The notes below the pieces were generated by a model, which worked only from the letters and a program-made list of their open reading frames with translations, did not search any database and had not been told where the DNA came from. The position numbers were made by a program, and so were the translations under genes. Of a stretch of DNA of 28,767 nt, positions 1 to 28,767 are shown piece after piece. This DNA is from a virus, in IMG/VR virus record IMGVR_UViG_3300028589_000034, positions 1-28,767 of that record; one strand, 5' to 3'. Every line of letters starts with the position of its first letter. The stretch's first letter is position 1.

Positions 1-2
1 GT

Positions 3-458
3 GCAAGAATGACCACGGCACCCGGACCATCTGGCGGCGGTGGGGGCGGCATTGCAAAAGAGCGTGTCACGCTTGTCGGAGTTTCATCCGTTATCATCAC
101 TGTTGGTGCTGGCGGTGCCGGAGGTGTAGCTGATGGTAATGCGGGTGGCGGCGGCGGTACATCGTCGTTTGGTGGATTCTGTTCTGCCGGTGGCGGAGCA
201 GGCGGCACTGTAACCGGTGATAGCGCTGGCGGTGGCACGGGCTCTGGCGGAAACCTTAACTGGACAGTCGGTAATGGCGGCGTGGCCGTTCGAAACGCCG
301 CAGACTCTGGATTCATCGGTGGTACTGGCGGAGGCGGCGAATCGGTTGCGGCCTCTACTGGTACGGCGGTTCCAGTAAATCCAGGCCAGGGCGGCGGCGG
401 AAGAGTTACTAACGCTGGCGTAACCGGTTCCGGTGGCGCCGTTATTATCAGGTGGTGA
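3..458 (+). CDS. Glycine-rich phage tail protein, C-terminal part (partial at window edge)
   Basis: The reading frame is open to the left window edge, so the visible part is probably the C-terminus of a longer tail-fibre or tail-tip protein; an ATG at 9 exists but has no convincing ribosome-binding site in view. The product is dominated by Gly-rich runs (GGGGGG, GGAGG, GGGGT) and ends in GGAVIIRW, a typical ending of glycine-rich domains at the tips of phage tail proteins. In characterised phage adhesins such Gly-rich stretches fold as polyglycine-II sandwiches that recognise the host. It sits directly before a tail-associated gene and the lysis genes, which fits the end of a late operon. Function is inferred from composition and position. 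Confidence 0.75.
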   Translation, partial: ARMTTAPGPSGGGGGGIAKERVTLVGVSSVIITVGAGGAGGVADGNAGGGGGTSSFGGFCSAGGGAGGTVTGDSAGGGTGSGGNLNWTVGNGGVAVRNAADSGFIGGTGGGGESVAASTGTAVPVNPGQGGGGRVTNAGVTGSGGAVIIRW

Positions 459-460
459 TT

Positions 461-838
461 ATGTGGGCTCGAATTGATAAAAACGCTGTAGTTGAAATGA
501 CCGACATGAATCCGGATGGCAGATTCCATCCGTCAATCGAATGGGTGATGTGCCATAACGACATCGGCGTAGGCATGACTTACGTAGACGGAATCTTCGG
601 CCCGACTCCCGGCCCAGATCTTGATCGTCTTGCCGAGCACATGAGAGTTGAGCGCGATATCAGGCTCAGAACAATTTATGATGTCGGCGTGATCATGCTC
701 CAGCGGGAAGAAAGAAACGGGGCGGATGTTGCCGAAAAATTCAAAATTCTTGATGATTATGCGGCCGCACTTCTTGATGTTCCGCAGCAGTCAGGGTTTC
801 CAACTACAATCATTTGGCCGGAAGATCCAGTATTATGA
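461..838 (+). CDS. Tail fibre-associated / assembly-like hypothetical protein
   Basis: A 125-residue protein starting MWARIDKNAVVEMTD, with DGRFHPSIEWV near the N-terminus. This N-terminal pattern recurs in small proteins encoded directly after tail fibres of Pseudomonas phages and is often annotated as tail fibre assembly. The C-terminal half (residues about 55-115) is charged and probably helical. The ATG at 461 is preferred over the GTG codons at 452 and 455 because it starts just after the upstream stop and matches the family N-terminus. Its stop overlaps the next start (ATGA at 835). A role as chaperone or accessory for the preceding fibre is inference. Confidence 0.6.
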   Translation: MWARIDKNAVVEMTDMNPDGRFHPSIEWVMCHNDIGVGMTYVDGIFGPTPGPDLDRLAEHMRVERDIRLRTIYDVGVIMLQREERNGADVAEKFKILDDYAAALLDVPQQSGFPTTIIWPEDPVL

Positions 839-978
839 CCAGCAAACCAAAACCAGCGAGCAAGCCCAGTGCAAAACCAGCAAAACCAAAGTCGGGCGGT
901 AAAACTCCTGCTATCAATCGTGCTGGCGGTCTTGGTCAGTCGACACCTTCTGGCCGTCTTGCCGGAGGCGGTGAATAG
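835..978 (+). CDS. Small Lys/Pro-rich protein
   Basis: A 47-residue reading frame begins at an ATG overlapping the previous stop codon (ATGA), the junction used throughout this genome. The N-terminal half is a Lys-Pro-Ala-Ser low-complexity tract (KPKPASKPSAKPAKPK) and the C-terminal half is Gly-rich. It overlaps the start of the next gene in another frame by 110 bases. The coupling and regular composition argue for translation, but no function can be assigned and the overlap leaves real doubt. Confidence 0.45.
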   Translation: MTSKPKPASKPSAKPAKPKSGGKTPAINRAGGLGQSTPSGRLAGGGE

Positions 979-1567
979 CTTTGCCTGGCAGGCTAACGAC
1001 GTGCTTCGTGCCGTCGGGATGTCAGCGGCTTTAGGGTTGTGCGTTACGTTGACGCCGTGGCGCATGCTCAGAATGAAATGTTTTTTAGCCGCCTTGTGCG
1101 GCTATTTCGTGTCTGACGCCATCGTCTGCGCGACGTGGTATGCCTGGAGCTTTCCGTCGCCAATCTCTGCCGTTGTCATCCAGGGTGCTGGATTTCTGGC
1201 GGCAGCCGGTTTCTACTGGAGGCGCTCGTACAGCCAGCCATCAGACCGCCTTGAGCACGACTACCTGTACTGCGTCCGTCACATACCGTCGAACACCCAA
1301 GACTTTCTGATCTCGATGTCAGGCATCTACGGCCCGGATGGCGGCTACTCGCTATACGCCTGCGGCTACCTCTATAAGTTCTCCGGCGGTCGTCTTATCC
1401 GACGCAAGGTATCCTCGCTGCCATCTATTAGCTATCATGTGCAGCGAGGCGCAAAAGCCTCTCCAGACCTGATCGAAAGCCTTGATGAGCTGGTCGGGAC
1501 AAAGTGGACGTGGCGCCAGAACTGCCTGACTATTCTGGCTCCCATATGGAGAAGGCACCGTGGTTGA
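869..1567 (+). CDS. Multi-spanning membrane protein with C-terminal soluble domain
   Basis: A 232-residue product with about four hydrophobic segments in the first 115 residues (LLLSIVLAVLV near 14-24, then near 48-62, 72-92 and 98-113), followed by a soluble domain of about 115 residues. The soluble part contains YCVRHIPSNTQ and ends with KWTWRQNCLTI; an Asn-Cys pair near the C-terminus is reminiscent of papain-like or LRAT-type folds, but this is only a motif resemblance. The GTG start at 869 keeps the first membrane segment; the alternative GTG at 971 would lose it. Its end overlaps the next gene by 8 bases. Position in the lysis cluster suggests an envelope role. Not recognised as a named family. 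Confidence 0.55.
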   Translation: MQNQQNQSRAVKLLLSIVLAVLVSRHLLAVLPEAVNSFAWQANDVLRAVGMSAALGLCVTLTPWRMLRMKCFLAALCGYFVSDAIVCATWYAWSFPSPISAVVIQGAGFLAAAGFYWRRSYSQPSDRLEHDYLYCVRHIPSNTQDFLISMSGIYGPDGGYSLYACGYLYKFSGGRLIRRKVSSLPSISYHVQRGAKASPDLIESLDELVGTKWTWRQNCLTILAPIWRRHRG

Positions 1568-1895
1568 TGACGCCGCCAAAAACATAGCTTCATTGCTGCG
1601 AGCTGACCTGCTGGCCTTGGCATTCCTCGGCGCCCTGGTGGCGCTATCCTTCTGGCCGCCACAGGATCGCAGGCAAGCGATTATCAAGGTCGGCGCCGGG
1701 ACCTGTATCAGCGCGGCAAGCTCGCCCGCCATCTACTACGCAATTCTGTGGGAGTGGCCGACATTCCCTGTTGAAACGGCGATCCTGGGAACCCTTTATT
1801 TTTGGGTGGGTCTACTGGGCATGAAGCTGGTTCCGCTGGCTTTTGGTATTGTCGAGAGATTCACCAAGAGCAAAGCCTCGGGGTCAAGCGAATGA
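1560..1895 (+). CDS. Holin-like small membrane protein
   Basis: A 111-residue protein with three predicted membrane segments: LLALAFLGALVALSF (about 16-30), a middle segment around KVGAGTCISAASSPAIYYAI, and LGTLYFWVGLLGMKLVPLAFG (about 78-98), ending in a short charged tail (ERFTKSK). This size and topology fit a class I holin, which would form the membrane lesion that lets endolysin reach peptidoglycan. The GTG start at 1560 has a GGAGAAGG ribosome-binding site just upstream and overlaps the previous gene. Its stop overlaps the next start as ATGA. The lysis context supports the call. Confidence 0.65.
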   Translation: MVDDAAKNIASLLRADLLALAFLGALVALSFWPPQDRRQAIIKVGAGTCISAASSPAIYYAILWEWPTFPVETAILGTLYFWVGLLGMKLVPLAFGIVERFTKSKASGSSE

Positions 1896-2158
1896 ACTTC
1901 ATCACGATACTAGTTATTCCTGCCATCGTTTCTTCCTTCTACTGCCTGATGGTCTGCGTGTGCATCGCGGGCCGCATGTCGAAGTCAACCCGCCACCTGA
2001 TCAGGATACCTGTCGTCTTGCTGGGTGCTGCGGCTGCCTGGGCGATCCTGCGCACCATTGAGGGCAACTGGCACCCAAGCCTGTCAGCCGTCAGTCACGC
2101 CGTGACAATGATTGCGGCCGGGTGCATTCTGGCATTGTGTCCGAGAATCAGGACTTAG
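1892..2158 (+). CDS. Small three-segment membrane protein (possible second holin/antiholin)
   Basis: An 88-residue protein from the ATG that overlaps the previous stop (ATGA). It has three hydrophobic stretches: ITILVIPAIVSSFYCLMVC (about 4-22), IPVVLLGAAAAWAIL (about 40-55) and VTMIAAGCILALC (about 71-83). Being coupled to the holin candidate and followed directly by the endolysin, it could be an antiholin or second holin, but no family signature is visible. Confidence 0.6.
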   Translation: MNFITILVIPAIVSSFYCLMVCVCIAGRMSKSTRHLIRIPVVLLGAAAAWAILRTIEGNWHPSLSAVSHAVTMIAAGCILALCPRIRT

Positions 2159-2167
2159 ACAGGAGCA
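2157..2167 (+). promoter_or_regulatory. Conserved GACAGGAGCA ribosome-binding block
   Basis: The endolysin start at 2174 is preceded by gacaggagcat. The same block precedes non-coupled starts on the other strand (for example 6333, 11240, 17198, 17648 and 26155). The AGGAG part is the Shine-Dalgarno core; the conserved GAC and CA flanks are not explained by pairing to 16S rRNA. Confidence 0.75.
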
Positions 2168-2173
2168 TCTCCA

Positions 2174-2638
2174 ATGAGTTATCCGAAAGAGGCCGTTAAC
2201 GCGGCGTTTCTGTTGTTGCCGCCAAAGATGGATACCAGGGCGGCGCGTGTCACTTTGGCAGCCATCGGCTATCAGGAATCCAAGTATCTGACCCGAGTGC
2301 AGTACGGCAACGGGCCGGCTCACGGCTACTGGCAGTTCGAATCTGGTGGCGGCGTGAAGGGCGTAATGAATCACAAGGCGTCTGCCGATCTGGCTCGCAA
2401 GGTCTGTCATGCTCGTGGCATCCCGTTTGTCAGGGCGACTGTATGGGAGGCTCTGGCTACCGATGACGTGCTGGCCGCCGCATTCGCGCGACTTCTGATG
2501 TACACCGATCCTTTCGCGGTGCCGGACAACGCTGCTGACGCCTGGGAGATGTATGCTGAGCGTTGCTGGAAGCCTGGAAAACCTCATCCAGAAACATGGC
2601 CTGCCGCCTGGGCGTATGGCCTGGAGTACGCGCAATGA
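2174..2638 (+). CDS. Endolysin, lysozyme/lytic transglycosylase-like
   Basis: A 154-residue soluble protein. The N-terminal region has IGYQESKYLTR with Glu35 as the likely catalytic acid, followed by GPAHGYWQFE, the Gln/Gly-rich stretch typical of lysozyme-fold phage muramidases and transglycosylases. The rest is helical with conserved-looking Trp residues. No signal peptide is seen, so export would depend on the neighbouring holins. The ATG at 2174 follows the strong GACAGGAGCA block, and the stop overlaps the next start (ATGA). It would cleave the glycan strands of peptidoglycan at the end of infection. Confidence 0.8.
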   Translation: MSYPKEAVNAAFLLLPPKMDTRAARVTLAAIGYQESKYLTRVQYGNGPAHGYWQFESGGGVKGVMNHKASADLARKVCHARGIPFVRATVWEALATDDVLAAAFARLLMYTDPFAVPDNAADAWEMYAERCWKPGKPHPETWPAAWAYGLEYAQ

Positions 2639-3225
2639 AGTGGGAAGACATCGGTAACATCGTCGGCAAGGCAGCCCCTGTCGTCGGAACCCTGCTCGGC
2701 GGCCCCGCTGGTGCGGCTGTGGGCGCGCTGGTTGCTAGCGTGCTAGGCGTTCAGGGAGACCCTGACTCGGTCAATGCTGCGCTTGCTGGCAACCCTGAGG
2801 CTATTGTTCGCATCCAGGAGCTGCAAGTGAATGCGCAAGTCCAGCTCCAGCAGTTGGCGGTGACGGCGGAAAGCAATCGGTTGCAGGCTGAAGCTGCGCA
2901 ATATTCGGCTGAAGCCGCTGATCGGGATAGCGCTAGGCAGTTGGCGGCTAAGCAGCCGAACGACATGATTCGCCCAGGGCTGACTATCGTCGTGCTGGCC
3001 GGCTCGCTGTGCATTGTGGCAGCCATCCTTTTGGGATTCGCAACCGAAGTCCTCAAAGATCCAGTAGCTGCCATGACTGCCGGTACGGTTATCGGCGTCT
3101 GGCTGGCGATGACTAAGGACGTCATGGGCTTCTGGTTCGGTATGACAAAGGAATCGCAGAAGCAGTCGGCAGTCATCACTGACTTTGCCGTGGCGCCAGG
3201 GACTGTGACTAAGCCGGATCGGTGA
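2635..3225 (+). CDS. Holin of the 3-TM (gene-transfer-release) type
   Basis: A 196-residue protein starting MKWEDIGNIVGKAAPVVGTLL, with a small-residue hydrophobic N-terminus (about 12-40), a Gln/Ala-rich coiled-coil-like middle (about 60-105, QVQLQQLAVTAESNRLQAEA), then two membrane segments (RPGLTIVVLAGSLCIVAAIL about 113-133, and about 145-170) and a polar tail. This order matches the three-TM holin family found beside phage lysins and in gene transfer agents. It is coupled to the endolysin by an ATGA overlap and is the last gene of the rightward block, followed by a terminator hairpin. Confidence 0.75.
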   Translation: MKWEDIGNIVGKAAPVVGTLLGGPAGAAVGALVASVLGVQGDPDSVNAALAGNPEAIVRIQELQVNAQVQLQQLAVTAESNRLQAEAAQYSAEAADRDSARQLAAKQPNDMIRPGLTIVVLAGSLCIVAAILLGFATEVLKDPVAAMTAGTVIGVWLAMTKDVMGFWFGMTKESQKQSAVITDFAVAPGTVTKPDR

Positions 3226-3242
3226 TTGTAGCTGGAATGAAT

Positions 3243-3268
3243 AAGGCGCCTATATGGCGCCTTTGTTT
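3243..3268. terminator. Perfect hairpin between convergent operons
   Basis: The 8-bp perfect stem aaggcgcc / ggcgcctt (3243-3250 and 3256-3263) with a 5-base loop is followed on the + strand by TTTGTTTTG and on the - strand by a T-rich run. It lies 18 bases after the 3-TM holin stop and overlaps the last codons of the convergent gene at 3250, so it probably ends transcription from both sides. Confidence 0.8.
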
Positions 3269-3720
3269 TGCAACTTGAAAGAGTATCGCTGCTCGATGTA
3301 TGTGCGCGGAATGAATGCGTCGATGAAGTAGCCGTAAAGCTTGACCTCGCGATCATCGCCGCTCAGCGTGGCAACGTAGTGCTTCGACCCCTCAAGGCCA
3401 GCGCACGGATCATGGATAATAAACATGCCGTCGAATGTCTCGCAAAGGATCTGATGCATACCGCCGACATGGTTTAGCGAAGGGACGCCGACCAAGTAAA
3501 CGCCATTACCTTTGAAGCTGTGGTTGTCGGCGGTGTCAAATGACTGAAATGGTATCTCAAGCTTTTCCAGAACTTCGCGGACGCTGGCTCTCTCGTTGAA
3601 ATACCAATCATGGATTTGCGAAACCGTCCAGTTGGCTGGCTCGCAGTTAATCATGGCGATACAGGTCGAGAAGCAACTGTTAGCCGTCGGCTGCACTTGA
3701 GGGGTTATCAGGAAGGTCAT
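3250..3720 (-). CDS. C39-like (papain-fold) cysteine peptidase-like protein
   Basis: A 156-residue protein beginning MTFLITPQVQPTANSCFSTC. Gln10 and Cys16 have the spacing of the oxyanion-hole Gln and nucleophile in C39-like folds; HVGGMHQIL (His89 region) and IIHDPCAG (Asp104) supply a plausible His and Asp. Start chosen at the ATG at 3720 because GGAGGGG lies just upstream and the ATG overlaps the previous stop (ATGA); the longer frame upstream covers the neighbouring gene. It is the last gene of the early leftward operon. Such proteins may be peptidases or inactive folds. A second one of the same type lies at 11988-12356. Confidence 0.65.
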   Translation of the reverse strand: MTFLITPQVQPTANSCFSTCIAMINCEPANWTVSQIHDWYFNERASVREVLEKLEIPFQSFDTADNHSFKGNGVYLVGVPSLNHVGGMHQILCETFDGMFIIHDPCAGLEGSKHYVATLSGDDREVKLYGYFIDAFIPRTYIEQRYSFKLQNKGAI

Positions 3721-3905
3721 GAGCAAACCCCTCCATGCATCTGCCATCCAGCCATGACGCCCATTGCAAGCGCGAAGACAATGACGAGTACTACGCTGGA
3801 TGTGAAAGGCTGTCTGACTGGCCCGCGCATTGGTGGTGGAGGCGGCGGCTGGATCTTGCAGGCGCACGGAAGTCGGCCCTGGTTGCAGTCGCAGATTTTG
3901 CTCAT
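3717..3905 (-). CDS. Small Cys/Pro-rich single-pass membrane protein
   Basis: A 62-residue protein starting MSKICDCNQGRLPCACK, with four Cys in the first 15 residues, a PPPPPP run near 20-25 and one membrane segment (SSVVLVIVFALAMGVMAGW, about 36-54). The CNQGRLPCxC pattern recurs in small Pseudomonas and enteric phage proteins of unknown function. It is coupled on both sides by ATGA overlaps. The Cys cluster might bind metal; which face of the membrane it lies on is unknown. Confidence 0.7.
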   Translation of the reverse strand: MSKICDCNQGRLPCACKIQPPPPPPMRGPVRQPFTSSVVLVIVFALAMGVMAGWQMHGGVCS

Positions 3906-4021
3906 GATTCAAACCTCTTGACATGGATGATGACGACCCCGTGCAGCCATTCTTTAGGCCATTTTTTCATTTCGCGCTGAGCCTTTTTGATCTGCTTGTA
4001 CATGCTTGACGACTTTTTCAT
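3902..4021 (-). CDS. Very small basic protein, translationally coupled
   Basis: A 39-residue frame whose ATG overlaps the stop of the gene before it (ATGA at 4021-4018) and whose own stop overlaps the next ATG (3905-3902). The product is strongly basic (MKKSSSMYKQIKKAQREMKK, then WPKEWLHG) and probably helical, which could suit nucleic-acid or membrane-surface binding. The perfect double overlap is the main evidence that it is translated. No family recognised. Confidence 0.65.
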   Translation of the reverse strand: MKKSSSMYKQIKKAQREMKKWPKEWLHGVVIIHVKRFES

Positions 4022-4248
4022 GATCTGATCGCCTCGAATTTTCCAGTTATCCCGACATTATCGTACGATACCGACTCGACCCTAACTTGGGCCTTATCGA
4101 TGTCGGTCGCCAACAGGACGCTTAATCGGTCAGCGGCGGCATTCCTGGCTTGGTCCATGAGCGATCCAGGACCGTAGGTTCCAAGATCCTCAAGCCGAAA
4201 CGTCACCGTGACAAGTGCTTCCGTTATCGTCCGCTCATTCTTGCCCAT
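4018..4248 (-). CDS. Hypothetical phage protein (76 aa)
   Basis: Starts MGKNERTITEALVTVTF behind aagaggtgaatt, a good ribosome-binding site at the right distance. Alternating hydrophobic residues at both ends (ALVTVTFRLEDL, AQVRVESVSYDNVGITGKF) suggest a small alpha/beta protein with a central helix. It ends in an ATGA overlap with the 39-residue gene. No recognised motif or function. Confidence 0.65.
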   Translation of the reverse strand: MGKNERTITEALVTVTFRLEDLGTYGPGSLMDQARNAAADRLSVLLATDIDKAQVRVESVSYDNVGITGKFEAIRS

Positions 4249-4251
4249 AAT

Positions 4252-4398
4252 TCACCTCTTAAATTTAACCTTGCAATGCGGCCCGTCGCTGGTCGAATCA
4301 TTGCAGACCTGAGCGCGACAGAAGCCGTTGCGTACCGTGTGAGCGCGAGCCCATGAGGCCATGCCGTCGCCTGCTGTGGAGAGGATGAGCATGGTCAT
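4252..4398 (-). CDS. Small Cys-containing protein (48 aa)
   Basis: The ATG at 4398 overlaps the stop of the RMF-like gene (ATGA), and the stop lies three bases before the next start at 4248, exactly filling the gap between neighbours. The product has three Cys and several Arg/Lys residues (RNGFCRAQVCND, HCKVKFKR), a possible minimal metal-binding protein. The call rests on coupling and gap-filling; no family recognised. Confidence 0.6.
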   Translation of the reverse strand: MTMLILSTAGDGMASWARAHTVRNGFCRAQVCNDSTSDGPHCKVKFKR

Positions 4399-4544
4399 CG
4401 CTTAGCCCTCCTATCAACCTGAGCCCTAGCCCAACCACAATCCCAGCGCTTGCGCGAGTACGGGCATGTCTCGCCATCAAATGGATTGGCGTCGTTCTGC
4501 TTGCCTTCCAGGAAGGCTTTGTAGCCTTGTTCGAATGGGGTCAT
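4395..4544 (-). CDS. Ribosome modulation factor-like small protein
   Basis: A 49-residue protein (MTPFEQGYKAFLEGKQNDAN, then CPYS, then W-x2-GWARAQ). The pattern GYxA-x2-EG-x5-NP ... CPY ... W-x2-GW-x-A is that of the RMF-like domain found in many small phage and Pseudomonas proteins. In host RMF this fold binds the 30S subunit and promotes ribosome dimerisation; whether phage homologues do so is unknown. Both ends are ATGA overlaps (4547-4544 and 4398-4395). Confidence 0.65.
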   Translation of the reverse strand: MTPFEQGYKAFLEGKQNDANPFDGETCPYSRKRWDCGWARAQVDRRAKR

Positions 4545-4747
4545 GGGCGCGGCTCCAGGTACGGGCATCCGCTATCATCGAACTCTCCAGCGTGTTCGCA
4601 CTTGCGATCAGGGGTCACGCCATCGGTAGTCCATTCCCATCCGTCGAGCAGTTCTGGCTCATGGGAAAACCAATAGCCCGCGCCGTCGGAATCAAGTCCG
4701 AGCCACATAGCCCAATCAGGTGCATCCTTCCAGTCTGGCTTATTCAT
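4541..4747 (-). CDS. Trp-rich acidic small phage protein (68 aa)
   Basis: Starts MNKPDWKDAPDWAMWLGLDS and contains seven Trp residues and many Asp/Glu. The WA-x-WL-x2-D-x-DG pattern recurs in short phage proteins of unknown function. A CPYLEP tail and CEH give possible Cys ligands. Coupled at both ends by ATGA overlaps. Confidence 0.7.
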   Translation of the reverse strand: MNKPDWKDAPDWAMWLGLDSDGAGYWFSHEPELLDGWEWTTDGVTPDRKCEHAGEFDDSGCPYLEPRP

Positions 4748-5004
4748 TTCGGCACCACCACAAACCGCGACCGCATATGCCTGGCGCAGTTATCCTTGGC
4801 TTGATCGAAAATAGCCTGGACGACATCGGCGCCGAGAGTGGTGAGCATGCCGCCAGCCATGCAATTGACAAAGCCGGCAAACACCAACGTTTGGTCAGCG
4901 ATATCAGTTATGCCGTCAGCCTTCATGGCGGCGCGGAAAGTGTCAGCCAGGGTCAGCCACATGTTGGCGCCGAGGTCTATGCATTGTTCGTCTGAGATAC
5001 TCAT
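4744..5004 (-). CDS. Hypothetical small helical protein (86 aa)
   Basis: Begins MSISDEQCIDLGANMWLTLADTF and is largely amphipathic helix, with a Gly/Ala-rich middle (VFAGFVNCMAGGML). The C-terminus is basic (HMRSRFVVVPK). ATGA overlaps at 5004-5001 and 4747-4744 place it firmly in the coupled chain. No recognised domain. Confidence 0.7.
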   Translation of the reverse strand: MSISDEQCIDLGANMWLTLADTFRAAMKADGITDIADQTLVFAGFVNCMAGGMLTTLGADVVQAIFDQAKDNCARHMRSRFVVVPK

Positions 5005-5414
5005 TTCATCAACTCCACTGGAACTCGGACTGTTTCACCGAGTTTGGCTGCTACGATTGCGCGGCAGGCGGCGATCAGTGCCGTTGGTGCGCCGATGATG
5101 TGCGAGAGCTGCTCGAAGCCGTCAGCGCTGTAAATTTCCGCATCCCAGCCGTACGGCTCGTCGTCTTGATCGTTGCCGACTGGCGGTGATAACCAGGGCT
5201 TGTATTCGTCGATCAGTGGACCGCCTTGGCTCCAGTCGGTGGATGGCTCGTAATAGGCTGTCCAGCACCCACTACCGCAGCTCATTTTATAGATGCAGCA
5301 AACCGACCCTGTTGACGTAACCTTGGCATCGTCAGCTCCGGTCGCGTCAGCCACTGCCCAGCTTAGCGCAACCCCAATCAGCTCCGCCGTCTTCACTTCG
5401 ATAAATTCGGTCAT
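5001..5414 (-). CDS. NinX-like phage protein (DUF2591 type)
   Basis: A 137-residue protein with the hallmarks of the NinX/DUF2591 family: an N-terminal ELIGVALSWAVADATG, a central YEPSTDWSQGGPLID where the family has STDW-x-xGGP, and a C-terminal IGAPTALIAACRAIVAAKLG. NinX-type proteins are common in the ninR-like early regions of lambdoid and Pseudomonas phages; no biochemical role is established. Coupled on both sides by ATGA overlaps. Confidence 0.8.
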   Translation of the reverse strand: MTEFIEVKTAELIGVALSWAVADATGADDAKVTSTGSVCCIYKMSCGSGCWTAYYEPSTDWSQGGPLIDEYKPWLSPPVGNDQDDEPYGWDAEIYSADGFEQLSHIIGAPTALIAACRAIVAAKLGETVRVPVELMK

Positions 5415-5755
5415 GATTTGACTCCTGCACCGGCAAGCAATTTCGCCAGCGCCTCATGGAAATGCATGTCGGAACTGATAGCCGTGAACTTGGTCACGTT
5501 GCCGCCAAGATCCTTAAGGGCTTGAACAGGGTTGTGGATCCGGAAGCACGTCTCGCGCCCCTTCTGAAAATCCACACCAACCCAGTCCTTACCGTCATGC
5601 CGTCTAGCTTCAAGATACCAGTCCGGGCCGAAGCGGTAGTTGAACTCATAGACGGTATCCTTCAGATCCAGCTCCACCTTGTCGATTTCGAACCAGTCCG
5701 CTACGTAGCGGTGGCGCTCGACGATGACGGCGGTTGCTTTGGTGGGAGCGCTCAT
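5411..5755 (-). CDS. Hypothetical phage protein (114 aa)
   Basis: Starts MSAPTKATAVIVERHRYVADW and reads as an alpha/beta protein: beta-rich first two thirds (VYEFNYRFGPDWYLEARR, WVGVDFQKGRETCF) and a helical C-terminus (MHFHEALAKLLAGAG). No catalytic motif is obvious. It is joined to both neighbours by ATGA overlaps. Confidence 0.7.
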   Translation of the reverse strand: MSAPTKATAVIVERHRYVADWFEIDKVELDLKDTVYEFNYRFGPDWYLEARRHDGKDWVGVDFQKGRETCFRIHNPVQALKDLGGNVTKFTAISSDMHFHEALAKLLAGAGVKS

Positions 5756-6129
5756 ATCGCCGCCCCCTTAACAATCTTCTTGGCTGGCTTTCCTTCGACG
5801 CGCTCAACAGTCACGCCATCAACCAAATCAAAGTGAACGACCTTGACCGAATTGGCGCTCATGTCCCGCTGCATGAACTTCGGCAACCAGGAAACGATGT
5901 TGTCGGTATCGGCGGCCGCCACGCATTCACCGTACGACTGAGTTTTTGTCAGCGTACCCAGGGCAACCAGATTACTTTCGAACTCAAGGGCGAGTTCCTC
6001 GGCCGTCTGCGTGCAAGCGGCTGGTTCATTGTAGGCGCCATGGTAAACATGGGCTCGGCAAGCTGTCGGCGAATTCTCGGCCTTCATGGCGCCGCAGGTG
6101 ATTACGATTGCTGTTAGTAGGGCTGGCAT
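5752..6129 (-). CDS. Probable exported small protein (125 aa)
   Basis: The N-terminus MPALLTAIVITCGAMKAENS looks like a short signal peptide with a possible cleavage site after AMKA. The mature part has three Cys (CRAH, AACTQ, GECVAA) that could form disulphides in the periplasm. Start at 6129 follows GATAGGAGCACC, a variant of the conserved ribosome-binding block. The hydrophobic core is short and uncharged at the front, so export is likely but not certain. An early exported phage protein could act in superinfection exclusion; that is only a hypothesis. Confidence 0.65.
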   Translation of the reverse strand: MPALLTAIVITCGAMKAENSPTACRAHVYHGAYNEPAACTQTAEELALEFESNLVALGTLTKTQSYGECVAAADTDNIVSWLPKFMQRDMSANSVKVVHFDLVDGVTVERVEGKPAKKIVKGAAI

Positions 6130-6141
6130 GGTTTGGTGCTC

Positions 6142-6333
6142 CTATCCGTGCATGATGCGAGTGATGATGGTGGCGGCCGCGCTGCAAAATGATCCGCTCA
6201 GGAATGCGGCCCACTTCCAATACAGCACATCAGCTTTGTGTTGACGGCGCGCCTCATGAGCCTCGCACCAGTATTTGAATTCGGTGTCGGTAAGATTTGG
6301 CGGCAGCAAGACGCCGTCGATGTAAGTAGTCAT
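6142..6333 (-). CDS. Small membrane-anchored protein (63 aa)
   Basis: Starts MTTYIDGVLLPPNLTDTEF behind a canonical GACAGGAGCA block and ends with one hydrophobic stretch (WAAFLSGSFCSAAATIITRIM, about 41-61). The charged middle (CEAHEARRQHKAD) would be on the opposite face. Function unknown; it is one of many tiny membrane proteins in this genome. Confidence 0.7.
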   Translation of the reverse strand: MTTYIDGVLLPPNLTDTEFKYWCEAHEARRQHKADVLYWKWAAFLSGSFCSAAATIITRIMHG

Positions 6334-6336
6334 TTC

Positions 6337-6426
6337 CTATTGCTCCTGTCGAGTATATTTCGCAACTACCTTCACCGACTTCGCATCGTGAGTCATGAAG
6401 AGGCAGAAGATTGTTAGGGCGAGCAT
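6337..6426 (-). CDS. Tiny hydrophobic-N-terminus peptide (29 aa)
   Basis: A 29-residue frame (MLALTIFCLFMTHDAKSVKV...) fills the gap between two small genes, starting three bases after the upstream stop (6429). The first 11 residues are hydrophobic. Its stop codon lies inside the GACAGGAGCAATAG ribosome-binding block of the next gene. Evidence for translation is positional only. Confidence 0.45.
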   Translation of the reverse strand: MLALTIFCLFMTHDAKSVKVVAKYTRQEQ

Positions 6427-6428
6427 GA

Positions 6429-6557
6429 TCAGATCCTATGCGCGCAATCACGCGCCTGCTTTGCCAAGTTATGCCAGATAGCAGCCTGCAATTTGTCGCC
6501 AGCCTTGAAGCTTTTGCGGGCCTTGATCATGAGCTGCTGAACCAGTTGGTCGTTCAT
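6429..6557 (-). CDS. Small basic helical protein (42 aa)
   Basis: The first gene after the promoter at 6592-6620. It starts MNDQLVQQLMIKARKSFKAG behind a GAGG motif and ends HNLAKQARDCAHRI. The whole product looks like a basic amphipathic helix pair. Its place at the head of a promoter-driven transcript and its good ribosome-binding site support translation. Function unknown. Confidence 0.6.
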   Translation of the reverse strand: MNDQLVQQLMIKARKSFKAGDKLQAAIWHNLAKQARDCAHRI

Positions 6558-6591
6558 TTCGGCATCCTCGGTAATTCGTTTCGTTAAAAAG

Positions 6592-6620
6592 ATACTATCC
6601 TCAGATAATTACTATGTCAA
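6592..6620 (-). promoter_or_regulatory. Sigma-70 promoter with palindromic spacer (leftward)
   Basis: On the - strand TTGACA (6620-6615) and TAGTAT (6597-6592) are separated by exactly 17 bases. The spacer begins with TAGTAATTAT, part of the near-palindrome ATAGTAATTAT shared with the promoters at 11571 and 23303. The leader contains TTAACGAAACGA, also present after the 11571 promoter. It lies directly after a terminator and drives the block of small genes down to 3250. Confidence 0.85.
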
Positions 6621-6640
6621 ACACATTAATCAGTCACCCA

Positions 6641-6666
6641 CAAAAAAGCCCTCACTCGAAGGGCTT
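6641..6666 (-). terminator. Intrinsic terminator after the Sak4-like gene
   Basis: On the - strand aagccct, a 7-base loop and agggctt (6666-6646) are followed by T6 (6647-6642). It sits between the Sak4-like gene end (6685) and the next promoter (6592-6620), so it insulates two leftward transcripts. Confidence 0.85.
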
Positions 6667-6684
6667 CGGTTGTCGCGATAACAG

Positions 6685-7719
6685 TTACGCTGATTCGGCG
6701 AACGGGTCGTCGTCGTATTGGGGTGGCGATTCCTCGGTCTTGTGAGCGGCAACCATGTCCGGTTCGGCTGCTGTCATTGGATTGAAGCCGCCAGAGGACA
6801 TGTCGAGGTCATCTTCTTGACCCTGGTTGCGAGCTGCCGCCTGGGCATCGAATTCCTGGGCCGAGCTGCGGGCCATGTCGATGAATTGTTGGCCGAGGGC
6901 TTTTTTGATTTTTGGTGTCAGTGCTGACCAGAGTTCTTCGACCTTCGCCAGGCCTTCTGCTGTGTGGCTGAGGATCGTGTTGCGGGCGCGCTCGACTTCT
7001 GGGTCGAGTTTTGCGCCGCCGTCTACCCAGCGACGGATCGCAAGGCCTTCCTTGGCACCCAGGTAACCGTCTGGTTTATCAATGATCCCAAGCAAGTCAG
7101 CAGGACATTTGAGGATGTCGCGCCGAGTCCCTTGATCGTGAATCATCACGCTTGCCGTAAGCTCAAACATAAAATTCTTCTCGCAGATCGGCTGGATGCC
7201 AAGGCTTTGCGGCGCCCGAGGATCCTTGAAGCTGGTCTTCTCCCTGGCGCGCAGGCACACGATGATGTGCATGTCGCAGGTCAGCAGCGTATTCATGAAG
7301 CGCTTATGCTCGCGCTTGGCCTTCTTCCAGTTGGCGACCTTGCCGCCGTCATCGGCGATGTCTTCGCAACCGCCTTCGCCTTCCCACTCCAGGGATGCAG
7401 AGTCGATGACAAGCACTTCTACACCTGCTTCCTGAAACTCTTTGATAGCAGCGGCGTAGCGTGATGGCGAGAAAGGCGCGTAGAGATCGCCGATCAGGAA
7501 CTTATTAACGGCGCTGTCTTTGCCGACAAGGCTGTCGCTGTACAAGCTGCCGCGCTTGTTCTCGGCATCCAGCAAGCCAACCTTCTTGCTGTTGCCGCCA
7601 GCGAGTCCCCAGGCCATTTGCAGGGCGGTGTAGGTCTTGCCTGATCCTGATACGCCGGAGATGCCGAATACGAGCCTGGCGCCTTCACGCTCAGCTTCGC
7701 GGATATTTAGAATGCTCAT
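6685..7719 (-). CDS. Sak4-like RecA-fold ATPase (phage single-strand annealing/recombination)
   Basis: A 344-residue ATPase. The Walker A motif is GVSGSGKT (about 20-27), and VLVIDSAS (about 98-105) is Walker B. This is the AAA_24/Sak4 layout: RecA-like core of about 230 residues, then a variable C-terminus. Sak4 proteins act in phage recombination, usually with an SSB. Here the acidic C-terminus ends YDDDPFAESA, resembling the SSB tail. Start chosen at 7719 (MSILNIREAE) because it overlaps the HNH stop as ATGA; METSTNGDS upstream lies inside the HNH gene. A PD-(D/E)XK exonuclease two genes upstream would complete a recombination module. Ends before an intrinsic terminator. Confidence 0.85.
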   Translation of the reverse strand: MSILNIREAEREGARLVFGISGVSGSGKTYTALQMAWGLAGGNSKKVGLLDAENKRGSLYSDSLVGKDSAVNKFLIGDLYAPFSPSRYAAAIKEFQEAGVEVLVIDSASLEWEGEGGCEDIADDGGKVANWKKAKREHKRFMNTLLTCDMHIIVCLRAREKTSFKDPRAPQSLGIQPICEKNFMFELTASVMIHDQGTRRDILKCPADLLGIIDKPDGYLGAKEGLAIRRWVDGGAKLDPEVERARNTILSHTAEGLAKVEELWSALTPKIKKALGQQFIDMARSSAQEFDAQAAARNQGQEDDLDMSSGGFNPMTAAEPDMVAAHKTEESPPQYDDDPFAESA

Positions 7720-8189
7720 GCTGTCACCATTGGTAGATGTTTCCATTTATGGCCGAGCTTCGCCCTGCGGATAGTTCCAGGGTTCATACCGAAATGCTTG
7801 GCCCAATATTCGCAGCTCTTAGGGCTGCGCCTGATCATCATTACGTCTTCTTCGGTCAGCTTGCGCTGATAGCATGCTTCACCGAATGGCTGCTTATTCC
7901 GCTGCTTGGCCATCATGTCGTGCACGTTGTCTTTCTGCGTGCCGATGAATAGGTGGCTAGGATTCACGCAGCATCTAACGTCGCATTTGTGCAGGACATT
8001 CAGGCCTTCCGGTATATCGCCGACATTCAGCACCCAAGAAATCCTGTGTGCTCGAATTTGCCGGATATCCCGTGCACCCATCATGCCGTAGCCTTTACCG
8101 CAAACAGATCCAGTCCATATCCAGCAGCCGGACTCGGGCACAGCCTGGTAGCTGCTTTCAAACTTTTCTCTCGTTGTCCTTTTTCTCAT
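7716..8189 (-). CDS. HNH endonuclease (HNH_3 type, free-standing homing-like)
   Basis: A 157-residue protein with ESGCWIWTG (about 19-27), then AHRISWVLNVGDIPEGLNVL, HKCDVRCCVNPSHLFIGT and DNVHDMMAKQR, the classic HNH_3 arrangement with His and Asn metal/catalytic residues. The C-terminal part (LTEEDVMMIRRS ... WAKHFGMNPGTIRRAKLG) is a helix-turn-helix for DNA recognition. Start at 8189 (MRKRTTREKF) lies after the U-tract of the upstream RNA hairpin; the longer frame would run through it. The stop overlaps the Sak4 start (ATGA), so it is inserted without breaking operon coupling. Probably a selfish nuclease. Confidence 0.85.
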   Translation of the reverse strand: MRKRTTREKFESSYQAVPESGCWIWTGSVCGKGYGMMGARDIRQIRAHRISWVLNVGDIPEGLNVLHKCDVRCCVNPSHLFIGTQKDNVHDMMAKQRNKQPFGEACYQRKLTEEDVMMIRRSPKSCEYWAKHFGMNPGTIRRAKLGHKWKHLPMVTA

Positions 8190-8197
8190 ATCGCACC

Positions 8198-8306
8198 AAA
8201 AGAAAAAGGCTGTGCACTCGGTCCGGGTCAGAGAAGGGCGAAGTAACCCAACCGGATAAATGCACAGCCTTTTGCTCACTTCGTTTTGCGGCTCTGACCC
8301 CGCTAG
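8198..8306 (-). ncRNA. Candidate structured RNA E2: pseudoknot/terminator upstream of HNH gene
   Basis: On the - strand a 5' arm (GGGTCAGAG 8300-8292, CGAAGT 8283-8278) precedes a perfect 13-bp hairpin (AAAAGGCTGTGCA 8273-8261 with TGCACAGCCTTTT 8216-8204). The 44-base loop contains ACTTCG (8244-8239) and CTCTGACCC (8233-8225), exact complements of the 5' arm in nested order. Arm-loop pairing and the hairpin together form an H-type pseudoknot, or compete, because the loop CTCTGACCC also partly pairs within the loop. A T-rich tract follows (8207-8198). An extended -10 promoter lies just upstream. No known RNA family was recognised. Confidence 0.6.
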
Positions 8307-8311
8307 ATGGA

Positions 8312-8320
8312 ACTATATCA
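8312..8320 (-). promoter_or_regulatory. Extended -10 promoter candidate for RNA E2
   Basis: TGATATAGT on the - strand (8320-8312) is a TG-n-TATAGT extended -10 element; its TGA is the stop codon of the upstream gene. No good -35 is seen 17 bases upstream. The same TGATATAGT occurs at 10124-10116. The expected start at about 8305 would give an RNA of about 110 bases ending at the U-tract. Confidence 0.5.
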
Positions 8321-8860
8321 CGCCGGATCGCTGTCGTCTGTGATTTCGAATTTGCGGTAGCCGGCGTCGATGGCTTTCGCGTAGTCAGCCTTCCTGCCAC
8401 TCGAAATGATCGGCCAAGTCTCGCGGCCTTCGTTCCAGTTGATGGTGAAGTACAGGTCTGCGATTTCACGATCACGAACTTCCGCCGCGATTTGCTCTGG
8501 CGTGCGAATCGGCCGAAAGAAAAACGGCTCAGCGCAACCGCACCAGGTGCCATTCTCGTAAGTGAACAACGCCGTCTCGCTGCCGTTATGGTTAGGTTTG
8601 ACCGCGAACACTTCGACGCGCTGCCATTCGTGGACGCGCCTGTATTCGCAGATGATGCCGACTGGCGGCACGATTTCGCCGGTCCATGCGGCAATCTCCA
8701 GGCAGATGATGCGCGGATCATCCATCGGATTATCTTGCCAGGATGATTCAATCCATTGGCCGTCCTGGCCCATGTAGCTTAGCACTCCACCTTCACGCTT
8801 CAGATAAGCAATATCTGCGTGCGTTGTGCCATCTGGAACTTGAATTTGTACCGTTCGCAT
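8318..8860 (-). CDS. Hypothetical phage protein with RTPEQIAAE module (180 aa)
   Basis: Starts MRTVQIQVPDGTTHADIAYL; the middle carries PPVGIICEYRR ... WQRVEVFAVK ... CAEPFFFRPIRTPEQIAAE, a module recurrent in small phage proteins of Gammaproteobacteria, and the C-terminus ends with KADYAKAIDAGYRKFE. No enzyme motif is known for the family. The ATG at 8860 overlaps the exonuclease stop (TGATG); a GTG three bases earlier is possible. Its stop codon forms part of the extended -10 element that precedes RNA E2. Confidence 0.75.
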   Translation of the reverse strand: MRTVQIQVPDGTTHADIAYLKREGGVLSYMGQDGQWIESSWQDNPMDDPRIICLEIAAWTGEIVPPVGIICEYRRVHEWQRVEVFAVKPNHNGSETALFTYENGTWCGCAEPFFFRPIRTPEQIAAEVRDREIADLYFTINWNEGRETWPIISSGRKADYAKAIDAGYRKFEITDDSDPA

Positions 8861-9861
8861 CACAAAACCCCCTCACGTTTAAGCACGTACTCAGAAATCG
8901 GCAAATCCTCAGCCGCACCCAAGCCAGGCCAAATATTGGCGTCACGACATACTCGATACTTCTTGATGGCTGCCGCCAATTGTTTGCGACCGAGCTGCCA
9001 GGCTGACGGCTGTTCGACATGCCACTCAGACGACGACGGATCAATGCGACCACTACGCGACCGCTCCATGATGACGAAAGTTTTACAGAGGTACGGCACA
9101 TCCTTCTCCTGAGCCAGAATCGCATAGCCAGCCGGGTAGTGACCGTAGGCCTGCTTGAACAGCTCACACTCCATGACGGCGCGCATCGGGTAGCCGTATT
9201 CGGTAGCCTTGCGTCCGAACTTCTCTGGCTCGGCATCCAGGGTGGACTTGTAATTGACCAGCCATTCGCCAGCAGTGATCAGATCCGGACGACACTTGAA
9301 CTCGTCAGTCACAATCGACATTTCCGAGAAGCCGCCTTCGAACATCTTGGCGCGGTCTTCGTCCAGCATCAGTGAGTGACGCATTGCCTGGATTTTGTCG
9401 TAGTCGGCGGCCGGGATGAATTCGAGATCATCGCGAAGTGCGGCCGTCCGCTCAATGCGATACTTATCGCGCTCAACGTCTTCAATGTGAACAGCTTCCT
9501 TGGTCTCCAGGATCCGCTCAATCAACTCGGCATTGGTGCCGGATACCTTCATGCCGCGATCCTTGAGCCAGTCCTTGTAATCCTGGCCCTTAGTCATGAT
9601 CGACTCGTAGATGCTCGGGTCGAAGTCACGGCAGTAAGCTTCAGCGAACCGCTCAGGCTCCAGCATCATGGCGTGCGACCAGATGCCGAAGTCCAGGGCT
9701 TTGCGACCAGGGATCTCGCCGAACATGGCTTTGGCTGCGGAGTGGACGTAGAGACGATGCAGGAAGCTACCTGAGCGCTGAGGCAGGGCTTGGTAGTCCT
9801 CGTTGCTCAGGGCATCAGGCGTGAAGATGCGGATTGATGTGGTGATGGGTTTGGCGGTCAT
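8860..9861 (-). CDS. PD-(D/E)XK exonuclease, RecE/Cas4-like, with internal SAP-like segment
   Basis: A 333-residue protein with the order of phage RecE-like nucleases: LSNEDYQALP near the N-terminus, ALDFGIWSHAMMLEPERF (about 55-72), CRPDLI (Asp193), then WLVNYKST and a Tyr/Gln-rich helix (YGYPMRAVMECELFKQAYG). The family's usual DxK here reads Asn203-Tyr-Lys205, so one catalytic acid appears replaced. Residues about 95-119 (YKDWLKDRGMKVSGTNAELI) match a SAP DNA-binding motif inserted in the fold. It would resect DNA ends for the Sak4-like annealing ATPase two genes downstream. Coupled to neighbours by ATGA and TGATG. Confidence 0.8.
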   Translation of the reverse strand: MTAKPITTSIRIFTPDALSNEDYQALPQRSGSFLHRLYVHSAAKAMFGEIPGRKALDFGIWSHAMMLEPERFAEAYCRDFDPSIYESIMTKGQDYKDWLKDRGMKVSGTNAELIERILETKEAVHIEDVERDKYRIERTAALRDDLEFIPAADYDKIQAMRHSLMLDEDRAKMFEGGFSEMSIVTDEFKCRPDLITAGEWLVNYKSTLDAEPEKFGRKATEYGYPMRAVMECELFKQAYGHYPAGYAILAQEKDVPYLCKTFVIMERSRSGRIDPSSSEWHVEQPSAWQLGRKQLAAAIKKYRVCRDANIWPGLGAAEDLPISEYVLKREGVL

Positions 9862-10082
9862 TTGGCGCGCTCCGCAAGCATGGCGTCAGCCATCTGGTAC
9901 GCAGTTTCTGCTTGGCACTTGATCAGCGCATCACCTCCCGAATACTGTTCTTCGATCTCCCAATAAACGGTTGTTAACGATGCCATCGCCTTTGCCGCGA
10001 AGTAATCGCGTAGGCTCATACCCTTAAAGCCGTAATCGGACTCTTTCGGAAACGCCGGACCGCCGTTATCTTTCTTGCTCAT
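9858..10082 (-). CDS. Small conserved phage protein (GGPAFP type, 74 aa)
   Basis: Starts MSKKDNGGPAFPKESDYGFK, followed by GMSLRDYFAAKAMASL. NGGPAFP ... GMSLRDYFA is a widely recurring phage signature of unknown function. Start at 10082 is chosen because GACAGGGGCAAG lies at the correct distance; the longer frame from a TTG at 10109 includes this ribosome-binding site. Ends in an ATGA overlap with the exonuclease. Confidence 0.8.
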   Translation of the reverse strand: MSKKDNGGPAFPKESDYGFKGMSLRDYFAAKAMASLTTVYWEIEEQYSGGDALIKCQAETAYQMADAMLAERAK

Positions 10083-10115
10083 CTTTCTTGCCCCTGTCAT
10101 AGGATTCAAGCGGCG

Positions 10116-10124
10116 ACTATATCA
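10116..10124 (-). promoter_or_regulatory. Extended -10 promoter candidate
   Basis: TGATATAGT (10124-10116, - strand) lies in the 63-base gap after the GHKL ATPase and before the GGPAFP-type gene. No consensus -35 is present at 16-18 bases. It is identical to the element before RNA E2, which makes it a plausible weak or activator-dependent promoter for the recombination genes. Confidence 0.45.
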
Positions 10125-10145
10125 CCGCTTTGATTGAGATAGTAG

Positions 10146-11240
10146 TTATTTGAGGCGCCAATCAGCGGCGACAGCGATCACGCCACGGAAAGCGATTCGC
10201 AGTGGATGACTCATACCACGCTGGTTCTGCTCAGCCCAGGCCTTCAGGTACTCTTGCGGAGTTGCTACGCGGACCAGATGACCGACACTCGCTTCGTAGC
10301 TGGCCGACTTGGTGAGCGCCGAGTAATAGCCGCCGCCGACGTATACAGTCTTGGTCATACCCTTGGCGACGGCCGCCTCCATTTCTTTCTGCGTGCTTAC
10401 CGCGATGGCACCAGGGTTGTTCTTCTGGAACTGGCGGAAGCAGGCCTCTTTGACCAACTCCGGGCAGCCGTGCTCGGCGTATTCCAGATCCGGCGTATTG
10501 GCCTCCATCAGCTCGGCGATGCGATCCCACTGTTTCGTCGAGAACCACATGTCCTTGGCTTGCCACTTGACGTCAAAGTCGCTGACGGTCATACGGTCCC
10601 GCTCAAGCTTCAGGTATTCCGGCTTCATGTCGTAGCCGAAGGACAGCTTGGTATCGCAGACGAACAGGCCGCCGACGTACAGCTTGCCAGGGCGGCTCGG
10701 CAAGATGTTGCCGCGACCGGTTTCGATGATGTCATCCATCTCGTCTTGCATCAGCAAGCAGCTATCACGGATATCGCTCGCCTGCTGATGGCTCAAGCCG
10801 CCGATGACGAACTCCAGACCCTGGCCGACACGCTCAGCTGGATGCTCGGTGATGCACAGCACTTCGTCGCCGTAGTTTTCGCTGTGAACGAAAGACGGAA
10901 CCCAGTCGTAGTAGCCATTGCGCACGTAGACCGGCAGACCTTCGCGAGTCAGAACCAGCAGGGCAATCTTGTAGCCCTCGCCAAAGCTGCCGATCTTGTC
11001 GGCTTTGTCGGCCTTGCTGGTGGCGCCCAAGATCAAAGTGCGTGACTCAAGGCTTGATTCGCGACTGGTGATCGTCAGTGTGTCGCCGTAGAACGAATAC
11101 TCGAACGGCGAGTCGCTGTCGATGGCGTTCTGGATCAGCTCCTTGACTGCCTCGCGCACGCCCCAGTGACGGACGTAGTCTCTGGACAGCGGGAGTTCGA
11201 TAGTGCGGGATGTCTGGTGCTGCATGGCTACTGCGTTCAT
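10146..11240 (-). CDS. GHKL-type ATPase (rIIA/MORC-like fold)
   Basis: A 364-residue protein. REAVKELIQNAIDSD (about 29-43) is an N-box with Glu34, Asn38 and Asp41, and KIGSFGEGYKIALLVL (about 82-97) is a G-box, so the N-terminus is a Bergerat-fold ATP-binding domain. The DxGxG motif expected between them is not visible (TSRESSLESR in its place). The rest is an unassigned alpha/beta domain. GHKL ATPases in phages include the T4 rIIA protein; this one is about half that length. Start at 11240 follows a canonical GACAGGAGCA block. Placed between nuclease genes; role unknown, perhaps host-defence interaction or DNA transactions. Confidence 0.75.
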   Translation of the reverse strand: MNAVAMQHQTSRTIELPLSRDYVRHWGVREAVKELIQNAIDSDSPFEYSFYGDTLTITSRESSLESRTLILGATSKADKADKIGSFGEGYKIALLVLTREGLPVYVRNGYYDWVPSFVHSENYGDEVLCITEHPAERVGQGLEFVIGGLSHQQASDIRDSCLLMQDEMDDIIETGRGNILPSRPGKLYVGGLFVCDTKLSFGYDMKPEYLKLERDRMTVSDFDVKWQAKDMWFSTKQWDRIAELMEANTPDLEYAEHGCPELVKEACFRQFQKNNPGAIAVSTQKEMEAAVAKGMTKTVYVGGGYYSALTKSASYEASVGHLVRVATPQEYLKAWAEQNQRGMSHPLRIAFRGVIAVAADWRLK

Positions 11241-11288
11241 GTGTTGCTCCTGTCAGGGGATTTGAATGGTGCCGTTATTTAGTTGCGC

Positions 11289-11537
11289 CTAGCTCGGATA
11301 GCCGGCCTGACGCTTTAAAAGCCGCGCCACCAGCGGATAAGCAGCGCTACGGAGTTGTCGAGTGGCTTCGCAGTAGCCGAGCCACGCGTCGTCCGTACTA
11401 GGGTCTATGTAGTGATGGAACTGTCCGTTGATGATCATCGGACCGAGGTTGTAGCCCTTGGGCCCCGCCCATGATTCGAAGGCAGCTTTGGAATTGGCGT
11501 CCCTTAGATCATGCATGGGGTTTTGAATGGCGATCAT
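11289..11537 (-). CDS. Hypothetical small protein (82 aa)
   Basis: First gene after the promoter at 11571-11599. It starts MIAIQNPMHDLRDANSKAAF behind ACGAGGCAAGCGAA, so the ribosome-binding site is GAGG. The middle has YNLGPMIINGQFHHYIDPS and the C-terminus is a basic helix (RQLRSAAYPLVARLLKRQAG). No recognised family. It is not coupled to the GHKL gene, which has its own GACAGGAGCA site 48 bases on. Confidence 0.65.
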   Translation of the reverse strand: MIAIQNPMHDLRDANSKAAFESWAGPKGYNLGPMIINGQFHHYIDPSTDDAWLGYCEATRQLRSAAYPLVARLLKRQAGYPS

Positions 11538-11570
11538 TTCGCTTGCCTCGTTGCTCGTTTCGTTAAGCAG

Positions 11571-11599
11571 AGACTATCCCCGAATAATCATTATGTCAA
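11571..11599 (-). promoter_or_regulatory. Sigma-70 promoter with palindromic spacer; -35 overlaps stop codon
   Basis: TTGACA (11599-11594) and TAGTCT (11576-11571) on the - strand are spaced by 17 bases. The spacer starts inside ATAATGATTAT (11594-11584), a perfect palindrome around one central base and a likely operator. The TGA of TTGACA is the stop codon of the VRR-NUC gene. The leader TTAACGAAACGA matches that of the 6592 promoter. Confidence 0.85.
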
Positions 11600-11991
11600 C
11601 CACGCAACCGAACAAACTCAAGATAATCGGCGTAGGCCAATTTGAATTGCTCGAAGCCGTAGACGATGGCGGCGAAACCGCCCGAGTCGGCAACGGCTTG
11701 TAGGAACTCGCGCTGGTCCTTGCTGACCTTGCACTTCGATTTGTCCAGCCGTTTGAGTTCGAACGCCCCGCGAACCAGGCCGAAGTCGATGATGTCTGAG
11801 ACGCCGGACTTGACCCCCATCTTCTGGCGCTTCTGCATGTAGCTGGCTGTCGCCTTGGTCTCGTTCGGCGTGTGCCATATAAGCTGCCAGCGCTCCGGGT
11901 AGTTGTATTGCAGCCAGGACGCACAGTCGATCTGCTCGATGGTTTCGACGCGGCATTCGCCTCGATAGCCGCTGTCGTAGATGTGGATCAT
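11596..11991 (-). CDS. VRR-NUC-type endonuclease
   Basis: A 131-residue single-domain nuclease. ETIEQIDCASWL (about 16-27), GVKSGVSDIIDF (Asp66), AFELKRLDKSKCKVSKDQREFL (Glu78-Leu-Lys80, Gln93) and a final VYGFEQF follow the VRR-NUC layout of the PD-(D/E)XK superfamily, whose members include structure-specific nucleases and phage resolvase-like enzymes. All key residues look present. It likely trims or resolves branched DNA beside the SF2 helicase encoded upstream. ATG overlaps the previous stop (ATGA); its own stop lies in the next promoter's -35 box. Confidence 0.8.
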   Translation of the reverse strand: MIHIYDSGYRGECRVETIEQIDCASWLQYNYPERWQLIWHTPNETKATASYMQKRQKMGVKSGVSDIIDFGLVRGAFELKRLDKSKCKVSKDQREFLQAVADSGGFAAIVYGFEQFKLAYADYLEFVRLRG

Positions 11992-12356
11992 GCGAGATGA
12001 ATCCCATGACCGAGATGCGGCATTCCGTAGTCAGCGATGCTTGGCACGTAGCCGATAGTCGGGCACCACAGGCTGCCGTCAGAATACGTGACGATCCAAT
12101 GCGAGTGCCTGGCGTACTTCTCGCCGCGACAACGGCGGATCCCCCAAGCTGGATTGGTGGCTTTTTCTGCGCGGATTTCCAGTGCGGCAAGGGTTGCCAG
12201 GAGATCCTTGTAGCTGCTGGCGCCTGGCTTGCGACCCAGAGCCTGTCGCCACGCCTCTTCCGCTCGGTCGTATGACAGGCCGACTAGGGTTGCTATCGCG
12301 CCGATGCCGCAATCATTGTCCGTCCGCTGATATACGCCCCAGCCGTCCCAGTTCAT
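11988..12356 (-). CDS. C39-like cysteine peptidase-fold protein
   Basis: A 122-residue protein with YQRTDNDCGIGAIATLVG (Gln10, Cys16) and HSHWIVTYSDGSLWCP (His86, Asp93), the Gln/Cys/His/Asp order of C39-like peptidases. It is compact with no transporter or leader domain, so it may cleave or simply bind a peptide. Start at 12356 (MNWDGWGVYQ) is the ATG overlapping the MmcB-like stop (ATGA), with AGGCCGG upstream. Sited between two nuclease genes, unlike the other C39-like gene at the operon's end (3250-3720). Confidence 0.7.
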   Translation of the reverse strand: MNWDGWGVYQRTDNDCGIGAIATLVGLSYDRAEEAWRQALGRKPGASSYKDLLATLAALEIRAEKATNPAWGIRRCRGEKYARHSHWIVTYSDGSLWCPTIGYVPSIADYGMPHLGHGIHLA

Positions 12357-12937
12357 GAGCCGGCCTCCAGTTTCCGATAAGCATCCCACATCCGCAGACT
12401 GGCGTGCCTGGCAAGAGTCAGGACGTGCTCAGGCTCAAGTATCTCGGCGGCACGATCCGGCTTGGCTATGCGCTTTAACTCGGCAACGACCTGGCCGCCA
12501 ACATAATCAAGCAGGATGATTCCTGAATGCATGGATCCAGCCTGATCCGCCATGCCGTCAGTCCATATCGACTTCGGCAGGCAGTAGTAATGCTTCCAGA
12601 CTTTTCGCGGCCACGGCCTACGCACTCGGTCGGCCTTGCGCAGCCAGTAATCCTGCCAACTGGTCCCGGTAATCGCCTCGGCTTCCATTGGCGTGTAGTA
12701 CCACTTTTCCTTGTCGAAGTCGGCACGGAAGTCTGACCGACTGATTTTGATCTCGACGTCGATGATGCGCATGTCTTTTGTCACGGCCAGCAGGTCGCAC
12801 TCATGACCCGTCCAGCCGCAAGTCGGAATCGCCATCATGAACTTGCCTTCGAACATCTTGGACAGGGCGGCGCCGATCAGTTTTTCAGACCACCTGAAGC
12901 CGTCTGGAAGCGGTTCCTTTTTTGCGGTGAATGTCAT
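12353..12937 (-). CDS. MmcB-like PD-(D/E)XK nuclease-fold protein
   Basis: A 194-residue protein. GHECDLLAVTKDMRIIDVEIKISRSDFRADFDKEKWYYTP (about 45-83) contains Asp48 and Glu62-Ile-Lys64 followed by the SRSDF ... KW module characteristic of MmcB-family repair proteins and related nucleases. The C-terminal third is helical. It probably cuts or binds damaged or foreign DNA; the substrate is unknown. It starts at the ATG overlapping the SF2 helicase stop (ATGA) and ends in an ATGA overlap. Confidence 0.75.
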   Translation of the reverse strand: MTFTAKKEPLPDGFRWSEKLIGAALSKMFEGKFMMAIPTCGWTGHECDLLAVTKDMRIIDVEIKISRSDFRADFDKEKWYYTPMEAEAITGTSWQDYWLRKADRVRRPWPRKVWKHYYCLPKSIWTDGMADQAGSMHSGIILLDYVGGQVVAELKRIAKPDRAAEILEPEHVLTLARHASLRMWDAYRKLEAGS

Positions 12938-14904
12938 GCCGTCGCCTCCATAAAATTCTCAGTCTCCGCCGCAACATCGGCGAACTTCATCCTTCCCACA
13001 GTCCAACGCCCATTCTTCTCCCTAGCTGAAATCTCAATCGGAACCGGAATCAACTCCAGGTTTTGCATTATCGTTTCGGCCTTCATTGCACCGAGCCTAA
13101 ACTTGCTGCGGTCATCAATCGGCAAATTCTTCACAAAGCCTTTCCAGATTTTTGAGTTCAATGCCGGTTGCTTGCCTGCGTGAGGATAATAGATAAGTAG
13201 TGGTTGTCGGCCATCGGATAGCTCGAAGCGGATTTGGAGTTTTCCGCCTCGGCCGGATTCGATTTTCATGGCGCGGACGGGGATGGATTCTTGTTCCGAA
13301 TAGTGCTTGCCAGTCAGCGCGGCATTAGGATCCAGCAATAGGGTTTTGCATGCGCGACACTCGCGGGCTACCTGATCGTTCTCGACAAAGCATCGAGGGC
13401 ACATGCGTGAATGCCAAAAGTGGTCGCAGCGCTCGCCGGAATGATCTTTGCCGATGCAGCGGCGGGCATTCGGGCTGTTCATGGTGTAGCACTTTTGACA
13501 TTGTATTAGGTCTTTTCCTTCCTTCTTGGCTTTCTCCAGCTCAGCCATTTCAAGCACTGGGTTTTCGTAGAGGGCGCCAAGCTCCATCATTACGCCCGCG
13601 TAATCCAACACCAGAGAGTCGGGCTTGCCACTGGCGGCGATCATCAATTTGCGCAATTCAGCAGTCAGCGCGTCACGCTCGACCATAGGCATTTCGTCAT
13701 CTTCAATCAGCAGTCGGAGGATGCGGCCGATAGCCTGAATCAGCAGAACGATTGCCTTGATTGGTCTCATCAAGACCTCGGTGTCCCAATAAGAATTATT
13801 CACGCCAGTCGTCAGAACTCCGACGTTAATCACGTATTTCAGCCTGCCAGCCTTCGACTCGGTAAGGATTCGCGTCTGTTCTTTTTGAGTCGTCGAGTCG
13901 ATGATGATCCCTATCTGATCCGGATCAACGCCGAGAAGCTTGAGAGCTGCCGCGATTTGCCGCGTATGGCGCTGAGTGGACGCAAAGATGAGGACGCCCT
14001 TCCGATCCTTAGACTTGCGCACGAAGTCGGCACAGATTGCCAGGCATAACTCCTTGTCGCTGACCGCCGCGTCAAGCTCCCATTCTGGGTAGTCCCACTG
14101 CTCGGCAGATAGATGGCTGAAGTCATAATGGGTGTCTTCGTCGTCAGGAAATCCAAAAGTAGGCGCGACTACCCACCCCTGCTCTATCATGAACTCGGTC
14201 GAGATGATTCCGTTGCCGACACCTCCTTCGGGGTAGTCAGGATCATCCGGCTCAATGCTGACAACGCCCCTCCATAGGTGTTGCGGAGTATCTCCAACAA
14301 TAGAATTGGCGCCGCGAAATGGCGAGCCGGTCATGCACGCCAAACGCATATGCGGCTTGCAGTCATAGAAGTGCAGCAGCGTCTTCATGTACTGCGAATC
14401 TGGCGATTCAAAGGGGCATTGGTGGCCTTCATCGATAAGGATTAGGTCGGGATGAAACTTCCTCAGTCGGCGCCGCTGCTCATGAGAAAGCTTGAGCTCG
14501 TCCTCGGTATAAGGCGAAAACCTGTATGTCTCCAGAGCCCTTGCAATGGTGCCCTCGCTAGCATAGACAACGGAGTAGTGAGTGCTCTTTTTGTTGCCGC
14601 AAGATGCGCTAAAGATCGAGTTATTAAGCCCGATAGACCAGGCGGCATCACTGTTCTGAGCTACCAGGAGTCCTTGCCGTTGAATAACCATTATCAAGAC
14701 GGTGGCCGGCTTGTCTCTTTTTAGCGCCGCCTCTTTCACTGCGGCAGCGCACTCTGCCAGCATAATGCTCTTCCCGCTTGAAACCGAGGCCGAGACAATG
14801 ACTGGTGGATGGATCTCGCGGTCGCCGAACTTAACAGTCTGGCGAGTCCTGAAGTGGCGGCACAACGCTGTTACTGCTGGCTTTTGAAATGACAGCAACG
14901 GCAT
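12934..14904 (-). CDS. SF2 DNA helicase with Cys-rich zinc region
   Basis: A 656-residue helicase. Motif I is SASVSSGKS (38-46), motif II DEGH (158-161), motif III TGSPFR (192-197) and motif VI QAIGRILR (390-397), so the two RecA-like domains look intact and are of the DEAD/DEAH-like SF2 type seen in phage replication. After them, residues 469-519 hold eight Cys in four pairs (CQKC, C-x9-C, CPRC, CRAC), probably two zinc ribbons for DNA binding. The C-terminal 130 residues are of unknown fold. The ATG at 14904 overlaps the AP2/HNH stop (TAATG). Likely unwinds DNA for replication or the adjacent nucleases. Confidence 0.85.
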   Translation of the reverse strand: MPLLSFQKPAVTALCRHFRTRQTVKFGDREIHPPVIVSASVSSGKSIMLAECAAAVKEAALKRDKPATVLIMVIQRQGLLVAQNSDAAWSIGLNNSIFSASCGNKKSTHYSVVYASEGTIARALETYRFSPYTEDELKLSHEQRRRLRKFHPDLILIDEGHQCPFESPDSQYMKTLLHFYDCKPHMRLACMTGSPFRGANSIVGDTPQHLWRGVVSIEPDDPDYPEGGVGNGIISTEFMIEQGWVVAPTFGFPDDEDTHYDFSHLSAEQWDYPEWELDAAVSDKELCLAICADFVRKSKDRKGVLIFASTQRHTRQIAAALKLLGVDPDQIGIIIDSTTQKEQTRILTESKAGRLKYVINVGVLTTGVNNSYWDTEVLMRPIKAIVLLIQAIGRILRLLIEDDEMPMVERDALTAELRKLMIAASGKPDSLVLDYAGVMMELGALYENPVLEMAELEKAKKEGKDLIQCQKCYTMNSPNARRCIGKDHSGERCDHFWHSRMCPRCFVENDQVARECRACKTLLLDPNAALTGKHYSEQESIPVRAMKIESGRGGKLQIRFELSDGRQPLLIYYPHAGKQPALNSKIWKGFVKNLPIDDRSKFRLGAMKAETIMQNLELIPVPIEISAREKNGRWTVGRMKFADVAAETENFMEATA

Positions 14905-15518
14905 TAGATGATCTCCTTATCCGGTAGATAGCGCGCGCGAAGAGCGTCAGCAATGCGTGGATCTTCCTGGGCTTCAGCATAAGCCAGTGCGTGCTCATGT
15001 TTTTTTCTTCTCCAGGCCTCATGAGCGGCGGCGGGAGACAAGAATCCGCCAAGATATTCACACTTGCCAGTGTTGGGATTGTTGCAATGCGCTAAAAACT
15101 TTTTACCGTTGCAATAGAGGCAAACTCCGAGGGGCCATTTACCCCTCCCTGCCGCATGATCAGTGAGAAAACAATTAAGCTTCTGGCTTATGAATATGCA
15201 GAAATCAGGGCTATAAATCTTATTGCCTTTAACTAATAGATCTTTATCGATCTCGTTACCTTCCCATGGCTGAGTTAATGCCCAAGCACGAAAGGATGAA
15301 AATCTATGCCATTCTGACGTTACATAGCAATCAGCGTAAGAAGGAGACTTATCCCGATGCCTTTCTGAGTAGCACCTAAGCAACATGTTGCTCCACGCCC
15401 TATATAGCGGGCACATCCAAATAATCTTGGACCTTCCGTCCGCGCGAATTGATTTGGTGATGTTGTAGTCAGCATCATTAATGCCGACTCCATACAGAAG
15501 TTTTCCCCATCCAGCCAT
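14904..15518 (-). CDS. AP2/HNH-type homing endonuclease-like protein
   Basis: A 204-residue protein. CPLYRAWSNMLLRCYSER, YVTSEWHRFSSFRAWA and QPWEGNEIDKDLLVKGNKIYSP ... CIFISQKLN form the HNH-like core typical of phage AP2-associated endonucleases, and WPLGVCLYCNGKKFLAHC ... YLGGF followed by a helix is the AP2-like DNA-binding part. Start at 15518 (MAGWGKLLYG) follows GGTGGGG; the TTG-start extension lies in the terminator's U-tract. The gene is visibly more AT-rich than its neighbours (for example 15181-15260), a sign of transfer. The stop is TAATG-coupled to the helicase. It follows RNA E1 directly. Confidence 0.8.
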   Translation of the reverse strand: MAGWGKLLYGVGINDADYNITKSIRADGRSKIIWMCPLYRAWSNMLLRCYSERHRDKSPSYADCYVTSEWHRFSSFRAWALTQPWEGNEIDKDLLVKGNKIYSPDFCIFISQKLNCFLTDHAAGRGKWPLGVCLYCNGKKFLAHCNNPNTGKCEYLGGFLSPAAAHEAWRRKKHEHALAYAEAQEDPRIADALRARYLPDKEII

Positions 15519-15531
15519 AAACCCCACCCAC

Positions 15532-15675
15532 AAAAAAGCCCTTTGACTGTTCGCTGGTGAGACTCCTGGCAGGACTTGGATCGACGGCGGTCAATCCTGC
15601 GAGGAACAGCGAACATCAAAAGGCTCTGGTTAGCCGTCGATCCTGATTTGCCTCGCCGTCTCACGGGCTACGCAA
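15532..15675 (-). ncRNA. Candidate structured RNA E1: pseudoknot/terminator upstream of AP2/HNH gene
   Basis: On the - strand a 5' arm with GTGAGAC (15664-15658) and GGATCGACGG (15643-15634) is followed by a long imperfect hairpin: AGCCTTTTGATGTTCGCTG (15625-15607) pairs with CAGCGAACAGTCAAAGGGCT (15556-15537), with an inner stem GCAGGA/TCCTGC. The hairpin interior holds CCGTCGATCC (15587-15578) and GTCTCAC (15563-15557), exact nested complements of the 5' arm. T6 follows (15537-15532). The topology equals that of RNA E2 at 8198-8306, although the sequences differ. A promoter lies at 15681-15709. No known family recognised. Confidence 0.6.
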
Positions 15676-15680
15676 ACCCA

Positions 15681-15709
15681 ACAATACCAATTCCCCGCAG
15701 TCAGGTCTA
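15681..15709 (-). promoter_or_regulatory. Promoter candidate for RNA E1; -35 overlaps stop codon
   Basis: TAGACC (15709-15704) and TATTGT (15686-15681) on the - strand are 17 bases apart, and TGG precedes the -10 as an extended element. The TAG is the stop codon of the upstream 121-residue gene. Each hexamer matches the consensus at four positions, so it would be moderate. Confidence 0.5.
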
Positions 15710-16072
15710 GCCGTTGCCTGCTGGCGATTTTGCTTTGGCGATAGCAGCATCAGCCGCATAGAGCGCGTCATTGCATGAAGAATCAGCACAGGCGTTGTAT
15801 GCTGCCTCTCGCAAGGAAATTAACGCCTCAAGCAACTCAACAGCATGCCGCTTGATATGGTCGACTCGCTTCTGTTCGACCTTGTTTTCGTTGCGCTGGC
15901 GGATGAAGTCCCAGGCCTCCGCTTCGGTATCAAAATAGCGTGACCAAGAACTGTTCTTTGGATCTCGACCGCGACCGCGAGCATGCATATAGAACTTCGC
16001 GGTTTCGTGCGAGTATTCTTGGCGTGCTGGCGGCGTGTTGAATGGTGAAACGGTCCATTTAACAATAGTCAT
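15707..16072 (-). CDS. Hypothetical phage protein (121 aa)
   Basis: Starts MTIVKWTVSPFNTPPARQEY; the first 70 residues (FYMHARGRGRDP, SWSRYFDTEAEAWDFIRQR) look like a small alpha/beta domain and the rest (EQKRVDHIKRHAVELLEALI ... ALYAADAAIAKAK) is helical, possibly coiled-coil. The start overlaps the preceding stop as TAATG. The stop codon is used as part of the candidate promoter for RNA E1. No family recognised. Confidence 0.7.
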   Translation of the reverse strand: MTIVKWTVSPFNTPPARQEYSHETAKFYMHARGRGRDPKNSSWSRYFDTEAEAWDFIRQRNENKVEQKRVDHIKRHAVELLEALISLREAAYNACADSSCNDALYAADAAIAKAKSPAGNG

Positions 16073-16290
16073 TATTCCTCACCCCCATGCACTTCCATGA
16101 ATCTTGCGTAACTGGTGCGCCCAGCAGGCTTCCATCCAGCGTCTACCGCCTTCTTGGTTTCAGCTCGGAATGCGTCTTGCTCGGGGCCGGTTACTTCGAC
16201 GAAGTCTTCCCATTCACCGATGTCCAGTACGGCTCCTTGGAGTACGCGGCATATGCGAGTCTTGTGATTGACGTAGAATTTCAGCTCCAT
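16072..16290 (-). CDS. Hypothetical small protein (72 aa)
   Basis: Starts MELKFYVNHKTRICRVLQGA and contains DIGEWEDFVEVTGPEQDAF and GWKPAGRTSY. It is acidic and mixed alpha/beta. It is TAATG-coupled to both the ParB-like gene and the next gene, which is the main support for translation. Function unknown. Confidence 0.7.
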   Translation of the reverse strand: MELKFYVNHKTRICRVLQGAVLDIGEWEDFVEVTGPEQDAFRAETKKAVDAGWKPAGRTSYARFMEVHGGEE

Positions 16291-17198
16291 TATTCGTCGC
16301 TCCCGATCAGGTCGAGTTGCTTGTCGGCGTCGAGTGCCTTGCCAGATTCGCGCATGTCGCGGACGGCTTGGATTAGATCGGCTAGCGCGTGAGAGCTGAT
16401 CAGCACAAGGTGAATTTCCGGGTTTTCGCAGGATTCAACCACTTTAGGGTCCAGGCCATTAACCAGCACAACAGCATTCGAAACCACCATGTCGACTTTT
16501 GGACGACTCGGAGCAGCCTTCTTGGGCGCCGCAACCTTAGCCGTCACCTTGTCCTTGCCAATCCCCTTGGCAGCCTCCTTGCGACGTTCCAGCTCGGCAG
16601 GCGCGTCGTGGCCGTGGTCGCGAATCAGCTTGGTTGCTTCGGTTGCACTGATTTCTTTTCGCTCGACGGCTTGGTGAATTTCTTCGGATCCGCTTGCCAG
16701 TAGGATCATCTGGTCAACGTGAGCCAAAGACATGCCCGCTTCGGCTGCGATTTCCTGGCGGCTCAGGCCGTCGATGTCGCGGGCATCAATATAGAGTCGC
16801 CCAAGTTCTACCGGCTTCAGCTTGAGCTGCTTATTACTGGATGCGATCCGCATGCGGCGCTGGCCTGGCGTACCGTCGAATTTCACGGCAGAAATATAGC
16901 CGTCAAACTCCGGCGTGACCTCGGCGTACTGCTGGTAGGCGTGAAAGCGGCAGTGACCGTCAACCAGTTCGATGTCGCCGGTTTCCGGATTGACCCACAC
17001 CTCAATCGGCGGGATTGGCAGGTTGGCAGTCAGTGCGCCCGCGATGCCGGCAACGTGTTCGCGCAGCTCATCGTCGTCGATGCGGACGTTAAAGCCGTCG
17101 ACGACCTTGATTGCTTTGATGTGGACGCGAATCGAATCGCCGCGTTTGGCTGCCGTGTTTTCTTTGTCCGATGCAATATTATTCAAAGTATACGCCAT
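16290..17198 (-). CDS. ParB-like nuclease/CTPase-domain protein
   Basis: A 302-residue protein. Residues about 25-105 form a ParB N-terminal domain with VRIDDDELREHV and VDGHCRFHAYQQ, the latter at the place of the GEHRxxA motif. A helix-turn-helix follows (LSRQEIAAEAGMSLAHVDQM, about 144-163), then a Lys/Ala/Pro-rich linker and a C-terminal helical part. Phage ParB-like proteins are often not linked to a partner ParA, and none is seen here, so roles in transcription or DNA organisation are as likely as segregation. Start at 17198 follows a canonical GACAGGAGCAAC block. Confidence 0.8.
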   Translation of the reverse strand: MAYTLNNIASDKENTAAKRGDSIRVHIKAIKVVDGFNVRIDDDELREHVAGIAGALTANLPIPPIEVWVNPETGDIELVDGHCRFHAYQQYAEVTPEFDGYISAVKFDGTPGQRRMRIASSNKQLKLKPVELGRLYIDARDIDGLSRQEIAAEAGMSLAHVDQMILLASGSEEIHQAVERKEISATEATKLIRDHGHDAPAELERRKEAAKGIGKDKVTAKVAAPKKAAPSRPKVDMVVSNAVVLVNGLDPKVVESCENPEIHLVLISSHALADLIQAVRDMRESGKALDADKQLDLIGSDE

Positions 17199-17225
17199 GC
17201 GGTGTTGCTCCTGTCGAGAACTGAA

Positions 17226-17648
17226 TTATTTGCCGCGAAAAACAACAACTGCCGAGGGGAATGGAGCGCTATTCTTATGACCGCCGAACTTCAAGCGTCC
17301 GCGAATGAACTCAATATCTCCCTTGATTGCGTAGTCATGCCACCAAGCTGTATCAGTTCGCGCCGGAACCAGACAAACAACGGTTGCGCCATTCAGACTT
17401 GATTCGTAAGCCTTGCGCATCCATGCCTTGATTGCTCGACCGTAAGGCGGATTCATCCAGCAGGAGCCTGACCAGTTTTGAGCGAGGCCATCCATCTGCT
17501 CGGTGTAGTAGGTCGCGCATTTCGCATTTTCTGGTGATGCGCAAACATCAGTTTTGAAGTCGAACTGCTGGTTGTATTTGTCGAAAAAATCCTGCGGTGT
17601 TGCCCACATCTCCGTTGCGCTGCTGAAGTGAACCGCCATATCTGTCAT
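17226..17648 (-). CDS. Phage Dam-type DNA N6-adenine methyltransferase
   Basis: A 140-residue protein with EMWATPQDFFDKYNQQFDF near the N-terminus, DVCASPENAKC (about 34-44), the catalytic SCWMNPPYGR (NPPY at 66-69), VVCLVPARTDTAWWHD and FIRGRLKF. This is the short Dam family of phages, which lacks a separate target-recognition domain. It would methylate adenine to protect phage DNA or alter regulation. The start at 17648 follows GACAGGAGCAAC, and a promoter lies 30-58 bases upstream. Confidence 0.9.
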   Translation of the reverse strand: MTDMAVHFSSATEMWATPQDFFDKYNQQFDFKTDVCASPENAKCATYYTEQMDGLAQNWSGSCWMNPPYGRAIKAWMRKAYESSLNGATVVCLVPARTDTAWWHDYAIKGDIEFIRGRLKFGGHKNSAPFPSAVVVFRGK

Positions 17649-17677
17649 CCAAGTTGCTCCTGTCTAAAGTGTCAGCG

Positions 17678-17706
17678 ACTATATCCAAACAACAACAATC
17701 AATCAA
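17678..17706 (-). promoter_or_regulatory. Sigma-70 promoter before the methylase; -35 overlaps stop codon
   Basis: TTGATT (17706-17701) and TATAGT (17683-17678) on the - strand are separated by 17 bases (a GTT-repeat-rich spacer). The TGA in the -35 is the stop codon of the zinc-ribbon gene. The palindromic core of the other promoters is absent here, so control may differ. Confidence 0.75.
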
Positions 17707-17975
17707 CTGTTGTCGCGATAACAAAAGTCGTCGTCGAATTTGCAGCCTATCGAGCCCATCCGATGTGGATGATGAAAGCAATCCGCATAGCAGACCTTGT
17801 AGCGACCGACGCCGTTTCGCATCTGCGGAATCTCGATGTCGTGCCTGTAGTTATCGCGGCGCCAGGATCGGGCGCCACAGTGACCGCACTTCGGCGGGAA
17901 CCGGTAGCTGTCCGGGTGCATCCGCAGTTTTCGGCGGTGGCCACAGGTTCGGCAGCGGCAGTGGGTTTTAGACAT
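17703..17975 (-). CDS. Zinc-ribbon small protein (90 aa)
   Basis: Starts MSKTHCRCRTCGHRRKLRMH; CRTCGH and CGHCGAR form a C4 zinc ribbon within the first 37 residues, and the C-terminal half has further Cys/His (CYADCFHHPHRMG, GCKFDDDFCYRD) that could hold a second metal. Likely a nucleic-acid-binding or adaptor protein. The start at 17975 overlaps the previous gene by eight bases; the longer in-frame extension covers that gene and is rejected. Confidence 0.7.
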   Translation of the reverse strand: MSKTHCRCRTCGHRRKLRMHPDSYRFPPKCGHCGARSWRRDNYRHDIEIPQMRNGVGRYKVCYADCFHHPHRMGSIGCKFDDDFCYRDNS

Positions 17976-18225
17976 AAAATGGCGGCTCCCAGTCGGCGTA
18001 GAATTTCGGTGCGCCTTCTGGTAGCTCGCTGTTGTCGTTGATGATCTTTTCGGTCGAAGCGTAGGTATGCCATTGCGGCGCAAGCTTTGCTTCGGTGTTG
18101 ATGTACTCGAAATCCCAGTCGCTTTGGGTTCCCAGGACTCTCGCTCTGTTTCTGGTTTCGGCAAACACGAGAACACTTGCTTCTCCAGGCTCGCCGTCGT
18201 GTACGTGCCATGCTCGCACTTTCAT
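17968..18225 (-). CDS. Hypothetical early protein (85 aa), first gene after the leftward promoter
   Basis: Starts MKVRAWHVHDGEPGEASVLV with a GACGGGAGCAAG ribosome-binding block upstream. It has an N-terminal beta-rich half (VLVFAETRNRARVLG) and an acidic, aromatic C-terminus (FYADWEPPFYV). As the first product of the leftward operon it would be made earliest. No family recognised; two other long frames over this stretch are shadows. Confidence 0.7.
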   Translation of the reverse strand: MKVRAWHVHDGEPGEASVLVFAETRNRARVLGTQSDWDFEYINTEAKLAPQWHTYASTEKIINDNSELPEGAPKFYADWEPPFYV

Positions 18226-18241
18226 CTACTTGCTCCCGTCA

Positions 18242-18270
18242 TTGCCATAGTAGCCGTTTCGGGATATTAT
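18242..18270 (+). promoter_or_regulatory. Rightward promoter of the regulator-primase operon
   Basis: TTGCCA (18242-18247) and TATTAT (18265-18270) with a 17-base spacer, each matching consensus at five of six positions. Its -10 occupies the same base pairs as the -10 of the leftward promoter on the other strand, so the two cannot be occupied together. Confidence 0.75.
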
Positions 18271-18284
18271 CAGCACTGAATATC
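18263..18284. promoter_or_regulatory. Operator candidate: imperfect inverted repeat
   Basis: Half-sites GATATT-AT-CAG (18263-18273) and CTGAATATC (18276-18284) form an inverted repeat apart from a two-base insertion. It covers the shared -10 region of both divergent promoters, the position expected for a lysis-lysogeny repressor. Confidence 0.5.
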
Positions 18285-18294
18285 ACTATGTCAA
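18266..18294 (-). promoter_or_regulatory. Main leftward early promoter
   Basis: TTGACA (18294-18289) and GATAAT (18271-18266) on the - strand with a 17-base spacer. The bases after TTGAC (ATAGTGATATT) resemble the ATAATGATTAT palindrome of the internal promoters. It faces the regulator promoter and drives the genes from 18225 leftward. Confidence 0.8.
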
Positions 18295-18308
18295 CTGGAA
18301 TAACAAAT

Positions 18309-18770
18309 ATGCGGGAATCCTTGCAGCAACGAAATGCTCGACTGGCTCAGTCCGGCGATTGCGGGCGAGCACTGTTATCGGTGATCCAGGAGTTCGGGTC
18401 TTCCGTCCTGCTGGCCGAAAAGATTGGTGTCGCCAGCACGGTTATCAGCACCTGGGTCCAGCTCGAAAAGATCTCGATGCGTGGCGCCAGATTGCTGGCC
18501 GAAGCGACTGGGCGCGAGAAAGAAGAGTTCCGGCCAGACCTGAGCGCAAAGGACTGGGAGCGCAAGTTTCCGGGACCGGTGCCAGGTCAGGAGTCCGTCA
18601 AGGATAGTGAGGATGCCAGGCTGCTGACTGACCTAGCTCACGACTTCGGTGGCGTGCCAGCTCTATGCAAGCAGCTTGGCGTCAGCATTTCGATCTATCA
18701 CAACTGGAAGTCTCGCGGGAAGATCCCGGTTCGTCGGCGCGAGACCATTCGGGCGTTGGCGGCGAAATGA
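18309..18770 (+). CDS. YdaS/Cro-like regulator with two HTH domains
   Basis: A 153-residue protein made of two related helix-turn-helix units. The first (SVLLAEKIGVASTVISTWVQ, about 32-51) is followed by EEFRPDLSAKDWE, the FRPDL tail typical of YdaS-type Cro proteins. The second (VPALCKQLGVSISIYHNWKS, about 114-133) ends with IPVRRRETIRALA. There is no S24 peptidase domain, so it is not a classical LexA-cleavable CI repressor. It starts at 18309 behind GGAA; the ATG at 18288 has no ribosome-binding site. It probably binds the operator between the divergent promoters. ATGA-coupled to the primase-like gene. Confidence 0.75.
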   Translation: MRESLQQRNARLAQSGDCGRALLSVIQEFGSSVLLAEKIGVASTVISTWVQLEKISMRGARLLAEATGREKEEFRPDLSAKDWERKFPGPVPGQESVKDSEDARLLTDLAHDFGGVPALCKQLGVSISIYHNWKSRGKIPVRRRETIRALAAK

Positions 18771-19636
18771 GCGAACAGGATCGCGTTCCCCAGCATGTCG
18801 TTGATCGCGCCAATGAGGATATTGTTGGCGTAGTTCAAGGCTATCTGCCGGATCTCAAGAGAGGCGGTAAGAACTGGTCGGCGCGCTGCCCATTCCATAA
18901 AGAGAAGTCGGCCAGCTTCACGGTCAGCGAATCCAAGGGCATGTACTACTGTTTTGGCTGCGGCGCTGGTGGCGATGCCGTCAAGTTCGTTATGGAACAT
19001 CAGGGCATGGCGTTTCGTGACGCCGTCCAATCGATTCTTGGCGAGCTGACTCTTGAGTCATCATCGATCGAGCCTCGCAAGCAAGCAGTGCGCGCCACCC
19101 GCTGCGACCTACCCAGCCACGCCGAAGACCGCCAGAAATCCGCAGACATCCTTTCTCGCTGCCAGTCAGCCGAACAACACAAGTACCTTATGCAGAACAA
19201 TACCGCTCCGAATATCCAGTGCCTGACTATCAAGGGCGCGCTGATCGTCCCGCTGATCAACAATATCGGCGAAAAAGTAAACGCGGCAGCAATCGCCGCT
19301 GACGGCGCCATAAAGTATGCAGCCGGCAATCCATCCTTTGGCTCGACCGCTATCTTGGAGCCGACATCAGCCGCCGAGTTCGATAGCAAAACCATTATCT
19401 GCGCCGACTACGCCCATGCCTGGCGCATCTGGTGGTCGCAACTCGGCAAGAGTCGGGTGCTATGCGCCATGGGAGCCGACAACCTGAACTGGATGCTGGC
19501 GAACTGCAAAGATCGATTCACCCATGTCGGCTGCGATCCCTGTGACGCCGACGAGCACGCAGAAATGGGTCGAGGCGTTGTCGCTATTCCGCTTGACCCA
19601 TACGCCAAACTTGACAGGAAGTCAGTAGCGGCTTAG
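18767..19636 (+). CDS. CHC2 zinc-finger primase-like protein
   Basis: A 289-residue protein. CPFHKEKSASF (Cys41, His44) and YYCFGCGAGGDAVKFVM (Cys62, Cys65) form the CHC2 zinc finger of DnaG-type primases. The second half resembles a degenerate TOPRIM region (ALIVPLINNIGEKVNAAAI, TIICADYAHAWRIW, HVGCDPCDADEH), but the usual acidic metal-binding cluster is not clear. No helicase domain is fused. It would prime, or recruit, replication with the DUF3987 protein encoded at 26506-28200. It is coupled to the regulator (ATGA), an unusual partnership that places replication initiation in the repressor's operon. Followed by a terminator. Confidence 0.8.
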   Translation: MSEQDRVPQHVVDRANEDIVGVVQGYLPDLKRGGKNWSARCPFHKEKSASFTVSESKGMYYCFGCGAGGDAVKFVMEHQGMAFRDAVQSILGELTLESSSIEPRKQAVRATRCDLPSHAEDRQKSADILSRCQSAEQHKYLMQNNTAPNIQCLTIKGALIVPLINNIGEKVNAAAIAADGAIKYAAGNPSFGSTAILEPTSAAEFDSKTIICADYAHAWRIWWSQLGKSRVLCAMGADNLNWMLANCKDRFTHVGCDPCDADEHAEMGRGVVAIPLDPYAKLDRKSVAA

Positions 19637-19653
19637 CCTGAATTACCCGGTTT

Positions 19654-19664
19654 TGCTCCTGTCA
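19654..19664 (-). promoter_or_regulatory. Orphan GACAGGAGCAA block without a gene
   Basis: The - strand reads gacaggagcaaaaccggg here, identical to the ribosome-binding blocks before real genes, but no ATG or GTG with an open frame follows. It lies in the spacer after the primase-like gene, antisense to it. It may be the remnant of a deleted leftward gene or a recombination joint. Confidence 0.5.
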
Positions 19665-19682
19665 AAGTGCCTGCCTGGGTTT

Positions 19683-19708
19683 TAGCCTGTCTTCGGACGG
19701 GCTTTTTT
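19683..19708 (+). terminator. Intrinsic terminator of the regulator-primase operon
   Basis: Stem gcctgtc / gacgggc (19685-19691, 19696-19702) with a TTCG tetraloop, followed by T6. It lies about 50 bases after the primase-like stop. Confidence 0.9.
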
Positions 19709-19733
19709 GTGGCGGCGAAGAAAGTGCGGGCGT

Positions 19734-19758
19734 AAAAAAGCCGCCTTAGTGGGGCGGC
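19734..19758 (-). terminator. Intrinsic terminator of the second leftward operon
   Basis: On the - strand gccgcc, a 7-base loop and ggcggc (19758-19740) are followed by T6 (19739-19734). It lies 26 bases after the stop at 19785 and is convergent with the preceding + strand terminator. Confidence 0.9.
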
Positions 19759-19784
19759 ATTGGTATCACAGGAAGCGCTGACAG

Positions 19785-20087
19785 CTAGATTCTATACTTA
19801 CTGATCAGCGCCTTCAACCTGCAAAACTCACAAGTCTCACGGCAGCCAGACCTCGACTGTGCATGATCCATGAAATATTGCAGCTCCCTGGCCGTCTCGC
19901 AGACCTTGCACTTCTTGGCAAGGATTCCGCCAATCATCACCATCTGGCCGCGTCGGTACAGATCGATATCAGTTATCGGCAGATCCTGGTAATACCGGGA
20001 AAAGCTGACGCCATAAAGTTTTGCGGCAGCCTTCCTTGATCCAAGTCGCAGCACATGGAAGCGAAGCTCTGATTCTGGCGCTATCAC
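19785..20087 (-). CDS. HTH plus zinc-finger regulator-like protein (100 aa)
   Basis: The N-terminal part (ELRFHVLRLGSRKAAAKLYGVS) reads as a helix-turn-helix, while CKVC (about 62-65) and CRETCEFC (about 82-89) bracket a helix and form a likely C4 zinc site. This arrangement suggests a small DNA-binding regulator, perhaps of late genes. It is the last gene of the second leftward operon and is ATGA-coupled to another HTH protein. Confidence 0.7.
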   Translation of the reverse strand: MIAPESELRFHVLRLGSRKAAAKLYGVSFSRYYQDLPITDIDLYRRGQMVMIGGILAKKCKVCETARELQYFMDHAQSRSGCRETCEFCRLKALISKYRI

Positions 20088-20422
20088 AGGGAGACCTCCA
20101 TATCTTCCCTGTGTACGTAAGGATTGATCTTCCGCTTCCTGCGCTGAAGGGCGTCATAAAGCGTTTGCCACTTGTCGTATCCGAGCTCATTGGCGATAGC
20201 CTTCCAGCGCATTCGCCGGTCGCGCATAGCCTGGACGCGATCTAGCATGTCGTCTGGTGCGACCGGTGGCGTCGGCATATCCGGAAGTTTTGTCCGTTGA
20301 TGCTCCAGCCATCCGTAGCTGACCTTGAGCTGTTTAGCAATGTACCTCCAGGTAAACCCCTCGGCGCGTAGCGAGCTTGCCCGCGCCAAAAGATCAGCAG
20401 TTTTACGTGGGCCGTAGATCAT
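20084..20422 (-). CDS. Double helix-turn-helix protein (112 aa)
   Basis: Starts MIYGPRKTADLLARASSLRA. Two HTH-like units are visible: SLRAEGFTWRYIAKQLKVSYGWLEHQR (about 17-43) and VQAMRDRRMRWKAIANELGYDKWQTL (about 63-88). A Pro-rich linker separates them. The start at 20422 is ATGA-coupled to the gene before; the longer frame adds an unlikely extension inside that gene. With the next gene it forms a pair of DNA-binding proteins at the operon's end. Confidence 0.7.
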   Translation of the reverse strand: MIYGPRKTADLLARASSLRAEGFTWRYIAKQLKVSYGWLEHQRTKLPDMPTPPVAPDDMLDRVQAMRDRRMRWKAIANELGYDKWQTLYDALQRRKRKINPYVHREDMEVSL

Positions 20423-21048
20423 AGCTTCGGCTCCTGGTTTAGGCGGGTTACTTCGTCGAGGCAGGCGTTCCATCCTTCGATCCTGGCGTTTCCACCCTGG
20501 TCATAAACGTATGGGTCAACCTGTTGTCGCTCCGGCATCACCAGAGAAGCAACGCCATTTGCCTCGCCAGCTTTCCAGGCTTCGTGGCGACCCATCAGGA
20601 CTTTATCGCAATCGTCCACCGCTACCGGCGCGGGCTGATCGGCGTAGAGCGGTTTCCAGTCGGTGTAATCGTCGCGAGGCCAAAGTAACCGGAGCCCCTC
20701 GACCACCTTCCCCTCCATTACGTCTCTTAGGTTGTCGCTTTCCATCTGCACCAATTGGCCCAGGCACTCGCCGCCCTCTCGCCTGTACATCCACGCCACC
20801 GGCTCGCCCTGGCCCTTGGCGGCTTCCAGGTCCGCAATCCTCTGCGCCTGCTGGGCAATGGTCGCTTCCATTGCGATGCGGTCACCGTTGGCGCGCAGGG
20901 TTTCGATCAGGGCTGGCGCGGATTGGTTGGAGAGGAAAGAGGTAAGCAGTTCACGTATTTCATTCAAGGCGTGCCCTTGTTCCTGGACGTGCCCGTTCAC
21001 CGCCTTGTCTACCAGCTCAACCGGCAACGATATTGTTTTGTTGTTCAC
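20419..21048 (-). CDS. MNNKTI-type modular phage protein with Ea22-like features (209 aa)
   Basis: Begins MNNKTISLPVELVDKAV with a GTG start that overlaps the previous stop (GTGA). A coiled-coil section (IEATLRANGD ... QQAQRIADLEAAKG region, about 45-77) precedes GEPVAWMYRREGGE and DYTDWKPLYAD, the PVAW-x-YR ... W-x-LY pattern common in Pseudomonas phage proteins. The C-terminus has IEGWNACLDEVTRLN. Its N-terminus is shared with the gene at 21200-21763, so the two are partial paralogues. Function unknown. Confidence 0.75.
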   Translation of the reverse strand: MNNKTISLPVELVDKAVNGHVQEQGHALNEIRELLTSFLSNQSAPALIETLRANGDRIAMEATIAQQAQRIADLEAAKGQGEPVAWMYRREGGECLGQLVQMESDNLRDVMEGKVVEGLRLLWPRDDYTDWKPLYADQPAPVAVDDCDKVLMGRHEAWKAGEANGVASLVMPERQQVDPYVYDQGGNARIEGWNACLDEVTRLNQEPKL

Positions 21049-21200
21049 CTGTGGCTTCTCCTACATGTGCATTCATCGCACCGAAAAACTGTGCGCGTAA
21101 CCAGCGGACCAAACAGCCAGTATTTGCGCTTTAGCCTATCAACTTTCCAAAGCGCGCCCCACTCACCACAGAGCGGGCAAGTCCCATATGCGTGACCCAT
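21045..21200 (-). CDS. Small zinc-ribbon-like protein (51 aa)
   Basis: A 51-residue frame exactly filling the space between two MNNKTI-type genes: its ATG overlaps the upstream stop (TGATG at 21202-21198) and its stop overlaps the next GTG start. TCPLCGEW (near 7-14) and RCDECTCRR (near 40-48) give a C4 zinc ribbon with a basic middle (DRLKRKYWLFG). Likely nucleic-acid binding. Confidence 0.7.
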   Translation of the reverse strand: MGHAYGTCPLCGEWGALWKVDRLKRKYWLFGPLVTRTVFRCDECTCRRSHR

Positions 21201-21763
21201 CAGCTTTTACCCCTTTGTTCGGCGAGGTACTCACGGGCAGCGCCATAAGCGTCCGCCCCTTCTGAGCTTTGTATGTAAGCGGTATCGCAAATGTCGGTTA
21301 GCAACTCCCGCGCCTTGGTCAGTTCGGATTGCAGGTGTTTTGCAGCTTTAGGCAGTGCATCTACAGTCGCTGCAATTTCGGGCCCCATCGACTGTGCGGT
21401 GTGATGAATGCACATCGCTTGCCTGTGATTGGCGTCAGTCAGGGTTTTCTGATCGAGCTTCAGCCGTTCCACCTCAGCCTGTAGCCGAGTGACGTGGGGC
21501 TGGAACTTGTCCCACATTTCGCAACCGCCATGCCCAAGGCCTATTTCATAGTCGGTCATGCTGCTTTGGTCTTCCTCCGACGCATATGGGCGCGAGGGTA
21601 ACGGCTCCCCGCCAGCTGGCGGCACAGGTTCAGCCATGGCGGCGCGCAGCTCACGGAATGCTCGACCATGCTCCATGCCCGTCAGTTGATTGTCGCCGCC
21701 GTTCAAGGCTCGATAGCAAAGCTCGGCCAGCTCCCGCGACAGGGTGATTGTTTTATTGTTCAT
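21200..21763 (-). CDS. MNNKTI-type phage protein (187 aa)
   Basis: Starts MNNKTITLSRELAELCYRAL, the same N-terminal module as the gene at 20419-21048, then a Pro-rich linker and a long helical or coiled-coil C-terminal part (VTRLQAEVERLKLDQKTLTD, about 90-110). The N-terminal module recurs in Pseudomonas phages in front of varying C-termini, suggesting domain shuffling. The start is three bases after the upstream stop. Function unknown. Confidence 0.75.
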   Translation of the reverse strand: MNNKTITLSRELAELCYRALNGGDNQLTGMEHGRAFRELRAAMAEPVPPAGGEPLPSRPYASEEDQSSMTDYEIGLGHGGCEMWDKFQPHVTRLQAEVERLKLDQKTLTDANHRQAMCIHHTAQSMGPEIAATVDALPKAAKHLQSELTKARELLTDICDTAYIQSSEGADAYGAAREYLAEQRGKS

Positions 21764-21766
21764 GGC

Positions 21767-22240
21767 TTAACCCTCTTCGCCGCAGCAGTCTGGGCAGTCT
21801 TTTACGAAACCGCCCGGAATGTTGCCAGGTACGGTTTTCTTGTCGAGGCACAGCAAGCATTGCGGCTCAGCCTCGGCGGTTGGGTTGAGGGCAGCGTCGA
21901 TATCACGACGCAGTGAGATCGGATTCATCAAGTCGTGCGTGAATGCTGCGGCCCGACGCAGCAACCCCTTCAAGTCATCAACCCGCTGATCCTGCACAGT
22001 GAGGCGCTGCTGTAGCGCCAGGTTCTCGGCGGACACGCGGTCGAAGTCGGCGGCAAGAGGCGGACGCGCGTCAACCAACGCTTCCCAAATCTCAAAAGCC
22101 CCGCCGCCACATACCCGAGCCTTTTCGGCCAGTAGTTCGCCCATTTCGTCAGTCAAATGACGGGGCATTGAGACCAAACCAATACAGCCACATTGACCGT
22201 CTTCCATGTTGCAGAATCTGCACACGCTCACGCTTTCCAT
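21767..22240 (-). CDS. Cys-rich phage protein with coiled coil (157 aa)
   Basis: The N-terminus MESVSVCRFCNMEDGQCGC and the C-terminus CLLCLDKKTVPG ... VKDCPDCCGEEG each hold Cys pairs, which could form one zinc site across the chain or two separate sites. The middle (FDRVSAENLALQQRLTVQDQ) is coiled-coil. The start at 22240 has AAGGAGGGTGT upstream. Function unknown. Confidence 0.7.
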   Translation of the reverse strand: MESVSVCRFCNMEDGQCGCIGLVSMPRHLTDEMGELLAEKARVCGGGAFEIWEALVDARPPLAADFDRVSAENLALQQRLTVQDQRVDDLKGLLRRAAAFTHDLMNPISLRRDIDAALNPTAEAEPQCLLCLDKKTVPGNIPGGFVKDCPDCCGEEG

Positions 22241-22326
22241 ACACCCTCCTTGGGCTTAACGCTGAATTTGTGGGCCGCCAGCAGCGCGGCCAGGTTGATG
22301 GCGATCCAGACAAAGAGCCAGACCAT
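22228..22326 (-). CDS. Tiny single-pass membrane protein (32 aa)
   Basis: MVWLFVWIAINLAALLAAHK is one membrane helix followed by a basic tail (FSVKPKEG). It starts two bases after the upstream stop and overlaps the next gene by 13 bases, whose ribosome-binding site it contains. Support is positional plus the strong membrane profile. Confidence 0.6.
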   Translation of the reverse strand: MVWLFVWIAINLAALLAAHKFSVKPKEGVWKA

Positions 22327-22328
22327 GG

Positions 22329-22487
22329 TCAGTCCTCCGGGTAATCGTTGGGGTATTCCAGCTCTTTGCTCTGGAGGCACCCGTAAGGCCGCTGACACGC
22401 CCAGCCGCAAGTACATGGACTGTCTTCGTCGTCATCTGGCGGCTCAAGCGGTGGCCCGCCGACGTAAATCCGATTCGTTGGTTTCAA
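22329..22487 (-). CDS. Small acidic Cys-containing protein (52 aa, TTG start)
   Basis: A TTG at 22487 overlaps the previous stop (TTGA) and is preceded by CAGGAG. The product (MKPTNRIYVGGPPLEPPDDD ...) has an acidic linker and CTCGWACQRPYGC, four Cys that could bind zinc. The longer frame to 22571 lies inside the upstream gene. Function unknown. Confidence 0.6.
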   Translation of the reverse strand: MKPTNRIYVGGPPLEPPDDDEDSPCTCGWACQRPYGCLQSKELEYPNDYPED

Positions 22488-22639
22488 GACTTCGCACTCC
22501 TGTTCTTTTTGCGCCGATAATGGCAAGCACCCAGCATCCCTTCGCCAAGACATTTTTCGATGACGATCCACCGGATGCCCTTCTTGCGCATTTCCTCGGC
22601 CTGATCAAGTTGGGCGTCAGTGAATTTGCGCGGCATCAT
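22484..22639 (-). CDS. Small HTH-like basic protein (51 aa)
   Basis: MMPRKFTDAQLDQAEEMRKK followed by GIRWIVIEKCLGEGMLGACH and a Lys/Arg-rich tail resembles a short resolvase-type helix-turn-helix. It starts at an ATG overlapping the upstream stop (TAATG). The larger open frame to 22933 is a shadow of the membrane-protein gene. Confidence 0.65.
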   Translation of the reverse strand: MMPRKFTDAQLDQAEEMRKKGIRWIVIEKCLGEGMLGACHYRRKKNRSAKS

Positions 22640-22902
22640 TACCACCAGCCCCGGAAGGTGCCGAACAGGATCAAGCCGATTACCGCCAGAGTTCCGAGTA
22701 GATCCCAGGCCCGAACGCCATCGTGGTCGCCAATCATTCGCTCGCCCAACGCTTTCTGGCGTTCGATGTGAAGCTCGACCTGGGCGCGACTGTCTTTGGT
22801 GGCTTGCTGTTTTTTGGTCGGCCAATATTTGATCATATCCAGGACGCCCAGCGTAAATGCCGCGCCGCACAGCCAGTAGAACAACGCCAAATATCCAGTC
22901 AT
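22639..22902 (-). CDS. Two-segment membrane protein (87 aa)
   Basis: Starts MTGYLALFYWLCGAAFTLGV behind GAAGGGGTGTTG. One membrane helix is at about 4-22 and a second at about 66-82 (LLGTLAVIGLILFGTF); the charged stretch between them (KKQQATKDSRAQVELHIERQ) is cytoplasmic helix. The ATG overlaps the upstream stop (TGATG). Function unknown. Confidence 0.7.
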   Translation of the reverse strand: MTGYLALFYWLCGAAFTLGVLDMIKYWPTKKQQATKDSRAQVELHIERQKALGERMIGDHDGVRAWDLLGTLAVIGLILFGTFRGWW

Positions 22903-22988
22903 CACAACACCCCTTCGATAATGAGAACGCCAACAGTCATGATCGCTGCCAATCCGAGCAAGACGAATGTCGCGATATACAGCGCCAT
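22902..22988 (-). CDS. Tiny membrane peptide (28 aa)
   Basis: MALYIATFVLLGLAAIMTVG followed by VLIIEGVL is almost entirely one membrane helix. It lies five bases after the upstream stop and its own stop is TGATG-coupled to the 87-residue membrane protein, so the two may be made in fixed ratio. The ribosome-binding site is weak. Confidence 0.5.
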   Translation of the reverse strand: MALYIATFVLLGLAAIMTVGVLIIEGVL

Positions 22989-22993
22989 CTTGA

Positions 22994-23248
22994 TCACGGG
23001 CGGCCACCGTCTTCGACAGCCGTGTAGCTGACTTCGAAGGTCAGGAAGCTGCCGTCAGCAAAGTGAAAGATTTTCTTGTCGGTCAGATGGTTTTCCGAGT
23101 CGCAGATACGGCGGTAAGCGCAGCGAGCCACGGCGGCCAAGTACGGATTGCTGAGTTTGCGAATTTGCTGAGCGACTGTCATCGGGCCAACCTTGCTGAC
23201 ACCCTTAGCCATCAGTCGGGTTCCGTCGTCGAACGATTCAATTTTCAT
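22994..23248 (-). CDS. Hypothetical protein (84 aa), first gene after the internal promoter
   Basis: Starts MKIESFDDGTRLMAKGVSKV behind ATGGAGTAGATGCC. It is basic in the middle (RKLSNPYLAAVARCAYRRIC) and ends with a beta-rich segment (KIFHFADGSFLTFEVSYTAV). The ribosome-binding site lies in one arm of an 11-bp inverted repeat (23252-23262 and 23294-23304). No family recognised. Confidence 0.7.
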   Translation of the reverse strand: MKIESFDDGTRLMAKGVSKVGPMTVAQQIRKLSNPYLAAVARCAYRRICDSENHLTDKKIFHFADGSFLTFEVSYTAVEDGGRP

Positions 23249-23251
23249 GGC

Positions 23252-23304
23252 ATCTACTCCATCAGTTCCGCAGTCGCTGGGTGCGATCTGTGTATGGAGT
23301 AGAT
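23252..23304. repeat. 11-bp inverted repeat around promoter and ribosome-binding site
   Basis: ATCTACTCCAT (23252-23262) and ATGGAGTAGAT (23294-23304) are exact inverted copies 31 bases apart. One arm covers the ribosome-binding site of the gene at 22994-23248 and the other runs into the -10 box of the promoter, so it may act at DNA level as a regulatory repeat. Confidence 0.6.
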
Positions 23305-23331
23305 ACTATGCCCGGATAATCATTATGTCAA
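23303..23331 (-). promoter_or_regulatory. Sigma-70 promoter with palindromic spacer; -35 overlaps stop codon
   Basis: TTGACA (23331-23326) and TAGTAT (23308-23303) on the - strand are 17 bases apart. ATAATGATTAT (23326-23316) is the same perfect palindrome as at 11584-11594. The TGA of TTGACA is the stop codon of the upstream gene (23328). Confidence 0.85.
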
Positions 23332-23669
23332 ACACATAAATTCCAGTGGAGACGGACGGCTTCAGAAATTTCATCCTTGTCATGTGATGCAAATTCGTTT
23401 CCAGGCCACTTCAGAAGGAATCTGGTTTTCTGCGTCTCGTCGTCGAAGCGCTTGCTCAGCCTAAAATCGCCCAACTTCCAGCCGTCACCATCACGCTTCC
23501 ACGGCAATTTCTCCGGTGGTGGCGCCACGATTCGCTGCATGCCGACCAGGTATCCGGGCTTGAAGACGGCTTGATAGCTGCGCAGGGATTCGGCAGCATC
23601 CTCGATTGGGTCCGGGTCGATTACTCGGCAGGTTCGACCGTCGCTGAAGGTTAGGTCGAAAATTCGCAT
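23328..23669 (-). CDS. Hypothetical phage protein (113 aa)
   Basis: Starts MRIFDLTFSDGRTCRVIDPD after AGGGGTGCAGG. It has a beta-rich N-terminus and a middle with PPPEKLPWKRDGDGWKLGDF, ending WKLGDFRLSKRF ... VRLHWNLCV. It overlaps the previous gene by 19 bases. Its final codons and stop are part of the next promoter. No recognised family. Confidence 0.65.
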   Translation of the reverse strand: MRIFDLTFSDGRTCRVIDPDPIEDAAESLRSYQAVFKPGYLVGMQRIVAPPPEKLPWKRDGDGWKLGDFRLSKRFDDETQKTRFLLKWPGNEFASHDKDEISEAVRLHWNLCV

Positions 23670-23863
23670 GGCCTGCACCCCTTGTCAGCCATGCGATAAT
23701 CGGCGCAAAGATGAGTTCTGGTCTTCCAGGTTGTTCGACTGTTGCGACCCTTCCAATACGGCTCCAGACGCACCCGATCCTCCTCGATAGCGATTATCTG
23801 GTAGAGGGTGCCAGTCTTGCGCTTGACCAGTAGCATCATGATTTCTGGTTGATATTCGCTCAT
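23651..23863 (-). CDS. Small basic protein (70 aa)
   Basis: Starts MSEYQPEIMMLLVKRKTGTL; it is beta-rich (LYQIIAIEEDRVRLEPYWKG), followed by a basic stretch and a Cys pair near the end (GCRPCEF). The fold could be a small SH3-like barrel. The start at 23863 overlaps the upstream stop (ATGA); the longer frame lies in the neighbour. Function unknown. Confidence 0.65.
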   Translation of the reverse strand: MSEYQPEIMMLLVKRKTGTLYQIIAIEEDRVRLEPYWKGRNSRTTWKTRTHLCADYRMADKGCRPCEFST

Positions 23864-24228
23864 GACTTCGACTCCCAATAGCCGACACCCCAGGTAGATG
23901 GGCGCCACCAGACTGACAGTGACCACCAACGCTCAATACTATCAACGAACTCGCCAGCGACTCCACACTTCCGGCAAACCGTTTTGAACGAATTTTCAAA
24001 CCGCGACTCAAACTGAGCGTCAAGGTTTTCATGACGGCACCGACTGCACATCACTCGATTGCACCAGGCTCCAGGCCTCCCAGTTTTCTTCAGCTCGGTC
24101 ATCCGATCAAGAAAGCGCTGGAATTCGTCGTTGAGTATGTTGGACGGCAGAGTTGCCGGATCCTTCTTTGCCGGGTAGCCCAAGGATTTCATTGCTAGCG
24201 GGTACATTGAGCGGTCGTCCATTTTCAT
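23860..24228 (-). CDS. Zinc-ribbon-containing phage protein (122 aa)
   Basis: Starts MKMDDRSMYPLAMKSLGYPA behind GGGAG. CSRCRHENL (about 60-68) and CRKCGVAGEF (about 84-93) form a C4 zinc ribbon, followed by a Trp-rich C-terminus (ERWWSLSVWWRPSTWGVGYW) with eight aromatic residues. Likely nucleic-acid or protein binding. ATGA-coupled on both sides. Confidence 0.65.
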   Translation of the reverse strand: MKMDDRSMYPLAMKSLGYPAKKDPATLPSNILNDEFQRFLDRMTELKKTGRPGAWCNRVMCSRCRHENLDAQFESRFENSFKTVCRKCGVAGEFVDSIERWWSLSVWWRPSTWGVGYWESKS

Positions 24229-24419
24229 GGCTTGCCACTCCCGCAATGTTCGCACCACCAAATTCCAGTCGTCGGTTCGTCCTTTGACGGCGAGAAGCCA
24301 GGAATCTCTTTCGGCTCGTCGAATACAGTGCCACCAGTTTCTAGATGGCTATGTGGTGCCAGGCCGAAAATCGGGAAGCATGGATCGCCGTCCTCGTCGG
24401 TGCAGAATTCGCAGCTCAT
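24225..24419 (-). CDS. Small zinc-binding protein (64 aa)
   Basis: MSCEFCTDEDGDPCFPIFGL and WWCEHCGSGKP place two CxxC pairs at the ends of a 64-residue chain, a zinc-ribbon or treble-clef layout with an acidic loop between. ATGA overlaps at both ends. Function unknown. Confidence 0.65.
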   Translation of the reverse strand: MSCEFCTDEDGDPCFPIFGLAPHSHLETGGTVFDEPKEIPGFSPSKDEPTTGIWWCEHCGSGKP

Positions 24420-24631
24420 GATGCCACCTCCATGACAGAAGGTCGCAACTCAGCACCAACAGGGAAATCCTTGCGGCCGCCCATGTGACCCCAGTCAATA
24501 CCTTCTCCGTCTTCGCAAATAACCATGATTTCGCCCCACCGGTTGCGCTTGTACCAGCACGCATACATTTGATGGCTTTCAGGGCTTCCCGCCTCGGCAT
24601 CTATTGGCGCCTTACTCCAGTCGATGCTCAT
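24416..24631 (-). CDS. Hypothetical small acidic protein (71 aa)
   Basis: MSIDWSKAPIDAEAGSPESH is followed by a beta-rich segment (MYACWYKRNRWGEIMVICED) and GHMGGRKDFPVGAELRPS. The start at 24631 has GGAGGGG upstream and overlaps the previous stop (ATGA). Resembles short phage proteins with the D-W-x-KAP opening; function unknown. Confidence 0.65.
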   Translation of the reverse strand: MSIDWSKAPIDAEAGSPESHQMYACWYKRNRWGEIMVICEDGEGIDWGHMGGRKDFPVGAELRPSVMEVAS

Positions 24632-24813
24632 AACTTCCCCTCCTTCCACATCTTGAAAATAACGAACAGCGTGAACGGCCACGCCAGGCAGCAGCCGATG
24701 ATTCCGGCTTGCTCGGCAACAGGCCGCCTGACCCGTTGCGCCCAGTCGGCACCGAACCACCAGCCAAGTAGAAAGACGGCGATTAGGAGGTAGATTATTG
24801 TGGTGGTGATCAT
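24628..24813 (-). CDS. Two-segment small membrane protein (61 aa)
   Basis: MITTTIIYLLIAVFLLGWWF is the first membrane segment and IIGCCLAWPFTLFVIF (about 38-53) the second, with RVRRPV between, suggesting both ends on the same side. Coupled by ATGA at both ends. Function unknown. Confidence 0.7.
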   Translation of the reverse strand: MITTTIIYLLIAVFLLGWWFGADWAQRVRRPVAEQAGIIGCCLAWPFTLFVIFKMWKEGKL

Positions 24814-25262
24814 GGCGTCTCTCCTTTGCTCATGGCGGCGTCGATCTGGTTATCCGGGTCATCGCCACTCCACCCGACAAGACCAAAACCCGAAACTTCG
24901 GCGATGGTTATCATGCTGTCGTGGCGTTCGCATTCTCCTCGCAGCCACCGATACCGCTCAGCATCCTTGCGCAGCGCCTCGTTCTCGGCCTTAAGCTGGT
25001 CACGCTCGGCACGTAGCACTCGAACGGGAGCCGCATAAGTCACCTCGCACAGCCTGTACCGACATGGGTCCTTACTCATGAACGTGAACAGCCTGTCACC
25101 CCGCGCAGACGTGACGGTTTCTTCTGGTCCGCGCAGCAGCTCGTTCTCGGCGATCAGGGCCAGGACTGCGGCGGTCGTAACATGCATCAGCACTCCGTCA
25201 TGGTTACCGCACAGGTCATTCATGTGCTCGGCCATGCGCTTCAGCTCACTGTAATCAGTCAT
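24810..25262 (-). CDS. Ea22-like coiled-coil phage protein (150 aa)
   Basis: The C-terminal part ERDQLKAENEALRKDAERYR followed by WLRGECERHD and DNQIDAAMS matches the Ea22/ead-like tail seen in many enteric and Pseudomonas phages. The N-terminus (MTDYSELKRMAEHMNDLCGN) and AAVLALIAENELLRG are helical. Role unknown, often near early regulatory genes. Coupled by ATGA at both ends. Confidence 0.75.
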   Translation of the reverse strand: MTDYSELKRMAEHMNDLCGNHDGVLMHVTTAAVLALIAENELLRGPEETVTSARGDRLFTFMSKDPCRYRLCEVTYAAPVRVLRAERDQLKAENEALRKDAERYRWLRGECERHDSMITIAEVSGFGLVGWSGDDPDNQIDAAMSKGETP

Positions 25263-25429
25263 ACCTTCCGCTCCCGTATCGCCTGGATGATTGCCAGGGC
25301 GGCAATCTCAAATAGGATTCGCATCTGCAGATCATGGGATGGTGGCGGCCCGCCGATGAACCATAGGACGACGTATGCGGTGCTCAGGATCAGATCCAGA
25401 GTCAGGAATAGCCAGAGCAGGCGGATCAT
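25259..25429 (-). CDS. Small two-segment membrane protein (56 aa)
   Basis: MIRLLWLFLTLDLILSTAYV is one membrane helix continuing to about 25, then a GGPPP turn, then ILFEIAALAIIQAIRERKV, a second amphipathic or membrane helix. Its ATG overlaps the previous stop and its stop overlaps the next ATG (ATGA both times). Function unknown. Confidence 0.65.
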   Translation of the reverse strand: MIRLLWLFLTLDLILSTAYVVLWFIGGPPPSHDLQMRILFEIAALAIIQAIRERKV

Positions 25430-25677
25430 GGCGCCACCTCCAATACTTGTGAAGCGCTAAAAGATCGCGGCTTGCCGGTGATGACATTGACCCCGGATAT
25501 TTGACCCGGGTCGCACCACCATGCCCCACTGTGGCCTGTCACCTCTACCGTGACAATATGAGGCGCGATCCGGACGTTAATCTTCATGCCGACCGGGTAT
25601 GTATGGCGAGTCACCTCAATAAGTTTTTCAGCGGCGGCTTGGTACGCATCCCTGGCCGCTTTGATTTGTTCGTTCAT
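25426..25677 (-). CDS. Hypothetical protein (83 aa)
   Basis: Starts MNEQIKAARDAYQAAAEKLI (helix), followed by a beta-rich domain (KINVRIAPHIVTVEVTG, GAWWCDPGQISGVNVITG). The ATG at 25677 overlaps the upstream stop (ATGA) and has GATAGGAGTAAAAGTG before it, a variant of the conserved ribosome-binding block. Function unknown. Confidence 0.65.
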   Translation of the reverse strand: MNEQIKAARDAYQAAAEKLIEVTRHTYPVGMKINVRIAPHIVTVEVTGHSGAWWCDPGQISGVNVITGKPRSFSASQVLEVAP

Positions 25678-25979
25678 TTCACTTTTACTCCTATCGATTG
25701 GATTGCTGCCACGGTGTCGTAGTATTCGATGAGGTCGCCTTGCGCTTCGACGCAGATACCGTAAGCGCCCCATGAGAGGCGTTGTGGCAGCTCGATCACC
25801 AGCGATGACCGCGATTGTTGCCAGGCCGCCCAAGCGCAAATCGATTCGGCCATGATGTAATCGCCCTCTGCGCGTCGCTGACCATTGGCGAACATCAAGG
25901 CTTGAGGGGTACGCACGGTAGAGATTCCGTTTTTGGTCGCCCACTCTTCGAACTCGTCGCGCATTTTATCGATATTCAT
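25674..25979 (-). CDS. Conserved small phage protein (MNIDKMRDEFEEW type, 101 aa)
   Basis: Opens MNIDKMRDEFEEWATKNGIS, a pattern (MR-x-EFE-x-W) that recurs in phage proteins of unknown function, together with ICAWAAWQQSRSSLVIELP near the middle. The rest is beta-rich. The start follows AAGGAGGCTATGGA. ATGA overlaps at both ends. Confidence 0.7.
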   Translation of the reverse strand: MNIDKMRDEFEEWATKNGISTVRTPQALMFANGQRRAEGDYIMAESICAWAAWQQSRSSLVIELPQRLSWGAYGICVEAQGDLIEYYDTVAAIQSIGVKVK

Positions 25980-26155
25980 TCCATAGCCTCCTTCAGCGAA
26001 ACCTTCTTCCAGGATTCTGGCAGCTTGATCGCCTGGATCTTGCCGTCGTCAGCCTGAAGCATTCGCAGCAAGATCGGCTCGACGCCCTCAGGAATCTTTG
26101 CGTAGCAGAGCTGGCCATCGACCTCAATTGTTATTTGTATGATTGAGATACTCAT
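25976..26155 (-). CDS. Small protein (59 aa)
   Basis: MSISIIQITIEVDGQLCYAK followed by PEGVEPILLRMLQADDGKIQ and WKKVSL looks like a two-strand plus helix domain. The start at 26155 has the canonical GACAGGAGCACC block, and the stop overlaps the next ATG. Function unknown. Confidence 0.65.
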   Translation of the reverse strand: MSISIIQITIEVDGQLCYAKIPEGVEPILLRMLQADDGKIQAIKLPESWKKVSLKEAME

Positions 26156-26170
26156 TATTTGGTGCTCCTG

Positions 26171-26506
26171 TCAGCGCTGAAAAATTGAAGACGACGGACC
26201 GATTGCCAGCTTGCCGATCTTATTGTCGTAATCCCGAAACCCGCGCACATTCTCGGCCATCATGTCTCGGATGTTTCGGATGGAAACGCCTGCGAACTCT
26301 GCGATTTCCAGGGCAAGCCAATGCATGCATTGGTAAATCTGCTCGTCGCCCAGGTCCTTCCAGTGTGAATGGCAGGCTCCCATTGAGCATTTCCAGCAAC
26401 TATAAAGGCCGTGTCCGCGTCTGTCTGAGTCGCCGACAATCATGAATCCGCGCTTTCCATCTTCACTTGGGTCATATAGGAACATTGCTTTTTGTGGTTC
26501 GATCAT
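26171..26506 (-). CDS. Hypothetical protein with Cys/His cluster (111 aa)
   Basis: Starts MIEPQKAMFLYDPSEDGKRG; the middle has YSCWKCSMGACHSHW (about 36-50), a CxxC plus C/H cluster likely to bind zinc, followed by a helical C-terminus. The ATG at 26506 overlaps the DUF3987-type stop (TGATG); a GTG three bases earlier is possible. Its stop lies within the ribosome-binding block of the next gene. Confidence 0.65.
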   Translation of the reverse strand: MIEPQKAMFLYDPSEDGKRGFMIVGDSDRRGHGLYSCWKCSMGACHSHWKDLGDEQIYQCMHWLALEIAEFAGVSIRNIRDMMAENVRGFRDYDNKIGKLAIGPSSSIFQR

Positions 26507-28200
26507 CACTCACCCTTCTGAATCGTAAAATGGCGCAACGCCGGGTTGATAAGCACCTGCCAGTTCTTTTTGTCCTTGCCAGTCTCCTTGATGTGGCAGA
26601 AATTCATTTCCTCGCAGCGGGTTAACAGGTTGATCAGGAAATCGACCTTCTTTCCTTCGATACCCGCGTACCAGGCATCCTTCATCACAACCATTCGCAG
26701 CTTATCAATGGAGAAATTCTTGACGCCCTTAAGCGCATAGTTTTTCATGTGGCCGATGACCTCAATGACCAGTTGGGACGCGGACATCGTCGATGCCGAC
26801 TCGATCAGCACCTTGTAGCTATCCAGCAGGTCCATGCAGACTCGCATGGCTTTAGTGAGGTTGTGCTCCTGGATCTCAAACGATGGGTTGTTTCCGTGAG
26901 CTGGATTCCATTGCTCGGCGATATGAAAGTTTGCCGCCAGCTTGGTAATGTGCTGTTCGATCTTGGATGCAAACCCGCGTATCTGGCTGTCACCATACTT
27001 GGCGCCAGGACGGCACTGAGGTTCAACCATATTTTTCAGGTCGACGATCATGTCCCGGCACTGCTCGGAAAATGACAGGTTGAGCGGGTAAGTGCCCGTC
27101 ACGACGTTCGTGCAAAGCGCCTGATATTCAGCCTTTAGGTCAACGTCGAACATGCTTCGCTCGCGTGTATAGGTGCGGAACCCGATACGGTTTGGCTCCT
27201 TGATCACCAGGCATCGCTCACTTACGCCACGACCAGCGGCGCCAGCCTTGATCAACGTGTCGACGCCCGCGTTCTGCGCAATGACCGCAAAGGCGCCGCG
27301 AACGGCAATATCGATGCCTTCCCGGCTAATCCGCGCCGTGCCCATCATGTCGCCACCGAATGCCGCGATGAATACGCCGTTGTCGGGAGCTGCCTTACCG
27401 TCTCCATAAGCAAGGCCAAGGTAGGTATCGATAGCCTCCTGCTCGTCGGAACACATATTGAAGACGCCACCCTGTTTCGCCGCCACTTCTTCAGCAGCCT
27501 GCGGCGTGGAGTTCTTCTTGGCCTTGCCGACCAGCGGGTTCTTTAGCTTGTCATTTGCCAGAGCCTCCATGGCTGCTGCGTAGGTTCGCAACAGGGCCGT
27601 GTCTGTCTTGGCCTTGTCTGCCTGCTTGGCGATGATCTCCATTTCGCCGTCTATATTCTTGTGCAGCATCGATATCAACCGGTTGCGCTTGGTCAAAGCG
27701 TGGCTGATCGGGTCAAGGAAATAACCGTTGGCCGATGACTTACCGGAACCGGAAGGCTGGGCGCCAAGCGTGTACATCCCGGTCGGGATGTATTTGTGGT
27801 TGTACTCAACCTGGAAGTTGATAACGGTCGCCGATGAGAAAACGCCTAGGCAGTGCAGGTAAGCCGTATTCTCTGGAAATTGAATAACCCTGGCAGCCTC
27901 TTTAGCCATGCGAGCCATGATGGATGGGTTGCCGTCGGATTCATCCAGCTCAAGAATCTTTGAAATCGAGTAACGACTTTCAAGACCGTCACCAGGAAGC
28001 GAAGGCTCGCGCCACGGGAACAAATCAACTTCTTCGGCAATGCTCCGTTCGACGATTTCGGCAATCATCACTTCGGCGGCATTACTCTCTTCCGTTACCA
28101 GCGGCTCGGACTTGTACTTCTGGTCAAAATATTCATGGATAACCCCCGGATCGAACTCCTGATCGTCTTCAACTGCGTCTCTGTAAAGCGGCTCATTCAT
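26506..28200 (-). CDS. DUF3987-type primase/helicase-like ATPase
   Basis: A 564-residue ATPase. The Walker A motif is GAQPSGSGKS (146-155), and VFNMCSDEQ (about 246-254) looks like Walker B. The upstream 140 residues carry MARMAKEAARVIQFPENTAY ... FSSATVINFQVEY, and the middle has a long helical insertion (about 165-235), the usual DUF3987 layout. C-terminal residues (about 480-560) form a winged-helix-like part. Such proteins substitute for a primase/helicase pair in phages and mobile elements. It would load at the adjacent repeat region and work with the CHC2 primase-like protein. Coupled by TGATG to the next gene. Confidence 0.8.
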   Translation of the reverse strand: MNEPLYRDAVEDDQEFDPGVIHEYFDQKYKSEPLVTEESNAAEVMIAEIVERSIAEEVDLFPWREPSLPGDGLESRYSISKILELDESDGNPSIMARMAKEAARVIQFPENTAYLHCLGVFSSATVINFQVEYNHKYIPTGMYTLGAQPSGSGKSSANGYFLDPISHALTKRNRLISMLHKNIDGEMEIIAKQADKAKTDTALLRTYAAAMEALANDKLKNPLVGKAKKNSTPQAAEEVAAKQGGVFNMCSDEQEAIDTYLGLAYGDGKAAPDNGVFIAAFGGDMMGTARISREGIDIAVRGAFAVIAQNAGVDTLIKAGAAGRGVSERCLVIKEPNRIGFRTYTRERSMFDVDLKAEYQALCTNVVTGTYPLNLSFSEQCRDMIVDLKNMVEPQCRPGAKYGDSQIRGFASKIEQHITKLAANFHIAEQWNPAHGNNPSFEIQEHNLTKAMRVCMDLLDSYKVLIESASTMSASQLVIEVIGHMKNYALKGVKNFSIDKLRMVVMKDAWYAGIEGKKVDFLINLLTRCEEMNFCHIKETGKDKKNWQVLINPALRHFTIQKGE

Positions 28201-28202
28201 TC

Positions 28203-28385
28203 TTATTTACTCAGCAGTCTGGAAAAAGCTAATTCCATGCGGACGTAATCGTTATCCGACATCGGAATGTCATTTATAAGGCAGCCGACAGCGCAGCAAA
28301 TAATCATCTGCTCGAACTTCAAGTCAACGCGTTTAGGCTTGACTGGCTTTGATGGTTGCTCGCTTAGGATGTCAGGCGTTTTCAT
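28203..28385 (-). CDS. Small protein upstream of the DUF3987 gene (60 aa)
   Basis: Starts MKTPDILSEQPSKPVKPKRV (basic, Pro-rich), then helical DLKFEQMIICCAVGCLINDI and NDYVRMELAFSRLLSK. Coupled to the preceding gene by an ATGA overlap and three bases before the DUF3987 start. Possibly a replication accessory protein. Confidence 0.65.
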   Translation of the reverse strand: MKTPDILSEQPSKPVKPKRVDLKFEQMIICCAVGCLINDIPMSDNDYVRMELAFSRLLSK

Positions 28386-28612
28386 TTGAGTCTCTTAACG
28401 AAAAGTACGCCGCCTTTAATGCGCGTGCTGATGGTGTATCCGCGAACCTTTTTTGCGTAGGCGACGGCCGATCTCGCCGATGCAAAATCGGATACGTCCG
28501 TGACCTTTTCGAGCTGGTCGATCTCCATATTAAGGAAGGGCCATTTGATCGGCGCCCCCCTCCCGCTTCCGTCAAACGACGGCTCATTTTGAAAATCCTG
28601 GCTGGTCGGCAT
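28382..28612 (-). CDS. First gene of the replication operon (76 aa)
   Basis: Starts MPTSQDFQNEPSFDGSGRGA behind a CAGGAGC ribosome-binding site. The C-terminal half (RSAVAYAKKVRGYTISTRIK ... VLFVKRL) is basic and beta-rich, and could be a DNA-binding domain such as a small single-strand binding or regulatory protein. It is ATGA-coupled to the 60-residue gene. Function unknown. Confidence 0.65.
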   Translation of the reverse strand: MPTSQDFQNEPSFDGSGRGAPIKWPFLNMEIDQLEKVTDVSDFASARSAVAYAKKVRGYTISTRIKGGVLFVKRLK

Positions 28613-28646
28613 GGCAGGTGTCCCGCTCCTGAGTGGATGTCTTTCT

Positions 28647-28674
28647 ATTATCTTTATCTACAAATATTATTCAA
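28647..28674 (-). promoter_or_regulatory. Promoter candidate for the replication operon
   Basis: TTGAAT (28674-28669) and GATAAT (28652-28647) on the - strand are 16 bases apart in a very AT-rich stretch. The predicted start near 28640 gives a leader of about 28 bases before the 76-residue gene's ATG at 28612. Confidence 0.55.
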
Positions 28675-28706
28675 GCATAAAGAAAATAAAATTCGCCGAA
28701 ATCCAG

Positions 28707-28744
28707 TGTGCCAAATTCCTACGCTTTTGGCACATTTGCACATT
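28707..28744. repeat. Inverted and direct repeats near the right end (operator or origin candidate)
   Basis: TGTGCCAAA (28707-28715) and TTTGGCACA (28726-28734) form a perfect 9-bp inverted repeat with 10 bases between, centres about 19 bases apart. Overlapping its right arm is a direct repeat GCACATTT (28730-28737, and 28738-28745 as GCACATTT). They lie upstream of the replication operon promoter, next to an AT-rich segment (28640-28695). This would suit a regulator operator or iteron-like origin; the window ends before the right boundary is visible. Confidence 0.5.
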
Positions 28745-28767
28745 TTCGGAATCCGGGCGGAGAAAAG

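Follow-up and report, generated by a model that had tools for sequence, protein, structure and literature searches.

The window, by which we mean the whole 28,767-nt stretch of viral DNA that was analyzed, carries the E1 element on its minus strand, between the stop codon of a small gene and an HNH endonuclease gene (Table 1). An earlier note on this DNA had described the site as an "RNA–HNH cassette", and all the parts that it listed, namely the arms, the hairpin with both arm partners, the T6 tract, the HNH gene and the TAATG, were located on the minus strand. The distance of 14 nt that it gave between the blocks on each side is exact in E1; this equality is lost in the homologue from Pseudomonas phage Orisa03. 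For the promoter, which was said to use the upstream stop codon, the outcome was mixed: boxes are present there and overlap the TAG, but the candidate is weak, with 8/12 box matches. This is under the threshold of the consensus scan, so it went unreported there. Better boxes are found in the E1 homologues, equally far from P1. Similarly, the label "AP2/HNH" is fair for the gene family, which PHROGs identifies as phrog_953, but a Pfam search with the E1 HNH protein gave no match.

Table 1. Features of the E1 and E2 loci, in window coordinates.
Feature	Position	Strand	Remarks
Small upstream gene	16072-15707	minus	
Putative sigma-70 promoter of E1	TAGACC 15709-15704; TATTGT 15686-15681	minus	spacer 17; overlaps TAG stop of upstream gene
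E1 RNA	15676-15532	minus	order: P1, arm 2, terminator hairpin P2, T6; HNH gene downstream
E1 P1 hairpin	15676-15647	minus	TTTGC-GTA-GCC[CGTGAGAC]GGC-GAG-GCAAA
E1 P1 8-nt loop, CGTGAGAC	15665-15658	minus	contains arm a1, GTGAGAC, 15664-15658
E1 arm a2, GGATCGACGGC	15643-15633	minus	complements apical loop of P2
E1 P2, long terminator hairpin	15624-15538	minus	both arm partners inside its loops
E1 P2 base, b GCCTTTTGATGTTCGCTG / b' CAGCGAACAGTCAAAGGGC	15624-15607 / 15556-15538	minus	
E1 P2 helix c / c'	about 15605-15593 / 15577-15564	minus	
E1 a2', GCCGTCGATCC	15588-15578	minus	apical loop of P2
E1 a1', GTCTCAC	15563-15557	minus	internal loop, 3' side of P2
E1 T6 tract of intrinsic terminator	15537-15532	minus	
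E1 HNH endonuclease	15518-14904	minus	phrog_953, E 1e-77 (PHROGs); frame opens 14 nt past T tract
DNA helicase	14904-12934	minus	phrog_16; TAATG couples HNH gene to helicase ORF
E2 P1 hairpin	8303-8288	minus	GCGG[GGTCAGAG]CCGC, a1 in loop
E2 arm a2, CGAAGT	8283-8278	minus	partner ACTTCG 8244-8239
E2 P2 terminator hairpin	8273-8204	minus	a2' 8244-8239; a1' CTCTGACCC 8233-8225; T-rich tail after
E2 HNH endonuclease	8189-7716	minus	HNH_3; phrog_1872/59; stop overlaps start of next gene (ATGA)

E1 ends in a stable hairpin with a U tract directly after it, as predicted for an intrinsic (Rho-independent) terminator. A 182-nt segment folded with an energy of -71.3 kcal/mol (z -2.45). The arm sequences are nearly absent from the rest of the window, and no trans targets for them were found within the window outside the element. 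The second element, E2, has the same order of parts and the same topology as E1, as the earlier note had held, with no sequence in common and a different HNH gene behind it.

Our descriptor consisted of a terminator hairpin and an upstream hairpin loop with at least 7 nt complementary to an unpaired part of P2, and it found only E1 and E2 in the window. When the upstream sequences were exchanged between the 29 P2 candidates present in the window, a mean of 0.275 matches was obtained. The two matches are suggestive, amounting to moderate evidence alone; the comparative evidence is decisive. The false-positive rate was ≈0.5% per terminator hairpin (3.4/644).

Relatives of the two elements

A word-11 BLAST search with E1 retrieved Pseudomonas phages Orisa01–03 (73% over 143 nt), in which the copy precedes an HNH gene of another family, phrog_99. 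There, arm 1 reads GTGGAAC in place of GTGAGAC, and the partner GTTCCAC in place of GTCTCAC. When E1, Orisa03 and IMG/VR contig L091 were aligned, four pairs were changed on both sides, two of them within a1:a1', which was equaled in 11 of 500 shuffles. Sliding the partners by one column reduced the pairing from 94% to 28–38%. The inner P1 stem of E1 is kept in Orisa03 and L091, with a compensatory change, and the Orisa03 fold had a z of -4.41. Further copies of this kind, referred to in the following as type A, were present in Orimi01, AH02, HU1 and four IMG/VR contigs (L089–L092). The gene behind the RNA is an antirepressor gene in Orimi01 and a phrog_99 HNH gene in AH02. The HU1 copy (arm TTTGAGAC, partner GTCTCAAA) was located by BLAST, with no pattern used. 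A strict E1 pattern had no match in 84,980 bacterial genomes, a plasmid search likewise gave none, and a single-sequence IMG/VR search with the E1 HNH protein returned nothing usable. Three matches to a relaxed a1 pattern (L095–L097) were judged to be chance, and BLAST matches in Synechococcus S-ESS1 and CC31 look like chance as well.

P1 and an arm partner of the E2 type were present in nine IMG/VR contigs, four of which carry nearly the same RNA as E2, yet before an E1-type HNH gene, whose product shares 53% identity with the E1 protein. Here, a2 and a2' change jointly, to CGAGTAA/TTACTCG in contig L356 and to TTGGG/CCCAA in the group of L352. A scan of 80 E2-family HNH loci found the element adjoining the HNH gene in none.

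The largest set, type B, was first found by the descriptor in AH02 (29547–29622) and in IMG/VR contig L081, both of which have CTTGGCGG as the arm and TCCGCCAA as its partner; the L081 copy turned up elsewhere in one of the 80 E2-family HNH loci. A pattern for this arm pair matched at least 120 viral contigs in IMG/VR. Among the matches listed there were 122, including AH02 and L081, and 114 of these had a P1 stem of at least three pairs and a T-run. Of 40 whole contigs among the matches listed, 36 had exactly one copy; in the remaining four, the extra matches to the pattern were due to chance. The same pattern gave 94 matches in the 84,980 bacterial genomes, with one real element, on a Burkholderiales MAG contig, among the 80 loci read.

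In 48 non-redundant type B copies among the matches listed, 96.9% of cells were paired, compared to 73.7% in shuffles. Compensatory cells numbered 393 against 106, a value reached by 0 of 500 shuffles, and the covariation score was 0.600 against 0.160, again reached by no shuffle; since the shuffles assume independent sequences, related rows inflate these contrasts. Sliding the partners by one column, a control that preserves relatedness, reduced pairing to 43–45% among the matches listed. Double changes occurred in 27 of 38 pairs in this listed set, where a2 also paired better with its own loop than with the loops of other copies (0 of 2000 permutations). In the type B set, a1 and a1' do not vary, as the search pattern fixed both. 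When loop position 6 of a1 was varied, all 15 matches with a P1 stem and T-run were complementary (U-A 11, A-U 4), where a third would be expected, some of the 15 being near-identical. Of the other 44 position-6 matches, which had no P1 stem and T-run, 19 lost complementarity.

On this comparative evidence, P1, both strands of P2, helix c, a1:a1' and a2:a2' are all maintained by covariation, and E1, E2 and type B belong to a real, large RNA class. Types A, B and E2 were joined by topology and position, not by sequence, and may be convergent or very diverged; model R1 found neither E1 nor E2. The recurrence of the shape in unrelated sequences, together with the covariation in relatives, bears out the earlier suggestion that the shape is selected. 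Two elements of the same phage differ in a1 in the window, AH02 and L113. A further a1 type, CGCAACA, was seen before HNH genes at two loci; it does not conform to the U-turn loop and may be chance.

The earlier note knew of no RNA family of this description, and a comparison with Rfam 15 agreed: neither E1 nor E2 nor any of 15 type B loci reached the threshold of a family. Sub-threshold matches (MtlS, M-box and others) were taken as chance. There was no Rfam group I or II intron core in the window, where the RNA lies between complete genes, so the match to a known intron family that the note had named as a possible refutation was looked for in Rfam and not found. RNAs of the IsrK, c4 and P4 CI type had no Rfam match at or near the gathering score. 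There was no AbiF or ToxN-like gene downstream and no antitoxin RNA motif. The HNH proteins belong to phrog_953 and phrog_1872, and no HEARO covariance match was obtained. The helix order of type B suggested an HDV-like double pseudoknot; this reading was dropped because the arm lies in a hairpin loop and, on inspection, no catalytic C was seen after P4. No published description was found in open-access full texts, subscription journals being mostly outside that search.

Downstream genes and homing endonucleases

An ORF was called behind 113 of the 114 type B copies among the matches listed, and 111 of the 113 start 0–19 nt past the T-run on the same strand. When 104 of the listed downstream proteins were scanned, DUF1376 was found in 24, and PHROGs identified many replication initiators and primosomal or DnaD-like proteins. 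Replication initiators make up the largest group among the matches listed, the others being ParB-like, AntA, RecT, HNH and GIY-YIG proteins.

The earlier note had asked whether the topology is enriched before HNH genes, and it is, strongly: in 80 IMG/VR loci picked by E1-type HNH proteins, the descriptor gave 11 matches, and in 10 cases the HNH gene begins right after the element. These matches include at least five distinct arm sequences. Of 18 HNH_3 genes in 36 type B contigs among the matches listed, 3 directly follow the RNA, against ≈0.3 expected, a figure that uses roughly 2,000 genes, estimated from sequence length. The idea of the RNA and the HNH gene as one unit did not hold up. By inspection, homing endonucleases followed the RNA in only 16 of the 113 type B cases among the matches listed (≈15%). 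RNA types and HNH families also recombine, one RNA type preceding various HNH families and one HNH family following various RNA types.

Eleven type B homing loci among the matches listed had at least 1.1 kb beyond the homing gene and could be tested. In eight of these, the gene after the endonuclease is a replication initiator that elsewhere stands directly behind the RNA, and in six of the eight it begins within 6 nt of the end of the homing gene. This shows the endonuclease to be an insertion at those loci. Similarly, HU1 has the RNA, a broken NUMOD4-HNH gene and an FtsK-gamma-like gene, while in L089 the RNA is directly followed by a relative of the latter (47% identical). The HNH gene of AH02 is followed immediately by the 3' half of another RNA, one of the HU1 type. 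Among relatives, the site thus exists both occupied and empty; no empty version was found for E1's own insertion site. The HNH association is real, and the best reading is that the genes have repeatedly entered behind a leader that was already there. Both HNH genes of the window are probably such insertions, the one behind E1 being probably an inserted homing endonuclease, and the helicase is, by analogy with the type B loci, probably the original first gene behind the E1 RNA.

A proposed transcription switch and its rivals

Among the matches listed, a -10-like box lies a short, constant distance ahead of P1 in 35 of 48 type B copies, compared to 17% in shuffles, and every type A and E2 relative inspected has one as well. 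Judging from these boxes, transcription should start at or just before P1. The transcript would first present the U-turn-like 8-nt loop of P1, with a1, and then a2. P2 would follow, its apical loop holding a2' and the internal loop on its 3' side holding a1', and then the T-run, the ribosome site of the first gene lying less than about 20 nt further on.

The linker between a2 and P2 is 0 nt in type B, 8 nt in E1 and 4 nt in E2. With a2' at the far tip of P2, an estimated 59–106 Å off, the distance is past the reach of the linker in all cases examined, the closest being E1 (58 Å reach, 81 Å distance), by a simple estimate rather than a 3D model. Since a2 abuts the 5' end of P2 and a2' lies at its distant tip, a2:a2' and the completed P2 base should be mutually exclusive. 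In each of the 48 type B copies among the matches listed, the nine outer pairs of P2 surpass a2:a2' in stability. As transcription reaches a1' and a2' first, a pseudoknot formed early could postpone or block termination. Given this exclusion, the early kissing pseudoknot would be an antiterminator and the finished P2 the terminator, making the leader a kinetic or regulated attenuator of an operon with replication or recombination genes. HNH and GIY-YIG homing endonucleases have been inserted repeatedly between the leader and the first gene and would share its gate. From the sequences, we consider it fairly likely that the element is a promoter-proximal attenuator of this kind, in which the kissing-loop antiterminator competes with P2 and gates phage operons that have homing genes inserted behind it.

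Several other readings were weighed. That the element is an ordinary intrinsic terminator with complementarity arising by chance could be argued from the window, where the descriptor count alone is modest, but the covariation in homologues refutes it and leaves it virtually no credence. Almost as little can be said for an IscB/HEARO-like role, in which the RNA would guide or partner the HNH enzyme. The RNA does adjoin HNH genes, with strong enrichment in the E1 HNH family, but the nuclease gene is absent from most type B copies, RNA types and HNH families are shuffled, no HEARO match exists and 80 E2-family HNH loci have no RNA beside the HNH gene, so that this reading is largely refuted and highly improbable. 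An independent structured RNA that self-assembles through intermolecular a1:a1' and a2:a2', like the phi29 pRNA, with the downstream gene incidental, seems very unlikely to us: the geometry that bars a2:a2' inside one completed hairpin would permit it between molecules, but a start codon in the same direction follows at a fixed 0–19 nt, which suggests that the downstream gene matters. The DNA of the element might also be a homing target, the HNH enzyme cutting within the conserved RNA gene or beside it and the cassette then being copied in, which is compatible with an attenuator. HNH and GIY-YIG genes of several families were inserted at the same place, the AH02 half RNA lies directly behind its HNH gene, and HNH proteins ≈50% identical follow near-identical or closely similar RNAs. 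This reading leaves the conserved fold and the endonuclease-free copies unexplained, and we regard it as quite possible, though not to be counted on.

The released short RNA could act in trans, its free a1 loop and a2 pairing with a1' and a2' of nascent leaders and blocking the antiterminator. This would provide negative feedback on the operon by genome copy number, comparable to the P4 CI RNA and plasmid copy control, and is again compatible with an attenuator. The P1 loops resemble fast-pairing plasmid antisense loops, which leaves room for such action: nearly all types have an 8-nt loop with a U-turn-like UNR at positions 3–5. Many type B operons have replication initiators, each specificity has a single copy per genome, the paired elements of one phage differ in a1, and IsrK offers a precedent, being a leader sRNA whose target is its own read-through mRNA. 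Against this, the RNA's own arms may be sequestered once it is completed, and the window has no trans target outside the element; we find trans action rather doubtful. The fuller combination, in which the attenuator with geometric exclusion also releases a leader serving as a trans-acting dosage sensor that restrains replication genes, with sequence-orthogonal loops allowing two per phage, we hold to be unlikely.

Returning to the attenuator, the structured RNA stands at the entrance of operons, often replication operons, in at least 100 environmental phages. If it works as proposed, it would be a new design of transcription switch, in which geometry, and not an overlap of base pairs, makes the two structures exclusive, and it would provide a compact part that can be programmed by sequence. 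It would also account for where some phage homing endonucleases settle and how they may be restrained.

Comparison with known systems

The elements appear to be phage leader RNAs with a terminator in an undescribed architecture, for which we suggest the class name "kissing-loop terminators". Their sequences have the layout of IsrK, the P4 CI RNA and P1/P7 c4: a phage promoter, a small RNA, an intrinsic terminator and, on the same strand, a phage gene that would be reached by readthrough. Self-complementary segments and alternative structures are further points in common, and an antirepressor gene lies downstream in Orimi01 and L139. IsrK of the Salmonella Gifsy-1 prophage is a leader RNA that targets the transcript arising from its own readthrough; its partner lies beyond the terminator, in orf45, and it controls translation (PMC4825925). 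Here, in contrast, both partners are inside the terminator hairpin, in a kissing loop found in many unrelated sequences before replication and homing genes.

AbiF RNA (RF03085) and type III toxin–antitoxin loci share the order of promoter, structured RNA, terminator and gene, and the terminator limits expression of the gene (PMC12373285). Unlike them, the elements described here have no tandem repeats and no Rfam match, and the genes downstream are replication, recombination and homing genes.

The replication-leader and antisense RNAs of plasmids such as ColIb-P9 and R1 have fast-pairing U-turn kissing loops. The type B loop CUUGGCGG similarly contains UUGGCG, with the partner CGCCAA, and often precedes a replication initiator gene; unlike in those plasmids, the partners are on the same strand and combined with a terminator, and an antisense RNA was not found. 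In T4-like phages, RNA hairpins before free-standing homing endonuclease genes mask the ribosome site and limit expression. The elements resemble these in having an upstream RNA structure that would limit expression of an endonuclease inserted between genes, but differ in that the structure is a pseudoknotted terminator, apparently older than the endonuclease.

Near-identical RNAs and divergent HNH proteins

At three loci with E1-like (type A) RNAs, L090, L091 and L092, the RNAs are near-identical, and the HNH proteins encoded behind them are widely divergent, those of L090 and L091 being about 50% identical to the E1 HNH protein. Because near-identical RNAs precede such divergent proteins, the sequences suggest that the gene behind the conserved RNA was exchanged.

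Type B contigs and RNAs with no gene start immediately 3'

The type B variant of L484 was not detected by the descriptor. Its loop, CTTGGTAT, and partner, ATACCAA, represent another double change in the kissing pair (a1:a1'). Among the bacterial-genome matches read, the sole type B element recognized was in a Burkholderiales MAG (CAIVLE010000028.1), with a ParB-like gene 3' of the RNA; this is probably a phage contig binned together with its host.

Contig L113 contains type B and a second class member, with a putative promoter (TTGACA-17-GATACA) and no gene start immediately 3' of it. Behind the E2-type RNAs in L352, L354, L355 and L358 lies repetitive, GC-rich sequence, and no gene starts immediately 3' of these RNAs.

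Coordinates of the features, within each locus
Locus	Position	Feature
L086 (phage AH02)	2655-2735	3' half of HU1/Orimi01-type RNA
L093 (phage HU1)	2664-3257	NUMOD4-HNH homing gene, interrupted by stop codon
L113	9681-9813	Element with new arm pair TGGAAGC/GCTTCCA
L258	near 18797-18885	TGGAAGC/GCTTCCA element
L484	1899-1973	Type B variant preceding E1-type HNH

Partial RNA and broken gene in two phages

In HU1, the RNA precedes the broken gene, which is followed in turn by an FtsK-gamma-like gene. In AH02, the partial RNA is immediately 3' of the HNH gene and lacks its 5' half, as if the RNA-HNH unit there had replaced the missing half.
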